Source: Pyrinomonadaceae bacterium (lineage in GTDB: Bacteria; Acidobacteriota; Blastocatellia; Pyrinomonadales; Pyrinomonadaceae). From it: DNA of 64,000 bases. The stretch spans positions 372,001 to 436,000 of the forward strand of contig DASUNM010000021.1 of assembly GCA_036277115.1 (NCBI GenBank). The letters are read 5' to 3'. Of the stretch, positions 1 to 64,000 are shown one piece after another. The first letter of the stretch is position 1; each line of letters begins with the position of its first letter. The notes beneath the pieces were generated by a model. It worked only from the letters and a program-made list of their open reading frames with translations. It had not been told where the DNA came from and did no database searches. The translations under genes and the position numbers were made by a program.

Positions 1-1053
1 AAGAACGCGAAGCCGCAGCCCGCTACTACGCAGACTGCCCGCACCAAGCCGCTCTCGACCAGCGAAGACCCTACGATGATTGGCAAACGCAAAATCAACA
101 AGGGCATCTGGTCAGGAGGAATTATCGGTGCTGCCGGAACGGAGTCGGAAGTAAAGCTGGGCCGCCAACTGGCCGCGCAGGTGGATCGCGAGGCAAGATT
201 CGTCGACGATCCGATTATTACTGAGTACGTAAATCGCGTCGGCCAGAATATCGTTCTGCATTCCGACGCCAAGATTCCATTCACAATTCGAGTCATCGAT
301 TCCGATGAGGTGAATGCTTTTGCTCTGCCGGGCGGCTTCTTCTATGTAAACAAGGGCTTAGTCCTGGCGGCTGACAATGAAGCCGAACTGGCAGGCGTGA
401 TGGCGCACGAAATTGCGCACGTTGCCGCGCGACACGCTATGGAGAACCAGGCCAAGATGCGTGCCATCGACCTCGGTCTCCTTGCAGGCATCCTGCTCGG
501 CGGCGGAGTCATCGGGAACGTTTTGTACAACGCGGGCGGATTGATCGAAGGACTTAGTTTTCTAAAGTTCACGCGTGGCGCCGAAGAGGAAGCCGACAAG
601 CTCGGAGTTCAATACATGTGGGCCGCCGGTTACGATCCGAACGCGATGGCCACGATGTTTGAGAAGCTGGAAGCCAAGAACAAGAAGAAACCCGGGACGC
701 TCGCGAAGCTTTTCGCAACGCACCCGGCGCCGCCTGATCGACGGGCCGCTGCCATCGCCTTAGCTGCGCGCTTTCCGGAACGTGAAGAGTACGTCATTAG
801 TTCTTCGGAATTTCAGCGCGTGAAGAATCGTATGCTGCGTTTATCGAATGCGCGCGCTAGTTCAACGGGAGCGATTGCCGGTAGCGAAGACGGAACACCC
901 GGACGTCCGACGTTGAAGCGACGTCAGCCGACCCCGGATGATCCGGCCGCGACGAATCCGGACGGCACACCAAAGACGGACACGACCAAGCCCGCGCCGC
1001 CGACACTGCGCCGCGATCCAACCGCACAGCCGTCGCCGTCGCCACAGCCATAA
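1..1053 (+). CDS. M48 family zinc metalloprotease (5' end outside window)
   Basis: Zn-dependent peptidase of the M48 (HtpX/BepA/Oma1) group, likely acting at the envelope in protein quality control. The HEIAH zinc motif is at 403-417, and a downstream acidic run (AEEEADKLG, about 580-606) supplies the third zinc ligand. Between them is a glycine-rich hydrophobic stretch (LGLLAGILLGGGVIG) that could touch the membrane. The C-terminal 50 residues or so are rich in Pro and Thr and look disordered. The frame is open from base 1 through the ATG at 76, and the residues before that ATG continue smoothly, so the true start is upstream of the window. It converges on pgsA with a strong terminator between them. 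The family is clear; the substrate is unknown. Confidence 0.9.
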   Translation, partial: KNAKPQPATTQTARTKPLSTSEDPTMIGKRKINKGIWSGGIIGAAGTESEVKLGRQLAAQVDREARFVDDPIITEYVNRVGQNIVLHSDAKIPFTIRVIDSDEVNAFALPGGFFYVNKGLVLAADNEAELAGVMAHEIAHVAARHAMENQAKMRAIDLGLLAGILLGGGVIGNVLYNAGGLIEGLSFLKFTRGAEEEADKLGVQYMWAAGYDPNAMATMFEKLEAKNKKKPGTLAKLFATHPAPPDRRAAAIALAARFPEREEYVISSSEFQRVKNRMLRLSNARASSTGAIAGSEDGTPGRPTLKRRQPTPDDPAATNPDGTPKTDTTKPAPPTLRRDPTAQPSPSPQP

Positions 1054-1093
1054 CGGCAGTAGCCCGACCGTGAGGAAGGGCGCAAACAGACGG

Positions 1094-1129
1094 AAAAGGC
1101 TCTCAAGCGAAATGCTTGAGAGCCTTTTT
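1094..1129. terminator. Intrinsic terminator between M48 protease and pgsA
   Basis: Perfect 11-bp stem (GGCTCTCAAGC at 1098-1108 with GCTTGAGAGCC at 1114-1124) and a 5-nt loop. It is preceded by AAAA and followed by TTTTT, so it can end transcripts from both converging genes. Confidence 0.9.
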
Positions 1130-1150
1130 CTTTTCAGCCGAAAATCTTTA

Positions 1151-1246
1151 ACGAGAGCGTTGCCCTCGCTCGTTGGCGGGCAACGCCCGCCTCTAAACAA
1201 TCAGAAGACTGGGGTCTTGCTCAAGCACGCCTGAGGCGTGCGTACC
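1151..1246. repeat. Composite dispersed palindromic repeat (types A and D)
   Basis: Bases 1151-1198 closely match 34459-34506 and contain the palindrome GGCGGGC/GCCCGCC followed by TCTAAAC (type A). Bases 1225-1246 hold GCACGCC-TGA-GGCGTGC-GTACC (type D), also seen at 53299-53320. Just upstream, 1055-1083 contains GGCAGTAGCCCGACCGT, which recurs in reverse at 38574-38603. No coding signal. Confidence 0.75.
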
Positions 1247-1251
1247 GGAAT

Positions 1252-1986
1252 CTAAATTCGCTCTTGAGCCGTGGCGGCGGCAGCGCTGGCCTTGGCTTTC
1301 GCCTGTTTCTCTCGGACCACCTCCGCGTAGAATGCCCGAAAGTAATCCCACATTGAATAAATTGCCGACAGCACCACTATCCACAGCATCGCGCGGCCGG
1401 TCGTGTACAGCAGCACTTGCCAGTCAGCCCACGTGGTATTTCCCGGCCCGGTCAAATGACCCCACGCCGTTTGCAATTCAGGCACAGTCCAGAACTTGAT
1501 CGCCGGAAACGGTTTGCCGAAATTCGAAACGGGCGCGCCACCGCCTGAGGGTGGCAAGGACAAAATTAGAAGACCCACTGTGATCACCTGCATGACCATT
1601 TTGAACTTGCCCATGCCCGAGGCCGAGATGATTTTTCCCTCAGTCGCCGCGACCGAACGCAAGCCGGTGACGGCAAATTCGCGACCGACGATGATCACAA
1701 CCGCCCACGCCGGCGCGAGATGATTTTCAACGAGCGCGATCAGCGCGGCAGAAATCAAGAGCTTGTCGGCTATCGGATCGAGTAGCTTTCCGAGCTTCGA
1801 AACCTGTTTCCTGCTTCGCGCCAGCCTGCCATCAAAAAAATCCGTCAGTGCGGCGACGGTGAAAATCAAAACGCCCAGAATGTGTTGCGGCACCCCGATG
1901 CGGTTGCTCAGCGGCGTCAGCAGCACAACCACCAGCAACGGCACGATAAAAATCCGGGAAAGCGTCAGTGCATTCGGAAGGTTCAA
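1252..1986 (-). CDS. pgsA: CDP-diacylglycerol--glycerol-3-phosphate 3-phosphatidyltransferase
   Basis: Integral membrane enzyme making phosphatidylglycerol phosphate from CDP-diacylglycerol and sn-glycerol-3-phosphate. The CDP-alcohol phosphotransferase signature is complete: D49, D52-G53, A56-R57, G66, D70, D74 with canonical spacing. The N-terminus (MNLPNALTLSR) is typical and fixes the start. At 244 aa it is longer than the usual 180-200 aa, because residues about 150-185 form a hydrophilic Gly/Pro/Trp-rich loop between membrane segments, and there is an Ala/Lys-rich C-terminal tail. It converges with the M48 protease and diverges from uvrA. Confidence 0.93.
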   Translation of the reverse strand: MNLPNALTLSRIFIVPLLVVVLLTPLSNRIGVPQHILGVLIFTVAALTDFFDGRLARSRKQVSKLGKLLDPIADKLLISAALIALVENHLAPAWAVVIIVGREFAVTGLRSVAATEGKIISASGMGKFKMVMQVITVGLLILSLPPSGGGAPVSNFGKPFPAIKFWTVPELQTAWGHLTGPGNTTWADWQVLLYTTGRAMLWIVVLSAIYSMWDYFRAFYAEVVREKQAKAKASAAAATAQERI

Positions 1987-2062
1987 CGTGGACTCCCAAT
2001 CTCAGGGGTAATCGAAGTCTAGGTTGCGGCTGATGCAACGTCAAGGCGATGGTTTCGCGAGC

Positions 2063-2091
2063 TTGCTGGAGAGATTTCGCTCAGCTACAAT
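2063..2091 (+). promoter_or_regulatory. Candidate sigma70 promoter of uvrA
   Basis: TTGCTG (2063-2068), 17-bp spacer, TACAAT (2086-2091). Predicted initiation near 2098, upstream of the uvrA ATG at 2150. By inspection only. Confidence 0.5.
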
Positions 2092-2149
2092 CGTCGGTTC
2101 TGCGCCACGCCAAATTCTCGTCTGTGGCGCTCGACTTTGTTTTATAGCA

Positions 2150-5026
2150 ATGGCAATTGATCGCATCAGTGTCCGTGGAGCCCGCCAACACAACCTGAAA
2201 AATATCGACGTAGATATCCCGCGCGACAAGCTGACCGTCATTACCGGCCTGTCCGGATCGGGAAAATCTTCGCTCGCGTTCGACACCATTTACGCGGAAG
2301 GCCAGCGCCGATACGTCGAATCGCTGTCAGCGTATGCGCGGCAGTTTCTCGATCAGCTCGAAAAACCTGACGTCGATTCGGTGGAAGGACTATCGCCGGC
2401 GATCTCGATCGAGCAGAAGACCGTCGCCCGCAGTCCGCGTTCAACGATCGGCACAGTTACCGAGATTTACGACTACCTGCGCCTTTTGTTTTCGTCGGTG
2501 GGTCTTCCCCATTGCCCCCAGTGCGCGGCCCCGATCACTCGTCAAAGTGTCGATCAGATTCTGCAAGACGTACTCAGTCTTCCCGAAGGCGAGCGCGTGA
2601 TGGTTTTGGCGCCGATCGTGCGCGGTCGCAAAGGCGAGTTCAAGAAAGAGTTGGCAAAGCTCGCGCGTGACGGCTTCATTCGTGCCCGTATCGACGGCGA
2701 GTTACGCGCGCTCGATGAAGACATTCGGCTGGACAAGCGGCGCAATCACACGATCGAAGCGGTCGTTGATCGGTTGCTGATCAAGTCAGGAATAAACGAC
2801 CGGCTCGGTGAATCGATTCGCACGGCTTTGAAATTGACGAGCGGCGCCGTGGTCGTCTCGGTTGTAGATGGGGAAGAGAAGCTCTACTCGGAAAAAATGG
2901 CGTGTGTGAATTGTGGCATCAACGTGCCGCCGCTCGAACCGCGCTCTTTTTCCTTCAACTCGGCGTACGGCGCGTGCCGAAACTGCCACGGCCTGGGAAC
3001 CGTTGTCGAAGTTGATCCCGCGAAGCTAATCCCGAATGCGGAACTGAAGGCTGAAGAGTTACCCTTCGCCGAAGCAGATAAAGCCGGGACTGCCTACTTG
3101 CGAAGCGCGCTGCTTGCCCTGATCGCGCATTTTAGAGGCGACGCGAACGCGCCGTTTCGGGACCAGCCTGAGCAAATTCGCGAGGCCTTCTTCCACGGGT
3201 TGGCGGCGTCAATTAAATTTCGCCAGGGTCTTTACAGTTATAAGGGGCCTTGGAAAGGCGCGCTGCCGTGGCTGCGCGAGCGCTTGAATGAGCCGCCCAG
3301 CGAAAAAATTCGGGCCGCGCTGGAAGAAATGGTTTCGCCGGCGGTTTGTTCTGAGTGCGACGGACGTCGCCTGCGATCGGATTCGTTGGCGGTACGCGTC
3401 GGCGGACGCGGTATCGCGGACTACACGAACATGACCATCGAAGACGCCATCAAGGCCTTCGATCAAGTGAAGCTGGACAAGCGGGCCCAACAGATCGCCG
3501 GTTTGATCATGCAGGAGATCCGCAATCGACTGCGGTTTCTCGAAACGGTGGGCCTGGGATATCTAACGCTGGATCGGCCGTCAGCCACTTTATCGGGCGG
3601 CGAAGGTCAGCGGATTCGTCTCGCAACGCAAATTGGATCTCAACTTCGCGGCGTGTTGTACGTTTTGGACGAGCCTTCGATCGGGCTGCATCCGCGCGAC
3701 AACCGGCGTTTGTTGGATACGCTGGCGGCGTTGCGCGATCTGGGCAATACGGTTTTGGTGGTTGAGCACGATGAGGAAACTATCCGTCGCGCAGACTACG
3801 TTGTCGATCTTGGCCCCGGCGCCGGGACGCACGGCGGAATTGTGGTGGCGCGCGGTACGGCAGACGATGTGGCTCACAATCGTAACTCCGTAACGGGCCT
3901 GTACATCAGCGGCGAGAGGAAAATCCCAATTCCACTCGATCGCCGTCTGCCCAACGGCAAAGCGATTACGATTCGTGGCGCTCACCACAATAACTTAAAA
4001 GACATTGATGTCTCTTTTCCGTTGGCCTTGTTGACTGTTGTCACCGGCGTGTCAGGTTCAGGCAAGTCTACTTTGGTGCAGGACATCCTCTATCGTGCAC
4101 TGGCGAAAGAACTGTATGGTTCGCTCGCTGAGCCGGGCGCGCACCAGGCGATCGACGGGCTCGAGCATCTGGACAAAGTAATCGAAATCGATCAGTCACC
4201 GATTGGCCGGACGCCACGTTCAAATCCTGCGACGTACACCGGTTTATTCACCCCGATTCGCGAGCTATACGCCATGCTGCCTGAGTCGCGCGAGCGCGGC
4301 TACAAGCCCGGCCGCTTCTCGTTCAACGTTAAAGGGGGCCGTTGCGAAGGCTGCGAAGGCGAAGGACTGAAAAGAATCGAAATGAATTTCCTGCCGGACG
4401 TTTACGTGCTCTGCGACGTCTGCCGGGGCGCGCGCTACAACCGCGAGACGCTATCGGTGAAGTACAAAGGCAAATCGATCGCTGAGCTTTTGGACACCAC
4501 GGTCGAAGAGGCCCTGCCGGTACTCGAGAACGTTCCGCAAATCAAGCAAAAGCTCCAGACGCTGCTCGACGTCGGACTTGGTTACATCAAGCTGGGCCAG
4601 TCGGCCACGACCTTGTCAGGTGGCGAAGCGCAGCGAATTAAATTGGCGAAGGAGCTTTCGAAGCGGGCGACGGGCAGAACTGTTTACATCCTCGACGAGC
4701 CAACGACGGGTTTGCACTTCGCCGACGTTCACAAACTGTTGGATGTGCTGCAAAGGCTTGTCAGCCTCGGCAACACTGTCATCGTCATCGAGCACAATCT
4801 CGACATCATCAAGAGCGCGGACTTCATCATCGATCTGGGGCCGGAAGGCGGGGCGCACGGGGGACGCGTCGTCGCCAGCGGAACTCCGGAAGAAGTTGCG
4901 GCCGTACGGCGGTCGCACACGGGCCAGGTCCTCAAACCGCTGCTCAACGGAAACGCGAAGCGCAACGGCGCGAAACCGGCTTCAGAACCGCCGCACATTG
5001 CCGAAGAAAGCAAGAAGGTCGCGTGA
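2150..5026 (+). CDS. uvrA: Excinuclease ABC subunit A
   Basis: DNA-damage recognition ATPase of nucleotide excision repair; works with UvrB. Two ABC ATPase modules are visible: Walker [10 protein letters not shown] near the N-terminus and GVSGSGKST in the second half, with signatures LSGGEGQR and LSGGEAQR. Zinc-binding pairs CPQC, CVNC and CRNC lie in the first half, and CEGC and CDVC in the second. The length of 958 aa is normal. The frame is open back to 2024, but homology begins at [16 protein letters not shown], so the ATG at 2150 is chosen; the candidate promoter lies within the extra open stretch. A short Lys/Asn/Ala-rich tail follows the conserved C-terminus. gmhA begins 36 bp downstream. 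Confidence 0.97.
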
Positions 5027-5062
5027 TATACTCGCCGCCGCCGCGCTTTCGATTCTGAAAAA

Positions 5063-5635
5063 ATGTCAGAACGCCTCTCTGCTATCGTCAACGAAAGTCT
5101 AGAAACAAAGCGAAAGTTTTTCGCTGCGCACAGCACCGAAGTTGAGCGCGCGGCTGAAATGATCTCTGCGACACTCGCGTCGGGCGGGAAGCTGCTCATC
5201 TTCGGCAACGGCGGATCGGCGGCCGACGCGCAACACATCGCCGGCGAGCTGGTAAATCGTTTTCTTCAAGAGCGAAAGGCGCTGCCGGCAATCGCGCTGT
5301 CGACAGACGGCGGTGTACTCACATGTATCGCCAACGACACGGGATTTGAAAACGTTTTTGCGCGCCAGATCGAAGCGCTGGGGCGCGAAGGCGATGTCTG
5401 CGTCGCGATTTCAACGTCGGGCCAGTCAGCGAACATAGTCGTCGCCTGTGAGCAGGCGCGCTCGCAGGGAATCAAAGTAATCGGGTTATTGGGCCGGGAT
5501 GGTGGAAAGGTTGCGCCCCTGTGCGATCTGGCGTTGATTGTTCCCAGCGACGATACACAGAGAATTCAGGAGACACACAATCTGATCGGTCACATCTTGT
5601 GTGAACTGATCGAAACGGAAGTGTTTCCGACATGA
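5063..5635 (+). CDS. gmhA: Phosphoheptose isomerase (D-sedoheptulose 7-phosphate isomerase)
   Basis: First step of ADP-heptose synthesis for the LPS inner core: sedoheptulose-7-phosphate to D-glycero-D-manno-heptose-7-phosphate. It is a single SIS-domain protein of 190 aa, the normal length. The phosphosugar-binding segments IFGNGGSAADAQH and ISTSGQSANIV are present, and the C-terminal QETHNLIGHILCELIE is the typical helix with active-site His. Its presence implies a heptose-containing surface glycan. The next gene starts about 100 bp downstream, beyond a palindromic repeat. Confidence 0.93.
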   Translation: MSERLSAIVNESLETKRKFFAAHSTEVERAAEMISATLASGGKLLIFGNGGSAADAQHIAGELVNRFLQERKALPAIALSTDGGVLTCIANDTGFENVFARQIEALGREGDVCVAISTSGQSANIVVACEQARSQGIKVIGLLGRDGGKVAPLCDLALIVPSDDTQRIQETHNLIGHILCELIETEVFPT

Positions 5636-5734
5636 AGTCAGAACCACCTGCGGTAGCGGGTGGTTATTCGTTGAATTCTGACGGCGCCGGCAACTATGTT
5701 CAACCACCCGCTAGCGCAGGTGGTTCTGACTTTC
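5634..5734. repeat. REPIN-like inverted repeat (type B)
   Basis: Two 30-nt arms, 5636-5665 and 5702-5731, are reverse complements with one mismatch, separated by 36 nt. Each arm can fold on itself (ACCACC ... GGTGGT). The sequence is open in frame with the next gene and would encode MKSEPPAVAGG and QPPASAGG. Related units lie at 12042-12083 and 29383-29476. Confidence 0.85.
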
Positions 5735-5739
5735 ATTCA

Positions 5740-6702
5740 ATGTCAATCTACGATGCCAAGCCAATCAGTCTTGAGAAGGTGAAAACCTATCCGCTGGCTG
5801 CGCGTCCCAGCAAAGTCACGATTCAGGATTTCGCGAAACCGATAGCGGCCGAGTCGTCGTTAAAGGATTACCTCTCGTCCCTGCCGAACATTCTGGCGGT
5901 ACAAAATCTGCGCGAGCTGGCGGCACGAATGCGACAGGCGCGTGACCTCGGGAAGCCGATTATCTGGGGCTTTGGCGGTCATGTGATTAAGACAGGTCTG
6001 GCGCCGATTATCATCGACCTGATGGACCGCGGGTTCGTCACCGCGATTGCCGGCAACGGGTCAGTGCTGGTGCATGACGCCGAAATAGCAATGGTCGGTT
6101 CAACTTCGGAAGATGTTGATGCCACCCTTGGCGAAGGAATTTTCGGCGGAGCTGATGAGACCGGAAAACTTCTAAACGATGCCGCAGGGAACGGTGCCAG
6201 CGAAGGGTTGGGCCTGGGTGAGAGCGTAGGCCGCGCGTTGTCGGAAGCCAAACCGCGTCATGCTGAACTATCTCTGCTCTGCGCGGCTTACGAAAACAAG
6301 ATCCCATTCACGGCATTCGTCACAATCGGCGGAGACATTGCACACTTTCATCCGAGCGCTGACGGCGGCGCGCTTGGCTCCACTTCGCACACAGACTTTC
6401 GTTTGCTCGCTGAAATGGTTCGGCAAATGAACGGCGGGGGAGTTTATCTGAATGTTGGGTCAGCCGTGACGCTGCCGGAAGTCTTTTTGAAATGCGTGAC
6501 TCTGGTGAGAAACCTCGGGCATGAGTTGCGCGATATCACAACCGCAAACTTTGACTTCATTCAATCCTACCGGCCGCTAACAAACGTTGTGCGGCGACCG
6601 ACGGCTGACGGCGCGGGTCAGGGTTATGCCATCACCGGCCACCATGAGCTAACAATTCCCCTGCTCGCGGCGGAACTGATCAGCGGAAAAGCAGCGGAAT
6701 AG
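5740..6702 (+). CDS. Conserved protein of unknown function, possible deoxyhypusine-synthase-like fold
   Basis: I do not recognise a characterised function. The 320-aa protein is soluble, with no signal peptide or membrane segment. Segments such as IIWGFGGHVIKTGLAPIII and TAIAGNGSVLVHDAEIAMVG suggest a Rossmann-like nucleotide fold, and their order recalls deoxyhypusine synthase, but the resemblance is weak and no catalytic Lys motif is evident. Asp/Glu/Gly-rich stretches (TSEDVDATLGEGIFGG, GGDIAHFHPSADGG) are likely active-site loops. The frame opens at 5632, overlapping the gmhA stop, but its first 36 codons are the palindromic repeat, so ATG 5740 (MSIYDAKPISLEKV) is preferred. Position after gmhA hints at a role linked to heptose or LPS precursors; this is inference. 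Confidence 0.7.
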   Translation: MSIYDAKPISLEKVKTYPLAARPSKVTIQDFAKPIAAESSLKDYLSSLPNILAVQNLRELAARMRQARDLGKPIIWGFGGHVIKTGLAPIIIDLMDRGFVTAIAGNGSVLVHDAEIAMVGSTSEDVDATLGEGIFGGADETGKLLNDAAGNGASEGLGLGESVGRALSEAKPRHAELSLLCAAYENKIPFTAFVTIGGDIAHFHPSADGGALGSTSHTDFRLLAEMVRQMNGGGVYLNVGSAVTLPEVFLKCVTLVRNLGHELRDITTANFDFIQSYRPLTNVVRRPTADGAGQGYAITGHHELTIPLLAAELISGKAAE

Positions 6703-6745
6703 TCTTCGTCGCCAACTTCACTCTCGCGATTATGCAATTGTCGCG

Positions 6746-6775
6746 TTGCCGCACTGTACAGCGGAGATATATAAT
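6746..6775 (+). promoter_or_regulatory. Candidate sigma70 promoter of the DksA-like gene
   Basis: TTGCCG (6746-6751), 18-bp spacer, perfect TATAAT (6770-6775). Initiation near 6782 would give a leader of about 45 nt to the ATG at 6829. Confidence 0.6.
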
Positions 6776-6828
6776 CCAGCTCCCCCAAGCAGTTCACAGC
6801 TCAGAAACTCTCCGTCAAAGTTTCACTC

Positions 6829-7200
6829 ATGGATAACGGCAAGCTCCAACACTACAAAAAATTGTTATTGGCTCAACTGCGTCTGCATGCCCAGCATGTG
6901 AGTGAGGGACAGGCAAACGCTATCGAACTTGCCGACGACGGGGCAAAGGAAAGCGCCGACATGGCTCTACGCGACCTGATGAGCGAGATGGTGCTGAATC
7001 TGGGAGAGCGTGAATCGCAGATGATTGCTGACATCGACCAGGCTCTGCTGCGAATGGAAGAGGGTTCTTACGGGCGCTGTACGAAGTGTAATCAGCAAAT
7101 CGACGAGCGCCGGCTGGAAGCTTTGCCCACGGCGCGTTACGACGCGGCCTGTCAGGAAGCAATCGAGGCTAAGAGTGACGAAACGCGACCGACTCTTTGA
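6829..7200 (+). CDS. TraR/DksA family zinc-finger regulator
   Basis: 123-aa protein of the DksA/TraR family, which binds the secondary channel of RNA polymerase and tunes promoter response (with ppGpp in some members). The N-terminal two thirds form the predicted coiled coil (residues about 5-75). The C-terminal finger has YGRCTKCNQQI and then DAACQEA, so three of the four zinc cysteines are present and the last is Ala. ERRLEALPTARY between them is the normal family sequence. Such variants may bind zinc differently or not at all. It has its own candidate promoter and converges with the DnaC-like gene, leaving 18 bp between their ends. Confidence 0.85.
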   Translation: MDNGKLQHYKKLLLAQLRLHAQHVSEGQANAIELADDGAKESADMALRDLMSEMVLNLGERESQMIADIDQALLRMEEGSYGRCTKCNQQIDERRLEALPTARYDAACQEAIEAKSDETRPTL

Positions 7201-7218
7201 CGAACAAAACCGCTTCGC

Positions 7219-8019
7219 TTAAGGCTGACCACCCAGTCTCTTTCGGTAATCTTCACCTTCAATCACGACAGTTTTGCACATCTCGTAAAGTCGCGACCGC
7301 AGCGGGACGCCGATGCGATCCTCGAGTATCTCGCCTTCCTTTTCGTTCTTGCGAGCATCAGAAAAGTTTGTGGTGAAGATCGTCAGGCGCTTTTCGTTGT
7401 AGCGGTTGTTGATGATTTGCATCATCGTGTCGCGTACCCAATCGGTCGGCTTGGACGCGCCGAGTTCATCCAGCACCAGAACTTCAGCATTAAAGACTGG
7501 TGCAAGCACAATCAACTCAGAATTCTGCGAGACGGGATTGTACGAGTCCTGTATCTGCCGCAGGAGCGCGCCAAACTGATAGAACAATCCTCGCGCCTGG
7601 TAACGCGAAATCAACTCGCGCAGAATCGCGACTGCCAAATGTGTTTTGCCGACGCCGACCGGACCCGTGAGCAGAAGTCCGCGGCCCGCCAGCGACAGGT
7701 AATCGTCGATGATGATCTGGGCTTCCATCTTGGCGGCCCATTTAGAGAGTTCATCATTCGCGGCCTCGTATCCCTGGATTGTGCAGTGCTGATACCGCGG
7801 CGGTATGCGCGCGGATTGCAGGAGCCGGTCGCGATTGTCGGGTGACTGGCATCGGCAACGGCGCGCGCCTTCGCCTGGGATTACTTCCATCCCGCTGCCG
7901 AAACAGTGTGGACAATCGGAGGTTGGCGGTGTCTCTGCCTCTGAGATCTGAGATCTGAGATCTGAGATCACCGGCGAAGCTGCGGATCCGTTGTGATTGC
8001 GATTTTCTGAAGAACTCAT
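7219..8019 (-). CDS. DnaC/DnaI-like replicative helicase loader ATPase
   Basis: AAA+ ATPase resembling DnaC/DnaI helicase loaders. An N-terminal zinc-binding region has CPHC and CRCQ, followed by Walker A GPVGVGKTHLA, Walker B LVLDELGA and sensor region IFTTNFSD. It ends normally at about 266 aa. The frame is open to 8073; ATG 8019 (MSSSENRNHN) is preferred because the extra 18 codons look unrelated, but no clear Shine-Dalgarno decides it. The N-terminal linker is encoded by four tandem copies of a 7-nt unit (7941-7968), a repeat inside the coding frame. It may act in helicase loading or be an IstB-like paralogue, but no transposase is adjacent. Confidence 0.82.
   Translation of the reverse strand: MSSSENRNHNGSAASPVISDLRSQISEAETPPTSDCPHCFGSGMEVIPGEGARRCRCQSPDNRDRLLQSARIPPRYQHCTIQGYEAANDELSKWAAKMEAQIIIDDYLSLAGRGLLLTGPVGVGKTHLAVAILRELISRYQARGLFYQFGALLRQIQDSYNPVSQNSELIVLAPVFNAEVLVLDELGASKPTDWVRDTMMQIINNRYNEKRLTIFTTNFSDARKNEKEGEILEDRIGVPLRSRLYEMCKTVVIEGEDYRKRLGGQP
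7941..7968. repeat. Heptamer tandem repeat inside the DnaC-like gene
   Basis: Four perfect copies of CTGAGAT. It encodes VISDLRSQIS in the N-terminal linker of the DnaC-like protein. Same 7-nt period as the arrays at 25.6, 46.2, 63.0 and 63.7 kb. Confidence 0.85.
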
Positions 8020-8108
8020 CGATGGAAATGATGGAACGGCGGCCAGATTACAACATTCGCTGAATGACGCCAATTGTACTACTTACGAACGGACGATTTA
8101 TGTTGGAA

Positions 8109-8316
8109 GACGGCGATCGAGGGGCCGAGGAAACCCGTCGCACGAATTCGCCATCTGAGAGATTGAGGTTATTCAGACGTGCCGCCAACGAGCCGCGAGT
8201 AACGCGGCCGGCTCTCACGGTCGCTATTACGAGAGAGCGGCACCCAATAACCCCGAACCCTCGGGGTTCCTCCTGTGATTTCGCCGCCCGGTGCGAACGA
8301 CCGGGCGGCCTTTTTC
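8109..8316 (+). ncRNA. Candidate structured RNA ending in an intrinsic terminator
   Basis: No protein-like frame. Pairings seen: GGTTATT (8167-8173) with AATAACC (8246-8252); GTGCCGC (8179-8185) with GCGGCAC (8237-8243); inner stem GCCGCG/CGCGGC (8192-8197 with 8203-8208); a 5' hairpin GACGGCGA/TCGCCATC (about 8110-8117 with 8148-8155, one mismatch). AACCCCGA/TCGGGGTT (8249-8256 with 8261-8268) shares bases with the first stem, so the two compete. A perfect terminator closes it. A weak promoter (TTGTAC-N17-TTTATG, 8074-8102) lies upstream. It could be a free-standing small RNA or a leader controlling ridA. I do not recognise a known class. Strand is set by the terminator. Confidence 0.5.
8283..8315 (+). 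terminator. Intrinsic terminator of the candidate RNA upstream of ridA
   Basis: Perfect 10-bp stem GCCGCCCGGT (8283-8292) with ACCGGGCGGC (8300-8309), 7-nt loop, then CTTTTT. Confidence 0.9.
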
Positions 8317-8419
8317 ATCCTCATTGAGAATTCGGATACGCCCACCGTTTCCGATTCCCGCCAGCTAATGGTAAAGTACCGGTTTTGTTTTGCGACCTAA
8401 ATCGCTGTCTGAGCTGACT

Positions 8420-8800
8420 GTGAAAGAGATTGTTGCAACAGAACGAGCGCCGCGGGCAATCGGCCCTTATTCGCAGGCGGTGCGGAGCGGAAACTTCCTG
8501 TTTGCGTCAGGCCAGATTCCGATAGACCCGGCGACGGGTGAATTCGTAGCCGGCGGCATCACTGAACAGACTGAGCAGGTGATGCGAAACGTCTCGGCGA
8601 TTCTGGAAGCCGCGGGCGCGAACTTGCAACAGGTTGTTAAAACCACGGTTTTTCTTGCGGATATGGACGACTTCACCGCGATGAACGAGGTCTATGGCCG
8701 CTTTTTCGGCGAAGATCCGCCGGCGCGCGCAACTGTTCAGGCAGCACGACTGCCGCGCGACGCGCGGGTTGAGATAGAAGCAATCGCAATTCTGGATTGA
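8420..8800 (+). CDS. ridA: RidA family reactive enamine/imine deaminase
   Basis: Cytosolic protein that hydrolyses reactive enamine/imine intermediates released by PLP enzymes such as threonine dehydratase. At 126 aa it matches the family: [22 protein letters not shown], and [13 protein letters not shown] with the conserved Arg that binds the imino-acid carboxylate, ending [10 protein letters not shown]. The frame opens at a TTG (8390), but family alignment favours GTG 8420 ([10 protein letters not shown]). It follows the terminator of the candidate RNA, so either a promoter lies at 8320-8400 or expression depends on read-through. Confidence 0.93.
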
Positions 8801-8805
8801 TATTT

Positions 8806-8824
8806 AGCGGCGGGCGTTGCCCGC
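8806..8824. repeat. Short palindrome (type A core) between ridA and rpmB
   Basis: Perfect 8-bp stem CGGCGGGC/GCCCGCCG with a GTT loop and no T-run. It shares its core with the repeats at 1.2, 28.4, 30.3 and 34.5 kb. Confidence 0.6.
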
Positions 8825-8845
8825 CGTTTGGGAGAGTTAGTAATC

Positions 8846-9040
8846 ATGGCAAAAAGATGTGACGCTTGCGGCAAAGGACCGCAGTTTGGCAACAACGTAT
8901 CGCACGCTAACAATCGCTCGCCGCGACGGTTCAATCCGAATCTTCAGCCGGTGCGCGTGCAGCTTCCGAACGGCGCCGCGCGCCGCATGCGCGTCTGCGC
9001 GAAGTGCATCAAAGGCGGCAAGATTGCGAAGGCTGCTTAG
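8846..9040 (+). CDS. rpmB: 50S ribosomal protein L28
   Basis: 64-aa L28 starting [20 protein letters not shown], with CxxC pairs near both ends (CDAC and CAKC), so it is the zinc-binding form. ATG 8846 is preceded by GGGAGAG at suitable spacing; an in-frame GTG 18 bp upstream is not needed. The Lys/Ala-rich C-terminus (GGKIAKAA) is typical. Confidence 0.96.
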
Positions 9041-9083
9041 CACCACGGGCCGTCGGCCTGTCCAACATTTAGGAGCAAATCAA

Positions 9084-10247
9084 GTGTACAGAATTTCAAC
9101 CCCTTTTAAGCTTTCGTTGTTCGCGGTCGTAATCGCGATTTCCGCCGCCGCGTGTTCCTCGACCACCAACACGCCGGAAAGCACCGTCGCTGCAACCGTC
9201 AACGGCAAGAAGATCATGCTGGCGGAAGTTGAGCGCATCATTCATCAGCAGTCACAGGGCAAACAGTCGCTCCTCTCCTCGCACGATCTGGCGCAGGCGC
9301 GGCTGCAGGTGCTCGACCAGTTGATTAGACGTGAGGTGCTGTTCCAACGCACTGAGAAGGAAAAGCTTCTGCCGAGCGAAGACGAGATCACGAACGTCAT
9401 CAACACGCGCAAGCAGGAAAGCGGCATGACCGACGACGAATTTCAGCGCCAGCTCAAGACGCAGAACCTGACGATGGAAGCTTTACGCGAAGAAGCGAAG
9501 AAGGATCTCGGGGTTAAGAAGCTGGAAGAGAAGTACGCCGGCAAGATTACGATCAGCGATCGAGAGGTCGAAGACTTTTATACCGCGAACCGAAACCTTT
9601 TTGTGTCTGAGCGCGGTGTCCGGCTGGCCGTCATCATTATCGATCCCAGCGACAACGCGGCGCAGCAAATTACCGATGACGCGAAAGGCGAGGCCGCGGC
9701 CAAGGCCAAAGTCGACGCGATCTATCAGGACCTGAAGGGCGGAGCAGATTTCGCCACTATCGCGCGGGCGAAGAGCGAGGACCCGCAGAGCCTTTTGAAG
9801 GGCGGCGATATCGGCTCCTTTAGCGAAGAGGGCATGCGGCAAGCGGGTTTTCCCAAGGAACTGACCGACTCGTTCATGGGAGGAATGACCGTGGGCAGCG
9901 TGACCGAGCCGAAGCTGTTAAATAACAAGTGGTACATCTTCAAGCTGCAGGAGAAGCGTCTGCAGACTGAAAACCTTACGCTTGAAAGTCAGGGCGTGCG
10001 CCAGCAAATTACGCTCGAGCTGACAAATCAGCGAAAGCAGATTTTGAACGCGGCGCTGCTGGAAGTGGCGATGAAAGAAGCCAAGATCGTTAACAACCTG
10101 GCCAATGACATTCTCAACAATCCGAGCAACCTCGGGTTAAGGCCGGCGGGTTACGATCCCTCGAAGGCTGCACCTGGTGCGACGCCGACGCCGGCAGCCA
10201 CGCCTGCGGCAAGCCCAGCCGCGACGGCTTCGCCTGCAAAGAAGTAA
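9084..10247 (+). CDS. SurA/PrsA-like parvulin peptidyl-prolyl isomerase lipoprotein
   Basis: Periplasmic folding catalyst anchored as a lipoprotein. GTG 9084 is chosen because AGGAG lies 8 nt upstream and it gives a clean lipoprotein signal with lipobox ending at C24 (AISAAACSS). Residues about 35-190 form a SurA-N-like chaperone region (AEVERIIHQQSQGK, QVLDQLIRREVLFQ). Residues about 190-310 are the parvulin domain (FATIARAKSEDPQSLLKGGD, GSFSEEGM). The last 40 residues are Ala/Pro/Thr-rich and low-complexity. 387 aa. The frame is open much further upstream, across rpmB, but that part is a shadow. A GC hairpin lies just downstream. Confidence 0.9.
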   Translation: MYRISTPFKLSLFAVVIAISAAACSSTTNTPESTVAATVNGKKIMLAEVERIIHQQSQGKQSLLSSHDLAQARLQVLDQLIRREVLFQRTEKEKLLPSEDEITNVINTRKQESGMTDDEFQRQLKTQNLTMEALREEAKKDLGVKKLEEKYAGKITISDREVEDFYTANRNLFVSERGVRLAVIIIDPSDNAAQQITDDAKGEAAAKAKVDAIYQDLKGGADFATIARAKSEDPQSLLKGGDIGSFSEEGMRQAGFPKELTDSFMGGMTVGSVTEPKLLNNKWYIFKLQEKRLQTENLTLESQGVRQQITLELTNQRKQILNAALLEVAMKEAKIVNNLANDILNNPSNLGLRPAGYDPSKAAPGATPTPAATPAASPAATASPAKK

Positions 10248-10270
10248 AGCGAATCTTCGAGTTGATCCGG

Positions 10271-10299
10271 GCGGGTGCAGGCTGACGGTTTGCACCCGC
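10271..10299 (+). terminator. Hairpin between the parvulin gene and the ABC-F gene
   Basis: Perfect 9-bp stem GCGGGTGCA/TGCACCCGC with an 11-nt loop. The following TTCGTGTGTCT is only a weak T-tract, so termination may be partial. Confidence 0.5.
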
Positions 10300-10317
10300 T
10301 TCGTGTGTCTAGTAATC

Positions 10318-12348
10318 ATGCTGTTCCGACTTTCCGAAGTTCATAAATCCTTTGCCGCGCAGGACGTCTTGCGCGGCGCCTCGCTACAGATCAACCCGGG
10401 CGAGCACGTCGGACTCGTCGGTCGCAACGGCGCCGGGAAGACGACTATCTTTCGTCTCGTTACCGGGGAAGAAGCAGTTGACCGCGGCGACGTGGTGCGG
10501 GCGCGTGGCTTGAAGCTTGGCTTGCTCGCGCAGCATGTTCATTTCAAACAAGGCTCAACAGTTCACGAATCCGCACTCGCCGCGTTCGGCCGCCTGCAGC
10601 AGATCGAACACGAAATGCACGAGCTTGAGCATCGCATGGCCGATCCGGGCGAAGATCTGGAAAAAGTGCTCGCGCGTTACAGCGATCTGCAGCATGAATT
10701 CGAGCGCGAAGGTGGCTTTGAATACTCGGCGAAAGCCGAAGCGATTCTCCAGGGCCTCGGTTTCGAAAAGGATTCCTGGCAGATGGAAACCGAGAAGCTA
10801 TCAGGCGGCCAGCAGAACCGTCTCGGCCTGGCGTGCTTGCTTTTGTCTGAGCCGGACGTGCTGCTGCTCGACGAACCGACCAACCATCTTGACGTTAACG
10901 CGGTCGAATGGCTTGAACAGTTTCTGCAGAGTTACGCCAGCGGGTTCGTCATAATTTCGCACGATCGATATTTTCTTGACCGCGCGTGCACCCGCATCAT
11001 CGAGGTCGAGAATGGCCAGGCGACCAGCTACACCGGCAACTACTCGCACTACCTCGTCGAGCGCGAAGAGCGCCGCGAGATTCAGCAGCGGGCCTACGAA
11101 AATCAGCAGCGCTTGATTGCAAAGACCGAAGAATTCATCCGCAAGAACCTCGCTGGCCAAAAAACGAAGCAGGCGAAGTCGCGACGCACCATGTTGCAAA
11201 AACTCGAGCGAGTTGACGCCGTGCGTGGCGATCAAGCTTCGGGAGACTTTCGTTTACAGGACATCGAGCGCACCGGAACGCACGTGCTGACGATCAACGA
11301 AGGCGCGATCGGCTATGGCGATAATGTCCTGGGACGCGACATCTCACTAATTCTGCGTCGCGGCGAATGTCTCGGCGTTATCGGCCCGAACGGTTCAGGG
11401 AAAACGACGTTCCTGAAAACGATTTTGGGAAAGATTCCGTTTCTGAACGGGGACGTTCGCTGGGGCAGCAAAGTTGAAATTGGTTATTACGCGCAGCAGC
11501 TTGAAGATCTCGACGACCGAAACGAAATCATCATGGAGCTGCGGCGCGTGGCGCCGTCGAGCGCAACCGCCGGTGAGCTGCGGTCGTTTCTCGCGAAGTT
11601 CCTGTTCGTGGGCGACGACGTTTACAAACACGTGCGCGATTTGTCCGGCGGAGAGAAGGGAAGACTTTCGCTCGCGAAACTGATCTATTCAGGCGTCAAC
11701 GTCCTGGTGCTGGACGAGCCGACAAACCATCTCGACATTCCCTCGCGCGAATCGCTGGAAGAAGCGCTGGAGGCTTACGAAGGCACGATCATCACGATCA
11801 GTCACGATCGATTCTTCCTTGATCGTGTCGCGACACAGATCCTGGCGCTGGACGGAGCCGGCAAAGTCGAACATTACAACGGCGATTACACCGAGTATCA
11901 CGATTGGAAAGCTGCGCGCGCACGAGGGGACGCATCGCCTTCGGTAGCGGGCGGATCGCAGCATGCCGATCCAGCTTCGTCCAGTCGGTCACAAGAAACT
12001 TCTGGCAAGCGTCACTCTAAATCAGAGGTGGCTTCACGCGCGATGAAGTCAGTACCACCCGCTGTAGCGGTAGCGGGTGGGTCCAGCGCTGAATCCAAGC
12101 GCATCAAGGTCGTCAAAAAGCCGCGCGATCCACAAACTGTCGAAGCGGAAATCGCCGAACTCGAAAAGCAGGTAGCGGAAGTCTCGAACGAAATGTCCAA
12201 GCCCGAGGTTGCGCGTGACATCACCAAGCTCGTGGCGGCGAACGACGCGTACGAAAAGGCCCAGGCGCGACTGGCTGAATTGTACGATGAGTGGGAACGC
12301 GCGGAAGCTGCTGTCAGTCCGGTAAAGAAAAAGACTTCGCGCCGTTAG
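10318..12348 (+). CDS. ABC-F family ATPase (Uup/YheS/YdiF-like)
   Basis: Soluble tandem-ABC protein of the ABC-F family, whose members act on ribosomes in translation. Walker A GRNGAGKTT (residues 35-43) and GPNGSGKTT (about 358); signatures LSGGQQNR and LSGGEKGR; Walker B LLLDEPTNHLD and LVLDEPTNHLD. A charged interdomain linker holds EEFIRKNLAGQKTKQAKSRR. The C-terminal coiled coil is about residues 605-665. Between ABC2 and the coiled coil, residues 535-600 form a Ser/Ala/Gly-rich linker partly encoded by a type B dispersed repeat (12042-12083). The start is ATG 10318 (MLFRLSEVHKSF); the longer frame overlaps the parvulin gene. No transmembrane segments, so not a transporter. Confidence 0.92.
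   Translation: MLFRLSEVHKSFAAQDVLRGASLQINPGEHVGLVGRNGAGKTTIFRLVTGEEAVDRGDVVRARGLKLGLLAQHVHFKQGSTVHESALAAFGRLQQIEHEMHELEHRMADPGEDLEKVLARYSDLQHEFEREGGFEYSAKAEAILQGLGFEKDSWQMETEKLSGGQQNRLGLACLLLSEPDVLLLDEPTNHLDVNAVEWLEQFLQSYASGFVIISHDRYFLDRACTRIIEVENGQATSYTGNYSHYLVEREERREIQQRAYENQQRLIAKTEEFIRKNLAGQKTKQAKSRRTMLQKLERVDAVRGDQASGDFRLQDIERTGTHVLTINEGAIGYGDNVLGRDISLILRRGECLGVIGPNGSGKTTFLKTILGKIPFLNGDVRWGSKVEIGYYAQQLEDLDDRNEIIMELRRVAPSSATAGELRSFLAKFLFVGDDVYKHVRDLSGGEKGRLSLAKLIYSGVNVLVLDEPTNHLDIPSRESLEEALEAYEGTIITISHDRFFLDRVATQILALDGAGKVEHYNGDYTEYHDWKAARARGDASPSVAGGSQHADPASSSRSQETSGKRHSKSEVASRAMKSVPPAVAVAGGSSAESKRIKVVKKPRDPQTVEAEIAELEKQVAEVSNEMSKPEVARDITKLVAANDAYEKAQARLAELYDEWERAEAAVSPVKKKTSRR
12042..12083. 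repeat. Type B palindromic repeat unit inside the ABC-F gene
   Basis: GATGAAGTCAGTACCACCCG then TAGCGGTAGCGGGTGG. It matches the left arm of the 5634-5734 element and encodes MKSVPPAVAVAGG in frame, paralleling MKSEPPAVAGG there. It carries a small internal duplication (GTAGCG twice). Confidence 0.8.
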
Positions 12349-12471
12349 ATGGTCTGCTGCTCGCGTTGCGGGGCGGTCTGTGGCAACGACCACTTGCTTG
12401 ACTTCTCGATCAGCCGTTTGTTACTTTCGCGCTCTCGCAAAGTAACAGTCCTTTAGCGAGTTTCACCCCTT

Positions 12472-12547
12472 AGGCACGTAGCTCAGTTGGTAGAGCACTT
12501 CCCTGACACGGAAGGGGTCAGCGGTTCGAGTCCGCTCGTGCCTACCA
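12472..12547 (+). tRNA. tRNA-Val (anticodon GAC)
   Basis: 76-nt cloverleaf with encoded CCA. Acceptor AGGCACG pairs with CGTGCCT, D-arm GCTC...GAGC, anticodon stem CTTCC/GGAAG with loop CTGACAC, T-arm AGCGG-TTCGAGT-CCGCT. Anticodon GAC reads GUC and GUU. TTGACT at 12398 may be the -35 box of its promoter, but the -10 is poor. Confidence 0.97.
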
Positions 12548-12590
12548 ATCTCTTCTTTAATCCTAACAGCTTGATTAAATCAGTCTTCGC

Positions 12591-14789
12591 TTAACCGATG
12601 ATCTCAAAGTCTGTCCACTGCGTGACCGTTTGTTCCCGCTCCGGCGCTAGTGCGTCCGTAACGATCACCTGAAGCAGGTATTCGCCGGGCGTGAGGTCTC
12701 CACCAAGGCGCAGGCGGCCGCTTGCCGTCAGGCGCTTGAGGTCGACCTGCGCGGCCGGGTCGAAGGCTTCGGGGTCGCTCGCGAAGACCTGCTTGCCGTC
12801 GCGGAACAAGCGCACTTGCGTCGTCAACTTCGGCTTGCCCGTGCTTCCGTCAGTGCGCGCGTTGTAGATGATGTAACCAAAGTCCATCCGCGTTCCGCGC
12901 CGAAAGCGCCGGACGGCCGGGCTGAGTTCGGGGTTTGGCTCGTAAGCTTCGGTGGCCTGCGCCGCCGGAGGCGGTGGCTCATAGCCCGCGGCGACCAGGC
13001 CTGAGACTGCAAGCCGCTTGCCCCTATCGACCTCCGGCACCTCGACGAACTCGCTGGCTGAGCCGATGCGCTCGGTGGCCGCGTCACGCACCGCAAAGCG
13101 GAGCTGATAGGCGCCGGCTTGCTGGACCGGCACGTTCAGGGGATAGACGATGCCGGTCTTGAGTACGCGCTGAAAGCTTTCGCCGCGCGCGCGCAGGCTG
13201 TGCTTGCGGTTAAGTTGTCCGGCAACGGAGCCGTCGGCGTGGAAGAGCACGGCGAGCACATCAACGTCCGCTCTCTGCCAGCCATCTGCTTCGGGTTTGA
13301 AGGTGAGATCGCGAGTATCGATGTGAAGGAGCGAGCGGATGAAGGAACCATCGGGCGCTTCGTTCCCGAAGAGCGCCGTTAACCGCAGGCCGACACCGCC
13401 CGACGAAAACGGCAAGGCGAGCGCGTCAACTAACTGCTCGTCGCGCGAGCGAGCCCCCGTGGGCACCCGCGGTTTCTCCGGCGTGCCATAGAAGCCGCTG
13501 CGTGAGCGCACTTTGAGGCCGGGCCGACGGACGTTGATGCTGAGTGAGCGATACTTCCGCGTGCCCGTCTCCGAATCGAAAGTTTTGTCGTCCGGGCGAT
13601 AGCCGAGCAGGTAATAACCTTCGTGGTCGTCGAGAATGTTATTCAAGCTGCGGAGAATGTCATTCCGGTTAAAGAGCGCAAACCCGCCAGTCTCACGCGT
13701 CAGGTGGTTTAACCCATCCTGCGACCGGAAATAGCTGCTGCGGCGCGCACCGAGACTCGGGTCGTTGCCGTGCAGAACGGCGTTGAGCGTGTTGCCAGTG
13801 CCGAGTTGTGTACTGCCAATCGTCAGCCCCGGCTCGGCCGCCTCACGACCGAGTACTGGGAGGCCTCGCGCGTCGATGCCGAAAAACGTGACGGACGAGC
13901 GGTTGGCAAGATCCACCAGGCGTTTCATCTCCGTGTCCACAATGTTAACGCCGTCCACGAAGGTCGGGATGTGGTCCGTGATAATGACGACTGACTTGCG
14001 GCCCGGGAGTTCTCGCATGCCCCGTACGAAACGGGCGAGAGCTTCGAGAGTGGCGATGGATGAGATGCGTTCTTGAAGGCCTCGGGTTTGGTCGGCCGCT
14101 TGTGCCGCAGTCCCCTCGTTCGGAACAATGGGGTTGATGCCGGCGCTCCCGCGCGGGTTCCAGCGCAAACGCTCGATGGCTGCCAAAAGGTGGCGCTTGT
14201 CTGTAGTAAGTTGCTGAAGCGCACCCGCCTCCGAACCTGTTTTCACCACCGCCATCAAGTCGCCGGGCTCCATCTCCTGTTCGATAAAGTTCCTGGCCGC
14301 CTTCTGCGCGATCCGCATCGTCTCGAACGAGAGATGCATGTCGTCGAAGGCCAGTACGATGATGCGCCGCGCCTGACCCTTCGGCACGACGGCCGGTGCG
14401 ATGGGCGTCGGCGGTGCTTTCGAAGTTCGTTTTGCCTCTTTGCCGCGCGGGGCGTCGGCCGCAACCACAGGGGTCGAAGTGTTGCGCGCGGGCGACGTGT
14501 CTACGTAAGAGAAGTTAGTGATGGGCCGCTTACGGCCGTCCTCCACAATCTCAAAATCCTCGGGGCGCAGATCCGTGACGTGCCGCCCGTCCTTGTCGAG
14601 CACAACGGCGTCAAGCTGCACGAGGTTGGTCGTGATTCGGACTACATCGTCCTCGTCGTCCTGCTGCGCCGGCTGCTGGGTAACTGGCGGCCGCGCTCCC
14701 GGTCGATCCTGCGGCCGCGGCTGTTGTGGCAGCGCGGGCGTGCCGAAGCTGAGAGCGAGTATGCAGGCGAGCAGTACTTTCCGAGTCAT
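12591..14789 (-). CDS. Secreted VWFA domain protein, acidobacterial TIGR03436 type
   Basis: 732-aa exported protein of the Acidobacteria-expanded VWFA-related family. ATG 14789 is supported by GGAGGA about 8 nt upstream and begins a signal peptide (MTRKVLLACILALSFGTPAL); the longer frame to 14849 lacks these. An Arg/Pro/Gln linker precedes a beta-rich domain (TTNLVQLDAVVLDKDGRHVT, LRPEDFEIVEDG). Then comes the VWA domain with IIVLAFDDMHLSFETM as the metal-site region and a long middle with RSGFYGTP. The C-terminal half is beta-rich. Function is unproven; it is likely a surface or periplasmic adhesion/scaffold protein. Monocistronic, facing the tRNA gene. Confidence 0.88.
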   Translation of the reverse strand: MTRKVLLACILALSFGTPALPQQPRPQDRPGARPPVTQQPAQQDDEDDVVRITTNLVQLDAVVLDKDGRHVTDLRPEDFEIVEDGRKRPITNFSYVDTSPARNTSTPVVAADAPRGKEAKRTSKAPPTPIAPAVVPKGQARRIIVLAFDDMHLSFETMRIAQKAARNFIEQEMEPGDLMAVVKTGSEAGALQQLTTDKRHLLAAIERLRWNPRGSAGINPIVPNEGTAAQAADQTRGLQERISSIATLEALARFVRGMRELPGRKSVVIITDHIPTFVDGVNIVDTEMKRLVDLANRSSVTFFGIDARGLPVLGREAAEPGLTIGSTQLGTGNTLNAVLHGNDPSLGARRSSYFRSQDGLNHLTRETGGFALFNRNDILRSLNNILDDHEGYYLLGYRPDDKTFDSETGTRKYRSLSINVRRPGLKVRSRSGFYGTPEKPRVPTGARSRDEQLVDALALPFSSGGVGLRLTALFGNEAPDGSFIRSLLHIDTRDLTFKPEADGWQRADVDVLAVLFHADGSVAGQLNRKHSLRARGESFQRVLKTGIVYPLNVPVQQAGAYQLRFAVRDAATERIGSASEFVEVPEVDRGKRLAVSGLVAAGYEPPPPAAQATEAYEPNPELSPAVRRFRRGTRMDFGYIIYNARTDGSTGKPKLTTQVRLFRDGKQVFASDPEAFDPAAQVDLKRLTASGRLRLGGDLTPGEYLLQVIVTDALAPEREQTVTQWTDFEIIG

Positions 14790-14968
14790 GAGTGCGTCCT
14801 CCGTTGTTGTTCGGGAAGAGGTAGTTAAGACGATGGCGGTCCGGGGCAATGCTTGAGAAACAAGGCAGCGGGGAGAGTCTGCCCGGATTATTCGGATCGC
14901 GGCCCAGATTCTAACACCCAGTGCGTGCCAAACAAAGGTTAAGTCCGCTTGCGTGACGATCTTGCGGC

Positions 14969-15889
14969 TTACCGCTTTGGAGTTTTCCGGCCTTTTTTCT
15001 TTGCGTCCGCCGCGCCTCGCTGAGCCGCGACATTCTCGATCTCAGCGTTAACTTCGCCGCCGATCAAAACTGCCAACCCGGTCAGGTAAAGCCACAACAT
15101 CAGGATAATCACCGCGCCCAGTGAGCCGTACGTCGTGCTGTATGAATTGAAGAAGTGCAGGTAGCCTTTCAAACCAAACGAGGCGAGAAGCCAGAGCACA
15201 ACTCCGATAACCGATCCGGGCGTGATCCATTTCCAATCCTGATCGCGAAGGTCCGGCGCGAAGTAGTAGATCAATGCAAAGGCCGCCAGCATGAAAGCCA
15301 GCGCGAGCGGCCACTGCAGGATCTTCCACACCCATGTGACGGCTGAGCCAAACCCGAACAGGGCCGCAAGATAATCGGTTAGCCGGCCACCGCCGATGAC
15401 CATCGCGAGAGCGGCGATGATCAAAATGGACAGGCCCACCGTCAGCAACACGGCAGCCAATCGCCGTTTCCACCAGGGCCGCTTCTCTTCGACATCGTAC
15501 GCCGTGTTCAATGCTTCCGTGATCGCGCCCATGCCGTTGGACGCCGCCCAAAGTGCCAACAACAACCCGAACGAAAGCTTGCCGGCGCCGCTGGAGTTAG
15601 TGACTTCCAGCATGGTCGAATCGATCAGTTGAAAAGCCGATGACGGCATCACGCGCGCAAGATATTGAAACAGCGTGTTACGCATGCTGGTCTCGGAGCC
15701 GACGATCAAGCCGATCGCAGACGTCAGGAAGATCAGCAACGGAAACAACGCTAATAAAAAGTAGTACGCAAGTTTTGCGGCGTCGCCGAAGACGTCGTCG
15801 CGATTCATCTCGTTCCAAACACGGACGGCCATCTTCTTCAATGAAAGGCCGCTCAGCGTCCACATTGTTCGTCGTACTTTGCTGGCCAT
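14969..15889 (-). CDS. YihY/virulence factor BrkB family membrane protein
   Basis: Polytopic inner-membrane protein of the YihY (UPF0761) family, formerly mistaken for RNase BN. About six membrane segments are visible, with family motifs KLAYYFLLALFPLLIFL, WAASNGMGAITEALN, DVEEKRPWWKRR and FNSYSTTYGSLGAVIILMLW. ATG 15889 (MASKVRRTMW) is favoured over the 15958 start; AGAGA precedes it. The Lys-rich C-terminus is cytoplasmic by the positive-inside rule. Function in this family is unresolved. Confidence 0.88.
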   Translation of the reverse strand: MASKVRRTMWTLSGLSLKKMAVRVWNEMNRDDVFGDAAKLAYYFLLALFPLLIFLTSAIGLIVGSETSMRNTLFQYLARVMPSSAFQLIDSTMLEVTNSSGAGKLSFGLLLALWAASNGMGAITEALNTAYDVEEKRPWWKRRLAAVLLTVGLSILIIAALAMVIGGGRLTDYLAALFGFGSAVTWVWKILQWPLALAFMLAAFALIYYFAPDLRDQDWKWITPGSVIGVVLWLLASFGLKGYLHFFNSYSTTYGSLGAVIILMLWLYLTGLAVLIGGEVNAEIENVAAQRGAADAKKKGRKTPKR

Positions 15890-15958
15890 GTTTTTCTCTT
15901 GTGGCTGAGTTCTGGCTGCCTGGTACCGAGCAACCCTCATGCCTGCTTTGCAAAGCAT

Positions 15959-16295
15959 CCGTTACACAACGCAACGACTAATAATACTGGTATCCCGTTT
16001 GCTATCCCTGAAACTGACTTAAGAAAACGAAATGTTTTCGGACTAAAGAAGCGCTAACCCTGACGTTGCGCTGTATCGAAATAAAGCGAGACGGAGCGAC
16101 GATAGAGGTAAGTATTCGGTGGCCTTGAACATGAACCAAGGTTAACTTGCGGCTGCAAAACACTGTAAGTCGCAATTAATTGCTTCAGCCAATCCTGGCT
16201 GAACTCCTCTCTGTCGGCAACATAAGGATAGAAACTCCCAAGGGAGAAGTTCTATCTGCTTTACGTGAGGATTTTAACAATCGGAGGATAGATCT
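15959..16295 (+). other. Intergenic/5' leader with two hairpins before the galactofuranose cluster
   Basis: No plausible gene in this 337-bp stretch. It contains a perfect 8-bp hairpin TTCAGCCA-ATCC-TGGCTGAA (16184-16203) and an extended hairpin GATAGAA..CTCCC-AA-GGGAG..TTCTATC (16227-16256). These are followed by the Shine-Dalgarno GGAGG (16283-16287) of the glycosyltransferase. Neither hairpin has a T-run, so they look like RNA structure or processing sites rather than terminators. I recognise no known riboswitch. Confidence 0.45.
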
Positions 16296-17564
16296 GTGTC
16301 GAACTCACAGCAGCATTCATCACCGGCACTAAATGTTCAGGCGGTAACTCAGCCATTGCCCAAAGGCTCGCGCAGCGCATCTGAGCCGGCGCCGGATCTG
16401 GTTTGCTTTTCGCACCTGCGTTGGGATTGGGTCTATCAACGACCACAGCACCTTTTGAAACGTGGGGCGGCTGAGCGCCGTGTCTTTTTTATTGAAGAAG
16501 CGATGCGTGGTAGTGGTTCGCTGCGGCTCGAAGTGCGTGAGCGAGAAAACGGAGTGCAAGTAGTCACGCCGATCCTGCCGGACGGTTTAAGTAGCCAAAT
16601 TGCGCAGACGGCCGTCCTCAGCAGCCTGCTTCAGACTTTCTTCAGCGAACACCAGATTCAGGAATACGTGCTGTGGTACTACACGCCGATGGCCCTCGAT
16701 TTTACAAAAAACCTGAGTCCTCTGGCCGTCATTTATGACTGTATGGATGAGCTGTCGGCGTTCAAGGGCGCCCCGGACAGCCTGCGCTTTCAGGAACTCG
16801 AACTACTGAACCGCGCCGACGTTGTTTTCACTGGCGGGCACAGTTTGTACGAGGTCAAGCGTCACAAACATCCATTCGTACATCCATTTCCCAGCAGCAT
16901 CGATCGCGAACACTTTATGCAGGCGCGCACTCGCGCAAAGGACCCTGAAGACCAGGAACCGATTGCGTATCCACGGCTTGGTTACTTTGGCGTCATCGAT
17001 GAGCGCTTCGATACCGGATTACTCGACGCCGTGGCAGCAGCGCGTCCGGACTGGCAGTTGGTGATGCTTGGGCCGGTGACCAAGATTGATCCGAAGGTTC
17101 TGCCACAGCGGCCGAACATTCATTATCTCGGCTCGAAGACTTACGACGAGTTGCCGCGGTACATCGCGGGTTGGGACGTGGCGCTGATGCCGTTCGCGAT
17201 TAACGAAGCGACGCGTTACATCAGTCCAACCAAGACACCTGAGTATCTCGCGGCCGGAAAGCCGGTCGTGTCAACACCCATCGCTGACGTAATTAAACCG
17301 TACGGTAAGTTGGATCTCGTGCGCATCGCCCGGACTCCGGACGAATTCATCGCGGCGATTGAGCAATCCTTGAACCCGGAAGCGACGAGCAAGAAATGGC
17401 TGCAACGTGTCGATGAGTTCCTGGCCAATATTTCGTGGGATAAAACCTGGGCGGGAATGTCAGAGCTGATTGATCGAGTATCGCTACACCGGCGGAAGCC
17501 GAACGTGATGGCGGCGAAAGCCCGGGCGACAGGGCCGGCACTGGTAACGAGCAACGCAGCGTAA
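16296..17564 (+). CDS. Glycosyltransferase (GT-B fold, family-4-like)
   Basis: 422-aa cytosolic or membrane-associated glycosyltransferase. The GTG start has GGAGG 8 nt upstream. The N-terminal domain has a Trp-rich acceptor region (CFSHLRWDWVYQRPQHLL). The C-terminal nucleotide-sugar domain shows LGYFGVIDERFD, LPRYIAGWDVALMPF and TPEYLAAGKPVVSTPI, typical of GT-B enzymes with the EX7E-like C-terminal motif. Gene context next to UDP-galactopyranose mutase suggests transfer of galactofuranose or galactose onto a surface glycan. Donor and acceptor cannot be read from sequence. Confidence 0.85.
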   Translation: MSNSQQHSSPALNVQAVTQPLPKGSRSASEPAPDLVCFSHLRWDWVYQRPQHLLKRGAAERRVFFIEEAMRGSGSLRLEVRERENGVQVVTPILPDGLSSQIAQTAVLSSLLQTFFSEHQIQEYVLWYYTPMALDFTKNLSPLAVIYDCMDELSAFKGAPDSLRFQELELLNRADVVFTGGHSLYEVKRHKHPFVHPFPSSIDREHFMQARTRAKDPEDQEPIAYPRLGYFGVIDERFDTGLLDAVAAARPDWQLVMLGPVTKIDPKVLPQRPNIHYLGSKTYDELPRYIAGWDVALMPFAINEATRYISPTKTPEYLAAGKPVVSTPIADVIKPYGKLDLVRIARTPDEFIAAIEQSLNPEATSKKWLQRVDEFLANISWDKTWAGMSELIDRVSLHRRKPNVMAAKARATGPALVTSNAA

Positions 17565-17602
17565 ATCTTAATCTTAATTATTCTTAACAAGGGGAGTGAG
17601 TA

Positions 17603-18820
17603 ATGTTTGACTATTTAATTGTTGGAGCGGGATTCGCGGGCAGCGTGCTCGCCGAGCGCCTCGCCCGAGGTTCGAACAAGAAGGTGCTGATATGCGACAA
17701 GCGTCCGCACATCGGCGGGAACGCCTACGATCATTACAACGAGCATGGCGTGCTGGTGCACAAGTACGGCCCACATATTTTCCATACGAACTCGCGCGAA
17801 GTGTTCGAATATCTTTCGCGGTTTACTGAGTGGCGTCCCTACCAGCATAGCGTGCGCGCGAGCGTAGACGGCCAGATAGTTCCGATCCCGATCAATCTCA
17901 ACACGATTAACGCGCTCTACGGCCTCAGCCTGACATCCTTTGAGATGGAAGATTTTCTGAAGAAGGTCGCTGAGCCGCGCGAACAGGTTCGCACTTCGGA
18001 AGACGTTGTCATCGGCACCGTGGGCCGCGAGCTGTACGAAAAATTCTTTAAGAATTACACACGTAAGCAGTGGGGACTGGATCCGTCGGAGCTGGATGCC
18101 AGCGTTACTTCGCGTATTCCCACGCGGACCAATCGTGACGATCGGTACTTCACTGATACTTATCAGGCCATGCCGCTGCACGGCTACACGCGTATGTTCG
18201 AGAACATGCTCGATCATCCCAACATCAAAGTGCTGCTGAACTGTGATTACCGCGAGGTCGAGAAGGAAATTCCTCATCGGGAGATGATTTACACGGGGCC
18301 GGTGGATGCGTTCTTTGGTTATTGCTACGGCAAGCTGCCGTATCGGTCGCTCGAGTTCAAACACGAAACGCACAACCAGCAGACGTTTCAGTCAGCGCCC
18401 GTGATTAACTACCCGAACGACCACCTCTACACACGCGTGACGGAATTCAAGTACTTAACGGGCCAGGAGCATTCAAAGACGAGCATCGTTTACGAGTTTC
18501 CGAAGAGCGAGGGTGACCCGTATTACCCGGTGCCGCGGAAAGAAAACGCGGACGTCTACGCCCGTTACAAGGCGTTGGCCGACAAGACACCGGAAGTGCA
18601 CTTCGTCGGTCGTCTGGCGACCTACAAGTACTACAACATGGACCAAATCGTCGCGCAGGCACTGACCGTCTATGCGAAGATGTCGAGCGTCAAACGAAAG
18701 GAAGCGCTGATTCTGGAAAACGGACATCCGAACGGAAAGCATGTCACGGCAACCAAGGCGACCCTTCCGGAGCTGACTCCGAGCAATGGCGGGAATGGCG
18801 AGATACGAAGGGCTCTTTGA
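17603..18820 (+). CDS. glf: UDP-galactopyranose mutase
   Basis: FAD-dependent enzyme converting UDP-galactopyranose to UDP-galactofuranose. FAD site IVGAGFAGSVLAERLA (residues 6-21) and HIGGNAYDHYNEHG; substrate regions GPHIFHTN, FFKNYTRKQWG, RIPTRTNRDDRYFTD; C-terminal GRLATYKYYNMDQIV. 405 aa, close to the family norm plus a short tail. The start (MFDYLIVGAG) follows a GGGGAG sequence. Its 3' end overlaps the next gene by 35 bp, consistent with one operon. It indicates that the organism makes galactofuranose-containing glycans. Confidence 0.96.
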   Translation: MFDYLIVGAGFAGSVLAERLARGSNKKVLICDKRPHIGGNAYDHYNEHGVLVHKYGPHIFHTNSREVFEYLSRFTEWRPYQHSVRASVDGQIVPIPINLNTINALYGLSLTSFEMEDFLKKVAEPREQVRTSEDVVIGTVGRELYEKFFKNYTRKQWGLDPSELDASVTSRIPTRTNRDDRYFTDTYQAMPLHGYTRMFENMLDHPNIKVLLNCDYREVEKEIPHREMIYTGPVDAFFGYCYGKLPYRSLEFKHETHNQQTFQSAPVINYPNDHLYTRVTEFKYLTGQEHSKTSIVYEFPKSEGDPYYPVPRKENADVYARYKALADKTPEVHFVGRLATYKYYNMDQIVAQALTVYAKMSSVKRKEALILENGHPNGKHVTATKATLPELTPSNGGNGEIRRAL

Positions 18821-19949
18821 AAGTTTCTTTCTCGGCGGTTTCGAATGTTCGACGCATCGGCTGGCGTCCGGCAAGCGACTCGACGAGATTGCCTTCACTC
18901 ATCACGATCGCCTCGCGCGCGAAGACTACCTGCGTCTGCATGAGCAGGGAATTGCGGCCGCGCGTGACGGTCTGCGTTGGCATCTGATCGAAAGCACGCC
19001 GGGCGCGTACGACTTCTCGAGTCTCCTGCCAATGATGCGGGCCGCGCGGGAAACGAACACGCAGGTAATCTGGGATCTGTTTCATTACGGCTGGCCCGAT
19101 TGGCTCGGCCTGTTTGAGCCGCGTTTCATCGATGCCTTCGCGAAATACGCGCGTGAGTTTGCCCGTCTCTGGCGCGAAGAGTCGGACATCGTTCTGTTTG
19201 CCTGTCCGACAAATGAGATTTCATTCTTCTCGTGGGCGGCGGGCGACGCGGCGGCGTTTAATCCGTTCTCTCACGGCCGCGGCGACCAATTGAAAGAGCA
19301 GCTGGTGCGCGCGAACATTGCGGCCTGTGAAGCTTTGTGGGACATCGACAAGCGGACACGCATCGCGCAAATCGATCCGATGATCAATGTGCTGCCGCTG
19401 GATCCGAACAATCCTGAGCACGCGCGTGAGGCTGAGGCTTATCGCGTGTCCCAGTACGAAGCGTGGGACATGTTGGCCGGGCGTGTAAAGCCCGAGCTCG
19501 GTGGTGATCCAAAGTATCTCGATATAATCGGCGGCAACTATTACCTGCGCAATCAGTGGTTTCTCGGCGCCGGCTTTGGCGGCTTTATTGAGCCCGAAAA
19601 CCCGCGCTATAGGCCGCTTCGCGAAATAATTGAAGAACTGTATGCGCGATATCAACGCCCATTCTTTGTTGCCGAAACTGGAATTGAAGACGAGTTGCGC
19701 CCGAAATGGTTTCGCTACGTCTGCACTGAAGCGCGCGCGGCGCTGCAGGAAGGTGTGGAACTTCAGGGCATTTGTCTTTACCCAATTGTGAACCACCCCG
19801 GTTGGGACGACGACCGGCATTGCCACAACGGCCTTTGGGACTATCCAAACGAGCAGGGCCAGCGCGAAATCTACCAACCGCTGGCTGACGAGCTACAGGA
19901 CCAACGAAAGCTGTTTCAGGAACTTCTGCCGCGGAGAGAATCTGTCTAA
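18786..19949 (+). CDS. Clan GH-A glycoside hydrolase-like protein (GH1-like)
   Basis: 387-aa protein with a (beta/alpha)8-hydrolase look. FECSTHRLASG lies near the start, followed by DGLRWHLIESTPGAYDFSS and VIWDLFHYGWPDWL. Acid/base Glu is in CPTNE (E144) and the probable nucleophile in FVAETG (E297), the usual beta-4 and beta-7 positions. No signal peptide, so intracellular. The start lies inside the end of glf (35-bp overlap); the second ATG at 18795 is equally possible. The last base of the TAA is shared with the galE ATG. It may trim galactosides or act in glycan assembly; substrate unknown. Confidence 0.8.
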   Translation: MAGMARYEGLFESFFLGGFECSTHRLASGKRLDEIAFTHHDRLAREDYLRLHEQGIAAARDGLRWHLIESTPGAYDFSSLLPMMRAARETNTQVIWDLFHYGWPDWLGLFEPRFIDAFAKYAREFARLWREESDIVLFACPTNEISFFSWAAGDAAAFNPFSHGRGDQLKEQLVRANIAACEALWDIDKRTRIAQIDPMINVLPLDPNNPEHAREAEAYRVSQYEAWDMLAGRVKPELGGDPKYLDIIGGNYYLRNQWFLGAGFGGFIEPENPRYRPLREIIEELYARYQRPFFVAETGIEDELRPKWFRYVCTEARAALQEGVELQGICLYPIVNHPGWDDDRHCHNGLWDYPNEQGQREIYQPLADELQDQRKLFQELLPRRESV

Positions 19950-20929
19950 TGCGAGTTTTGGTTACCGGAGGAGCGGGTTACATCGGCAGCGTTGTCGTTG
20001 AAGGACTTTTGCGCGATGCCCACGACGTTGTTGTCTACGACAACCTCGGGAAAGGCCATCGACAGAGTGTCCCGGCGAACATCCCTTTCGTCCAATCCGA
20101 TTTGCTCGACCGCGATCGACTGATCGAAGTTTTTCGTGAGCACGAAATAGAAGCCGTGATCCACATGGCCGCTGATTCTTTAGTCGGCGAGTCCGTGCAG
20201 AATCCGGCTAAGTACTATCGAAATAATGTCGATGCCGGGTTGTCGCTGTTAGACGCCATGCGTGACGCCGGTGTGAAGCGCCTCGTGTTCTCTTCAACCG
20301 CTGCGGTTTACGGCGAGCCTGAGAAGCAGCCCATCGAAGAAGCGGATCTGACCAACCCGACGAACCCTTACGGCGAAACGAAGCTCGCGTTCGAACGCGC
20401 TTTGCGTTGGTATGAGAGTGCCTATGGCATTCGTTATGCGTCGCTGCGCTACTTCAACGCGGCGGGCGCGACGGAGCGTTGTGGGGAGTGGCACGATCCG
20501 GAAACGCACTTGATTCCGTTAGTGCTGCAAGCTGCCACCGGTCAGCGCGAACACGTTGAAATTTACGGCGAAGACTACAACACGCGCGACGGCACCTGCG
20601 TCCGCGACTACATTCATGTCGTGGATCTTGCTCGCGCGCACATTTTGGCGCTGCAGATACTGGGCGAGCGCAGCGCAATCTACAACCTAGGCTGTGGCGG
20701 CGCCGGCTATTCCGTCCGCCAAGTCATCGACGTGGCAAATGAGATTACCGGACACGAAATTCCCATCAAGATTGGACCGCGGCGACCCGGCGACCCCGCG
20801 GTACTGATAGCGAGCTCGGAAAAGATCAAACGCGAGCTTGGATGGGCCCCGCAGTTTCAGGACTTGCGGAAGATCGTGGATTCGGCCTGGCAATGGTTGC
20901 AGCAACACCCTCGCGGTTACGGCGAATAA
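19949..20929 (+). CDS. galE: UDP-glucose 4-epimerase
   Basis: NAD-dependent interconversion of UDP-glucose and UDP-galactose (Leloir pathway), supplying the neighbouring mutase. Rossmann motif GGAGYIG (residues 7-13), catalytic Ser region FSSTAAVYGEP, YGETK catalytic Tyr/Lys, and the family segment DYNTRDGTCVRDYIHVVDLA. 326 aa, normal. ATG overlaps the preceding stop (TAATG), suggesting coupled translation. Confidence 0.96.
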   Translation: MRVLVTGGAGYIGSVVVEGLLRDAHDVVVYDNLGKGHRQSVPANIPFVQSDLLDRDRLIEVFREHEIEAVIHMAADSLVGESVQNPAKYYRNNVDAGLSLLDAMRDAGVKRLVFSSTAAVYGEPEKQPIEEADLTNPTNPYGETKLAFERALRWYESAYGIRYASLRYFNAAGATERCGEWHDPETHLIPLVLQAATGQREHVEIYGEDYNTRDGTCVRDYIHVVDLARAHILALQILGERSAIYNLGCGGAGYSVRQVIDVANEITGHEIPIKIGPRRPGDPAVLIASSEKIKRELGWAPQFQDLRKIVDSAWQWLQQHPRGYGE

Positions 20930-20962
20930 TGAGCGTTCGAGGTAGGGTATTGGTCTATTCCG

Positions 20963-21124
20963 TCTCCCTCTGGGAGAGGGTTAGGGTGAGGATTTAGCGG
21001 CGTAATAGCTCAGTTATTTTCTCGGTGTCGTGAGGGCGACGACACCGAGAAGTTAGTTCAAAAAATCCTTGTGCTCGCTAAGCTTCGCACCCTCACCCCG
21101 GCCCTCTCCCAGAGGGAGAGGGAG
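20963..21124. repeat. Inverted pair of type C repeats around a perfect hairpin
   Basis: CTCCCTCTGGGAGAGGG then TTAGGGTGAGG (20963-20992) is inverted at 21088-21124 (CCTCACC...CCCTCTCCCAGAGGGAG). Between them is a perfect 12-bp stem, 21019-21030 with 21040-21051. That stem probably terminates the galE transcript inefficiently, as no strong T-run follows. The right copy creates a false N-terminal extension (TLTPALSQRERER) on galK. Confidence 0.8.
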
Positions 21125-21142
21125 CGCGTGCTTTCTGGAACA

Positions 21143-22315
21143 ATGGTCGACGTTAACCATCTGCGATCGGTTTTTGAGGAAACTTACGGCTCGGTTCCAA
21201 GAGTTTTCTCAGCCCCCGGCCGCGTCAACCTTATCGGCGAGCACACCGACTACAACGAAGGTTTCGTGCTGCCGATGGCAATTGACCGTCGCACGTATGT
21301 CGCGATTGGGCAGCGGAATGATCGTCGCGTCCGGGTGAAGTCCCTCGTTTTGAAAGAAGATGGGGAGTTCAATCTCGATGATCGATCGCTGGCCGGCGAA
21401 AGAAAATGGCTTTGCTACGTCGCGGGCGTGGCGTGGACGATTGCTGAACAAGGTTTGAAGCTTACCGGCGCTGACTTGCTTATCGATTCCGACGTGCCGA
21501 TCGGCGGTGGCCTGTCATCGTCCGCTGCGCTTGAGGTGGCAACGGGTAAGGCGTTGACGACAATTGCCGGAGTGAAGATTGACGACGTGGCGCTGGCGTT
21601 GGCGGCTCAACAAGCCGAAACGGTTTTCGTAGGAGCAAGAGTCGGCATCATGGATCAACTAACGGCAGTCCTGGGGCGCAAAGATCACGCGCTGTTGATC
21701 GATTGCCGATCCCTGGAAGCGAAACCAATTTCGCTGGCGAACTTTAAGGCGGCGATGGTTGTTTGCAACACCAACGTTAAGCACGACCTCGCTTCGTCGG
21801 TCTACAATCAGCGGCGCGCAGAGTGTGAACGCGGAGTAGAGCTTCTGAAGCTGAAATTGCCACATATACGATCGCTCCGCGACATAACGGTTGACGACCT
21901 TCAGAAGCACGAGAGCGAGTTGCCGGCGACGGTACGCCGGCGCTGCCGGCACGTGGTCACAGAGAACGATCGCACATTGAAAGCGTTCCGTGCTTTACGT
22001 GACGGCAACACTGAGCTGCTCGGCCGATTAATGAATGCTTCGCACGAATCGCTCCGTAATGATTATGAAGTCAGCTCTCCGGAACTTGATACGATGGTCC
22101 AAATTGCCTTGCGTCAGGAGGCCGTCATTGGTGCGCGCATGACCGGCGGCGGCTTCGGTGGCTGCACGATCAATATTGTCCGACCGGACGCCGTGGACGA
22201 CTTCGGCCGGTTTGTGCGAAGCGAGTATCGGGCCGCAACTAACATTGAACCGGATATTTGGTTAGTAAAAGCCGACGCAGGCACGCGCGAAGAGGTGTCA
22301 GTACCACTTTCATGA
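21143..22315 (+). CDS. galK: Galactokinase
   Basis: GHMP kinase phosphorylating galactose at C1. GRVNLIGEHTDYNEG is the galactokinase signature, followed by GGGLSSSAALEVA (ATP loop) and ARMTGGGFGGC near the C-terminus. 390 aa, normal. The frame opens at 21071 but its first 24 codons come from the type C repeat, so ATG 21143 (MVDVNHLRSVF) is chosen. The GH2 gene follows within 10 bp, so released galactose and its phosphorylation are probably co-expressed. Confidence 0.95.
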   Translation: MVDVNHLRSVFEETYGSVPRVFSAPGRVNLIGEHTDYNEGFVLPMAIDRRTYVAIGQRNDRRVRVKSLVLKEDGEFNLDDRSLAGERKWLCYVAGVAWTIAEQGLKLTGADLLIDSDVPIGGGLSSSAALEVATGKALTTIAGVKIDDVALALAAQQAETVFVGARVGIMDQLTAVLGRKDHALLIDCRSLEAKPISLANFKAAMVVCNTNVKHDLASSVYNQRRAECERGVELLKLKLPHIRSLRDITVDDLQKHESELPATVRRRCRHVVTENDRTLKAFRALRDGNTELLGRLMNASHESLRNDYEVSSPELDTMVQIALRQEAVIGARMTGGGFGGCTINIVRPDAVDDFGRFVRSEYRAATNIEPDIWLVKADAGTREEVSVPLS

Positions 22316-22324
22316 CAACCAGCG

Positions 22325-24130
22325 ATGCCTAACCAAAACATTCCTCGTCCCGAATATCCGCGTCCTCAGTTCATCCGTGAACCGTGGCTAAATCTAAACG
22401 GCGAATGGGAATTCGCGTTCGATGATGCTGACGAAGGACAGGACGCCGGCTGGCACGATGGCCGTGAGCTGCCTTTGCGCATCATGGTTCCGTTTGCGTA
22501 TCAAACGGAGCTCTCGGGGATCAACGAGAAATCCGTCCATGAAATCGTCTGGTACGCTCGAAGCTTCGAGATTCCAAACGACTGGCAGCAGTCTGATGTG
22601 CTTTTGAATTTTGGCGCGGTCGATTACGCCTCAACGGTTTGGATTAACGGGCAGCAGGTCGGTCATAACCAGGGCGGGCATGTTCCTTTTCAATTCGACA
22701 TCGCGCCGTACCTGAAGCCGGGCGTGAATCGCATCACCCTGCGCGTTGAAGATCGACAAGACCCGAGTCAGCCGCGGGGCAAACAATCGCACACTGGTTT
22801 GCCGGTCGGTATCGATTACTACAATACGACGGGAATTTGGCAGACGGTTTGGCTGGAAAGTGCGCCGCCGATTCGGGTCGAAGAGATTCAGATCGTCCCG
22901 CGCGCGGACAACAACCAGGTTTACCTCGCCGTGTTTCTGCATGCACCGTCCGCGGCCTGGCAGATCAAAGTTGAAGTTTTTGATCATGGCCTTTCGGTGG
23001 CGCGCGCTGAAGAGTTCACGCCGGTGGCTACCGGGCAGTTCGTGCTCCGGATTCCTTACGCGAAACTCTGGTATCCGCATTCACCGCATCTCTACGACCT
23101 GCGCATTCGCTTGTATGACGACAAGAACACGTTGCTCGATGAGGTGACTTCATACTTCGGAATGCGTGGCATTGAGTTACGCAACGGATCCATCCGAATT
23201 AACGGCGAGCCGATCTACCTGAAGATGATTCTGGATCAGGGCTACTTTCCGGGCGGTTATCTCACTGCGGCCTCGGACGAAGCTCTGCAAACCGACATTG
23301 GCTGGACGAAGATGTTCGGCTTCAACGGCGCGCGCAAACATCAAAAGGTCGAAGATCCACGCTGGTTGTACTGGTGCGATCGGTTGGGGCTGCTGGTTTG
23401 GGAAGAGATGCCCAATGCGCGTGAATGGTCACTTGAGTCGGAGGAGTTGCTTTCCGCCGAATGGCAGCGCGCGGTGCGCCGCGATTTGAATCATCCCTGC
23501 ATCATTGCCTGGGTGCCCGTGAACGAGAGTATGGGTTTTCCGGGACTCGAGCAGGAGCATGCTGGACAATACGCCTATCTCGAACGAATGGTCCGCGCGA
23601 CGCGCCGGATTGATCCGACGCGGCCGGTCGTCGATAACGACGGCTGGGAACACAGCGACATCACAGATGTATGTGCCATTCACGACTACACCCCGACGGC
23701 GGCGCTTTTGCGCGAACGCTATCGCGATAAATTATCCGGCGGCGAACTGCCATTAAAAGTCTGGGTCGGCGAGAAGCCTCTGTTCGCGCGTGGTTCAGAA
23801 TATCGCGGACAGCCGATCGTCCTTTCCGAGGTGGGTGGGTTTCTGGCGGTCCCGCAGGATATTCCTGAGGAGCACCGCGATTTGCTCTATCAGTTCTATG
23901 ACTCGTTCAAGACACCTGAGGAATTACTCGCCAAGTATCGCGATCTGGCGGAAGGCATCGCATCTCTGAAGTTCCTCGCCGGTTTTTGCTACACACAGCT
24001 GACCGACATCGAACAGGAGATCAACGGTCTGCTTACTTTCGATCGACGACCGAAGGTGCCACCTGAGAAGATTGCCGAGATTCATCGCGAAGTCTTCAAG
24101 GCGGTCGAGGCAGCCATGCGAGAACGTTAG
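22325..24130 (+). CDS. Glycoside hydrolase family 2 enzyme (beta-galactosidase/glucuronidase type)
   Basis: 601-aa GH2 protein. A jelly-roll N-terminal domain has REPWLNLNGEWEFAFDD, VDYASTVWINGQQVG and HTGLPVGIDYYNTTGIWQTV. An immunoglobulin-like middle comes next, then the TIM barrel with acid/base E401 in VPVNES and nucleophile E502 in LSEVGG. No signal peptide, so cytoplasmic. Its position directly after galK suggests cleavage of imported beta-galactosides, but GH2 covers several specificities. It lacks the long C-terminal domains of LacZ. Confidence 0.9.
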   Translation: MPNQNIPRPEYPRPQFIREPWLNLNGEWEFAFDDADEGQDAGWHDGRELPLRIMVPFAYQTELSGINEKSVHEIVWYARSFEIPNDWQQSDVLLNFGAVDYASTVWINGQQVGHNQGGHVPFQFDIAPYLKPGVNRITLRVEDRQDPSQPRGKQSHTGLPVGIDYYNTTGIWQTVWLESAPPIRVEEIQIVPRADNNQVYLAVFLHAPSAAWQIKVEVFDHGLSVARAEEFTPVATGQFVLRIPYAKLWYPHSPHLYDLRIRLYDDKNTLLDEVTSYFGMRGIELRNGSIRINGEPIYLKMILDQGYFPGGYLTAASDEALQTDIGWTKMFGFNGARKHQKVEDPRWLYWCDRLGLLVWEEMPNAREWSLESEELLSAEWQRAVRRDLNHPCIIAWVPVNESMGFPGLEQEHAGQYAYLERMVRATRRIDPTRPVVDNDGWEHSDITDVCAIHDYTPTAALLRERYRDKLSGGELPLKVWVGEKPLFARGSEYRGQPIVLSEVGGFLAVPQDIPEEHRDLLYQFYDSFKTPEELLAKYRDLAEGIASLKFLAGFCYTQLTDIEQEINGLLTFDRRPKVPPEKIAEIHREVFKAVEAAMRER

Positions 24131-24138
24131 TCCCAATC

Positions 24139-24597
24139 ATGCCTAAGAAAAGCGCCGGCTTGTTGCTGTACCGGCACCACGAAGGTTCAATCGAGGTGCT
24201 GCTCGTTCATCCGGGCGGTCCGTTCTGGCGCAACAAAGACGAAGGCGCCTGGACCATTCCCAAAGGCGAATTCCAGGATGAAGTACCGCTCGCCGCGGCC
24301 CAGCGCGAATTCAAAGAAGAAACCGGCTTGGCACCTCCCGACGGGAACTACATTCCCCTAACGCCGATCAAACAGAAGAACGGCAAGATCGTTAGCGCCT
24401 GGGCCGTGGAAGGCGACTTCGATCCGGCAACACTGAACAGCAATGAGTTCGAAACTGAATGGCCGCCGAGATCGGGCCGGATGCAGAAGTTTCCCGAGGT
24501 GGATCGAGCTGAGTGGTTTGCGCCGGACGTGGCGAAGCAAAAGATGTTGAGTGGGCAGGGAGCACTGGTGGATGAACTTATTGGCAAGCTCGAGTAA
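24139..24597 (+). CDS. Nudix hydrolase
   Basis: 152-aa single-domain Nudix pyrophosphohydrolase. The box reads GEFQDE then REFKEETGL; the gap between Gly and the first Glu is one residue shorter than the G-x5-E consensus, a known variation. KKSAGLLLYRH and the LLVHPGGPFW strand are typical of the MutT/AP4A-like branch. It starts 8 bp after the GH2 stop. Substrate unknown. Confidence 0.88.
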   Translation: MPKKSAGLLLYRHHEGSIEVLLVHPGGPFWRNKDEGAWTIPKGEFQDEVPLAAAQREFKEETGLAPPDGNYIPLTPIKQKNGKIVSAWAVEGDFDPATLNSNEFETEWPPRSGRMQKFPEVDRAEWFAPDVAKQKMLSGQGALVDELIGKLE

Positions 24598-24696
24598 TCC
24601 GGGCGTTTAATCATCCTGACGAGGGACTTAGGCGTTGACGCTTAACGCAACGCCGCATTACAATTCGCTCGTTCAGCTTGATTGCTAACCTTCAAC

Positions 24697-25575
24697 GTGA
24701 ATAGACAAAACAATTTACTGAATCTTTGCGTAGCAGCTGTTATCTGCGTGATTGCGGCTGCGTCTGGTGTGCGCGCTCAGCAGCGGCCGCTGATCACCGA
24801 AGACGTCGACATCATTCCGCCCGGCTCAATGCGGTTGGAAGTCGGCATGGATTTTCTGCAGAACGTAAAGTTTCCGGTCTCAGGTTTGAATGGCGACCTG
24901 ACGCGGGCGGGCGTCATCGGCATAAACATTGGGCTGTCCCCGAACGTGGAAGTGCAGATTGAGGGCGTCGCGCAAAACTTCCTGAGCATAAATTCGCAGG
25001 GTCTAAGCGCAATTCCTTTGGAGCTCGCCCCCGGCGCCAACTCAACGAACGACTTCGGCGACTTCACGCTCTCAACCAAGATTAAGCTGCGCGCGGAAAC
25101 TAAGAACGGGCCGTCGATCGGGTTCCGGTTCGGCGTCCAGCTGCCGAACTCGAGCCAGGGCCGCGGCATCGGTCTGAACCAGACCAACGCATACGGTCAG
25201 GTGCTTGTCGGAAAGAAGTTCGGCCGCAACGGCCGCGTGAACACGTTTGGCAATCTCGGCGTTGCTATTCTCACGGCGCCAACCCAACTGTTCTCGCAGA
25301 ACGACGTGATCACCTACGGCGCCGCGAGCATCATTCGGCTCAATGATCAATTCAGCATCGCCGGCGAGGTAAACGGCCGCGTGAACACGCGCCCCGGCGA
25401 CGGACCGTTGGGAACTGAGTCGCAAGGCGAAGCGCGCCTGGGAATGCAGATTCGCGCGTCCGGTCTGAGATTCGATTTTGCCGGCATCAAAGGCCTGACA
25501 AGTCACAGCCCGCGCTCGGGACTTACCGTAGGCGTTACGTACGACACCCCTTCAATCTTCAAACCAGCACAGTAA
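24697..25575 (+). CDS. Predicted outer-membrane beta-barrel protein of unknown function
   Basis: About 292 aa with a signal peptide (LCVAAVICVIAAASGVRAQ, then QRPLITEDVD). The rest is alternating amphipathic strands rich in Gly, Asn and Phe (GVIGINIGLSPNVEVQIEGV, YGQVLVGKKFGRNGRVNTFG), fitting a small barrel such as the phenol-degradation MetA-pathway/transporter-like group. GTG 24697 or the in-frame TTG at 24682 are both possible; neither has a clear Shine-Dalgarno. Function unknown. Confidence 0.68.
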   Translation: MNRQNNLLNLCVAAVICVIAAASGVRAQQRPLITEDVDIIPPGSMRLEVGMDFLQNVKFPVSGLNGDLTRAGVIGINIGLSPNVEVQIEGVAQNFLSINSQGLSAIPLELAPGANSTNDFGDFTLSTKIKLRAETKNGPSIGFRFGVQLPNSSQGRGIGLNQTNAYGQVLVGKKFGRNGRVNTFGNLGVAILTAPTQLFSQNDVITYGAASIIRLNDQFSIAGEVNGRVNTRPGDGPLGTESQGEARLGMQIRASGLRFDFAGIKGLTSHSPRSGLTVGVTYDTPSIFKPAQ

Positions 25576-25578
25576 ACC

Positions 25579-25655
25579 GGTGACAGATAACTGGTAACAG
25601 GTGACAGGTTGCTACGACCATCTTCCTGTCACCCGTTACCTGTCACCTGTCACCG
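25579..25655. repeat. Inverted heptamer arrays (GGTGACA type)
   Basis: Left array of four 7-nt units, GGTGACA, GATAACT, GGTAACA, GGTGACA (25579-25606). Right array TGTCACC, CGTTACC, TGTCACC, TGTCACC (25627-25654) is its inverse. A 20-nt spacer separates them. It fills the gap between two genes and ends 4 bp before the next ATG, so it lies in that gene's translation start region. Confidence 0.85.
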
Positions 25656-25658
25656 ATT

Positions 25659-26315
25659 ATGTTTGATTGGCTCGATGCCATAGCCCGACGCGTTGGAGGT
25701 TTCATTGTCGGCGTGCCGGTTTACTACGCCGGGCCGGCGATGATTCTGATAGGCGCTTTGGACTCGTCGCTGCTCTCGCTGCCTGAAATCAACGATTACC
25801 TCGTGGTTGCGCGTTGTTACGCGCATCCGAAGACAGCTTTTTTCTTTCCGCTTTTTCCCGCAATTGGCTCCGTGCTTGGTTGCTTGCTCCTGTACACGAT
25901 TTTCAAGCGCGGCGGATTGGCAGTTCTTCATCGACGCTTTCGCGCCGATCGAGTCGCGAAGGTTGAGCGTGCTTACGCGCGCTTTGGGGTGTTTGCGCTG
26001 GCGATTCCGGCTTTGTTGCCGCCGCCTTTGCCCTTCAAGATTTTCGTCGCGACGGCGGGCGCGTTGCAGTTTCCGCGGCGCAAGTTTCTGCTGACGATTC
26101 TGATCGCGCGATCGACACGCTATTACGTAGAAGGCATCCTCGCGGTTTACTATGGCGAAGCTGTCCTAAGATTCCTGAAAGACAATGGACTGCTCATCGT
26201 GAGCATCGTCGCGGCGGTGGCCGTGCTTGGCCTCGCGATTTACCTCATCTCGCGCCGGGGCAGAACGGCCGTCGAAGAGGGGAAGCACATCACTGAAGAT
26301 TCACTGAAAGGCTGA
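25659..26315 (+). CDS. VTT-domain (DedA/YqaA-like) membrane protein
   Basis: 218-aa polytopic protein with the VTT (SNARE-associated/DedA superfamily) domain, a group now linked to lipid scrambling and undecaprenyl-phosphate handling. Visible: ALDSSLLSLPEINDYLVV, GSVLGCLLLYTIFKRGG, LLPPPLPFKIFVATAGAL (the conserved amphipathic/Pro motif), and a C-terminal membrane helix. It starts just after a heptamer repeat. The next gene is a paralogue 6 bp downstream. Confidence 0.85.
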   Translation: MFDWLDAIARRVGGFIVGVPVYYAGPAMILIGALDSSLLSLPEINDYLVVARCYAHPKTAFFFPLFPAIGSVLGCLLLYTIFKRGGLAVLHRRFRADRVAKVERAYARFGVFALAIPALLPPPLPFKIFVATAGALQFPRRKFLLTILIARSTRYYVEGILAVYYGEAVLRFLKDNGLLIVSIVAAVAVLGLAIYLISRRGRTAVEEGKHITEDSLKG

Positions 26316-26321
26316 TCATAT

Positions 26322-26951
26322 TTGAAGGCTTTAATTCATAAGATTACCGAAGCGCTCGGGCAGATTTCGCAATATCTGATTTCACTGGGACCGTTTGGAC
26401 TATTCGCAATCGCGTTTTTGGATTCGGTGATGGTGCCGATGCCCGGCGGCGTGGATGCCGTGCTGCTTTTGTTGGCGGCCGCGCGGCCAGGTTGGATGTT
26501 GATTTACGTGGCTGCGGCAACGATCGGTTCAACGATTGGGTGCGTGGCTTTGTATCGGCTCTCTCAGCGTGCCGGGAAAAAAGCGTTATCAAAGTTTTCT
26601 GCATCAAAGCAAAAACGCGTCAAGGACTTGATCGACCGTTATGACGTGATGTCCGTGCTGGTCGCTTCGCTACTGCCGCCGCCGTTTCCTTTTAAGCTGT
26701 TTGTGGTTTCGGCGGGTGTGTTTCGGCTGAACCTGATGCGGTTCACCCTGGCCGTCGCGGGGGGACGCACCTTTCGTTATTTGCTGCTGGGGTTTCTGGC
26801 CGCGCGTTACGGCGATCAGGCGAAGGAGTTAATAACTCGTTACTATCCGGCGATCGGAATCACTCTCGCCGTACTGATCGTGGTGTTCTTCATCGCGAAG
26901 GCGCTGATGCGCCAGTCCGGCAAGAGCGAGCCGTCAGGAGTCGAAAGCTAG
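26322..26951 (+). CDS. VTT-domain membrane protein, tandem paralogue
   Basis: 209 aa. It shares the layout of the preceding gene: FLDSVMVPMPGGVDAVLLLL, GSTIGCVALYRLSQRAG, LLPPPFPFKLFVVSAGVF, last membrane helix VLIVVFFIAKAL. TTG 26322 is the likely start, 6 bp after the first copy. The duplication is old, as similarity is limited to motifs. Its 3' end overlaps the convergent exonuclease gene by 18 bp. Confidence 0.83.
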   Translation: MKALIHKITEALGQISQYLISLGPFGLFAIAFLDSVMVPMPGGVDAVLLLLAAARPGWMLIYVAAATIGSTIGCVALYRLSQRAGKKALSKFSASKQKRVKDLIDRYDVMSVLVASLLPPPFPFKLFVVSAGVFRLNLMRFTLAVAGGRTFRYLLLGFLAARYGDQAKELITRYYPAIGITLAVLIVVFFIAKALMRQSGKSEPSGVES

Positions 26952-27794
26952 CTGCAGCTCGCCCGCCGCAAGCTTGGCCTGAAAACTCCGGGCTTCGGCC
27001 AGCGTGAGAATCCCATTCTCAGACAAGTCGTTCAGCAAACGGAGAAAAACGCGGGCGGTGGCCAGCGCATCATCAGCGGCACGATGTCGGCGCGAGACTT
27101 CGAAACCAAAGTACGCGACGAGGGAATCGAGTCCGTGACTCTCGCAGCGCGGCACCAACCGGCGCGCCAGGTCAACCGTACACAGATGCGCGTTCCGCAA
27201 ACGGTAGCCGGGGAAGACGCGGGCTATTTCGCGGTTCATGAGCGGCAGATCGAAATTCGCGTTGTGTGCGACCAGCACCGCATCACCGATGAAGTCCAGC
27301 CATTCGTCCGCGACTTCCGCGAACTTGGGGGCCGTCAGCAGCATTTCGGTTGAGATACCGGTGAGATTCGTCAAAAACTTCGGCACGACCGCTTCCGGAT
27401 TTACCAGCGTTTCGAACTTGTCGAAAATATCGCCGCCGCGGACCCGGTAAGCGCCGATTTCAATAATCCGCGCCGGCGTTCGGCGTTCGTGAGTTGCTTC
27501 GACGTCGACCACAACGAACTCGAGGTCCCGCAACAGGGCCGAGTTGGAGTCTGGGGCTGCCGCCAGGTGATCGGCTTCGAGAACGAATCGCGGATCGTTC
27601 TCGACCAGCTCGCTGATCATCGAGGCGGCCAATTCGCGGTCGATATTGGATAGGAGAAAGATTGACTCTGCGACTTGCAGAAAGCTCGCTCGGCCGCCTT
27701 GGGCGCGTATTAGTTCGAGAGTTTCATCTATCAGAGTAGAATCAGAAACAAGATTGCGTCGCACCATCACGGGGCATTGTACGCGACGGTGCAA
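26934..27794 (-). CDS. DEDDh 3'-5' exonuclease (DNA polymerase III epsilon-like)
   Basis: 286-aa protein. Residues about 90-260 form the exonuclease fold with VVVDVEAT (Exo I Asp/Glu), LVAHNANFDLPLMNRE (Exo II Asp) and HRAADDALATARVFL (Exo III His/Asp). The N-terminal 85 residues look like a small helical domain (LIRAQGGRASFLQVAESIFL). This form resembles stand-alone DnaQ-like repair nucleases more than the core proofreading subunit. An internal ATG at 27767 is an alternative start. Divergent from pyrE. Confidence 0.87.
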   Translation of the reverse strand: MHRRVQCPVMVRRNLVSDSTLIDETLELIRAQGGRASFLQVAESIFLLSNIDRELAASMISELVENDPRFVLEADHLAAAPDSNSALLRDLEFVVVDVEATHERRTPARIIEIGAYRVRGGDIFDKFETLVNPEAVVPKFLTNLTGISTEMLLTAPKFAEVADEWLDFIGDAVLVAHNANFDLPLMNREIARVFPGYRLRNAHLCTVDLARRLVPRCESHGLDSLVAYFGFEVSRRHRAADDALATARVFLRLLNDLSENGILTLAEARSFQAKLAAGELQLAFDS

Positions 27795-27808
27795 GCGCAG
27801 TGCTAACT

Positions 27809-28393
27809 ATGAAACAGACTGAGGTGCTGGAAACATTCAAACGAACGGGCGCGCTGCTCGAAGGACACTTCGTCTTGTCGAGCGGGCTGCACAGTTCTGT
27901 CTATTTGCAGTGCGCGATCGCGCTGCAAACCCCTTCAGTGGCGGCGCAGTTTGGCGAAGCGATCGCCGAACAGTTTCGCGAAAAGGGAATTGAAACGGTA
28001 GCGTCGCCGGCAATCGGCGGACTCATTATCGGATATGAAGTAGCCCGGCAACTCGGAGTGCGATTCATCTGGACTGAGCGCGAGCAGGGCGCCATGACTT
28101 TGCGGCGCGGTTTCACCGTCCGCCAGGGTGAACGCGTCCTGGTGGTCGAGGATGTGATCACGACCGGTGGCTCGACCAGGGACACAATCAAAGCGCTAAC
28201 TGAGAATGGTGCTGACGTCGTAGGTGCCGCTTCAATCATCGATCGATCCGGCGGCGAAGCTGACGTCGGCGTACCAAGGTTCTCGCTGGCGACGCTGAAT
28301 GTTCCGGCGGTGCAGCCGGCGGATTGTGACGCTTGTAAACGTGGTGAGCAGGCGGTGAAACCCGGGAGCCGGAAGATTCAAGAGTCCGTTTAG
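27809..28393 (+). CDS. pyrE: Orotate phosphoribosyltransferase
   Basis: Pyrimidine synthesis: orotate + PRPP to OMP. PRPP loop VLVVEDVITTGGST, flexible catalytic region WTEREQGAMTLRRGF, N-terminal GHFVLSSGLHSS. About 194 aa. ATG 27809 (MKQTEVLETFK) is preferred over the GTG at 27800. A Cys pair near the C-terminus (DCDACKRGE) is common in this branch. A composite repeat region follows the stop. Confidence 0.94.
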   Translation: MKQTEVLETFKRTGALLEGHFVLSSGLHSSVYLQCAIALQTPSVAAQFGEAIAEQFREKGIETVASPAIGGLIIGYEVARQLGVRFIWTEREQGAMTLRRGFTVRQGERVLVVEDVITTGGSTRDTIKALTENGADVVGAASIIDRSGGEADVGVPRFSLATLNVPAVQPADCDACKRGEQAVKPGSRKIQESV

Positions 28394-28394
28394 A

Positions 28395-28533
28395 GGCGGG
28401 CTACTGCCCGCCGGCTTTCGCGAGTGTTGGCGGGTTCGATCCCCCTCCTCGTGAACGGGGAGGGGTTAGGGGTGGGGTTGTGCGCGGGCAAACCTCTCCC
28501 CCCCCGGCCCCTCTCCGCAAGCGGAGAGGGGAG
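28395..28533. repeat. Composite repeats (types A and C) between pyrE and truA
   Basis: GGCGGGC-TACT-GCCCGCC (28395-28412) is type A in reverse. Bases 28441-28476 and 28490-28533 are inverted type C units; the second contains a perfect 11-bp hairpin CCCCTCTCCGC-AA-GCGGAGAGGGG (28508-28531). Together they create a false N-terminal extension in frame with truA. Confidence 0.8.
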
Positions 28534-28570
28534 CAGAACGCACATCAGCCGGCAGAGCCTCATACTCTCC

Positions 28571-29323
28571 ATGAACTTCAAACTTCTGCTCCAATACGAC
28601 GGCACTGACTTTCACGGCTGGCAAATTCAGGAAGGCTTGCGAACCGTGCAGGGGGAATTGACGCGCGCTCTCTCGTTGCTTGACGGTCGTGAAGTTGTCG
28701 TCCACGGTTCAGGGCGAACCGACGCAGGCGTGCACGCGGAAGGACAAGTCGCCAGTGTGCAGCTACAGCGTGAAATTACTCCAGCCAAACTGCGCAGCGC
28801 GATTAACGGAAATCTGTCGCCGGATGTGCGGGTGCTGTTTGTGAGCGCCGTTGCCGAAGACTTTCACGCGCGTTACTCGGCGCGTGGTAAGACCTACAGC
28901 TACCGCATTGTGCACGGGCCGGTGATGCCGCCATTCTGGTCGCGCTATGCGCTGCTCGAGTCTCGGGCGCTGAACCTCGAGTTAGCGCGCCGCTGCGCGA
29001 CGTCGTTTGTGGGCGAGCACGACTGGACCGCTTTCTCGGCGGCGCAATCGGACGTCGAGTCGCGAATCCGCCACGTAACGCGCTGCGGTCTTGAACATAG
29101 ATGGAGCGCGCGCGGCCGTTGCCATCTGATCGAAATCAGCGTCACCGCGAGTGGCTTTCTGCGTTACATGGTGCGGTCGATTGTGGGAACACTGCTGGCG
29201 GCAGCGCGTGGCGACATCGTTGAGGAGACCGTCGTGCGCGCGCTGCGCGAAGGCAAACGTGAGTTGGCCGGCCCAACGGCGCCCGCGCACGGCCTGACAC
29301 TGATCAGTGTGCAGTACGATTGA
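28571..29323 (+). CDS. truA: tRNA pseudouridine(38-40) synthase
   Basis: Modifies uridines 38-40 of the tRNA anticodon stem. Catalytic Asp D51 in GRTDAGVHA; N-terminal LLLQYDGTDFHGWQ; ARYSARGKTYSYRI and GFLRYMVRSIVGTLL are family segments. 250 aa, normal. The frame opens at 28424, but the first 49 codons are repeat sequence, so ATG 28571 (MNFKLLLQYD) is used. Confidence 0.95.
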   Translation: MNFKLLLQYDGTDFHGWQIQEGLRTVQGELTRALSLLDGREVVVHGSGRTDAGVHAEGQVASVQLQREITPAKLRSAINGNLSPDVRVLFVSAVAEDFHARYSARGKTYSYRIVHGPVMPPFWSRYALLESRALNLELARRCATSFVGEHDWTAFSAAQSDVESRIRHVTRCGLEHRWSARGRCHLIEISVTASGFLRYMVRSIVGTLLAAARGDIVEETVVRALREGKRELAGPTAPAHGLTLISVQYD

Positions 29324-29382
29324 CAGTCTTTTCGCTTGCGGTAAGAATTAAGCCTCTTTCGTTTTGAGTTGGCCGGCGTCGC

Positions 29383-29476
29383 AATGAAGTCGGTGCCATT
29401 CGCGTGAGCGAATGGATCACTCAACTTTCAGGGAATTTATGACCCACCCGCTGACGCAGGTGGTTCTGGCTTCATA
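29383..29476. repeat. Diverged REPIN-like element (type B) before uppS
   Basis: Left unit AATGAAGTCGGTGCCATTCG (29383 on) and right unit CCACCCGCTGACGCAGGTGG then TTCTGGCTTCAT (about 29443-29474) are inverted relatives of the arms at 5636-5731. The left arm is more diverged. It ends 9 bp before the uppS start. Confidence 0.7.
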
Positions 29477-29484
29477 TCCAATCA

Positions 29485-30276
29485 GTGCACGAAAACTTCA
29501 CAGAGGTAGTTGAGAAAGGCAGTCGCGACGAGCGCCTGCTTTCGTCGATCGCGTGGGATCGTCTGCCGCAGCACATCGCGATCATTATGGACGGTAACGG
29601 GCGCTGGGCGGCGCAGCGTGGACAGCCGCGCATCGCCGGACACCGCGCCGGCGTCGAAGCCGTGCGCGCCGCGGTCGATACTGGCGCGCGGCTTGGTTTG
29701 GGCGCGCTCACGCTCTACGCATTTTCGACCGAGAACTGGAAGCGCCCGCGTTATGAAGTGGATGCGCTCATGCGGATGCTGCGCAAGTACCTGCGGCTTG
29801 AGTTGGAAGAGATCAATCGACAGAACATTCGGTTTCAGACAATTGGCCGCACTCACGAACTTGCGCCGAACGTGCAGCAGGAAATTGTGCGCGCCGGAGA
29901 GCGCACGGCGAAGAACAGTGGGATGGTGCTGAGCGTCGCGCTGAACTATGGCGGTCGCTCAGAAATCGTCGATGCGTCCCGCGCGGCAATGCGCAGAGTA
30001 ATCGCTGAGAAGCGGACGCCGGATGAATTGTCAGAGGAAGACATCGCGCGCGAGTTGTACACGCGCGACTTACCTGAACTCGATCTCCTGGTGCGGACCA
30101 GCGGTGAGCTGCGCATTTCGAACTTTCTTTTGTGGCAAAGCGCGTACGCGGAAATTCATGTGACGGAAACACTGTGGCCCGACTTTCGCCGTGTGCATCT
30201 GCTCGAAGCGATTGTCGATTATCAACAACGCCGCCGGCGGTTCGGGGGACTGAAGCTCGTCGTGAACGCGAAGTAG
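29485..30276 (+). CDS. uppS: Undecaprenyl diphosphate synthase (cis-prenyltransferase)
   Basis: Adds isopentenyl units to farnesyl diphosphate to make the C55 lipid carrier for peptidoglycan and O-antigen. MDGNGRWA with catalytic D36, FSTENWKRP, and the C-terminal RTSGELRISNFLLWQ and YAEIHVTETLWPDF are diagnostic. 263 aa from GTG 29485. It heads the uppS-cdsA-dxr-rseP-ispG order found in many bacteria, with a small extra gene between cdsA and dxr here. Confidence 0.95.
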   Translation: MHENFTEVVEKGSRDERLLSSIAWDRLPQHIAIIMDGNGRWAAQRGQPRIAGHRAGVEAVRAAVDTGARLGLGALTLYAFSTENWKRPRYEVDALMRMLRKYLRLELEEINRQNIRFQTIGRTHELAPNVQQEIVRAGERTAKNSGMVLSVALNYGGRSEIVDASRAAMRRVIAEKRTPDELSEEDIARELYTRDLPELDLLVRTSGELRISNFLLWQSAYAEIHVTETLWPDFRRVHLLEAIVDYQQRRRRFGGLKLVVNAK

Positions 30277-30308
30277 GGTCGGGGGCCCTTGAGCCTGATG
30301 TTGATTTT

Positions 30309-30365
30309 AGAAAAGGGCTGCTGCCCTCCTTTTCTCAGACAAAGGCGGGCGGCCCGCCTCTAAAC
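30309..30365. repeat. Type A palindrome between uppS and cdsA
   Basis: Hairpin AGAAAAGG/CCTTTTCT (30309-30316 with 30328-30335), then GGCGGGC-G-GCCCGCC and TCTAAAC (30344-30365). It resembles 1151-1198. Confidence 0.65.
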
Positions 30366-30402
30366 AAAAGTTGGATCAGATAGGCGCCCTTCTTACACTC
30401 TC

Positions 30403-31287
30403 TTGCCGAATCAACCAGACAAACCGAATCCGCTGTCGAAGCTCAACGCGATTCCGTCCGGCGTCGCCCGTCTGCTGACGGCGGTTATTCTGCTGCCCAT
30501 CCTCATTGCGTCGATCTTAGTGCCCCGGCTTGCGCCCGTGTTCGTGGTGCTGGTCGGCGTCGCGCTGCTTCTGGCGCTGCTCGAGTTTTGGATCATCGCG
30601 GCCAAACAACAGATTCGGGCTGACCCGGTCGCCGGGTTTCTCGGCGCCGCTGCCTTGTTTACGATTTTTTATTTCGCCGATCCACGCGAGGCAGTGGACT
30701 TTTCAGCGGTCGTTGCGGTTCTCATCCTGCTGACCATTTGTTCTTTGGTGGCGGCGATGCTGCGGGGCGCCCCCTTCGAACGCATGCTGGCGCGCAGCGG
30801 AGCCACCGTGATCGGTGTAATGTACGTGGTCCTTTTGGGAAGCCACCTCGTTGCTGTGCGCAACGGATTCAGCGCAGAGCTATCAAAGGACCTCCTGTCA
30901 TTTTTCTTTCTTGTGCTGATGGGTTCGGATGCGGCCGCGTATTACGGCGGCCGGGCGTTCGGAAGACACAAGCTGGCGCCAAATGTAAGTCCGGGAAAAA
31001 CCTGGGAGGGTGCAATTGCCGGCATGCTCGCGAGCCTGTTGCTGGCGACCGCGGCGCATTACTGGTTCTTCCGGCAGTTGCCTTTGAAGTTCGCTTTGCC
31101 GCTGGCGGCCGCGATGAATGTTTTTGGTGTACTCGGCGACTTAACTGAGAGTGCGCTAAAACGCAGCGCCGGCGCCAAGGACACGGCCAAGATTCTCCCG
31201 GGGCATGGCGGCATGCTCGATCGGGTCGATAGCTTGCTGTTTAATGCGCCGCTCATCTACTATTTTGCCCTGGCGTACTTCCGCTGA
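30403..31287 (+). CDS. cdsA: Phosphatidate cytidylyltransferase (CDP-diglyceride synthase)
   Basis: Polytopic enzyme making CDP-diacylglycerol from CTP and phosphatidic acid, feeding PgsA (1.3 kb). The CdsA signature is complete near the C-terminus: SALKRSAGAKD then PGHGGMLDRVD. GSDAAAYYGGRAFGRHKL and SPGKTWEGAIAGM are also typical. 294 aa. The start is TTG 30403 (MPNQPDKPN); no ATG lies close by. Confidence 0.94.
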   Translation: MPNQPDKPNPLSKLNAIPSGVARLLTAVILLPILIASILVPRLAPVFVVLVGVALLLALLEFWIIAAKQQIRADPVAGFLGAAALFTIFYFADPREAVDFSAVVAVLILLTICSLVAAMLRGAPFERMLARSGATVIGVMYVVLLGSHLVAVRNGFSAELSKDLLSFFFLVLMGSDAAAYYGGRAFGRHKLAPNVSPGKTWEGAIAGMLASLLLATAAHYWFFRQLPLKFALPLAAAMNVFGVLGDLTESALKRSAGAKDTAKILPGHGGMLDRVDSLLFNAPLIYYFALAYFR

Positions 31288-31289
31288 TT

Positions 31290-31700
31290 ATGTCCACCAA
31301 AAAAATAGTTCTGATTGTCGTCGGAATCCTGGCAGTTTTGGCGCTTGTGGGTGCGCTCTTCGTCGGCGGTATCGTGTGGTTCGCCTTCAGCACGATGAAC
31401 AATAGCAAAGCCGCTGAAACTGCACGCACTTATCTGCGCACAAATGAAGAGCTGAAGCGAGACATCGGCGAGGTCAAGGATTTTGGCTCCTTCCCGACCG
31501 GCAGTATTAATACCCAAAATCAAAACGGTGAAGCGACGCTGAACTTGAAAGTGTATGGCGAGCGAAAGACTGTCAATGCGACGGTCTCGCTCGCGTATCG
31601 CAGCAACCAGGACTGGCGCGTCACCGAAGCGTTCTACGACGATGATGGACGTAAGGTCGTTCTGAAAGCCCCCTACGAAGACCAGCCGCCAGCGCGGTAA
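31290..31700 (+). CDS. Small membrane-anchored protein, Coa1-like
   Basis: 136 aa. One N-terminal membrane helix (IVLIVVGILAVLALVGALFV), then a periplasmic domain with SKAAETARTYLRTNEELK, TGSINTQNQNGEATLNLKV and SYRSNQ-like strands. The layout matches bacterial proteins related to cytochrome oxidase assembly factor Coa1 (tentative). It sits 2 bp after cdsA and 5 bp before dxr, so it is cotranscribed with lipid/isoprenoid genes; nothing shows a direct link to that pathway. Confidence 0.65.
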   Translation: MSTKKIVLIVVGILAVLALVGALFVGGIVWFAFSTMNNSKAAETARTYLRTNEELKRDIGEVKDFGSFPTGSINTQNQNGEATLNLKVYGERKTVNATVSLAYRSNQDWRVTEAFYDDDGRKVVLKAPYEDQPPAR

Positions 31701-31705
31701 CTCAC

Positions 31706-32908
31706 ATGACAGCTCGTGGAGTTTCTATTCTCGGCTCGACCGGCTCGATCGGCTGCAACACTTTGCGCGTGATCGAAGCGCTGGGCCACGATCGCTTCCG
31801 TGTCGTCGCGTTGGGCGCCGGGCGAAACATCGATAAACTCGCCGACCAAATCGAGAAGTTCAATCCTCAACTTGTCTCAGTCGAATCCGAAGAAACTGCC
31901 GAGCGACTGCGAAGCGAGCTGGGCAGTAGAGCAGTGTCGGCACCCACCATCCTCGTTGGTGAGTCAGGTTTAGTTGAGGTTGCAACGCGCGACGACGCGG
32001 AAATTGTCGTGTCAGGTACGGTGGGCGCCGTCGGATTCGTGCCGACGCTCAGGGCGCTGGAAGCAGGGAAGCGCGTGGCGCTCGCAAACAAAGAAACGCT
32101 CGTGATGGCCGGCGCGCTGATGACGCGGGCTGCGGAAAAATCGGGCGCAGAGATGCTGCCCGTGGATTCGGAACATAACGCGCTGCATCAATGTCTGCGC
32201 GGCGAGAACCGTTCGGAAGTGCGCCGGCTGATTCTAACGGCATCAGGCGGCCCGTTTCGCACGCGTGACAAAGCTGCTATCGAATCGGCGTCGGTTGCTG
32301 AGGCGCTGAAACATCCGACCTGGAACATGGGCGCGAAAATCACAATCGACTCAGCGACTTTGATGAACAAGGGGCTCGAAGTGATTGAGGCGCATTGGCT
32401 GTTTGGATTCGACGCCGAGCAAATTACCATCGTTGTGCATCCTGAGTCGGTCGTGCATTCGATGATCGAATTAGTGGACGGCTCGGTTATCGCGCAGATG
32501 GGCGTGACGGACATGCGCCACGCAATTCAGTACGCGCTCACTTATCCCGAGCGCCACGCATCTGAACTTGCGCCACTCGATCTGACAAAGTTTTCGTCGC
32601 TTAACTTCGAACCGCCCGACCTCGATCGCTTCCCGTGTATTTCACTGGCGTATCGCGCATTGAAAGCGGGCGGCACCACCCCGGCGGCCCTGAACGCGGC
32701 CAATGAAGAAGCCGTACGCGCATTTATTGAAGAACGCATCAACCTCACCGACATTCCTCGTGTCATTGAGGCTGTGATGACTCAACATGCTCGTCGCGAG
32801 GCTGATACTCTCGAAACCATTCTGAAGGCTGATCGTGATGCCCGTGTGACTGCGACGGCAGCTATCGACCAGCTTGCCGCGCCAACGGTCGAGACTACGG
32901 CCGCCTAA
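31706..32908 (+). CDS. dxr: 1-deoxy-D-xylulose 5-phosphate reductoisomerase
   Basis: Second enzyme of the MEP isoprenoid pathway (DXP to MEP, NADPH and divalent metal). NADPH motif GSTGSIGCNTLRVI; LANKETLVMAG; metal/substrate residues in LPVDSEHNALHQ; ASGGPFR; STLMNKGLEVIEAHWLF. 400 aa, normal. With ispG at 34.5 kb it shows the MEP route is used. Confidence 0.97.
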   Translation: MTARGVSILGSTGSIGCNTLRVIEALGHDRFRVVALGAGRNIDKLADQIEKFNPQLVSVESEETAERLRSELGSRAVSAPTILVGESGLVEVATRDDAEIVVSGTVGAVGFVPTLRALEAGKRVALANKETLVMAGALMTRAAEKSGAEMLPVDSEHNALHQCLRGENRSEVRRLILTASGGPFRTRDKAAIESASVAEALKHPTWNMGAKITIDSATLMNKGLEVIEAHWLFGFDAEQITIVVHPESVVHSMIELVDGSVIAQMGVTDMRHAIQYALTYPERHASELAPLDLTKFSSLNFEPPDLDRFPCISLAYRALKAGGTTPAALNAANEEAVRAFIEERINLTDIPRVIEAVMTQHARREADTLETILKADRDARVTATAAIDQLAAPTVETTAA

Positions 32909-32934
32909 TCCGAACTCGCCAACCTTCACTGCGT

Positions 32935-32963
32935 TTGACGCATCTCTACCGTCCGCTTACACT
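32935..32963 (+). promoter_or_regulatory. Candidate sigma70 promoter of rseP
   Basis: TTGACG (32935-32940), 17-bp spacer, TACACT (32958-32963). Initiation near 32970, about 33 nt before the rseP ATG, so rseP-ispG may be expressed separately from dxr. Confidence 0.6.
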
Positions 32964-33002
32964 CGGAATTGTTGATGGATTTTTCATTAAGATAGTAATC
33001 AA

Positions 33003-34436
33003 ATGAGCCTTTTACAAAGTGGCATTATTGGCGTTCTCGCCTTCATTTTCATTCTCGGCACCGCGGTTGTCCTGCACGAATTCGGGCATTTCATCGTTGC
33101 CAAACTCTTCAAAATCCGCGTTGAGACCTTCTCCGTAGGCTTTGGCCCGCGGCTTTTTGGATGGAAGAAGGGCCACACGGATTATCGGGTTTCGCTGATT
33201 CCGCTGGGTGGCTATGTGAAGCTCGGTGGCGACGAATCGAACGCACCGATCGAAGGCGACGGCGCGTCCGACATACCCGCGCATGAACGTTTCGACCTCC
33301 GGCCACGTTGGCAACGCATCCTGGTTGCGGTGGCGGGGCCGGTAATGAACATCCTGACGGCGATCGCAATTCCATTCGCGGGCGCGATGATTTACGGCGT
33401 GCAGCTCGCGCCGCCTCCGGTGGTGCGGTACCTGCTCCCGGGAGGCGCAGCAGAAGCGGCCGGTCTTCAGCCCGGTGATCGCATCGTCGTTTTTGACGGG
33501 CGCGAGAACCCGCGCTGGCGCACGATTGCTGATGATGCGCTGCTGTCGCCAGGGAAGGATCTGCCGCTCGAGGTTGAGCGTAACGGGCAACGAGTCAAAC
33601 TCACCATTAAGCCGACGGCTCGCACCGAACAAGGCGAGACGATGGGGACGCTCGACTTTCTTCCCGATTACGGAAACCTGCCGATCGTGGTGCGGAACGT
33701 CGAGGCCAACAGCCCCGCGGCTGAATCGGGATTACAACCCGGCGACCGAATACTTGCGGTCAATGGCGAGCCGGTAAAAAGCGCCGAGCAAGTCAGCCAG
33801 TTCATCCGCGATCACAAAGGGCAGCCGATCACTCTGCGGGTTCAGCGGCAAGGGCAACAGGTGGATATCACCGCGACCCCGCGCCGTTTGAACGCAAGCG
33901 AAAATCGCGAGCGGCTTGGTTTTCTACCTGACGAAGAGATTCCTTTTCAACGTGTAGGACCCATTACCGCGCTTTCCGAAGGGATCGACACGAACCTTGA
34001 ATATCTTCGCGTTACCGGGAAAGCGTTAGGTCAACTGTTCACCGGCGAGCGGTCGGTGCGCGACACGATCTCCGGACCGATCGGCATCTATCGCGTCGCC
34101 GCTACTTCGGCGATCAAGTTCGGCTGGGCCGGCATCTTTGGGACGCTCGGTTTTCTAAGTCTCAACCTCGGCATCTTCAACTTGCTGCCCATTCCGGTGC
34201 TGGATGGTGGGGCGATATTTCTGTTGATGCTCGAAAGCGCGCTGGCCAAGGTTGGACTTAGCATCTCGCGGACGATCCGCGAGCGCATTCAACAGGTCGG
34301 GTTCGTAATGGTGATCCTCCTGATGGTGTTTGTGATTACGAATGACGTGATCAAGCAGACAGCACTGTTCCGCGGGTCCGGAGACCCAAGTCCGACACCC
34401 GCAGCCTCGCCTGCCCAGCCCGGTCCCACAAGGTGA
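33003..34436 (+). CDS. rseP: RIP metalloprotease RseP (site-2 protease)
   Basis: Intramembrane zinc protease that cleaves anti-sigma factors or signal-peptide remnants. HEFGH (H25, E26, H29) in the first membrane helix; two PDZ domains (GGAAEAAGLQPGDR, SPAAESGLQPGDR); third metal ligand in LLPIPVLDGG near the C-terminus; last membrane helix VILLMVFVITNDV. 477 aa, slightly longer than usual, with a Pro/Ser tail. A candidate promoter precedes it. Confidence 0.95.
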   Translation: MSLLQSGIIGVLAFIFILGTAVVLHEFGHFIVAKLFKIRVETFSVGFGPRLFGWKKGHTDYRVSLIPLGGYVKLGGDESNAPIEGDGASDIPAHERFDLRPRWQRILVAVAGPVMNILTAIAIPFAGAMIYGVQLAPPPVVRYLLPGGAAEAAGLQPGDRIVVFDGRENPRWRTIADDALLSPGKDLPLEVERNGQRVKLTIKPTARTEQGETMGTLDFLPDYGNLPIVVRNVEANSPAAESGLQPGDRILAVNGEPVKSAEQVSQFIRDHKGQPITLRVQRQGQQVDITATPRRLNASENRERLGFLPDEEIPFQRVGPITALSEGIDTNLEYLRVTGKALGQLFTGERSVRDTISGPIGIYRVAATSAIKFGWAGIFGTLGFLSLNLGIFNLLPIPVLDGGAIFLLMLESALAKVGLSISRTIRERIQQVGFVMVILLMVFVITNDVIKQTALFRGSGDPSPTPAASPAQPGPTR

Positions 34437-34458
34437 TAGAATCACGCTTAAGGTTTAG

Positions 34459-34506
34459 ACGAGGGCGTTGCTCTCGTCGGTTGGCGGACAGCGCCCGCCT
34501 CTAAAC
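34459..34506. repeat. Type A dispersed repeat between rseP and ispG
   Basis: Near-copy of 1151-1198, ending GCGCCCGCCTCTAAAC. It lies directly upstream of the ispG start. Confidence 0.75.
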
Positions 34507-34517
34507 GTCAGACATCT

Positions 34518-35639
34518 ATGCGGAAGACCAGAGCAGTACAAGTCAAACACGTCCAGATAGGTGGCGGCGCGCCCGTGGTCATTCAGTCGATGACCAAGAC
34601 GGACACGGCCAACGTCGATGAGACGGTCAAACAAATCGAGGAGATGGTCAGCGCGGGTTGTGAAGTTGTCCGCCTGGCTGTGCCGGACAACGACGCGGCG
34701 ATCGCGCTGAAAGAAATTCGCAAGCGCGTTCCCGAAGTTCCGCTTGTCGCCGACATTCACTTCCATTACAAGCTCGCCTTGCTCGCCCTGGAAGCCGGCA
34801 TCGACAAGTTGCGTCTGAATCCCGGAAACATCGGCAAGCACGAGCGCATCGTCGAAGTCGTTCGCGCGGCGCAAGCGCAAAAAGTTCCAATTCGGATCGG
34901 CGTGAACGGCGGCTCTTTGGAAAAGGATTTGCTGAAAAAGTATGGCACCGCCACACCCGAAGCGATGGTTGAATCAGCGATGCGTCACATCGGGATTCTG
35001 GAAGACCTGGACTTTACCGACATCATCGTTTCGCTAAAGGCCTCCGACGTGCACCGTACAGTCGCTGCGTATCGGCTGCTGGCTGAAAAGGTCGATTATC
35101 CGTTCCATCTCGGGGTGACCGAAGCGGGCACGGCTTTCACCGGCACTGTTAAATCGTCGATCGGCCTGGGCATTCTCTTGAATGAAGGCATAGGCGATAC
35201 GATTCGCGTTTCGCTCGCCGCCGAACCGCAGGAAGAAGTGCGCGTCGCCTGGGAGATTGTGAAGTCACTTGGGCTGCGTACGCGAGGAGTGACCGTGGTC
35301 GCGTGCCCGACCTGTGGCCGCCTGGATGTCGATAATTTTGTGGAGATTGTGACTGAGATTGAAAGACGGCTGGCGCACATTCAGGAACCATTACATCTCT
35401 CGATCATGGGTTGTGCCGTGAACGGTCCTGGCGAAGCGCACGACTCGCAATTGGGAATCACCTTTGGCCGCGGCGTCGGTATGATCTTCAAAGACGGCGT
35501 ACCGATGCGCAAAGTCGCCGGCGAAGACATTGTCGAAGCGTTCGTGATGGAGACTGAAAAGCTCTTGGCGGAAGGCCCCAAGGCGGCTCCGGAGGCGAAT
35601 CTCACGCGCTTTGTCCCCGAACTCGTGACGATTTCCTAG
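34518..35639 (+). CDS. ispG: 4-hydroxy-3-methylbut-2-enyl diphosphate synthase (IspG/GcpE)
   Basis: [4Fe-4S] enzyme of the MEP pathway converting MEcPP to HMBPP. Cluster cysteines are in ACPTCGR and MGCAVNGPGEAHD; N-terminal TRAVQVKHVQIGGGAPV and VIQSMTKTDTANV; RLNPGNIG. 373 aa, the short bacterial form without the plant-type insertion. A strong terminator follows, ending the uppS-to-ispG block. Confidence 0.96.
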   Translation: MRKTRAVQVKHVQIGGGAPVVIQSMTKTDTANVDETVKQIEEMVSAGCEVVRLAVPDNDAAIALKEIRKRVPEVPLVADIHFHYKLALLALEAGIDKLRLNPGNIGKHERIVEVVRAAQAQKVPIRIGVNGGSLEKDLLKKYGTATPEAMVESAMRHIGILEDLDFTDIIVSLKASDVHRTVAAYRLLAEKVDYPFHLGVTEAGTAFTGTVKSSIGLGILLNEGIGDTIRVSLAAEPQEEVRVAWEIVKSLGLRTRGVTVVACPTCGRLDVDNFVEIVTEIERRLAHIQEPLHLSIMGCAVNGPGEAHDSQLGITFGRGVGMIFKDGVPMRKVAGEDIVEAFVMETEKLLAEGPKAAPEANLTRFVPELVTIS

Positions 35640-35664
35640 TGGTTGCGCAGAAGAACCAGTTACG

Positions 35665-35689
35665 AAGGCCGCGGCCCCGCGGCCTTTTT
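35665..35689 (+). terminator. Intrinsic terminator after ispG
   Basis: AAGGCCGC (35665-35672) pairs with GCGGCCTT (35679-35686), 6-nt loop, run of T to 35689. Confidence 0.85.
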
Positions 35690-35844
35690 CATTTGGCTGC
35701 GTTCGCCCGCGAAATCATTGACTCGCTCTCGTGTTGGTGATAGGAATTACGGCCGTTAATCGCAATCATTTTTCTCGCAACCGGCCAACCCGGGCCTGAG
35801 CTTCTGAAGTTTCAGTTAGGTGCATTCTCAAGGAGAACATTGCG

Positions 35845-37356
35845 ATGCGATCCCCCAGTCCCCGTCTGATAGTTTGTGCGGCTCACTTAATCCTGGCCGC
35901 AGGCTTGTCTCAAACTTTTCTGTCTTCGTCCGAAGCAAAGCATAACGCTTGGCAGGGTGGCGTGAATGTCACCAGTAAAAATCTCGGCGGCGCGATTGAA
36001 GTCAAAATTGACACGGGGCGGTATGGCAACGTCAAAGTTTATCTCCCTGACGACATGCGGGCGGGCGACACGATTTCCGGCACTCTGGTTACCGAGCCGA
36101 AGGGGAACACGCCTGAGGAAGTAGCAAAAAACAAAAGCGAATTGGAAAGCCTCAGGCTCGGGTTGGGAAGCGAGACGGTTACCGTAACTGAGGCACAATT
36201 CACGGTTAAGACGCGAGAGATTGTCGACCTGCCCGCGTCCAGGCCAAATCTACTCAAACTCGTCGTTCTCGCGCCAGAGGTCAGTGCCCGACCAGTTACG
36301 CCGCAGCAAACGCCCAACTTCATCATCGACGGGGCGAATGTTGATCTTCCGCTCTATGATCCGCCCAAGGCAAATGCCGGCAGCACTATTGTTTTTCCGC
36401 TGTTGACGCAACAGGGACGGGCGTCAGTGATTCACGGGGCGTTCGATGGAGATCTTGTCGGTACCGGGTTGATTCGTCCTGGGTTTGGCCAGGACTCAGG
36501 CGGCCCAATCAGAGTGTTGGCTGAGTCGCCGCGCCAACTGGTTTTTGTCGCGCCCGAGGACATAACCGGCCCTTACTCGATTAACATCAAAGAAGGAGAC
36601 AAGGCCTTCACCGGCAATTCGCGCAACATCGCCGTTCGGTTGAGCGCACCGAAGCTCGATTTGCTGCGTGGTGAAAAAACAACCCTGACGATCGAAGTCA
36701 GTGGGCTGGCCGGGATTATCAAGGATGTACCGCTGCAGTTGGATGCACGCGGCGTCATCAACATGGATGGCGGAAACTTTCAAAATCTTCGGATCAAACC
36801 CGAGGAGGTTAAGCTCGACGGCCGGTACACCACGAACCGTACGATCACCGCCCTACAGGCAGGTGGTTTCAGTGTGACGGCGACCGTGATTGTTCGCCCC
36901 TTCGATATTTGCTTGCAGGACGAAGTTGATCCGAGTCGCATGTTTCAGTTCAATAGCTTCACCGGCGATTACAGCTTCACCAACCTCGGCCCGGCAGATT
37001 CATCCAGAACCTCGGGCCTGAAACTCCAGCCCGGCGGCGGAGGCGGGGGCGCGGCCCAGACCGGCAAGCTCCAATCTGGCGGGGGAGGCAGTGGCGCCGC
37101 ACAGACCGGTGCGGGAAGCGCGCCGCCGACCGGCTCCGCGGCCGGCGCCGTCACTTTTACGGGCATCGGCAAGCCGGCGATGAAAGGCTGCATCATCACG
37201 CTCTCGCACAACGCACCTGACCGTCGCGTGTTTGCGAAACTTGATGTTTGTACAAACAGCGGCGACGCTCAGGTCGAGACGAAAGCGACTAAGACTACTT
37301 CCGAGATTACCGACAAGAACACGGAAAACAACTCTTGTCCGTCTTCGCCGAAATAG
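35845..37356 (+). CDS. Secreted protein of unknown function with Gly-rich linker
   Basis: 503 aa, unrecognised. AAGGAGA upstream supports ATG 35845. A signal peptide is likely (LIVCAAHLILAAGLSQTFL, then EAKHNAWQGG). Residues about 45-360 look like successive beta-sandwich domains (KVYLPDDMRAGDTISGTLV, LLRGEKTTLTIEVSGLAG). Residues about 393-430 form a Gly/Ala/Gln linker with two similar units (LQPGGGGGGAAQTG, LQSGGGGSGAAQTG). The C-terminal part has Cys in KGCIITL, LDVCTNS and NNSCPSS. It is likely an exported surface or periplasmic protein, transcribed alone. Confidence 0.65.
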   Translation: MRSPSPRLIVCAAHLILAAGLSQTFLSSSEAKHNAWQGGVNVTSKNLGGAIEVKIDTGRYGNVKVYLPDDMRAGDTISGTLVTEPKGNTPEEVAKNKSELESLRLGLGSETVTVTEAQFTVKTREIVDLPASRPNLLKLVVLAPEVSARPVTPQQTPNFIIDGANVDLPLYDPPKANAGSTIVFPLLTQQGRASVIHGAFDGDLVGTGLIRPGFGQDSGGPIRVLAESPRQLVFVAPEDITGPYSINIKEGDKAFTGNSRNIAVRLSAPKLDLLRGEKTTLTIEVSGLAGIIKDVPLQLDARGVINMDGGNFQNLRIKPEEVKLDGRYTTNRTITALQAGGFSVTATVIVRPFDICLQDEVDPSRMFQFNSFTGDYSFTNLGPADSSRTSGLKLQPGGGGGGAAQTGKLQSGGGGSGAAQTGAGSAPPTGSAAGAVTFTGIGKPAMKGCIITLSHNAPDRRVFAKLDVCTNSGDAQVETKATKTTSEITDKNTENNSCPSSPK

Positions 37357-37435
37357 TTTCTCTCTAAAATTAGTTGTAGAAGCGGAGTGTCTGCGCAGGC
37401 GACCGCTGTCGATAGGTACTGTCCTACTGCCAGGT

Positions 37436-38512
37436 TCAAGGCCGCCAGCGTGAGTAAGGCCCTTGAACTCGGTCGGGCTCTGTCATTGAAAACAACAGAG
37501 CGTCACTGGCGATCTTGCGATTGATGTTTACCTCGAGGGCGCCGCGGAGTTCTTCGATTTGCTGAAGCCAGGCGGCGGCTTCTGAGCTTCGCAGGTCACC
37601 GGCGATTCTTTGAAGCTGATCGACTACATCGAGATTCACCAGCGATTCTTTCGGCCTGCCCAACGACAAAGCCCATGCATCCCGAATCAAAACTTGCAGC
37701 ACGCCCAGCGATTGCTCGTATTCATCGCGGTCTTTAATCGCGGCAAGCTCCTCTGCCGATCGCATCAACGCCGCGCGATCGCGTGCAACGGTGAGGGCTT
37801 CCAGCACCGCGATCATCGCTTCGCGTCGTTCGCGATATGTGTCGATTTCGGCCGCGCAGGCGCGACCGAGACTCCCACGCGATGTCCTGGCCAGTAGCTG
37901 CGCATCCTTCGGCGAGGTGTCCTTTGCCTCGATCAAAAACTTCTCAATTTCACCGGCGCTAATTGGCGCGAACTGAATTGTCTGGCAACGCGAACGAATC
38001 GTGGCGGGCAGAGCCGACGGATTGGTGGTCGTCAAAACAAGATGCGTCGTTGGCTCAGGCTCTTCCAGCGTCTTCAACAAAGCGTTGGCGGCCTGGTCGT
38101 TCATGTAATCGGCGTCTTCGATAATAAAAAGTCGGCCCGCGCCCTCGAACGGGCGGAAGTTGGCCTCGCGCTCTAGTTCGCGAATCGGTCCGACGCGGAT
38201 GATCTGTTTGTAGGGCCGCACCATTGCGACGTCCGCATGCTCGCTCCAAATCAATCGCGTCTTATCTTCGTCGTCGGCGTTGAAAGGCGGAAAGGTCGAG
38301 TGAGAGATTCGCTTACACGATGAGCACTCATCACACGCCTCGAAACCGCGACGAGTTTTGCAATTCACGATCTTCGCCAGTTCCAGCGCGAACAGCTTTT
38401 TGCCGACGCCCTCTTCGCCGGTGAAGAGCAGGGAACCCGGCAAACGGCCGTTCTCAAGCAGCCGCTGCAGCGAGTGCTTCACTTCTTCGTTACCGATAAG
38501 GTTTGAGAACAT
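37436..38512 (-). CDS. holB: DNA polymerase III subunit delta'
   Basis: Clamp-loader subunit. Walker-A-like GEEGVGKKLFA, zinc-module cysteines around CDECSSCKR, LFIIEDADYMNDQAANALLK (Walker B region), TNPSALPATIRSRCQ (sensor/SRC). About 358 aa. ATG 38512 (MFSNLIGNEEVK) fits the family; the frame opens 5 codons earlier. It follows tmk as in many bacteria, with a repeat between them. The P-loop has Lys-Lys in place of Lys-Thr/Ser, which is common in delta' proteins that do not hydrolyse ATP. Confidence 0.9.
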   Translation of the reverse strand: MFSNLIGNEEVKHSLQRLLENGRLPGSLLFTGEEGVGKKLFALELAKIVNCKTRRGFEACDECSSCKRISHSTFPPFNADDEDKTRLIWSEHADVAMVRPYKQIIRVGPIRELEREANFRPFEGAGRLFIIEDADYMNDQAANALLKTLEEPEPTTHLVLTTTNPSALPATIRSRCQTIQFAPISAGEIEKFLIEAKDTSPKDAQLLARTSRGSLGRACAAEIDTYRERREAMIAVLEALTVARDRAALMRSAEELAAIKDRDEYEQSLGVLQVLIRDAWALSLGRPKESLVNLDVVDQLQRIAGDLRSSEAAAWLQQIEELRGALEVNINRKIASDALLFSMTEPDRVQGPYSRWRP

Positions 38513-38520
38513 GATTCCGG

Positions 38521-38603
38521 CGCGCACGCCTCCCGGCGTGCTCTCGCGGACACGCCAGCAGCATGCGTGCCTACACCCTCGCTGACGGTCGGGCTACTGC
38601 CCC
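38521..38603. repeat. Composite repeat between tmk and holB, entering the tmk 3' end
   Basis: GCACGCC-TCCC-GGCGTGC (38524-38541) is type D. CTGACGGTCGGGCTACTGCC (about 38583-38602) is the inverse of sequence at 1055-1075. The tmk C-terminus (GAVARPSARV) is read from this repeat. Confidence 0.7.
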
Positions 38604-39242
38604 GATTAGGCCCCGCTGTTCCAAAAACGGGATCACGATTTCCATCACGCGACGTTGAGTTTCATCGACTGAGCCGCGTGCGTCGATGACCCGAAAGCGA
38701 TCTGGCTCGCCTTTGGCGATTTCTACGTACGCGTTTCGTACGCGCGTGTGAAAGTCCTCGTTCTCGACGTCCAGCCGATCGGTCCGCTTGCTTTGCACGC
38801 GCTTACGCGTGCGGATCGCGGCATCTGCCACCGATAAATCAAACAGCAAAGTCAGATCGGGTTTGAGCCCGTCCGTTGCCAATTGAATAATCTCCTCGAT
38901 CAGTTCCGGCTTAAATCCACGCCCGGCGCCCTGGTAAGCTACCGTCGCGTCGGCGTACCGGTCTGACAGCACAATCTGATTCCGCTCCAGCGCCGGCAGC
39001 AGATGTTTACGCACGTGTTGCGCGCGATCAGCGGCAAAGACGAGCAACTCGGTGAGCGGATCGACTTCCTCCTTCACGTCCAGAAGCGCCGCGCGCAACT
39101 TCAGCCCGAGCGGCGTCCCGCCTGGCTCGCGCGTCGCAATAACGGGCAATCCCCGCACGCGCAGCTCGCCCGCCAGCATTCTTAGCTGCGTAGATTTTCC
39201 GCAGCCATCGATTCCTTCAAATGTAATGAAAGCGCCGCCCAT
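38571..39242 (-). CDS. tmk: Thymidylate kinase
   Basis: dTMP + ATP to dTDP. P-loop FEGIDGCGKSTQ, TREPGGTPLG, LSDRYADATVAYQGAGRG and a lid region with several Arg. About 223 aa from ATG 39242 (MGGAFITFEGIDG). A TTG at 39278 overlaps the hfq stop (TTGA) and would add 12 residues; coupling makes that possible, homology favours the ATG. The final 10 residues derive from a dispersed repeat. Confidence 0.93.
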   Translation of the reverse strand: MGGAFITFEGIDGCGKSTQLRMLAGELRVRGLPVIATREPGGTPLGLKLRAALLDVKEEVDPLTELLVFAADRAQHVRKHLLPALERNQIVLSDRYADATVAYQGAGRGFKPELIEEIIQLATDGLKPDLTLLFDLSVADAAIRTRKRVQSKRTDRLDVENEDFHTRVRNAYVEIAKGEPDRFRVIDARGSVDETQRRVMEIVIPFLEQRGLIGAVARPSARV

Positions 39243-39274
39243 AGGTGCGTTGACGTCTTGCAGGTCAACTGATT

Positions 39275-39568
39275 TCAAGAAGCGGAAGTCTCTTCGGCCG
39301 GTGCGGCTGGGGGTTCAGGAGCGGGCGCCGGCTGGTGACGAAGTTCGCCGGTCGAACGGCGCGCCTGAGAGATGGTGGAGATTGCATGCTTGAAAACTAG
39401 TTGCTCTTGCGTGCTGGTTTCCAAAATCAGGGAGAACTTGTCGAAGCTCTTGATGCGCCCTAAAAGTTTCGCGCCATTCACGAGATAGATCGTCACCGTC
39501 ATTTTCTCGCGGCGCGCGAGGTTCAGGAATCCATCCTGAATGTTTTGCGGAGCAGTTTTGGAATCCAT
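39275..39568 (-). CDS. hfq: RNA-binding protein Hfq
   Basis: Sm-like RNA chaperone for sRNA-mRNA pairing. Sm1 [20 protein letters not shown], then [19 protein letters not shown], and Sm2 with [10 protein letters not shown] (the KHAIST form). 97 aa including a Pro/Ala/Glu-rich tail. Two adjacent ATGs (39571, 39568) lie just after GGAGG; the second has the better spacing. A candidate promoter lies upstream, and miaA-hfq order is conserved as in Proteobacteria. Its presence fits sRNA regulation and the candidate RNA at 8.1 kb. Confidence 0.95.
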
Positions 39569-39615
39569 CATCCTCCGACGTGGCCAAACTGATCGAATCT
39601 ACAAGAGGAGGTGAG

Positions 39616-39642
39616 AGTATATCACGAGATTCGACGTGACAA
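39616..39642 (-). promoter_or_regulatory. Candidate hfq promoter
   Basis: On the minus strand TTGTCA (39642-39637), 15-bp spacer, TATACT (39621-39616). The spacer is short, but both boxes are near consensus. Confidence 0.45.
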
Positions 39643-39655
39643 GTTTTTTCTCAGT

Positions 39656-40702
39656 TCAGTCTGCGGACTGTGCAAGCACTTGTAGCAAGTAACTCTGCGT
39701 TTGCGGATCATCACCGAAGCCATCCAGCCACTGGACGCCCGGCTCGCGTCGAAACCATGTTAACTGTCGCTTCGCATAGTGGCGCACGTCGCGCTGTGTT
39801 TGTTCAATTGCGCCTGGTAGGTCGCGTTCTCCGCGCAGGTACTCAACGACGCGCCGATATCCGTGCGCGCCCAGCGCGTTGGAATTTGCCGGCACACCTT
39901 TGCCGAGCAAAGTGCGAACTTCATCAACCAGGCCATTCTCGAAGTGCGACTCAGTGCGTGCATTGATTCGTCCGTAAAGCACTTCCCGCGGTGGATTCAG
40001 AGCGAAGACTCTGATTCGGTCAGCGAATGCCGGTGGCTGTTCGCGCATTGGTCGCTGCGAGGAAATGCGTTCACCAGTCTGAAGATAGAACTCGATCGCT
40101 CTCTGAACGCGAGGCCAATCCCGCCGGCTTAGTTTTCCGGCCTCTTCCGGATCGAACTTTCCCAGGATTTTGTGAAGGTGTCCAGGTCCGCGGCGCTCGC
40201 GAATCGCCGTCAAGCGCGCGCGCAACTCGTCGTCCGTCGCCGGGCTGGGAAAGAAAGGCTGGCGCAACGCGCGCAGGTAGAACCCGGTGCCGCCCACCAG
40301 CATGGCGATATTTCCGCGGCTCTCAATCTCTTCGATTGTCTTCGCCGCCGCCCGCGCGAAATCAGCAGCGGTGAAGTTGATCGAGGGCGGGACAAAATCA
40401 ATCAGATGATGCGGAACGCCGCGTCGTTCACTAAGGGGGACTTTGGCCGTGGCGATCTGAATCTCTTGATAAATTTGGACGGAATCGCAGTTGATTATCT
40501 CGCCGCCAAGCCGCAGCGCCACTTCGATTGCGAGTTCAGATTTGCCTGAGGCGGTGGGACCGACAATGGCGATGATACGGCGGTTTAATTCAGCGCGGTC
40601 GTCCTCCCTGCCTGGGAGCACGGGCAAGCGGGGTCCGGGGCGGGACAGCCCGGCTGGGGTGCTCGTCCTGCCCGCAATTCTCTCTTTATGCTGATTGTTC
40701 AC
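39656..40702 (-). CDS. miaA: tRNA dimethylallyltransferase
   Basis: Prenylates A37 of tRNAs reading U-starting codons, using DMAPP from the MEP pathway. P-loop IVGPTASGKSELAI; NCDSVQIYQ; TAKVPLSERRGVPHHLIDF; VGGTGFYLRAL; C-terminal YAKRQLTWFRRE. The GTG start overlaps the stop of the upstream mini-ORF. Relative to the family there are about 40 extra N-terminal residues (GRTSTPAGLSRPGPRLPVLP) rich in Pro/Arg/Gly, encoded by GC-rich repeat-like DNA; an internal GTG within it may be the real start. Confidence 0.92.
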   Translation of the reverse strand: MNNQHKERIAGRTSTPAGLSRPGPRLPVLPGREDDRAELNRRIIAIVGPTASGKSELAIEVALRLGGEIINCDSVQIYQEIQIATAKVPLSERRGVPHHLIDFVPPSINFTAADFARAAAKTIEEIESRGNIAMLVGGTGFYLRALRQPFFPSPATDDELRARLTAIRERRGPGHLHKILGKFDPEEAGKLSRRDWPRVQRAIEFYLQTGERISSQRPMREQPPAFADRIRVFALNPPREVLYGRINARTESHFENGLVDEVRTLLGKGVPANSNALGAHGYRRVVEYLRGERDLPGAIEQTQRDVRHYAKRQLTWFRREPGVQWLDGFGDDPQTQSYLLQVLAQSAD

Positions 40703-40794
40703 CCGCGAGCGATGATAAGCCGGATCACAATCACGAGCCAGATGGCGACCAGGAGGATCAGAGCGCCGATAATTTGATTGCGGGAGAAGCGCAT
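40699..40794 (-). CDS. Predicted 31-residue single-span membrane peptide
   Basis: Reads MRFSRNQIIGALILLVAIWL followed by more hydrophobic residues and ends IIARG. It is almost entirely one membrane helix with a basic start. Its stop overlaps the miaA start (GTGA), suggesting coupling. The frame is open further upstream, but the 5' part overlaps the end of the Uma2 gene and looks non-coding. Coding status is uncertain because it is so short. Confidence 0.4.
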   Translation of the reverse strand: MRFSRNQIIGALILLVAIWLVIVIRLIIARG

Positions 40795-40822
40795 CGCAGC
40801 GGGGTGAAGCTTCGCTGGTCCG

Positions 40823-41383
40823 CTAAAGCTTGAAGATCGCGCTAACCGGCAATCGCAAGGAAGGCAGGACTGGGCTGGTAATATCGTCACCGTTACTCAA
40901 ATTAGCGACGCTCTCGAGATGTTCTTTCTGCAAACGATACACTTCAACCGCACGCGTTTCGCTGTCGATGACCCAGTATTCGGTGACACCGTATTTACCG
41001 TAGAGCTGCCGTTTCACCAGCAGATCGCGGCGCCGGTTTTCAGCGCCGGGAGAGAGTACCTCAATCACCAGATCGGGAGCGCCTGTGAATTTCTCGCCGG
41101 TAACCACTTGGAGCCATCGCTCATTTCGTACAAAGACAAGGTCCGGAATCACTGCATCGTAATCGCTGAAGATCGCCCCGGCTCCGGGAACTAAGACTCC
41201 AAGCGGATGCTCAGCTAGATAGTTACTAAGACCGATCTCCAAATTGAGAATCACACGCTGGTGTGGAATTCCGGGAGCGCGCGACACGAACAGTTCTCCT
41301 CCGATCAGTTCGTAACGATTGTTATCGTCCGGGCAGGCGTCGAGGTCAGCCACGGTCAATAAAGGCTCGATTCTAGCTGCCAT
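40823..41383 (-). CDS. Uma2 family (DUF820) putative endonuclease-fold protein
   Basis: 186 aa with the PD-(D/E)XK-like Uma2 layout. RYELIGGELFVSRAPGIPHQ supplies the Glu, followed by VIPDLVFV (Asp), GAPDLVIEVLSPG (Asp and Glu-x-Leu) and YGVTEYWVID. ATG 41383 follows AAGGAAC. The family is expanded in cyanobacteria and found in Acidobacteria; its role is unknown, and the fold suggests nuclease activity. Confidence 0.87.
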   Translation of the reverse strand: MAARIEPLLTVADLDACPDDNNRYELIGGELFVSRAPGIPHQRVILNLEIGLSNYLAEHPLGVLVPGAGAIFSDYDAVIPDLVFVRNERWLQVVTGEKFTGAPDLVIEVLSPGAENRRRDLLVKRQLYGKYGVTEYWVIDSETRAVEVYRLQKEHLESVANLSNGDDITSPVLPSLRLPVSAIFKL

Positions 41384-41486
41384 ATCAGTTCCTTCAGATT
41401 GTTGGCAATTTAGCACATTTCGGAGAGGCGGGTTAATGCTCGGTTTTTAGCAAGCTCAACTCTTCGACAGCCAGCCGAGGAGAGCT

Positions 41487-43874
41487 TTAGTTATACAGCT
41501 TCGTTAAATCAATACCTGTGTAGTAGGTCTTGAGGATCTGTTCGACGTTGAGGCCCTGTTTCGCTAAGCCGTACGCGCCGTATTGGCACATGCCCACCCC
41601 GTGACCCCAGCCGCGACCGATAAAGACGAACCCAGTGACTCGATCGTTTGCGCCGTAGACTCGGTCAATCACAAACAGTTGCTCGCGCAGCCCCAGCGCG
41701 GATCGGATGCGTCCACCGCGCACATGCGCCGTTCCCTGCGTGCCGACTACTTCAAGATCCGTTGCGCGTCTTGAGGATCCGCGTTTCACGACGCGCAGGT
41801 CGGTGATCGCACCGGCGCCTCGGGCGGAGCGTGCCAGACGCGCCTGTACCTGTCCCAGCGACAATTCCGTTGTCCAATTCGTAAATGGCGAAAATCTTTC
41901 CGCGGACGCGCCGTCCGTCGCGGGTTTGATTTCGAGGTAATCGACCTCGCCTTTCGGGCTGACATGGAAGGTCACTGCTTCGCCGCCAATCAGCGTCACC
42001 GACTTCATCTGATAAAGACTTTCGCCGAACTGTCGAAACAGGAAAGTGTCGCGACTGACGACGACGGGCTGCTCTTTTGAGCGATTGATTCGGAGAATTA
42101 ACGCGCCATTGACTGTCGGGCGCGTCGTGCCTTTCTGCAAACTAAGTGAACCGCGCGCTTCGAGCATTCGCGCAATCGCGTGCAGCGCCCGACCGCGGGG
42201 CATCGCTTCTTTCGGTCGTAGCGTCGCGTCGGTAAACAGCGTGAGCGCGCCTTCGCGAATCAGCATGGCGACGTCGGCCCGATTTGAAGCGGGCACGTCT
42301 TCACCGTCTCGAAAACTCAAGAGGTAGTTGATGTCCGCTGAGTTCAGGAGTGTATCGGCGCGTGCTTCTCCAAAAATAGCGGAGATGAGCGCGGTACTAA
42401 ACGATGGCGCCTTGATTGAGTCTTCCGGCGGTGGGCGGTGCGCGGCATTCTTTGACAGCCGGGCGACCACAGCCAGCCAATCGCGCACTTCATCGCTCTC
42501 GAGGTCGTCAGCCAGCCAGGCGCTGGAGATCTTTCCCGTCGGCAGATTGAAACCATTGATGGCAAGCAAAGCGACATCGCGGGCAAAAATCAGGTCGCGC
42601 TCATCCTTGATTTCGAAGAGCGAGCGGGAACTGTTAATGGCGAATGGCGCGAAGGGCGCTTTAATCTCCGCGGTGCATTCACGCGCGCGGAGATAGGGGA
42701 CGGCATCGTTGAAGATGTTCTCGACGTCTTCCGTGCGCCCGCCACAGGTGGATGTGTAGAGAGCGTTGATCGGCTCGCCTTGATACGTGGCGACGATACC
42801 GCGGGTCTCATCGACGGCCCGTGTCGTCAAAGTTGTCTCGGTGGTCAGGCCGCCGTAAACCTGTGAGCGCGTCGTGGGGAGCAGATCAAAGCCTTCGGAA
42901 GAGAATTGGTCACGGTTTTTCAGCGCGTAAGTGCGAGCGGCGATGGCCTGCGCCTTCAAGGCCTCGAGCGCCGGGAAGGAAAGCTCGTTCGGTACCACGC
43001 CTTTCACGTAATCCTCAAGACCGACCACGTTTACGACAGTTAATGAGCCGCGCCGGTTGGCGAAGACTTCAATCCGTCCGCGGTATGGTTTGTCGTTGAA
43101 TCGGACCGGTGCGCTTTTCTCGTCGCTCGACGCGAACGTGAGTGGCGCACTCGAACGCAGCGGCGACAGGCCGCCGGCGAACGCAACCACTTCGCGGTTC
43201 GGCGCCATTGCGCGTGACGTAAGTCTCACGCGATTTAGCGGACTTGGGCTTGAGCTCGATGCGGAGGACGTGGTAGCGCGCGGTCTCGACGCAGCGCCGG
43301 AAGTTAAACCGCTTTCGGAAGGCTTAAGATTTTCATTTGGTTTGCCGGACGATAACCTGGCGTCGAACCCGGCGGCGTCAAGCTTCTCGATCGCCGCTTC
43401 ACCCTCTTCCAAAGACTGCTTTAAAACAACGACGCGCCATCTATCACCCGAATCAACGACGGCTTTCGCTTCCTCTTCAGTCGCTTCACGTACTGAATTG
43501 ATTAAACGATCTGCGTCTTCACGCGAGAGAGAGCGCGCCAGGGTGATCTCAACATCCTGATCGGGTTGATTTTGTGGCGAGAGCACGCGCGATTCAACGC
43601 GCACGCGCGAAGTTTCCAGCGGCTGAGGCTCGCCGATGAAGTCAGAGGCGTTGAGCAGTTGTGCGCCGCTCGAAATAGTCGCGGCCCGCGTGTTGGTCGA
43701 AAGCGCAATGCGCATGACGGGCTCAGGCGACTGACTTTGGTCGTTTTGCAGGCTCGCAGTAACGCTGCGATCACGCTGTTGCGGCTGAGCTGAGAGCGGT
43801 GCAAACGACAAGCAGCCGATTAGGAAAGTCGCGGCGAGTAAAACGGCCGTGGCCTGCTGTTTATGAATTGACAT
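41487..43874 (-). CDS. SpoIID/LytB domain secreted protein with SPOR-like region
   Basis: 795 aa, signal peptide (AVLLAATFLIGCLSFAPLSA). Residues about 145-175 (WRVVVLKQSLEEGEAAIEKL) resemble a SPOR peptidoglycan-binding repeat. The SpoIID core begins at about 265 (GRIEVFANRRGSLTVVNVVG, LEDYVKGVVPNE, STCGGRTEDVE). The family's terminal motif GRGWGHGVGMCQYGA occurs only at about 753, so roughly 300 residues are inserted between the two halves. SpoIID proteins are lytic transglycosylases acting on denuded peptidoglycan, so a role in cell-wall remodelling is likely. Confidence 0.88.
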   Translation of the reverse strand: MSIHKQQATAVLLAATFLIGCLSFAPLSAQPQQRDRSVTASLQNDQSQSPEPVMRIALSTNTRAATISSGAQLLNASDFIGEPQPLETSRVRVESRVLSPQNQPDQDVEITLARSLSREDADRLINSVREATEEEAKAVVDSGDRWRVVVLKQSLEEGEAAIEKLDAAGFDARLSSGKPNENLKPSESGLTSGAASRPRATTSSASSSSPSPLNRVRLTSRAMAPNREVVAFAGGLSPLRSSAPLTFASSDEKSAPVRFNDKPYRGRIEVFANRRGSLTVVNVVGLEDYVKGVVPNELSFPALEALKAQAIAARTYALKNRDQFSSEGFDLLPTTRSQVYGGLTTETTLTTRAVDETRGIVATYQGEPINALYTSTCGGRTEDVENIFNDAVPYLRARECTAEIKAPFAPFAINSSRSLFEIKDERDLIFARDVALLAINGFNLPTGKISSAWLADDLESDEVRDWLAVVARLSKNAAHRPPPEDSIKAPSFSTALISAIFGEARADTLLNSADINYLLSFRDGEDVPASNRADVAMLIREGALTLFTDATLRPKEAMPRGRALHAIARMLEARGSLSLQKGTTRPTVNGALILRINRSKEQPVVVSRDTFLFRQFGESLYQMKSVTLIGGEAVTFHVSPKGEVDYLEIKPATDGASAERFSPFTNWTTELSLGQVQARLARSARGAGAITDLRVVKRGSSRRATDLEVVGTQGTAHVRGGRIRSALGLREQLFVIDRVYGANDRVTGFVFIGRGWGHGVGMCQYGAYGLAKQGLNVEQILKTYYTGIDLTKLYN

Positions 43875-44025
43875 ACTTCTGATCTTACTTTGAGCGCTAT
43901 GAGGGGCGGGCGCGACGCAATCTTACTACAAGGTTGTTGCGTCCGCGCGAAAAGTTTCCATTGGCCGCTGATGGCAACGGCCAACCGCACGATCTTCCAA
44001 TCACGCGACAAGCAGAGGGTACGGT

Positions 44026-44047
44026 CCTCCCCGCAAGCGGAGAGGGG
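44026..44047. repeat. Partial type C repeat
   Basis: CCTCCCCGCAAGCGGAGAGG matches the hairpin part of 28508-28531. It lies in the 189-bp gap between the serine hydrolase and SpoIID genes, together with a hairpin TTGGCCG/CGGCCAA (about 43961-43984). Confidence 0.6.
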
Positions 44048-44063
44048 TCTAAGGCTCGGTCAA

Positions 44064-45194
44064 TTATCCGTGATCGTTCAGTGCTTGATTTGCGAGCGTA
44101 TGAAACTCGCGCCGGACGGCATTGATGTTCGCGAAAGGATGCTGACGCGCGTGCGTGCGATTTGTGAGCAGGATAAACACGCGCTGACGTGCGGCGTCGA
44201 TCCAACAGCTTGTACCGGTGAAGCCCGTATGACCGAAGGCATCGGGTGAGAGACTCCCGCCGGCGGTCGAATCTTTCGTGGCGGCAAGCTGCCACGCAAA
44301 CGAACGATTCTCGTTCAAACCTTCCGTAAAGTTCTGACGAAACAGTTGGCAAGTCTCGGCACTCAGTAATTGAGATAACTCGGCAATGAACTGGTTTGCG
44401 ATGCGCAAAGTGTCTGCGGCGTTTGAAAAAAGTCCGGCGTGACCCGCCGCGCCGCCTAGAAAATGCGCATTACCATCATGGACTTCTCCCCAGATAATTT
44501 TACTGCGCCATCCCGCATAGGTTTGTCCGGCAAAATCGCGTTCGCACATGTCGCGCTCGTAGGCGTTGCCGGTCTCGCAAGCCGCAACGCCGGTGCGCAT
44601 CGCCGCTGAAGGATTGAAAAAAGTGTGCCCAAGCTCTAAAGGTACAAAGATTTCGTCTTGTGCGAGTTCCGGAAGCGACCGTCCACTTACGCGTTGCAAG
44701 AGGAAGCCAAGAGCGATGAATCCGAGGTCGCTGTAAACAACACGTTCGCCAGGTACGTATGCCAGCGGACGTTCAGCGATTGCGGCCATCGCTTCGCCTT
44801 TGTCTTTCGCCTGCAGGTAGATGGGCAGCCACGCCGGCAAACCTGAGGTGTGGGCCAACAGGTGTTTGATCGTGATGTTGCGCTTATCCTCGCGATGGAA
44901 TTCGGGCAGATAGTCGGCGACACGGTCATCGATGTTCAGCCCACCATGTTCCATCTGACGCGCGCACAAAAGCCCGGTCACCAGGGGCTTTGTCAGCGAC
45001 GCCAGGTCGTAAATCGTCTTAAGCGTGGCGGGCCGCTTCTCCGGTTCGCGCGTGGCGTCGCCCAGCGCATCGGCAAATACTCCGCGGCTACGCTCGGCTA
45101 CAACATAAACGGCGGAAGGGAAGTCGCCTGCCTCTATACGGTCGCGCAGCAAGGCTGAAATGCGTGACTCTGGTTTGGTCTCGCTGATGCTCAC
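44064..45194 (-). CDS. Beta-lactamase-fold serine hydrolase (class C/esterase type)
   Basis: 376 aa without signal peptide. Catalytic SLTK (S66, K69), YSDLG in the Y-x-N/D position, and HTGFTG replacing KTG. LLAHTSGLPAWLP is typical of the penicillin-binding-protein/esterase branch. It is probably a cytosolic esterase or peptidase, not a resistance enzyme. It begins 6 bp after the oxidoreductase gene and shares an operon with it. Confidence 0.88.
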   Translation of the reverse strand: MSISETKPESRISALLRDRIEAGDFPSAVYVVAERSRGVFADALGDATREPEKRPATLKTIYDLASLTKPLVTGLLCARQMEHGGLNIDDRVADYLPEFHREDKRNITIKHLLAHTSGLPAWLPIYLQAKDKGEAMAAIAERPLAYVPGERVVYSDLGFIALGFLLQRVSGRSLPELAQDEIFVPLELGHTFFNPSAAMRTGVAACETGNAYERDMCERDFAGQTYAGWRSKIIWGEVHDGNAHFLGGAAGHAGLFSNAADTLRIANQFIAELSQLLSAETCQLFRQNFTEGLNENRSFAWQLAATKDSTAGGSLSPDAFGHTGFTGTSCWIDAARQRVFILLTNRTHARQHPFANINAVRREFHTLANQALNDHG

Positions 45195-45200
45195 CGTGAT

Positions 45201-46184
45201 TTAGGGATGGCTGAAGAATGCATGAACGCCCGTTCGAACTGTGTGGTCGCTTATCTGCGCTAAGGTGCGTAGCGCCAGGGCCAAAGCGCGCCGGCCATCT
45301 TCGCCTGATACGATTGGTCGCGTCGCGGTCTCAGCGGCAGTCAGGAATGATTCAATCTCAGCGCGCAACGGCTCGATGTTGTTTACTTCCAGGACTCTGG
45401 TTTGCACCCCGGGCCACGCGCCCCCGGCTGAGGGCGCCAATCCGCTGATCGAAGCGTGATTCGTGACATAGTCGACCGCGATGTAATCCCGCGGTTGGAA
45501 GAAGCGCATCTTGCGAATTTTTTCAGTGCCGACGCGCGACGCGGTGATATTGGCGACGGCGCCGGTCGCGAATTCCAGCCGCGCGTTAGCGGCGTCAACC
45601 TTGTCCGTCAGGATCGGAATTCCGACAGCATGCAGCTCGGTGACTTCGACGGCTTCCCCGACCAGCCATTGAACGATGTCCAGATCGTGAATCATCAAGT
45701 CGAGCACCACATCGATGTCGAGTGAGCGCGCCGTGAATTCACCGACGCGATGGATTTCGAAATAGACGGGATTGCGCACATGCGGGCGCAGCGCCACCAA
45801 TGCCGGGTTGAAGCGTTCGGCGTGTCCGACTTGCAGCACGGCTTTTCCTGCGTGCGCCGACGCGATCATGCGGTCGGCTTCTTCAAGCGTGCGTGAGATC
45901 GGTTTCTCAACCAGGACGTGAATGCCTGCATTGAGCAGCTCGCAAGCGATTTCAGAGTGCGCTTCAGTGGGTACAGAAAGGCTGACGGCCTCAACTCTTC
46001 CGATCAGGGTGCGCCAGTCTGCTGTCGATTGAGTGTTGCGCTCTGTCGCGACCTGCTGTGCTCGTTTCTCGTCGAGATCACAAACCGCGGCGAACTCGCA
46101 GAGACCTTCCGCCGCCAGCGTTGCGTGAATGCGCGCGTGCTGCGTGCCAAGATGTCCAACGCCGATGACTGCCGTGCGAAGCAT
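45201..46184 (-). CDS. Gfo/Idh/MocA family oxidoreductase
   Basis: 327 aa, NAD(P)-dependent sugar dehydrogenase family. Rossmann GVGHLGTQHARI (residues 8-19), EKPISRT with the conserved Lys, GHAERFNPAL, and LDLMIHDLDIVQWLVG with the catalytic His/Asp pair. Homologues with HAERFNPA are often found near lipid A genes and are proposed to act on UDP-sugars. Here the neighbours are the serine hydrolase downstream and a GT39 protein divergently placed, so a surface-glycan role is plausible but unproven. Confidence 0.87.
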   Translation of the reverse strand: MLRTAVIGVGHLGTQHARIHATLAAEGLCEFAAVCDLDEKRAQQVATERNTQSTADWRTLIGRVEAVSLSVPTEAHSEIACELLNAGIHVLVEKPISRTLEEADRMIASAHAGKAVLQVGHAERFNPALVALRPHVRNPVYFEIHRVGEFTARSLDIDVVLDLMIHDLDIVQWLVGEAVEVTELHAVGIPILTDKVDAANARLEFATGAVANITASRVGTEKIRKMRFFQPRDYIAVDYVTNHASISGLAPSAGGAWPGVQTRVLEVNNIEPLRAEIESFLTAAETATRPIVSGEDGRRALALALRTLAQISDHTVRTGVHAFFSHP

Positions 46185-46194
46185 TTACCAAGTG

Positions 46195-46366
46195 GTCAGT
46201 TATCAGTAGTCATTGTCCGATCGTTAGTACTTTGTACTTTGTACTTTGTACTTTGTACTTCGTACTTGGTACTTTGATTGCTTCCCCCAGCTCTCAATTT
46301 GAAGGTGCCGGGACGACACATCAAAGTACAAAGAACTAAGTACAAAGAACAAAAGAACAACTGACC
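46195..46366. repeat. Inverted heptamer element with conserved core (copy 1)
   Basis: Outer units GTCAGTT, ATCAGTA, GTCATTG. Seven tandem GTACTTT-type units (46227-46275, five perfect). Core with TCAATTTGAAGGT and GACACATCAAAGTACAAAG (46270-46333). Inverse array AAAGTAC, AAAGAAC, TAAGTAC, AAAGAAC. Outer inverse AACTGAC. It fills the divergent gap between the oxidoreductase and GT39 genes. Copy 2 is at 62915-63112. Confidence 0.92.
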
Positions 46367-46378
46367 GTTTCACATTCC

Positions 46379-48046
46379 TTGGGACTATACTTGCCAACTT
46401 CAAAACTTGCCAAGCACGGTTGGAAGATCCTTTTCCTGAGTCTCGGCGCTATCTATCTTTATGGGTTAGGTTCGCTTCCTCTCGTCGGACCAGATGAGCC
46501 TCGTTATGCTCAAGTCGCGCGCGAGATGTTTCAGCGCGGCGATTTCATCACACCGACACTCGGTGGCGTGCCATGGTTTGAGAAGCCGCCACTGCTTTAC
46601 TGGATGATGATGGCGAACTATCGCGTGTTCGGCATCAGCGAGTTCGCCGCTCGTCTGGGGCCGGCTATATGCGGCTTATTGACCGCCGCTTTTGTTTTCT
46701 GGGCCGGTAAGAACATCACAAGGTTGAACGATGCCGACGAAGACGTCGTGAAAAACCGCGCGAATCTTGGGCATTGGACCGCGTTCGTTTTCCTTACCAG
46801 CCTCGGCACAATTGTCTTCTCACGCGGCGCGAGTTTCGACATTGTGTTAACGATGACGCTGACGGGCGCGCTTTGCTGCTTCTTTGTTTGGCAGGTACGA
46901 AATACTCAGGAACGTGACACACGAGGGTGGCTGCTCGCCGGCTTCTATCCGTTCATCGGTCTTTCGCTACTCGCAAAAGGTCTCGTGGGAATTGTGCTGC
47001 CGTTCGGCATCATCATCCTGTATTTCCTGGTATGCCGAGCGTTGCCGAGCAGACGTTTGGTGTTCAGCCTGTTATGGGGAATTCCAATCGCCATCGCCGT
47101 GGCTGCCGTATGGTACGGGCCGATGATTTACCGGCATGGTTGGACGTTCATCGATCAATTCATCGTTCAGCATCACTTCGCGCGCTTCGTTTCGAATAAG
47201 TACCGTCATCCCCAACCGTTTTACTTCTACGTGCCGGTCGTAGCTGCGCTGGTTCTGCCTTGGACGATGGTCTTGATCGCCACGCTTGCGGCGTCGCCGC
47301 GCTGGCGATGGCGCGCAGTGAACGTAATTGATCGCACGCGAATCTTTGCGCTGGCGTGGTTCATTGTTCCAACTCTCTTCTTTTCCTTGTCCGGATCAAA
47401 AATTCCCGGATACGTGCTGCCGGTATTGCCGGCGGCGGCGCTATTGATAGCAGAACGAATTACCTTTGTGGTTAAAGCTGGACTCGGCCAGCGTCTGATT
47501 CAATTGACCGGCGGCATGCTTCTTCTATTAACCGTCGTGGGCGCTTGGTCGGCCACGCGCGCTTTGGGCATGTCGAGTGTGTGGGTGATTGCCGGCACCG
47601 TGCCCGTGCTTGTAAGCGCATCAGTAGCGTTGTTCGCGCCGCGGCGGCGAGTCCTGAATTTCCTGCTCTTCGGTTTGATTTCCGTAGTTGTGAGCGCGAT
47701 GGCTTTGCAACCGGCGCGCGCGATTGCGAACCGAGAGTCGGTGCGCGAATTGATGCGAATGGCTGAAGCGCGCGGCCATGGCGGCGCTCCTGTGTTCTAT
47801 CTTTTGTGTGACGATCGAACCGCCGAGTTCTATGCGGGCGGCCGTCTGGCTTACCAACCAAACGGCGAACCGATTCGATTTGATGGAGCGCAGGAGCTTC
47901 CTCCCGCGATCCGAGCGAAAGGCAGCGTTGCGCTCGTCCTGGTTGAAACGCGTTGGGAGAAGCAGTTGTCGAACTACTCCGGAGTTGAATCGGAAAAGGT
48001 TGGCAGCAACGGCTGGGTCACTCTGTTTGTGGTTCGGCCGCGGTAA
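46379..48046 (+). CDS. Glycosyltransferase family 39 (ArnT/PMT-like) membrane protein
   Basis: 555-aa polytopic protein. The first periplasmic loop has GPDEPRYAQVAREMFQRGDF (the conserved Asp-Glu catalytic region) and VPWFEKPPLLYW, the classic ArnT/GT39 pattern using polyprenyl-phosphate sugars. Eleven or so hydrophobic segments follow, then a soluble C-terminal domain. The TTG start at 46379 lies directly after the heptamer element; a second TTG at 46391 is also possible. It may modify lipid A or other glycans outside the inner membrane. Converges with the next gene, 1 bp between stops. Confidence 0.9.
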   Translation: MGLYLPTSKLAKHGWKILFLSLGAIYLYGLGSLPLVGPDEPRYAQVAREMFQRGDFITPTLGGVPWFEKPPLLYWMMMANYRVFGISEFAARLGPAICGLLTAAFVFWAGKNITRLNDADEDVVKNRANLGHWTAFVFLTSLGTIVFSRGASFDIVLTMTLTGALCCFFVWQVRNTQERDTRGWLLAGFYPFIGLSLLAKGLVGIVLPFGIIILYFLVCRALPSRRLVFSLLWGIPIAIAVAAVWYGPMIYRHGWTFIDQFIVQHHFARFVSNKYRHPQPFYFYVPVVAALVLPWTMVLIATLAASPRWRWRAVNVIDRTRIFALAWFIVPTLFFSLSGSKIPGYVLPVLPAAALLIAERITFVVKAGLGQRLIQLTGGMLLLLTVVGAWSATRALGMSSVWVIAGTVPVLVSASVALFAPRRRVLNFLLFGLISVVVSAMALQPARAIANRESVRELMRMAEARGHGGAPVFYLLCDDRTAEFYAGGRLAYQPNGEPIRFDGAQELPPAIRAKGSVALVLVETRWEKQLSNYSGVESEKVGSNGWVTLFVVRPR

Positions 48047-48047
48047 G

Positions 48048-49661
48048 TCAGTTGACCGGATTTCTGAATGAGCCGGTGCGAAGTTGGCTGAATCGAATTC
48101 GATATTTTCTGTTCACCAATTCGAACTCCGGTCGCTTAAAGGTGTGGGCATCCAACCAGACCTTCCCTTCAGGCGTCAACTCAAATTGCTCAATGAGTGT
48201 TGTTTCGAGCCAGGCACCGTGCGCAGGCTCGGGAAATTTGGCCGGTTCTCTACGCATGACATCAGCATCAGCCTGAATCCAGACGCTCGTCGGATTGAAG
48301 TATCGAACCAACAGGTTATCGCTGTTTGGCGTCGCATAGTACACGGCCATTCCTAATGGCCAGCGTTGCTCCAACTTCAATGCCAGTTGCAGTGGCGGAT
48401 TCGTGACCACCTTTGAGGACGGGTACTGCGACAGCGTCAGGTTCGAGCAGAACACCGCCGCGGCAAACAGCGCCGCGCGATACCTGCGCACGTGATTCGG
48501 GGATCTCTGAATCGTCGTCAGAAATATCGCCGCCAGAATCACTAACGCCGGCAAATGGAACAGACGGTAAAAAGTGTTTTGGGGAATGAAGAAAAAGAGG
48601 AAAACGATATAGACAAGCGCCCAAATGATGCACAGCGTCATCAAGGGATTGAATTGCGCGCGCCCTCGAATCGCGGCAGTTACCGCCGCTTTGAGTTCTG
48701 CGACGCGGCGCAGTACTAGCGCAAAGAAAGCCAGGACAACCAGCGAGCTCCCGGCTACCAGCGTCAGAATTACCGGGCCCCACAAATCACGAACAAAGCC
48801 CGTGCGTCCGCCCAGAAAGACGCGCCACTGCGAGCGCACCGTATGAACCAGATTGTTCCATACGCTAAAAGTGAAACCGTGCTCAGGCGAAAAGTAAGTA
48901 ATCCACGTCGCAAACGCTCGCACAGAAAGACTGCCGGTCGCCAAATAGAACATCGCAAAGTAAACCGCGACCGTGACGGATCCGACCGTCAGCACGTATT
49001 TCGCCACGCACTTGATCTGATCGTTTCTCGTGAGGCCTCGACATTGAAAAATCAAGGCGGCAATGGCCACGGGAAAAAAGAGAAACGACAGCTGATGGAC
49101 TAACATCGCCAGCACATGAACCATCGCCAACGTGAAGGGGCTCGGCTTTCGCTGCGGTAATGCCAGAAAGAAACAAACGAGCAGCAACAGCACGGCGAGG
49201 ATGTAGCTGTTGGCGTCGGTCGAGAACTTCCACCACGTCGCCGCGAAGGCGAACAACGCGGTTGAGACGAGCGAGACATAGATAGACTTAAAGGACTCCA
49301 GACAGATTTTAAAGAACACGCATGCTGCCAACGCCGCGAAAATACAGTTGCTGACCTGCATGACCGTGAGCGCGCGCGGCTGGAAACCTGTTAGCAGCAC
49401 CGCACGGTAAATCACGTATTGAAAAACCATGTCCAGCAGGTGGCTGGGGTGAACCAAAGACGCATTCAGCCGCGGCGCACTTTCGATCGTGTGCGCGAAG
49501 AAGATTCCGTCCCAGTAGTAGTTCCTGTTGATTAGCAGGATGTAGCTGAGGAGGGTAACCGCGAAGACCGCCGCCAAAAGCACGCGTGGCCGGGAGAAAA
49601 AACTTACGGGATCGGGCTCGGTTGTGAAAACTCTGCGGCTAGGCGTTGGGCGGGACGTCAT
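48048..49661 (-). CDS. Polytopic membrane protein, GT-C-like, function unknown
   Basis: 537 aa with about ten hydrophobic segments. The first loop after helix 1 has NRNYYWDGIFFAHTIES, with an Asp where GT-C glycosyltransferases carry a catalytic acidic residue. The C-terminal soluble part (residues about 440-537) has YYATPNSDNLLVRYFNP. It resembles DUF2723/GT39-like proteins in layout, but I cannot assign a family. Paired with the GT39 gene by convergent position only. Confidence 0.65.
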   Translation of the reverse strand: MTSRPTPSRRVFTTEPDPVSFFSRPRVLLAAVFAVTLLSYILLINRNYYWDGIFFAHTIESAPRLNASLVHPSHLLDMVFQYVIYRAVLLTGFQPRALTVMQVSNCIFAALAACVFFKICLESFKSIYVSLVSTALFAFAATWWKFSTDANSYILAVLLLLVCFFLALPQRKPSPFTLAMVHVLAMLVHQLSFLFFPVAIAALIFQCRGLTRNDQIKCVAKYVLTVGSVTVAVYFAMFYLATGSLSVRAFATWITYFSPEHGFTFSVWNNLVHTVRSQWRVFLGGRTGFVRDLWGPVILTLVAGSSLVVLAFFALVLRRVAELKAAVTAAIRGRAQFNPLMTLCIIWALVYIVFLFFFIPQNTFYRLFHLPALVILAAIFLTTIQRSPNHVRRYRAALFAAAVFCSNLTLSQYPSSKVVTNPPLQLALKLEQRWPLGMAVYYATPNSDNLLVRYFNPTSVWIQADADVMRREPAKFPEPAHGAWLETTLIEQFELTPEGKVWLDAHTFKRPEFELVNRKYRIRFSQLRTGSFRNPVN

Positions 49662-49691
49662 TCGACGACAATGAGCGTGCGCATTGCGGGC

Positions 49692-50636
49692 TTACTTCAG
49701 CGCGTTCTTGAAGAACTCGATCACCGGCCGATCATAGGCTTCTTCCTGCTCGCCGGTGGCAGTATTGAGGTTTATTGCAGTGAGTTGTAAGTCCTTCTTA
49801 ACTTCAACTGCGCCGCCGCTGAAGCAGTTTGCGAGTTCAAGTGTGGAAGCACGCCACGGATCGTTCGCCGGTCCGGTGAGGACTTGCACTTTCACATTTC
49901 GCAAGGCGCGCGCGAGTTCACAGGACGGAGTGCTTTGATATTTACCCCAAGCGTAAGCACGCACGCCCCAGCAACCCAATTTTTGAAACAACACGTTGCT
50001 CATCGCCGTGCGTTGACCGGTGGCCGCACGAACCAGATCGTCCGGTGAGCCCGGCGCCGAGTCCAGCGCCAGCGCGCGCACTTCCGGATAGCGCTTGGCG
50101 GCATCGAGCGCGGCGTAAGCGCCAAGCTCTACTCCGAAGATTCCGATCAAACCGACATGCGCCTGTCCCGCCGGGGTCTTCAAAGTGCGCAGGTAATCAA
50201 TCGCCGCCGTGGTGTCGTCGCCCTCGATCGCGCCAAACAGTGTCCAGTTGACCGGCGGATTCAAACCGTGCCCGCGCAGATCAGGCCACAGCACGGTGAA
50301 GCCCGTGCTTTCGTTCAGCTTCACCGCCAAATTCAGCAGTGATGATCGATCCGCGCCATACCGGTGCAGAAGAATGACTGCGGGCGCGCCTTCATCGCCC
50401 TTGATCAGCCAACCTCGCGCTTTTGTACCATCATGATTAGCCCAGGTGGCGTCGCTGGCTTTTAGAATTGGGCCGAGGGTGAAGCTTTGGGGCGTAACGA
50501 GATAAGCGGCGCGCGTCGGTCGCGTGATGTTGTAAACAATCAGACCCATCACCACGACGACTGCGATCAATAGGATCAGAACAATCGGCAGAAAAGTTGT
50601 CGCAAAACGTTTGATGGGGCTCCGGCGCGATGCCAT
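49692..50636 (-). CDS. Membrane-anchored alpha/beta-hydrolase-fold protein, nucleophile replaced
   Basis: About 314 aa with an N-terminal membrane anchor (FLPIVLILLIAVVVVMGLIV), then an alpha/beta-hydrolase domain (APAVILLHRYGADRSSLLNL, VLWPDLRGHGLNPP). At the nucleophile elbow the sequence is IFGVELGAYAAL, with Glu instead of Ser. No His is found near the C-terminus. It may be catalytically dead or use other residues. ATG 50636 (MASRRSPIKR) is chosen; the longer frame overlaps mobA. Confidence 0.8.
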   Translation of the reverse strand: MASRRSPIKRFATTFLPIVLILLIAVVVVMGLIVYNITRPTRAAYLVTPQSFTLGPILKASDATWANHDGTKARGWLIKGDEGAPAVILLHRYGADRSSLLNLAVKLNESTGFTVLWPDLRGHGLNPPVNWTLFGAIEGDDTTAAIDYLRTLKTPAGQAHVGLIGIFGVELGAYAALDAAKRYPEVRALALDSAPGSPDDLVRAATGQRTAMSNVLFQKLGCWGVRAYAWGKYQSTPSCELARALRNVKVQVLTGPANDPWRASTLELANCFSGGAVEVKKDLQLTAINLNTATGEQEEAYDRPVIEFFKNALK

Positions 50637-50703
50637 GATTCGCATTATGCGGGAAGAAGGATGTTTTGCAACAGAAAAGTGCAGCGAAATAGAAGTGCCG
50701 AAC

Positions 50704-51312
50704 TTACAGCGAGTCACCGATTTCCACAAGCCATCTCGCGCGTTCCAAATCTCCCGGCGTGTTCAAATTTAGGAAGTAGTTTTCCGCGCCCCGTAAATCA
50801 CCCAGTTCAGAAAACTCTACATATCGGGTCCTGACATTTGCCAGCAGGGCCCGAGGAGTATGTTCGCCGGCGCTGATCAGCCTCTCAATCTCCGGCAGAC
50901 AGGTTTCGCGACGGTAAAGGGCGCACACGGGTTGGGGACGACCGTCGGCCTGCATCGGAACGATCGAATCAATGGAGTCCGCTACAAAGCTCTTTAACCA
51001 TTCGAAGAGATCTCGCTTGACGAACGGCAAGTCACACGCGATCACGATAATCCAATCAGTCTTTGCCGCTGACAGTGCCGCGTGGATTCCGCCCAGTGCT
51101 CCCCACTTTTCGTAGACATCGGGAACAGTTGGCAGGGAATGCCCGGCATAGGCCTCGGGGCTTCCGACCAGCGTCACAGAAGAGGTGACCGGAGACAACT
51201 CAGCGGCTATCCGCTCGAGGATGGTCTGAGCCCCGAGCCGCAATTGCGCCTTGTCTTGGCCCATTCGTCGAGAGGCGCCGCCAACCAGAATGAACCCTTG
51301 GACATCGAACAT
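50704..51312 (-). CDS. mobA: Molybdenum cofactor guanylyltransferase
   Basis: Converts Mo-molybdopterin to the guanine dinucleotide form. N-terminal LVGGASRRMGQDKAQL is the MobA GTP-binding signature; WGALGGIHAAL and ACDLPFVKRDL follow. 202 aa. ATG 51312 (MFDVQGFIL) is used; the frame opens 3 codons upstream. No other molybdenum gene is in the window. Confidence 0.92.
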   Translation of the reverse strand: MFDVQGFILVGGASRRMGQDKAQLRLGAQTILERIAAELSPVTSSVTLVGSPEAYAGHSLPTVPDVYEKWGALGGIHAALSAAKTDWIIVIACDLPFVKRDLFEWLKSFVADSIDSIVPMQADGRPQPVCALYRRETCLPEIERLISAGEHTPRALLANVRTRYVEFSELGDLRGAENYFLNLNTPGDLERARWLVEIGDSL

Positions 51313-51401
51313 GAGCGTCAACCGGAGTTGATGCTATTACTTTCAATCGAATTGGGCTATATTCCGTTTACAGCGCTGCTCCGAACACGCGCAATCGCAT
51401 T

Positions 51402-53270
51402 ATGAAAATCACTAAACAAATCGTTTCGTTGTTCGTCCTCACTGCCTTTGTTCTCAGCATGTTTTCGCTTGTGGGCGCCCAGGAGAAGACCCCCGTGTCT
51501 TTCAAGACCGTCGGCGGTCACACGATTCTGCCCGTTGAGGATCTGCGCCCGGGAATGAAGGGCGTCGCCCGCACGGTATTTTCCGGCAGCGCGTCCGAAG
51601 AATTTGGAATCGAGATTATCGGCGTGTTGCCGAGCTTCAATGGCCCGCGCCACTCACTGATCATTGGCCGACTCAGCGGACCTAATGTAGCTAAAACCGG
51701 GGTCTTCGCAGGCATGTCCGGTTCGCCTGTTTACGTTGATAACCGTTTAGTAGGCGCAATTGCCTACAGCTTTCCTTTCGCGAAAGAACCTATCTGCGGG
51801 ATAACCCCGATCGAGCAGATGATCGACATTTTCGAAAACGGCTCGCCGAAGATTGCGCGCCGTGCGCGTCCTGTCTCAATGGCGCAATTGGCGCGCACTG
51901 ATTGGAAGCCATCGCTGCCGAGGCAAGATATGGCCAATGGCCCGCTGATGGCGGGCGTCTCGGCGGGTTCGCCGCTCGCGCCGTTCATCGGCCAGCAAAT
52001 TCAGCCGATTGCCACTCCAGTAGTTTTCAGTGGCATCTCTCAGGAGAGCCTCTCGCTCTTCTCAAACGAGTTGACTAGCCGCGGCCTCCTGCCCGTCGCG
52101 GGTGTCGGCGGCGGTGCGGCAATTACTCCGCTGGCTCCGTTCAACGCAAACACGCTGGCGCCAGGCGCGTCGGTCAGTGTTCAGCTCGTGCGTGGTGATC
52201 TTTCAATCGCGGCGTCGGGAACCGTCACGTCGCGCGACGGCGAGCGCATTTATGCCTTCGGCCATCCGTTCCTGAGTCTCGGCGGCGCTGACATGCCGAT
52301 GGCGGAAAGCTCAGTGGTCACAGTGATTCCGAACGCGTACAACTCGTTCAAGCTGGCGGTGCCGGGTCAGATGGTGGGGACGATTTCGCAGGATCGATCG
52401 ACGGGAATTTTCGGAAAGCTGGGCCGCGCGCCCAAAATGATTCCGATCAAAATCAACCTCCACACCAGTCGCAATCAGAATCAAAAGTTTGCTTTTGAAG
52501 TGGTCAACGACGAATACCTGACGCCTCTGCTTTTGATGATCACGGTCTTCAACAGCATCAACGCGCAGGAGCGCTCGATGGGTGAAGCAACTCTGTCCCT
52601 GCGCGGTTCAATCGCGGTCGAAGGACAAAAGCCAATCGAGTTGGAACGTCGGTTTGCTTCGCAGAACGCCACCATGCTGGCGGCCAGCTCAATAGCGGGC
52701 CCGGTTGCGGAACTTCTCACCAGCGGATTTGAAAACGTTGCGCTCAAGGGAATTAATCTCGAGATTTGGGCCAGTGAGGATACAAACGTGGCATCGCTCG
52801 AACGGCTGTCGCTGGATCGAACTGAAGTCGCGAGCGGTGAAACGGTTGAAGTTCAAGCCTATCTTCGCACCGATGCCGGACGGCAATTCGTGCAACGCAT
52901 TCCGGTCCAGATTCCCGCGGACGCGGCGTCAGGACCGCTGATGATTACCGTCGGCGATGGCGCCAGTTTGCAGGAGGCTTCCGCCGCCCGTCAGTTTGTC
53001 CCGCTCAACCTTGATCAGTTGGTGTCCGCAATCAATAAGGTGAAGAAGAACGATCGGCTTTATCTCCGCGTGCAAAGGCCAGCGCCCGGCGTCGTAATCG
53101 GGACGAGTGAGATGCCGAATCTGCCGCCGTCATCTGTCGCCACGCTAAACAGTGAACGCAGTTCGGGCGGGTACACGCCGATGTCAGTCTCGCAGCTTTA
53201 CGAGCGTGAATTGGCGCCGGCTGAATTCGTGGTCACCGGTCAGCAAACAATCACAGTCACAATTAAATAG
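51402..53270 (+). CDS. Exported SpoIVB/S55-type serine peptidase
   Basis: 622 aa with signal peptide (IVSLFVLTAFVLSMFSLVGA). Residues 40-125 match the S55 peptidase core: ILPVEDLRPGMKGVARTVFS and GVFAGMSGSPVYVDNRLVGA with Ser S106 in GMSGSP. A second characteristic block is GERIYAFGHPFLSLGGADMP. The C-terminal half is beta-rich. In spore formers SpoIVB signals across membranes; in non-sporulating acidobacteria the role is unknown and may be envelope signalling. Monocistronic. Confidence 0.88.
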   Translation: MKITKQIVSLFVLTAFVLSMFSLVGAQEKTPVSFKTVGGHTILPVEDLRPGMKGVARTVFSGSASEEFGIEIIGVLPSFNGPRHSLIIGRLSGPNVAKTGVFAGMSGSPVYVDNRLVGAIAYSFPFAKEPICGITPIEQMIDIFENGSPKIARRARPVSMAQLARTDWKPSLPRQDMANGPLMAGVSAGSPLAPFIGQQIQPIATPVVFSGISQESLSLFSNELTSRGLLPVAGVGGGAAITPLAPFNANTLAPGASVSVQLVRGDLSIAASGTVTSRDGERIYAFGHPFLSLGGADMPMAESSVVTVIPNAYNSFKLAVPGQMVGTISQDRSTGIFGKLGRAPKMIPIKINLHTSRNQNQKFAFEVVNDEYLTPLLLMITVFNSINAQERSMGEATLSLRGSIAVEGQKPIELERRFASQNATMLAASSIAGPVAELLTSGFENVALKGINLEIWASEDTNVASLERLSLDRTEVASGETVEVQAYLRTDAGRQFVQRIPVQIPADAASGPLMITVGDGASLQEASAARQFVPLNLDQLVSAINKVKKNDRLYLRVQRPAPGVVIGTSEMPNLPPSSVATLNSERSSGGYTPMSVSQLYERELAPAEFVVTGQQTITVTIK

Positions 53271-53272
53271 CC

Positions 53273-53320
53273 GGTACGCGCGCCTCTGGCGCGCCTGAGC
53301 ACGCCGGAGGCGTGCGTACC
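53273..53320. repeat. Nested palindrome (type D) between the S55 and rsmG genes
   Basis: Outer GGTACGC/GCGTACC encloses two hairpins: GCGCGCC-TCT-GGCGCGC (53278-53294) and GCACGCC-GGA-GGCGTGC (53299-53315). It lies between converging genes and could slow transcription, but there is no T-run. Confidence 0.7.
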
Positions 53321-53398
53321 CATTCAGGCTACGACTCCAGCATTTCGCGCTTTTCTGCGGTGTGGCCGGATCCTGGCGGTTGTTCCAGCCAGACAGGC

Positions 53399-54037
53399 CT
53401 AACAGTGCTGGTTTTCGTGCACACCAGCGGTGACGAGAAATCGCTTCTCAGATTGTGGGATGCGTTCAACTGAGCGAACCGGGAGCAGCTTTCGAATTTG
53501 CTCCAGCAGCGATTCGCCCGCAAAGAACAGGTAAGTCACTTCTGGGGGCGCCCAAGCGATCAGTTTCGGTAGCAGTTCGCTGAACTTGTCGAGGGCGCGG
53601 CAGGTGATGAAGTCCACGTCAGGGCAAGGCACGTCTTCGAAGCGCGCCACGATCAATTGAGTTCGGGCGGGAGATTTGATGGGGCGTATGGCCTCTTTCA
53701 GAAACGCCGCCTTGCGTTGCGTTGACTCGATCAATACACCGTGAAGGTCATCGCGCATAAGCAGGCACGGAATGATGGGCAGCCCGGCGCCGGTCCCAAC
53801 GTCGGCGACATGCGCATTCGTTGGGACGTGTTTCAGGAGCGTGAGAGATTCAAGAATGTGTCTGACAGCGAACTCTTCGGGTGAGCACGGCGCGACCAGA
53901 TGCAGTTTCGGATTCCACTTCAGAAGCAGTTCATAATACGAGCTTAGACGTTCAATGTGTTCCGATTGAAGTTCGACTCCGAACCCGGCACTGTTCACGA
54001 CGAGCGCGCGTTTGAATTGTTCGACCTCCGTTTCCAT
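53399..54037 (-). CDS. rsmG: 16S rRNA (guanine(527)-N7)-methyltransferase
   Basis: SAM-dependent methylation of 16S G527. RHILESLTLL, DVGTGAGLPIIP (SAM motif I), LIESTQRKAAFLKE, and TCRALDKFSELLP are family segments. 212 aa, normal. Start ATG 54037 (METEVEQFKRAL). Usually near gidA/parA; here it is alone and divergent from the decarboxylase gene. Confidence 0.93.
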   Translation of the reverse strand: METEVEQFKRALVVNSAGFGVELQSEHIERLSSYYELLLKWNPKLHLVAPCSPEEFAVRHILESLTLLKHVPTNAHVADVGTGAGLPIIPCLLMRDDLHGVLIESTQRKAAFLKEAIRPIKSPARTQLIVARFEDVPCPDVDFITCRALDKFSELLPKLIAWAPPEVTYLFFAGESLLEQIRKLLPVRSVERIPQSEKRFLVTAGVHENQHC

Positions 54038-54093
54038 TTGCCGTCTTATCTGTTTACATTAGCGTCGTTCGCGTTGGCGTGGCTAACCTTATC

Positions 54094-55545
54094 ATGACCC
54101 CTGACGAACTCAGCCGTCTGCACGAAACGCTCGGAAACGCGGTCACCAGGCTGATCGCTGAGCACGCGCGGTCTCTCGAATCGCGACCCGTCACGTCGAG
54201 GGCCACGCCTGACGATCTCAAGAAGCTATTTGAAGAACCATTACCAGTACATGGTGTCCCGGCAGAGGAAATTCTCGACAAGTTTGCCCGCGACGTTGTG
54301 CCGCACGCCATGCAGGTTCCGAGTCCTCGCTACTTCGGCCAGTTCAACCCGACGCCTTTGGCGATCGGGGTGTGGGCCGACGCGCTATCTTCGTCACTTA
54401 ACCAAAATGCCGGCGCCTGGCGGAATGGGCCGACTTCCGCGCTAATCGAAGATCGAGTGATCCGTTGGTTGTGCGAATTAATCGGCTATGAATCGACGGC
54501 GTATGGCGTGCTCGCCAGCGGCGGCTCGGAAGCAAATCTGATCGCGCTGAAGTGCGCGCGTGATCGAGTGTCTCGCGACATGCCGCGACTTGGCGCGCGT
54601 GCCTCCGGGGAACTGACGGTCTACACGTCCGAACAGTGTCACTATTCGGTTGAGAAAAGTCTCGACATCCTCGGGCTGGGGCGTGAGAGCCTTCGCAAGA
54701 TTGAAACGGACGAACGCTTTCACATTCGGCTCGATCGTTTGCGAGATGCGATCAGCACAGACATTAAAGCGGGCCGCCGTCCCTTCTGCATCGTCGGCGT
54801 GGCCGGGACGACTTCAACAGGAGTCATTGATCCGCTTCCGGAACTTGCTGACGTCGCGCGCGAGCACGATCTTTGGTTTCACGTTGATGCGGCGTACGGG
54901 GGCGGGCTCGCTTTTTCCGACAAGCACAAATCAAAATTGAGCGGCATTGAGTTAGCTGACTCGATCACCTTCGATCCGCACAAGTGGATGTTTGTGCCGT
55001 TTTCCTGCGGCGCGACATTAGTGCGCGACGGGGCGCAGGTTCTGCGCAACTCGTTCGACATGTCGCCGGAATACTTGAGCGAGCAGCGCGGTTTCCCGGA
55101 TGCGCAGCTCGATTTCTTTCGTTACGGTCAGATGGGCACGCGACGTTTCAACGCTCTCAAGCTCTGGATGTGCTTTAAGTTCATGGGCAAATCCGGGTAC
55201 GCCGAAACTACTGAGCGCCACCTCGAGTTGACGGAACACCTCGCGCGACGTTTGGACCGGTTGCCCGATTTCGATCGCGTCGGAGAGATTGAGACGGCAG
55301 TGTGCTGCTTCCGTTATCTCCCTGAGACGGTGCGGGCGATGGCGCCGGATGATCAGGATCAGGTTCAGCAGGCTTTGCAGCAGCGCATCGAACGCAGCGG
55401 CAACGCCTTCTTTCCCTCAACGATTCTTCACGGCCGCCGGGCGCTGCGCGTGAACATCAACAGTTACCTGACTGAGCAGCGGCACGTTGACGATCTGGTA
55501 GAATTGCTGGCGCAAGAAGCCGTCAGCGTCTTGAAACATCCATGA
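54094..55545 (+). CDS. PLP-dependent group II decarboxylase family protein
   Basis: About 483-aa type II amino-acid decarboxylase (aromatic-L-amino-acid/glutamate group). SPRYFGQFNPTPL, VLASGGSEANLIALK, HVDAAYGGG (Asp pairing with the PLP ring) and the Schiff-base Lys in ITFDPHKWMFVP are all present. An upstream GTG (54079) would add 5 residues. The next gene overlaps its stop (ATGA). Amino-acid specificity cannot be read with confidence. Confidence 0.88.
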   Translation: MTPDELSRLHETLGNAVTRLIAEHARSLESRPVTSRATPDDLKKLFEEPLPVHGVPAEEILDKFARDVVPHAMQVPSPRYFGQFNPTPLAIGVWADALSSSLNQNAGAWRNGPTSALIEDRVIRWLCELIGYESTAYGVLASGGSEANLIALKCARDRVSRDMPRLGARASGELTVYTSEQCHYSVEKSLDILGLGRESLRKIETDERFHIRLDRLRDAISTDIKAGRRPFCIVGVAGTTSTGVIDPLPELADVAREHDLWFHVDAAYGGGLAFSDKHKSKLSGIELADSITFDPHKWMFVPFSCGATLVRDGAQVLRNSFDMSPEYLSEQRGFPDAQLDFFRYGQMGTRRFNALKLWMCFKFMGKSGYAETTERHLELTEHLARRLDRLPDFDRVGEIETAVCCFRYLPETVRAMAPDDQDQVQQALQQRIERSGNAFFPSTILHGRRALRVNINSYLTEQRHVDDLVELLAQEAVSVLKHP

Positions 55546-56690
55546 AAAACGCGCTCATGCACCTGGTTGTATTTTTATTCGCCGCGAGCGCGGGGCTGGC
55601 TCAGGAGTCTCATGTTGTCAGCCGATACGAGAAGAGTATCGATCGTACCATCGTCCACAGCGATGTCCTCTACGTCGTCAACACGCCTTCGCAATTCATG
55701 CAGATCCAGTTGATAGGTCGATACCCGGGGAAGGGAAAACCTTCACAGATGCCCGATCGAATCTACTTTGAATTCTATTCTTTTGCGCCGAGCGCTTTGT
55801 ATCAACCGGACGCGAAGCATCGCCTGCTGGTCAAGGCCGACGCTAAAGTGCTCGACTTCGGCTTGCTGACGTACTCGAATGTTGAGGGTAAGAAGAAAGA
55901 TCCAAAAGATATAAGCAATCCCAAAGCGCCCAAGTCGAATCTTGGGTTCAGCGTGTCCCTGCCTTCGGCCGCAGTGGTCACGACGGCTCATAAGAAGGAC
56001 GAACTCACGGTTGAATTCATGTCGATCGACGAGTTGAGCTTAGCGGACTTAAAGTTGTTGGCCCGTGCTAATGAGGTGGCGATGAAGATCGGCGACACCG
56101 TCTTTCCCCTTCGTCCGATGCAAAAGACCATTCTTCGTGAGTTTGCGGACACCATCACTCCCGCGAACGCTGACGCGATTTCGCCGCCGCCTACCGATCG
56201 CGAAGAGTTGCCTGCTGACTTACCGTCGGCCGCAAACCAAACGCAACTCGCCGATACTCTGCGGTGGTTGAAGACGCACATTGAACGGCATGGGGCAACC
56301 AACGACGTGGTCAGACCCAGGAGGTTTGAGCCCCTGGCTTTTGATAATTGCGAAATCGCGTACCGTGTTGTGCCCTTAATCCGCACATCGCAGGTCTCGC
56401 CGGCGTTAATTAATCCGATCATGCAGTATCGGATTAATCTCGCTGACATTAATCCCGAAGCCGTTAGGGTGTCGGACCTGGGAGACTATGCGACGGTTAC
56501 AATGACGACGCGGGACTATCAGCCCAAGATCAAGCTCTTCACGCACGCGAACGATGGTGGGACGATGGGCCGAACGCTTGAGGATGCATTGACGGAAACG
56601 GCGAGTATCAACTTTAAAAATAAAGACGCGGCCCTTCAATTCAGGAAGGTGTTGGCTCACGCCAGCAATTTGTGTAAGGCGCAGCAGTAA
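55542..56690 (+). CDS. Secreted protein of unknown function
   Basis: 382 aa with a signal peptide (LMHLVVFLFAASAGLAQ, then ESHVVSRYEKSIDRT). No recognised domain; predicted beta-rich N-terminal half (HSDVLYVVNTPSQFMQIQLI) and a mixed C-terminal half with two Cys. Its ATG overlaps the decarboxylase stop and it is followed 5 bp later by the exported dikinase-like gene. All three are probably cotranslated, so a shared extracytoplasmic task is plausible. Confidence 0.7.
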   Translation: MKNALMHLVVFLFAASAGLAQESHVVSRYEKSIDRTIVHSDVLYVVNTPSQFMQIQLIGRYPGKGKPSQMPDRIYFEFYSFAPSALYQPDAKHRLLVKADAKVLDFGLLTYSNVEGKKKDPKDISNPKAPKSNLGFSVSLPSAAVVTTAHKKDELTVEFMSIDELSLADLKLLARANEVAMKIGDTVFPLRPMQKTILREFADTITPANADAISPPPTDREELPADLPSAANQTQLADTLRWLKTHIERHGATNDVVRPRRFEPLAFDNCEIAYRVVPLIRTSQVSPALINPIMQYRINLADINPEAVRVSDLGDYATVTMTTRDYQPKIKLFTHANDGGTMGRTLEDALTETASINFKNKDAALQFRKVLAHASNLCKAQQ

Positions 56691-56695
56691 ACCTG

Positions 56696-58597
56696 ATGAT
56701 TCGAAAGCAATTGCTGTTACTTCTGGTTTTGATTCTGTGGACGTTGGCCCCAGCGTCCGCGGTGGGCCAGGCTCAGGGTCCGAATTCGCTCCCGGCGGTG
56801 CGTTCCCGGCCCGAATTTGATTCGCTGGGCGTCGTTTACGATCAGGATACGCCCTATGCTTTGCCCCATGTGATGTTCGTGATCGACCGGCAGAACAAGA
56901 ACCACATCTACTACGTCAATTCAAAGCGCTACAAATTTCACAAGGACTTCGTTAACGGCACTTACCTTTCGCTTGAACGCGGTCAGGTGTTTTTCGAGAA
57001 CAATTACATCAAGCCGAACCGGCGATTCATTCTGGGTACGGTGGCGTATCAAACCCCAGTCAGAAAATGGACGTTTGAATTCTGGGAAGGCGATCTGATT
57101 CCACCCGAACAGATCAAACTAACTTCCGAAGTCATCAACCGGACATTCTTCACGCCCGTTGCTTACAAGCCGAATTCGCTGCGGCAGGAGCAAGCCTCAG
57201 CCAACATCGCCGGGTTAACACGCGTGCTGCAAGCTGAGATCCTCCGGGGGCAGGAATATCAGGCATTGAACGTCGCCAAAGGCCTTGGCCGGATTCACGT
57301 CATCCGGAAACTGGATGACCATGTGGAGATTGGTTCCAACGAGATTCTCGTGCTTGACGAAGTCCCGATTCAATTGCCGCCGGTCGCCGGAATCATTACG
57401 GGCAAACCTTCGACGCCGCTTTCGCACATCAATCTGCTCGCCAAAGGCTGGGGCGTGCCGAACGTTTACATCAAGAACGCGCACGAGCTTTTCCAGCAAT
57501 ATGACGGCCGGTGGATCCAGCTCGACGCGCGTCGTGACGGCTACTCAATCAAACTGGCCGACAATAATGCCCTTGATGAGTATCAGCAGCGGATGAAGCA
57601 GCGGCGCGACATCATGACCCCGCGGTTCGATTTGTCAGTGACGGGGCTTGCGCCATTAACCGCACAGCGAAGAGCATCATCTGTCGCGTACGGCGCAAAG
57701 TCGGCGAACCTTGGCGAGTTGATTCGGGCCCGCCTGCCGGGTTTCGTGGTTCCGCCCGGATTCACAGTTCCATTCTCGTACTACGATGCGTTCATCAAAC
57801 AGAACAATATCGATGACGAGATTTACGAGCTGCTGGAAGACAAACAGTTCATACACGACCCGGCGCATCGGCGCAGCGAGCTGACGAAACTCCGGGAAAG
57901 GATTCAGCGGGGAACGTTCGACGCGAAGCTGCGCGCCGAAGTGCTGCGTCGGTGGCGGGCCGACCTCGGCGGTCGAGGCGTGTTCGCGCGCAGCTCAACA
58001 AACAGCGAGGATTTGCCAAATTTCAGCGGCGCCGGGCTCTACTCCAGCATGCCGAATCTGCGGACGGACGAGCAATTGATCGAAGGTATTAAGACCGTTT
58101 GGGCGTCGGTTTGGAACTTCCAGGCTTACGAAGCACGCGAGCGCGCCAGCATTGATCACATGAAAGTATTCATGGCCGTGCTGATTCAGGATGGCATTAA
58201 TTCTGAAAGCTCGGGTGTGATGATTACGACGGATCCATTCAATCGTGACGCGCGCGAAGCCATCTTCATCAGCGCCAAGCGCGGGCTCGGTATCAAAGTG
58301 GTCGAAGGCCAGAGAGTGGCCGAACAGGTGGTATTCCGGCCGCGTGCTAACGCCGTTCAAGTCCTGACACGCTCCGAAGAAGACAGTTTGCTGACGTTCG
58401 ACGAAAACGGCGGCCTCAAAGAAATTCCGATTAGCGGCGAACGAGCTGTTCTCAGCGATGCGGTGGTGCGACGGCTTGCGGCCGCGGGGCAAAACATCAA
58501 ACGCGTATTCGGCGGACGCGACCAGGACATCGAATGGGCTTACATGCGCGGACAGATCTACATAGTTCAGGCAAGACCGTTCATTGCCGGCGGTTAG
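56696..58597 (+). CDS. Exported PEP-synthase/glucan-water-dikinase-like protein
   Basis: 633 aa. Signal-like N-terminus (LLLLLVLILWTLAPASAVG). A unique N-terminal region of about 190 residues is followed by a phosphohistidine swivel domain with TPLSHINLLAKGWGVPN (His near residue 244). The PPDK/PEPS ATP-grasp domain follows: YGAKSANLGELIRARLPGF, FARSSTNSEDLPNFSGAGLY, VWASVWNFQAYEARERA. The order His domain then nucleotide domain is that of glucan water dikinases, not of PEP synthase or PPDK, and the C-terminal PEP-binding barrel is absent. How an exported protein would obtain ATP is unclear. Confidence 0.8.
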   Translation: MIRKQLLLLLVLILWTLAPASAVGQAQGPNSLPAVRSRPEFDSLGVVYDQDTPYALPHVMFVIDRQNKNHIYYVNSKRYKFHKDFVNGTYLSLERGQVFFENNYIKPNRRFILGTVAYQTPVRKWTFEFWEGDLIPPEQIKLTSEVINRTFFTPVAYKPNSLRQEQASANIAGLTRVLQAEILRGQEYQALNVAKGLGRIHVIRKLDDHVEIGSNEILVLDEVPIQLPPVAGIITGKPSTPLSHINLLAKGWGVPNVYIKNAHELFQQYDGRWIQLDARRDGYSIKLADNNALDEYQQRMKQRRDIMTPRFDLSVTGLAPLTAQRRASSVAYGAKSANLGELIRARLPGFVVPPGFTVPFSYYDAFIKQNNIDDEIYELLEDKQFIHDPAHRRSELTKLRERIQRGTFDAKLRAEVLRRWRADLGGRGVFARSSTNSEDLPNFSGAGLYSSMPNLRTDEQLIEGIKTVWASVWNFQAYEARERASIDHMKVFMAVLIQDGINSESSGVMITTDPFNRDAREAIFISAKRGLGIKVVEGQRVAEQVVFRPRANAVQVLTRSEEDSLLTFDENGGLKEIPISGERAVLSDAVVRRLAAAGQNIKRVFGGRDQDIEWAYMRGQIYIVQARPFIAGG

Positions 58598-58624
58598 ACT
58601 AGAAAGTTGAAGTGAGGTGTATCG

Positions 58625-58864
58625 ATGAAACACAGGAAGTTTTGGTTTGTGGGCGCACTCGCGCTGTTAGGCGCAATCGGATTCGGCATCAGCGGACAGA
58701 CGAAAACAGCTGAGACCGAACGCTGGGAATACCTGACTGTCTATGGTCATCCCAGTCAGAGTCCGATGCTGAATTCACAAGGCTCAGTCGGCTGGGAACT
58801 CGCGGCTGCTTCCTGCCCCGACAACAATCAGTGCGCGTACTTCTTAAAGCGCAGGAAGCAGTAG
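58625..58864 (+). CDS. Small secreted DUF4177-like protein
   Basis: 79 aa. N-terminal signal or membrane helix (FWFVGALALLGAIGFGISG), then ERWEYLTVYG, QGSVGWELAAASC and AYFLKRRK, the pattern of DUF4177-type domains. GAGGTG precedes the ATG. It lies 27 bp after the dikinase-like gene in the same operon. Confidence 0.72.
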   Translation: MKHRKFWFVGALALLGAIGFGISGQTKTAETERWEYLTVYGHPSQSPMLNSQGSVGWELAAASCPDNNQCAYFLKRRKQ

Positions 58865-58870
58865 CTCATC

Positions 58871-59665
58871 ATGACGTCACTATTCTCTCCCGGTATCCTG
58901 ACCGGACATGTTGCGTTTGTAACGGGCGGCGGCACCGGTATCACCGGAGGCGTGGCGCGCGCACTCTCCGAAGCAGGCGCGAACGTCACGCTGGTTAGCC
59001 GCAGCATGGAACACCTCGAGCCGGCGGCCGCAGCTATAAACGAAGCGCGGACGGGTGCCGCTGGTGAAGCCTTCGCCGTCGCGGCTGACGTTCGCCATCC
59101 GGATCAGGTGGCGACCGCCATTACCGCTACCGTTGAGCGCTTCGGCAGGATCGATATAGTCGTGAACGGCGCGGCCGGAAACTTTCTTTGCAAACCGGAG
59201 GAGCTTTCACCGAACGGCTTCGGCACAGTCGTCGATATCGATTTGAAAGGCACCTTTAACGTCTGCCGTGCCGCCTTCGATCAACTCAAGCAGCACCGCG
59301 GACAGATTCTGAACATCAGCGCGACGCTGCACTATCTCGGGACGCCAATGCAGCTGCATGTCTCGGCGGCCAAAGCCGGCGTCGATGCGCTCACGCGAAA
59401 TCTCGCGGTCGAGTGGGGCCGCTATGGCATTCGTGTTAACGCGATTGCGCCGGGTCCAATCGAAGATACAGAGGGGATGAAGCGCCTCGTTCCTGAAGCA
59501 ATCAAAGAGAAACTTCGCCTCCGTGTGCCACTCGGCCGCATGGGCCGCATCCAGGACATCGAAACAGCCGCCGTCTTCCTTTGCTCAGACGCAGCCAGTT
59601 ACATCAACGGCGCGGTGCTGGTTGTTGATGGGGGACACTGGCTGGCCGCCAATCGAATGCTCTGA
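58871..59665 (+). CDS. SDR family 2,4-dienoyl-CoA reductase-like oxidoreductase
   Basis: 264-aa short-chain dehydrogenase. Cofactor motif VTGGGTGITGGVARAL; NGAAGNFL; catalytic region LHVSAAKAGVDALTRNLAVE, in which the usual Tyr of YxxxK is His. NAIAPGPIEDTEGMKRL closely follows the peroxisomal 2,4-dienoyl-CoA reductase pattern, a branch in which the YxxxK Tyr is naturally absent, so this is not a damaged gene. Likely in unsaturated fatty-acid oxidation. Starts 6 bp after the DUF4177-like gene. Confidence 0.87.
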   Translation: MTSLFSPGILTGHVAFVTGGGTGITGGVARALSEAGANVTLVSRSMEHLEPAAAAINEARTGAAGEAFAVAADVRHPDQVATAITATVERFGRIDIVVNGAAGNFLCKPEELSPNGFGTVVDIDLKGTFNVCRAAFDQLKQHRGQILNISATLHYLGTPMQLHVSAAKAGVDALTRNLAVEWGRYGIRVNAIAPGPIEDTEGMKRLVPEAIKEKLRLRVPLGRMGRIQDIETAAVFLCSDAASYINGAVLVVDGGHWLAANRML

Positions 59666-59867
59666 GCGCCGCCTCTGTTAACCCGATAACTAGGTCCTCT
59701 CGGCCCATGTAGCACAACTCTTCAGCGACCCGCTGCAAGGCCATGAGCTTTTCAACCCGCTGCTCAACCGTTAGTTTCTAGGTCTCTCTAATCAATGTCC
59801 GGTCGACGTCTTTCTTGAAGGCCTCAATGACAGGAACGGGCGGTAAAACTGTGTCGGTCTCGAACAT
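59666..59867 (-). pseudogene. Nonsense-interrupted small gene (antitoxin-like) before trpE
   Basis: From ATG 59867 the frame reads MFETDTVLPPVPVIEAFKKD then VDRTLIRET, TAG at 59780-59778, and continues in the same frame as KLTVEQRVEKLMALQRVAEE, then LCYMGRED. The whole resembles small bacterial proteins of the form EAYKKDVDRTLLRENL-KLTxEQR that often accompany nucleotidyltransferase genes. TAG sits where a Leu codon is expected, one change from TTG. No partner gene remains and the 3' end runs into the SDR gene. The family match is from memory. Confidence 0.5.
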
Positions 59868-59946
59868 GCTCTCTTTATAGGACGCTTTCCGGCCTCGTCG
59901 TGCAAACAGTTTGTCGGCCGGCGCAAAGTTGATAATCTACGCCCCG

Positions 59947-61446
59947 ATGCTGGATCTAACGCCACCGACCTTCGAAGAATTCGAACGTGAAACCGCGCGC
60001 GGAAACGTGGTGCCGGTGACGCGGACGGTGCTCGCGGATCTGCAGACGCCCCTCGGAGCGTTTCTGCGGATTTCGGGCGACGCGTCCTATTCGTTTTTGC
60101 TGGAATCGATCGAAGGCGGGGAAAGACTTGCTCGCTATTCATTTGTGGGGGCGGACCCGTGGATGATTGCTCGCGGTCGCGGCCACACCACCACGATTCA
60201 GAAGGAGGGCCGGCAGGAAACAGTCGAGCGGAATGCGGTTGATGTCCTGCGCGAGACATTTCGCGAAAAGAAGTTGGCGCGCCGACCCGGATTAGCGCCG
60301 TTGTGCGGCGGCGCGGTCGGCTACCTCGGGTATGACGCGGCGAGCTGGTTCGAGCCTGTGCTGGGCCGCAATGGTCATCAATCGGATGCAGATGATGCTG
60401 CCTGGATGTTCTTCCGCACCGTGCTGGCCTTCGATCGCGTGCAGCAGCAAATTGAAATCACTTCCATCGTGTTCGTGTCTGAAGCATCGGGCGAGCGTGA
60501 AGCGTTGCGCGCTCTTTACGACCAAGCTGTTCGCGAGACTGAGCGAATAGAGAAACTCCTGAGTCAGCCGATAACTGTTCCTTCAAGTCAGCCGACAATC
60601 GGTCAGACAACCGTTCACTTCCAATCCAATTGGCCCCGGCCGCAATTCGAAGCAGCGGTCGAAAAGGTGAAACAACACATCGCGGCCGGCGACTGTTATC
60701 AGGCCGTCATCGCCCAGAAATTCACCAAGCCAACTGCCGCCGATCCTTTGGCGATTTATCGAGCGCTGCGCGCGACAAACCCCTCACCTTACATGTTCCT
60801 GCTGCGCATGGGCAGCGAGACGATCATCGGATCATCGCCCGAGATGCTGGTTCGCTGTCACGGTCAGCGTTTGGATTACCGTCCGATTGCGGGCACGCGG
60901 CGACGTGGGGCGACCGAAGCGGAAGATTGGATGCTCGGCGAAGAGATGAGCAGTGACGAGAAAGAAGTCGCCGAGCACACAATGCTGGTGGATCTGGGGC
61001 GAAACGATTTGGGACGCGTCTCAGATTACGGTTCGGTGAAAGTCGAAGCGCTGATGTCGATCGAACGTTATTCGCATGTGCAACATCTGGTGACCAGCCT
61101 GCGATCGCGCTTGCGTGACGATCTGGATCGATTCGATGCTTTGCGTTCCTGTTTTCCTGCGGGCACAGTCACCGGCGCGCCCAAGATTCGGGCAATGCAA
61201 ATCATCGATCAGCTGGAACCGGCGAAGCGCGGCGTTTACGCAGGGTCCGTGCTTTATGTCGATTACGCTGACAACCTGGATTCCTGTATCGCCATCCGCA
61301 CGATCCATTTGCGCGACGGCGTGGCTACCGTGCAGGCGGGCGCGGGCATTGTTGCCGACTCAGTCCCCGAGCGTGAGTACGAAGAATGCGTCAACAAAGC
61401 GCGCGCGCTATTTCGCGCGATCGAGTTGGCTGAGAGAGGCCTATGA
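59947..61446 (+). CDS. trpE: Anthranilate synthase component I
   Basis: Chorismate + NH3 to anthranilate, first step of tryptophan synthesis. The Trp-feedback region lies near the N-terminus (LESIEGGERLARYSFVG contains the LLES-type motif). Chorismate-binding core: IIGSSPEMLVR, RPIAGTRRRG, VDLGRNDLGRV, PAGTVTGAPKIRAM, IQAGAG-like VQAGAGIVADS. 499 aa from ATG 59947 (MLDLTPPTFEEF). The frame is open to 59911. No leader peptide or attenuator is evident upstream. Overlaps the cyclophilin gene by 4 bp. Confidence 0.96.
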   Translation: MLDLTPPTFEEFERETARGNVVPVTRTVLADLQTPLGAFLRISGDASYSFLLESIEGGERLARYSFVGADPWMIARGRGHTTTIQKEGRQETVERNAVDVLRETFREKKLARRPGLAPLCGGAVGYLGYDAASWFEPVLGRNGHQSDADDAAWMFFRTVLAFDRVQQQIEITSIVFVSEASGEREALRALYDQAVRETERIEKLLSQPITVPSSQPTIGQTTVHFQSNWPRPQFEAAVEKVKQHIAAGDCYQAVIAQKFTKPTAADPLAIYRALRATNPSPYMFLLRMGSETIIGSSPEMLVRCHGQRLDYRPIAGTRRRGATEAEDWMLGEEMSSDEKEVAEHTMLVDLGRNDLGRVSDYGSVKVEALMSIERYSHVQHLVTSLRSRLRDDLDRFDALRSCFPAGTVTGAPKIRAMQIIDQLEPAKRGVYAGSVLYVDYADNLDSCIAIRTIHLRDGVATVQAGAGIVADSVPEREYEECVNKARALFRAIELAERGL

Positions 61447-62093
61447 CCTTAGTTAAACTTCTGTTAATCCTGGCGGCTGCTGCGACTGCGGTTTGCGCAC
61501 AGAATCCATCGCCGGCCGCGGACACTTTGAAGAAAGCCAACGCGCGACCGGTTGCGTCGCCTACTCCAAAGGTTGAACCGTTCGTGGGCGCGTCAGTCGA
61601 ACAGATGACGGGCCAGTGTGTATCACTCGAAACCGAACAGGGCCTCATCGTCTTTGAGACGTTGCCGAACAAGGCGCCTGAAACCGTGCGCGGGTTTTTA
61701 AATCTGGCGGCTTCGGGCGCGCTGAACACGACAACCTTCAGCCGCACCGTGAAAGGTTTTGTGATTCAGGGTGGAAATCTTTCCACGAGCGAGAAGTGGG
61801 GCGGGGAACTGTCGGCCAGAATGCAACGGTCGCTGCCCGACGAGCCTAACGACGTGAAACACGTGCGCGGAATCGTGTCGATGGCCCGTGGCGAAGAGCC
61901 GAACAGCGCCACGACGCACTTCTTTATTCTGGTCGGTGATGGGCCGCATCTGGACGGAAAGTTTGCGGCGTTCGGTCGTGTGCTGCGCGGGATTGAAGTC
62001 GCCGACTCGATCAACCGGGCGCCGGCGGAGGCAGAGAAACCCGTTTCGCCGGTCAGAATTACTCATGCAACTGTCTCGCGCTGTGAAAAATAG
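61443..62093 (+). CDS. Exported cyclophilin-type peptidyl-prolyl isomerase
   Basis: 216 aa with signal peptide (VKLLLILAAAATAVCAQ). Cyclophilin core: NKAPETVRGFLNLA, FSRTVKGFVIQGGN with the catalytic Arg, SMARGEEPNSATTHFFI, LDGKFAAFGRVLRG. Periplasmic folding factor. Its ATG overlaps the trpE stop (ATGA), so an envelope folding gene is inserted in the trp operon. Confidence 0.92.
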   Translation: MTLVKLLLILAAAATAVCAQNPSPAADTLKKANARPVASPTPKVEPFVGASVEQMTGQCVSLETEQGLIVFETLPNKAPETVRGFLNLAASGALNTTTFSRTVKGFVIQGGNLSTSEKWGGELSARMQRSLPDEPNDVKHVRGIVSMARGEEPNSATTHFFILVGDGPHLDGKFAAFGRVLRGIEVADSINRAPAEAEKPVSPVRITHATVSRCEK

Positions 62094-62922
62094 TCGCAAA
62101 CCTACGGTTTTCCGCCGGTCCGCTAAATACGCGGCGATGGCGCTATGTATGTGTCTGGGTGCATGCACAGGGACCTCGAGCGATCAGCCGACACCGGAAG
62201 CGTCGAAGCAATTCCTAAAACTGCGTGGATACGATTTCGACGAGTCCTCCTTCTTCAGAGCCGCGGCGGCCGGCGATGTCATGGCGATTAACGGTTTTAT
62301 CAGCGCCGGCATCAACGTGAACGCGAAGAACGCAGACGGTGATACGGCTCTGACCGCAAGCGCCGCGCGCGGTGATGCCACCATCGTCGAAGCCCTGTTA
62401 CGCGGCGGCGCAGATGTGAATGCGCAAGGGCGTAATTCCTGGACTGCGCTCTTGCTTGCGTTGTCAGAAGATCAGGACATTGTCACCGACATCCTGCTTG
62501 CGCGACCGAACGTAGATTTCAAAGCTGAAAATCCGGAAGGCATGACGGCCTTGATGCTCGCCGTGTGGCATCAGCGGGAACAAGCCGTGGGGTTGATTCT
62601 GAAACGTGGCGGGGATGTGAATCATCAGGACAAGGACGGTGACGCGGCCATGCACGGTGCCGCGCTTTACGGAAACGCACGGATACTTAAACTGCTGCTG
62701 GACGGTGGTGCGAATCCGAACGTCAAGAACGCGTTGGGAGGCACGCCCCTAATGTGGGCGGCCGCCTACGGGCACGAGGAGATTGTCAGCGTGCTGCTTA
62801 CCCGCGGCGCCGATCCGAAGATTCGCGATGTAGATGGCGTGACGGCGGCGGGTTGGGCCGCGAAGAATAGCCGGGCCAGTATTGAACTTAGGTTGCGCGC
62901 CGCGGAAAGAGATAGTCCGTAG
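62065..62922 (+). CDS. Ankyrin-repeat lipoprotein
   Basis: About 285 aa. Lipobox ALCMCLGAC, then a Ser/Thr/Pro linker and about six ankyrin repeats (DGDTALTASAARGDATIVEA, GMTALMLAVWHQREQ, GGTPLMWAAAYGHEEIVSVL, GVTAAGWAAKN). ATG 62065 overlaps the cyclophilin gene by 29 bp; GTG 62083 is another possible start. It is an extracytoplasmic protein-binding module of unknown partner. Its last codons and stop already belong to the heptamer element downstream. Confidence 0.85.
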   Translation: MQLSRAVKNSRKPTVFRRSAKYAAMALCMCLGACTGTSSDQPTPEASKQFLKLRGYDFDESSFFRAAAAGDVMAINGFISAGINVNAKNADGDTALTASAARGDATIVEALLRGGADVNAQGRNSWTALLLALSEDQDIVTDILLARPNVDFKAENPEGMTALMLAVWHQREQAVGLILKRGGDVNHQDKDGDAAMHGAALYGNARILKLLLDGGANPNVKNALGGTPLMWAAAYGHEEIVSVLLTRGADPKIRDVDGVTAAGWAAKNSRASIELRLRAAERDSP

Positions 62923-63112
62923 TCAGACTTGTCAGTGGTCCGTTGTCAGTAGTCAGTTGGTCTTTTGTGCTTTGTACTTAGTTCTTTGTACTTTGATTCC
63001 TTAACCCAGACCCACTTTCAATTTGAAGGTACTCTGGGATGACACATCAAAGTACAAAGTACAAAGCACAAAGCACCAACGATCGTGCAACGGACAACTG
63101 ACCACTGACAGA
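62915..63112. repeat. Inverted heptamer element with conserved core (copy 2)
   Basis: Units GTCCGTA, GTCAGAC, then GTCAGTG, GTCCGTT, GTCAGTA, GTCAGTT (62915-62958). Then TTTTGTG, CTTTGTA, CTTAGTT, CTTTGTA, CTTTGAT. Core CCCAGA ... TTCAATTTGAAGGT ... TCTGGG. Inverse AAAGTAC, AAAGTAC, AAAGCAC, AAAGCAC, then AACGGAC, AACTGAC, CACTGAC. It shares its core with 46270-46333. It lies directly before trpG, whose ATG is 2 bp after it. Confidence 0.92.
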
Positions 63113-63113
63113 C

Positions 63114-63677
63114 ATGCTTCTGGTAATCGACAACTACGATTCGTTTACTTACAACCTCGTGCAGTACGTAGGGGAACTGGGCGAGCGGATCGAAGTCCGG
63201 CGCAATGATGAAGTCACTGTCGAGCAGATTGAGGCGATGAAGCCGGATCGCATTCTGATTTCGCCGGGACCGGGAACGCCCTCGGACGCGGGCATCGCGA
63301 TGACGGTGATCGAAAAGTTTGCCGGCAAGCTTCCTATTCTGGGCGTTTGTTTGGGACATCAGGCGATCGGGCAGGTGTTTGGTGGACGAGTGGTGCGTGC
63401 GTCCCGGCAATTCCACGGAAAATCGTCACGAGTGCAGCACGACGGCAAGACGATCTTCGAGGGTTTGGAAAATCCTTTCCCCGCGGGCCGGTACCACTCC
63501 CTGATCGTCGAGCGTGAGACATTCCCGGATGAATTGGAGATTTCTGCGACGACACCAAACGGAACGATCATGGGTTTGCGCCATCGCAGACTAAAGATCG
63601 AAGGCGTTCAGTTTCATCCGGAGTCGATCATGACGACCGAAGGGAAGAAGCTGCTCAAGAACTTTCTGAGTCTTTGA
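63114..63677 (+). CDS. trpG: Anthranilate synthase component II (glutamine amidotransferase)
   Basis: Supplies ammonia to TrpE (and possibly PabB). Class I amidotransferase: [27 protein letters not shown], nucleophile Cys in [10 protein letters not shown], catalytic His/Glu in [11 protein letters not shown]. 187 aa, normal. The ATG directly follows a heptamer element, so its ribosome-binding region lies within repeat DNA. Confidence 0.95.
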
Positions 63678-63781
63678 GTCTGGGATGCGAAGTCTGGAGT
63701 CTCTCTATTAATGGAAGCGTCGCGACGATGAATCACACAACACCAGCCACGGGACCTCAGACCTCAGACTCCAAACTCAAA
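63668..63781. repeat. Heptamer arrays spanning the trpG end and the trpD start
   Basis: Left: GAGTCTT, TGAGTCT, then AGTCTGG, AGTCTCT (63668-63704). Right inverse: ACCTCAG, ACCTCAG, ACTCCAA, ACTCAAA (63754-63781), inside the trpD frame as GPQTSDSKLK. About 50 bp separates the arrays. Confidence 0.75.
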
Positions 63782-64000
63782 AACTTCATTGGGCGGTTAG
63801 TGCGCCGCGAAGATCTTTCGCGCAGTGAAGCGAACGATCTCCTTGAAGCTTTGCTTAACGGCGAGGCTGCCGACGGTCAGATCGCCGCGACGCTGATCGC
63901 GCTCAAGCTCAAAGGCGAGACAGTCGAAGAGCTAGCCGGGCTGGCTGAAGGAATGCGCGCGCGCGCGACGCGAATTCAGTCCCGGCACGAGCGGTTCATT
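63728..64000 (+). CDS. trpD: Anthranilate phosphoribosyltransferase (3' end outside window)
   Basis: Third trp gene, anthranilate + PRPP to phosphoribosyl-anthranilate. Ninety-one codons are visible: after an unusual N-terminus (MNHTTPATGPQTSDSKLKNF) come RREDLSRSEANDLLEALLNG, QIAATLIALKLKGETVEELA and EGMRARATRI, the TrpD N-terminal helical domain. The first 18 or so residues are partly encoded by a heptamer repeat and have no family counterpart. The catalytic glycine-rich loop lies beyond the window. Confidence 0.9.
   Translation, partial: MNHTTPATGPQTSDSKLKNFIGRLVRREDLSRSEANDLLEALLNGEAADGQIAATLIALKLKGETVEELAGLAEGMRARATRIQSRHERFI

Follow-up and report, generated by a model that had tools for sequence, protein, structure and literature searches.

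Between a DnaC/IstB-like ATPase gene and ridA, a short interval is predicted to encode a structured RNA, and the question it raises is whether this RNA is a switch for the gene behind it or an independent small RNA. The interval lies in a 64,000-nucleotide stretch of DNA from a Pyrinomonadaceae bacterium, hereafter called the window. The initial annotation, made from the sequence of this stretch, had placed the RNA between divergent genes, had described two 7-bp helices, a terminator and a hairpin competing with the outer helix, and had left both readings standing. The two genes are indeed divergent, and both helices (P1 and P2), the 10-pair terminator with its CTTTTT tail and the competing hairpin are all present (Table 1); bases 8249–8252 are common to this hairpin and the outer helix, P1. 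Folding of positions 8100–8330 gives a predicted energy of −95.4 kcal/mol, compared with −82.0 ± 4.9 kcal/mol for dinucleotide shuffles (z −2.76), with 0 of 200 shuffles as good. The RNA is estimated at about 200 nt in the window and at about 130–180 nt as matched in relatives.

Table 1. Coordinates of the RNA, its parts and the adjoining genes in the window
Feature	Position	Strand	Basis or remark
DnaC/IstB-like ATPase gene, divergent neighbor	7219..8073	-	PF01695, E 1.3e-15; kept beside the RNA in the genus
RNA gene body (putative)	8123..8315	+	Full-length match to R1
GAAACC, a diverged form of GCAACC, the conserved 5' block	8130..8135	+	Alignment A6; GCAAC invariant in A5
CATCTGAG, conserved single-strand block	8152..8159	+	CATC invariant in A1 and A2
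Helix P1, 5' strand GGTTATT	8167..8173	+	Conserved helix of the RNA family
Hairpin P2, GTGCCGC (8179–8185) with GCGGCAC (8237–8243)	8179..8243	+	Covariation in A3 and A5
Helix P1, 3' strand AATAACC	8246..8252	+	Pairs with 8167–8173, 7 bp
Competing hairpin AACCCC/GGGGTT	8249..8268	+	Seen in the window alone; made by an insertion of about 9 bases near 8255–8263
TTCCTCCTGTGATT, conserved linker, with anti-Shine-Dalgarno core CCTCCT at 8269–8274	8267..8280	+	Proposed pairing seed
Intrinsic terminator, 10-bp stem 8283–8309 with a loop of 7, then CTTTTT	8283..8315	+	Stem conserved with compensatory changes
ridA, downstream neighbor in the window only	8420..8800 (ORF from 8390)	+	PF01042, E 4.2e-46

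A DNA search of 60 relatives returned only the window's own copy and one short match, in genome G014, comprising the linker GGTTCCTCCTGTGATT and a terminator. Within the genus, a motif search located the linker beside the DnaC-like gene in three genomes, and a pattern search covering 99 genomes from the bacterial family located it in further ones, with a terminator behind it; several exact pattern matches lacking a terminator were excluded as chance or coding. Two covariance models were built with the window left out: R1 from nine sequences of a genus other than that of the window (g9), and R2 from thirteen sequences of other genera. R1 matched the window RNA over its full length (model positions 1–138; 35.3 bits), with E = 8.6e-8 in a search of the whole genome to which the window belongs, and R2 matched it at E 0.0025. 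Across 119 genomes of the bacterial family, R1 gave matches in 43 at E ≤ 0.01 and R2 in 40, with R2 recovering the group-one loci at the same places as R1. With weak fragments removed, the RNA is present in 40 of these 119 genomes and 17 of the 29 genera, at one copy each. The 40 member genomes are 39 of the 43 from R1 plus G027 from R2; left uncounted as weak, terminator-only or short were matches of R1 in G022, G130, G073 and G114 and its second match in G098, those of R2 in G084 and its second matches in G009 and G075, and one from the class search in G146. Opposite-strand matches consisting of the terminator palindrome alone were ignored. In genera g8 and g17 (L152, L153, L154 and L156), a CCTCC word and then a GCCCGGC terminator lie directly behind another gene; these weak R1 matches (E 0.002–0.009) could represent either a remote version of the RNA or a terminator that has nothing to do with it.

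The family appears to be confined to this lineage in the genomes searched. Among 162 genomes of the class, R2 gave 38 matches at E ≤ 0.001, the sole one beyond the bacterial family being terminator-only, and R1 gave four matches in a sample of 396 genomes of the phylum drawn under stricter filters, all of them inside the bacterial family; outside it, these class and phylum searches yielded nothing above weak fragments. When GTDB species genomes were scanned for exact occurrences of the linker with the terminator, 29 places were found, of which 27 were accepted by eye as this RNA and two (L187 and L188) were judged chance; the accepted places are all in records titled Acidobacteriota, Pyrinomonadaceae or Blastocatellia. 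No Rfam family reached its gathering score in the RNA-bearing stretch of the window or in 10 homologue loci, and permissive scans of the window and relatives returned sub-threshold matches alone. By the searches made, the RNA family is previously undescribed. Comparison with these relatives identifies the stretch, with high confidence, as a member of a conserved family of predicted non-coding RNA genes read on the plus strand.

The relatives share an order of elements: GCAACC, about 20 variable bases, CATC, P1, a variable P2, the linker CGGUUCCUCCUGUGAUU and a U-run terminator. P1, which in most aligned relatives is formed by GAGGUUA with UAACACUC, closes the P2 hairpin and is followed by the conserved linker UUCCUCCUGUGAUU and then the terminator. 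A second group of genera presents GCAAC, GCAUC-GAA, AGCAUAGC, the P2 hairpin, UUCUCCUGUGGUU and the terminator. P2 is the part of greatest length variation, and its inner hairpins are specific to the window. At the other extreme, the CUCCUGUG linker is nearly invariant across relatives, and the strongest sequence constraint falls on CUCCUGU(G), an anti-Shine-Dalgarno motif immediately 5' of the terminator. By eye, inverted or short tandem repeats were seen immediately 5' of the GCAAC block in six loci (L142, L143, L124, L139, L095 and L107), as if this boundary tolerates insertions. A reading on the opposite strand was considered and rejected: a ribosome-site-like word precedes an ATG on that strand in some relatives but is missing from others, and the U-run lies on the plus strand.

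Compensatory changes in homologues, which the initial annotation had named as the test, occur in alignments A2, A3 and A5. In A3, 96.4% of cells are paired, compared with 30–44% in slid controls; in A2, the figure is 98.0% overall and 97.5% for P1 (15 relatives), and in A5, for P2 and the terminator, it is 98.7%. Taking related sequences as separate, a count that overstates the number of events, both sides changed in 7 of 28 pairs in A3, in one pair of P1 and three of the terminator in A2, and in 8 of 18 pairs (25 cells) in A5. The A2 figures for P1 were counted on hand-named columns and lean on a structure that these very sequences had first revealed; RNAalifold missed P1 on this mixed alignment because the variable hairpin is misaligned. 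Since P1 is mostly invariant, its covariation evidence is thin by itself, and P2 and the terminator carry more. Taken together, the alignments indicate that P1, P2 and the terminator are maintained by compensatory changes, P1 with this thinner support.

The competing hairpin has a different history. In the predicted ensemble it forms with probability 0.99, versus about 0.02 for P1, and forcing both 7-bp helices would cost a predicted 5.1 kcal/mol; the modeled competition between P1 and the hairpin is thus one-sided. The low predicted occupancy of P1 in the window would mean either that P1 has been lost there or that the energy model is wrong. Among five aligned genomes of the genus, an insertion of about nine bases, placed after the 3' strand of P1 and before the linker, is carried by the window alone and creates the hairpin. 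It is absent from the four other genomes, so that no mutually exclusive structure is conserved. As judged from this alignment, the hairpin is a change in the window genome alone and not a conserved switch: being an insertion private to the window, it leaves a conserved switch unsupported.

Gene order bears on the same point. A synteny table was compiled from 40 loci in 40 genomes, with gene names taken from Pfam; four loci (L107, L123, L150 and L159) had no downstream assignment. The downstream gene is convergent in 35 of the 36 assignable loci, encoding an M16 peptidase in 25, a DinB-like protein in six and a phospholipase-B-like protein in four, and ridA in the window is the sole co-directional case. 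In three sister genomes, the phospholipase-B-like gene lies between the RNA and ridA; this gene is missing in the window, which accounts for the closeness of ridA to the RNA there. On the minus-strand side, a short tandem repeat of ctgagat units was observed at 7940–7969, within the 5' part of the DnaC-like reading frame. Convergent downstream genes leave no gene in cis to switch, and the arrangement argues for a stand-alone RNA gene that would not regulate ridA in cis, as opposed to a ridA leader. A ridA switch or attenuator that acts in cis and uses the competing hairpin as its expression platform would draw on a hairpin that is real and on the position of ridA, downstream and on the same strand in the window. 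However, that hairpin is private to the window, it has no base in common with the terminator stem (8249–8268 versus 8283–8309), and the convergent downstream genes elsewhere run against it; on synteny and the private hairpin we rejected this candidate, which we consider extremely improbable. Of the two original readings, the small RNA therefore stands, with its conservation and its own terminator, and the switch does not.

Turning to the upstream side, a same-strand YCF48-like gene precedes the RNA in 24 of the 40 loci, a divergent gene does so in 11 (DUF885 in six and DnaC-like in five, the window included), and five loci have no assignment. In several genomes (L097, L098, L102 and L104), no more than about 10 nt separates the end of the YCF48-like gene from the RNA match, and a promoter lying outside this gene would have little space. 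Possibly, then, the RNA is derived from a 3'-UTR: processing would release it from a YCF48-like mRNA, of which it would be the conserved tail with the terminator, and in some lineages, among them the genus of the window, it would have become free of that gene. Against this origin, the 11 loci with a divergent upstream gene would require the RNA to have its own promoter, and in other loci the YCF48-like gene ends 100–500 nt or more away; we regard it as a serious but rather doubtful alternative. No sigma-70-like promoter passed a scan of 7950–8450, and the region upstream of the RNA shows no clear conservation in the five-genome alignment of the genus.

Several known RNAs resemble the family in part. 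In passages of two reports (PMC7143759, PMC10746234), the rhizobial anti-Shine-Dalgarno small RNAs NfeR1 (ar14), AbcR (ar15) and MmgR (ar8) are described as trans-encoded, with an unpaired CCUCC-type motif and hairpins, and Hfq binding or dependence is given for AbcR and MmgR. The layout of the window RNA is shared with these RNAs as far as they are portrayed in excerpts of the literature (PMC7143759, PMC10746234, PMC3927594), but they belong to a different phylum and carry the motif in one or several hairpin loops, whereas here it lies in the linker before the terminator. Among the sub-threshold Rfam matches on the window, MmgR/suhB (RF00519) scores highest, at 23.4 bits, well short of its cut-off of 41; on L119, it scores 14.2 bits against the same cut-off. 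RF02278, a toxic small RNA of Betaproteobacteria, resembles the relatives in having a CCUC-containing stretch followed directly by GAUU and a GCCCGG terminator, and its matches recur on them below the cut-off of 50 (best L119, 30.4 bits; window, 13.3 bits); unlike the window RNA, it spans 64 positions and lacks a P1/P2 domain. Expression of the RF02278 RNA was confirmed by Northern blot in Burkholderia, according to a passage of PMC4603805. SorX (RF02784) likewise has a CUCCCUGU-type linker before a GC-rich terminator, but it scores 21.1 bits on L119 versus a cut-off of 46.6, with several pairs broken in the alignment. Part of one survey (PMC2864571) presents Acido-1 (RF01686) and Acido-Lenti-1 (RF01687) as non-coding RNA candidates of Acidobacteria with no assigned cis role; neither gives a match to the window RNA, even with the limit relaxed to E ≤ 10. 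A sub-threshold Acido-Lenti-1 match (29.5 bits, cut-off 37) was seen at L119:1806–1844 on the plus strand, about 170 nt downstream of the RNA in G061.

What would such a stand-alone RNA do? It has some of the attributes of a trans-encoded small RNA, being conserved and non-coding in its homologues, with compensatory changes, its own terminator and no dependent co-directional gene, and we hold with moderate confidence that it acts in trans. We propose that it may do so on Shine-Dalgarno regions through CCUCCU, perhaps with Hfq, a reading to which we give even chances. As a plus-strand transcript ending at its own intrinsic terminator, the RNA would use CCUCCU and the bases on either side of it to pair with Shine-Dalgarno regions in one mRNA or a few, and this pairing of the linker would block ribosome binding. 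Hfq would perhaps hold the U-rich tail, and P1 and P2 could protect and present the linker.

The evidence on this anti-Shine-Dalgarno mechanism is divided. It is favored by the layout held in common with the rhizobial RNAs, by the sub-threshold resemblance of the 3' part to RF00519 and RF02278, and by the wide occurrence of hfq (109 of 118 genomes of the bacterial family, the window's own genome included). Within the window, an hfq gene lies at 39359–39541 on the minus strand, about 31 kb from the RNA. It is disfavored by the absence of a recurrent full-length target, by a seed with no special predicted exposure and by apparently low Shine-Dalgarno use in the window. No full linker complement precedes an ATG in any of the seven genomes of the genus, and among 118 genomes any such match occurs in 19, with no recurrent target; two of these matches are the RNA's own opposite strand. 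Over 34 of 35 sequences (L123, with a different motif, was excluded), the anti-Shine-Dalgarno hexamer has a mean predicted unpaired probability of 0.41, versus 0.38 for the rest, so its modeled exposure is not unusual. In the window, AGGAG-N4-10-ATG occurs six times against 8.0 expected, and an SD-like word precedes an early ATG in 5 of 48 long ORFs, compared with 2–4 in shifted controls; Shine-Dalgarno words before starts thus look no commoner than chance in the window, where start calls are crude. On the favorable side, 6 of 36 genomes, including two from the genus, have the canonical 16S anti-SD; its absence elsewhere may only reflect rRNA missing from the assembly.

The same lack of a recurrent full-length target and of special seed exposure would suit an RNA that binds a protein or the ribosome rather than mRNAs, with CUCCUGUG, GCAAC and CAUC as protein contacts; several separate near-invariant single-strand blocks also exceed what a short seed would need. 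However, the most conserved stretch is the anti-Shine-Dalgarno core beside the terminator, in the layout of anti-Shine-Dalgarno small RNAs, and neither 6S RNA nor any other protein-binding RNA family matches at gathering score, which makes this alternative unlikely in our view. 6S RNA (RF00013) was itself rejected as a candidate: it gives no match at the site and sits elsewhere in the same genome, at G000:C11:204130 (65.5 bits).

Returning to pairing with Shine-Dalgarno regions, a more elaborate proposal, which we put forward as improbable, joins this function to the origin discussed above. The RNA could be a translational regulator that is specific to the lineage and present in single copy. 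It would have originated at the 3' end of a YCF48-like mRNA, as its tail, and later have been freed as its own gene in two lineages, with an anti-Shine-Dalgarno core gated by refolding. In many relatives, the GAGG strand of P1 would oppose CCUC, and in the window's species, the newly inserted hairpin would take that role.

Searches of open-licence papers turned up no small RNA described for the lineage, of this kind or any other. As far as these searches reach, the RNA family is new; a small RNA with an intrinsic terminator is of a known kind. A large soil lineage, most of it uncultured, thereby gains an RNA family with strong support, and the mix of YCF48-linked and free-standing loci would allow the study of a 3'-end RNA becoming an independent gene. 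If the anti-Shine-Dalgarno reading is true, small RNAs of that type exist in Acidobacteriota too.

Follow-up and report, generated by a model that had tools for sequence, protein, structure and literature searches.

That heptamers are over-represented in bacterial genomes was observed years ago but not explained. The GGGAATC heptamers of Xanthomonas form close inverted pairs, with 70 and 75 cases in two species, and these pairs avoid divergent gaps and, with sequences that vary, often occupy the same junctions in both (Rehm et al. 2015, PMC4692102). TAACTGA repeats, known from Beggiatoaceae, cyanobacteria and Bacteroidetes, are intergenic and often lie just upstream of start codons (MacGregor 2015, PMC4679880), and the short tandemly repeated repetitive (STRR) heptanucleotides of Calothrix comprise three words (cited in PMC4692102).

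The window analysed here is a stretch of 64,000 nucleotides (G000:C21:372001-436000) within a 4.85 Mb genome. The sequence-only reading of this window had described seven tandem GTACTTT units, flanked by GTCAGTT-type units, facing an inverted set. This arrangement is real (Table 1): copy 1, at 46195-46366, runs from GTCAGTT-type units through a linker to (GTACTTT)7 and a core, beyond which lie inverted GTACTTT-type units and then inverted GTCAGTT, with the qualification that the outer units are degenerate (three to the left and a single clear one to the right) and that the right GTACTTT arm, placed at 46322-46360 by Tandem Repeats Finder, is irregular, including one 8-nt unit. Copy 1 sits in the divergent gap between genes at 45201-46184 (-) and 46379-48046 (+), whose products, by reading of the translations, are probably a Gfo/Idh-type oxidoreductase and a glycosyltransferase-like membrane protein, respectively. 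It folds strongly, with z values of -6.6 and -5.9 for its two strands, and an Rfam search over 45900-46700 gave only sub-threshold matches to miRNA models and no family above threshold. Copy 2, at 62931-63109 between an ankyrin-repeat gene and trpG, has the same layout and folds with a z of -10.4. Both sites hold heptamer arrays in relatives too, spelled differently. The junction of the further inverted pair in the window holds no heptamer array in the congener G377. Elsewhere in the window a lone array, (TCTGAGA)4.3, lies at 7940-7969 with no partner found, and a heptamer-like hairpin, GGAGTCTGAGGTCTGAGGTC ... GACTCCAGACTTCGCATCCCAGAC, lies beside copy 2 between trpG and the next gene (~63678-63800).

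Table 1. Heptamer features of the window, in window positions
Feature	Position	Strand	Remark
Copy 1, left outer arm	46195..46215	+	GTCAGTT ATCAGTA GTCATTG units; sequence read directly
Copy 1, linker TCCGATCGTTA, outer to inner array	46216..46226	+	
Copy 1, left inner arm, (GTACTTT) x7.1	46227..46276	+	Tandem Repeats Finder, 93% matches
Copy 1, core/loop with TCAATTTGAAGGT and GACACATC	46277..46322	.	common to three further copies, this genome only
Copy 1, right inner arm, AAAGTAC/AAAGAAC units	46323..46358	-	inverted relative to left inner arm
Copy 1, right outer arm, one AACTGAC unit	46359..46365	-	sequence read
Inverted heptamer pair TAACAGG / ACCTGTC, loop 21 nt	25588..25654 (C21:397588-397654)	.	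one array by Tandem Repeats Finder at 25625-25654
Copy 2, left outer GTCAGTN array	62931..62958	+	
Copy 2, left inner GTACTTT-type array	62964..62995	+	Tandem Repeats Finder
Copy 2, core, related to copy 1 core	62996..63047	.	z 21.5 vs shuffles
Copy 2, right inner AAAGTAC array	63048..63076	-	Tandem Repeats Finder
Copy 2, linker CAACGATCGTGCAAC and right outer GGACAACTGACCACTGAC	63077..63109	-	ends 4 nt before trpG start codon at 63114

The core of copy 1 had been thought conserved at 63.0 kb, and this was borne out: aligning the loop of copy 1 with that of copy 2 gives a score of 33.5, compared with about 7 for shuffles (z 21.5). Two further core copies exist, a 65-base core query finding four in all in this genome (C21:418268, C21:434988, C11:91785 and C11:105112) and no match in 59 other genomes of the family. 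The four core-bearing composites are 73-83% identical over their length, occupy unrelated junctions of this genome and have similar linkers (AACGATCGT / AACGGTCGT in copies other than copy 1). As the defining part of the element, however, the core had to be given up, as only these four copies, in one genome, have this shared body and the loops of most other copies are mutually unrelated.

The two copies belong to a much larger population of period-7 arrays. Our census covered 1.65 Mb of continuous sequence of this genome as well as targeted loci. Within the 1.65 Mb, 99 arrays of period 7 score at least 14, as opposed to 0-6 at other periods (the harmonic 14 excepted), and 33 inverted array pairs occur at period 7, with at most 1 at any other period tested. 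This specificity, together with the further copies, upholds the view of a defined, nested, repeated element as opposed to low complexity. Thirty-one of the 33 pairs are intergenic and 2 lie in genes, in sequence that is ~84% coding, and 28 of the 31 intergenic pairs separate co-directional genes. Arrays counted individually show a similar distribution, with 18 of 126 within genes (coding fraction 0.84) and an under-representation in divergent gaps, which hold 9 of 108 arrays while making up 19% of gaps. Many elements fill the stop-to-start spacer to within 0-15 nt, an example being the 71 nt between nuoE and nuoF, and other copies inside apparent operons adjoin a microcompartment shell gene and an aldehyde dehydrogenase gene or lie among oligopeptide ABC genes (nuoE, nuoF and the other operon gene names are our own reading, and gene starts were called with a simple program of our own). 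Hairpins of the GTACTTT type (A) and the GTCAGTT type (B), of which 14 and 37 elements with both arms were collected, are two among many word families; pooling this genome with G377, 17 word clusters contain at least three arrays.

These elements share features with each of the described systems and differ from each in others. Like the Xanthomonas heptamers they are intergenic, combine fixed and free positions within the unit (GGGANTN there), form close inverted pairs of 7-nt tandem units and are under-represented between divergent genes. The paired form as such is therefore not new, inverted heptamer pairs having already been reported in Xanthomonas (PMC4692102). However, Xanthomonas has one G-rich word with G-quadruplex potential, whereas here each genome has many words that are not G-rich, and the GTACTTT and GTCAGTT words contain no G-runs. 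Unlike in Xanthomonas, we also find nested two-word composites, a genome-specific order and the replacement of words at orthologous sites. The outer word GTCAGTT is one base from TAACTGA (reverse complement TCAGTTA), but TAACTGA sets are almost all direct repeats (169 direct and one indirect in BOGUAY; PMC4679880), whereas inverted pairs are the rule here. The proposed likeness to STRR sequences of heterocystous cyanobacteria is sound insofar as both are tandem intergenic heptanucleotides with several words per genome; the phylum differs, and the paired, inverted, nested form was not found described for STRR in the accessible literature. REP and REPIN sequences are likewise multicopy, intergenic, palindromic and genome-specific, but a REP is one short palindrome that has a tetranucleotide tag and is linked to a RAYT, and neither tag nor link was seen here. 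Template-switch quasipalindromes (PMC8794818, PMC7202029) offer a parallel in a replication process that matches the arms of inverted repeats; those are single sites, whereas ours form a dispersed heptamer family. A literature search on Acidobacteria and heptamer repeats, which covered few subscription papers, returned nothing on point. In the literature searched, multi-word nested elements whose words are replaced at orthologous sites appear to be undescribed.

Positions 4 and 7 are free in CTTNGTN and GTCNGTN units and the rest fixed: among units flanked by matching units, departure from consensus is 28-60% at positions 4 and 7 and mostly 2-12% elsewhere, a difference in variability of about tenfold. 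A universal 3+1+2+1 unit plan was considered and not adopted, as the two most variable positions are 3 or 4 apart in 9 of 17 clusters where a third would be expected, which is only suggestive. At the variable positions, arms of the same locus match no better than arms of different loci within one genome, so recent copying from arm to arm is not visible and the base-level covariation looked for on the strength of the sequence-only reading fails. This finding speaks against compensation of single bases within the locus and suggests that what stays constant is the word of the genome. Nesting order is fixed within a genome and specific to it. GTCAGTT outside GTACTTT outnumbers the reverse by 23:0 pattern matches in this genome and 19:0 in G063, and the order is reversed in G438 (0:17) and G235 (0:5), counts that are inflated by overlapping matches (distinct loci number ~6 here, 8 in G063 and 9 in G438) and come from two patterns of unequal specificity, with backward controls near zero. 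A universal nesting rule was rejected, since G438 and G235 run in the opposite order.

The spacer beside the oxidoreductase gene, recognised in other genomes by its conserved flanks, allows the element to be followed across the family. In 22 of 29 genomes both halves of this spacer have a period-7 score of at least 6.5, a lenient threshold that other periods attain in a few of these spacers; clear arrays are absent in four genomes (G075, G410, G420 and G438). The words vary, with GTCAGAR in G377 and G396, GGCAGTA in G399, GCAGAAG in G063, GCAGTGG in G189, ATCAGCG in G416 and TTCAGTT in G413 and G431. Left arms score on average 40.7 for complementarity to their own right arms and 23.2 to those of other species, and none of 100,000 permutations was as high in this test, which credits any inverted complementarity. 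The arms therefore change together between species at the level of the whole word, and it is here that the co-variation lacking at single bases is found. As many of the words share a CAG centre, it is plausible that they descended vertically with drift. A loop stretch conserved in most relatives, GAGTATC...GTTCAA, is missing from this genome, so that here the interior of the spacer was replaced by the core-bearing composite. Both the differently spelled hairpins in this spacer of relatives and the genome-specific nesting order had been missed by the sequence-only reading.

At other junctions the sites turn over. Among 93 junctions conserved with G377, one of the nearest relatives (median protein identity ~74%), 17 are heptamer-positive in this genome and 5 in G377, with 3 shared between the two. 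Heptamer hairpins occur at nuoE-nuoF in six relatives, which use at least five words, and the remaining relatives have different palindromes there or none. The junction that holds a composite in L175, a record with four genes 64-71% identical to a gene run on contig C27 of this genome, appears to hold another palindromic repeat here. It seems from these swaps that hairpin repeats occupy the gene junctions of this family interchangeably. Several spacers on C1 of G377 (L353-L372) that correspond to heptamer hairpins here contain other palindromes there, among them TTTAGAGGCGGGCTAC...GTAGCCCGC..CTAAAC, CCGACAAACTTCAGTTTGTCG and ATAGGTCCTATA.

We favour, with moderate confidence, the explanation that these elements are a non-coding intergenic repeat family that multiplies within the genome, its heptamer-microsatellite arms kept by slippage and template switching. 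In this model, the elements would be imperfect hairpins with arms of heptamer microsatellite, multiplying within the genome and spreading to gene junctions while retaining its specific word set and nesting order. The arrays would lengthen and shorten through 7-nt slippage, and template switching between arms during replication, which can create and maintain hairpins (PMC8794818), would keep them reverse-complementary as words. Sites would be gained, lost and rewritten between species, and elements, having no strong host function, would persist in places where the damage is slight, in the gaps from stop to start codon, operon interiors included. The shared core and the genome-specific order support copying as a unit, which is seen directly in the few core-bearing copies only, most loops being unrelated. 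The main unexplained fact is the roughly tenfold unevenness of the unit positions, which pure slippage and template switching do not predict, and two further points count against this explanation: recent copying between the arms of a locus is not visible, and most genomes of the family retain arrays at the oxidoreductase spacer, which a repeat that is easily lost would not be expected to do. Free and fixed positions would fit either a protein that reads the units or a process that writes them from a template. In the latter case a replication- or RNA-templated system would write 7-nt words, in which certain positions are left free, at the two ends of a spacer, following a genome-specific grammar and rewriting both arms together; this would be a bacterial heptamer-writing mechanism not yet described, and we regard it as distinctly unlikely.

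A possible but doubtful alternative is that the elements are selected RNA hairpins that control translation coupling, processing or stability at junctions, with words drifting and pairing kept by compensatory change. The strong folding of copies 1 and 2, the word-level co-change of arms and the persistence at the oxidoreductase spacer would all be consistent with this, as would the abutment of arms on start codons: SD-like motifs precede 11% of 55 genes with an array just upstream compared with 38% of 1312 genes overall, so that the arms occupy the ribosome-binding region. However, inverted repeats fold well regardless of origin, pairing is no better within a locus than between loci, pairing alone would not be expected to produce the uneven tolerance of positions, and at most junctions the element is lost or exchanged from one congener to another. 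That unevenness, together with the genome-specific word set, would fit arrays of binding sites for a DNA- or RNA-binding protein that recognises five fixed positions in each heptamer and disregards one or two, and MacGregor has proposed a post-transcriptional regulator for the TAACTGA heptamers (PMC4679880). We nonetheless consider this unlikely, given the many words per genome with no obvious target set, the freedom with which words change at the same site between relatives and the lack of a candidate protein.

Mobilisation of REP/MITE-type elements by a Y1 (RAYT/TnpA-REP) transposase would account for palindromic, intergenic, multicopy elements, and Y1_Tnp matches are present, with 9 in this genome and some in 18 of 20 relatives. 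It is nevertheless very unlikely, as a heptamer array lies within 700 nt of only 1 of the 7 Y1 genes whose flanks could be read, the oxidoreductase spacer of G405 holds a heptamer hairpin although that genome gives no Y1_Tnp match, and no conserved end tag or target duplication was recognised. Stable hairpins at gene ends might also be read as bidirectional transcription terminators, but we judge this highly improbable because the hairpins fill stop-to-start spacers, including those inside apparent operons; they moreover show no enrichment between convergent genes, where 1 of the 31 intergenic pairs lies, and no T-run follows the arms of copy 1. Chance low complexity or an assembly artefact, in favour of which nothing but simple repetitiveness was found, has practically no credence in view of the period-7 specificity and the same architecture in several separately assembled genomes, which argues against the artefact that the sequence-only reading had allowed for.

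Following one spacer through most of a bacterial family shows a hairpin architecture that stays while its two arms change their word in concert, and word order emerges as a genome-wide trait. The origin of heptamer repeats is thereby made testable, with slippage and template switching set against selection and against a writing enzyme, and the copies provide a natural series for studying the spread of long imperfect hairpins and their persistence within operons.

Many phyla have exact GTACTTT arrays, and word match alone cannot show descent, as between GTACTTT and cyanobacterial STRR words. Among the 80 loci listed in a public scan for such arrays, a close facing pair was found only in two Acidobacteria records, L175 and L246. 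The other arrays stood alone, except in three records where they were widely separated and arranged the opposite way. Two public records, L196 and L231, contain GTACTTT-type arrays of ~140-155 nt with no inverted partner. The composite of L246 (isolate RYN_26) is the same sequence as a match in G063, a member of the same family as the present genome. In the present genome, C21:304615-307103 (L084) is dense in inverted heptamer pairs with the words GTTTCAA, AGTTTCG and CTTTGGT, some of which adjoin apparent tRNA genes.
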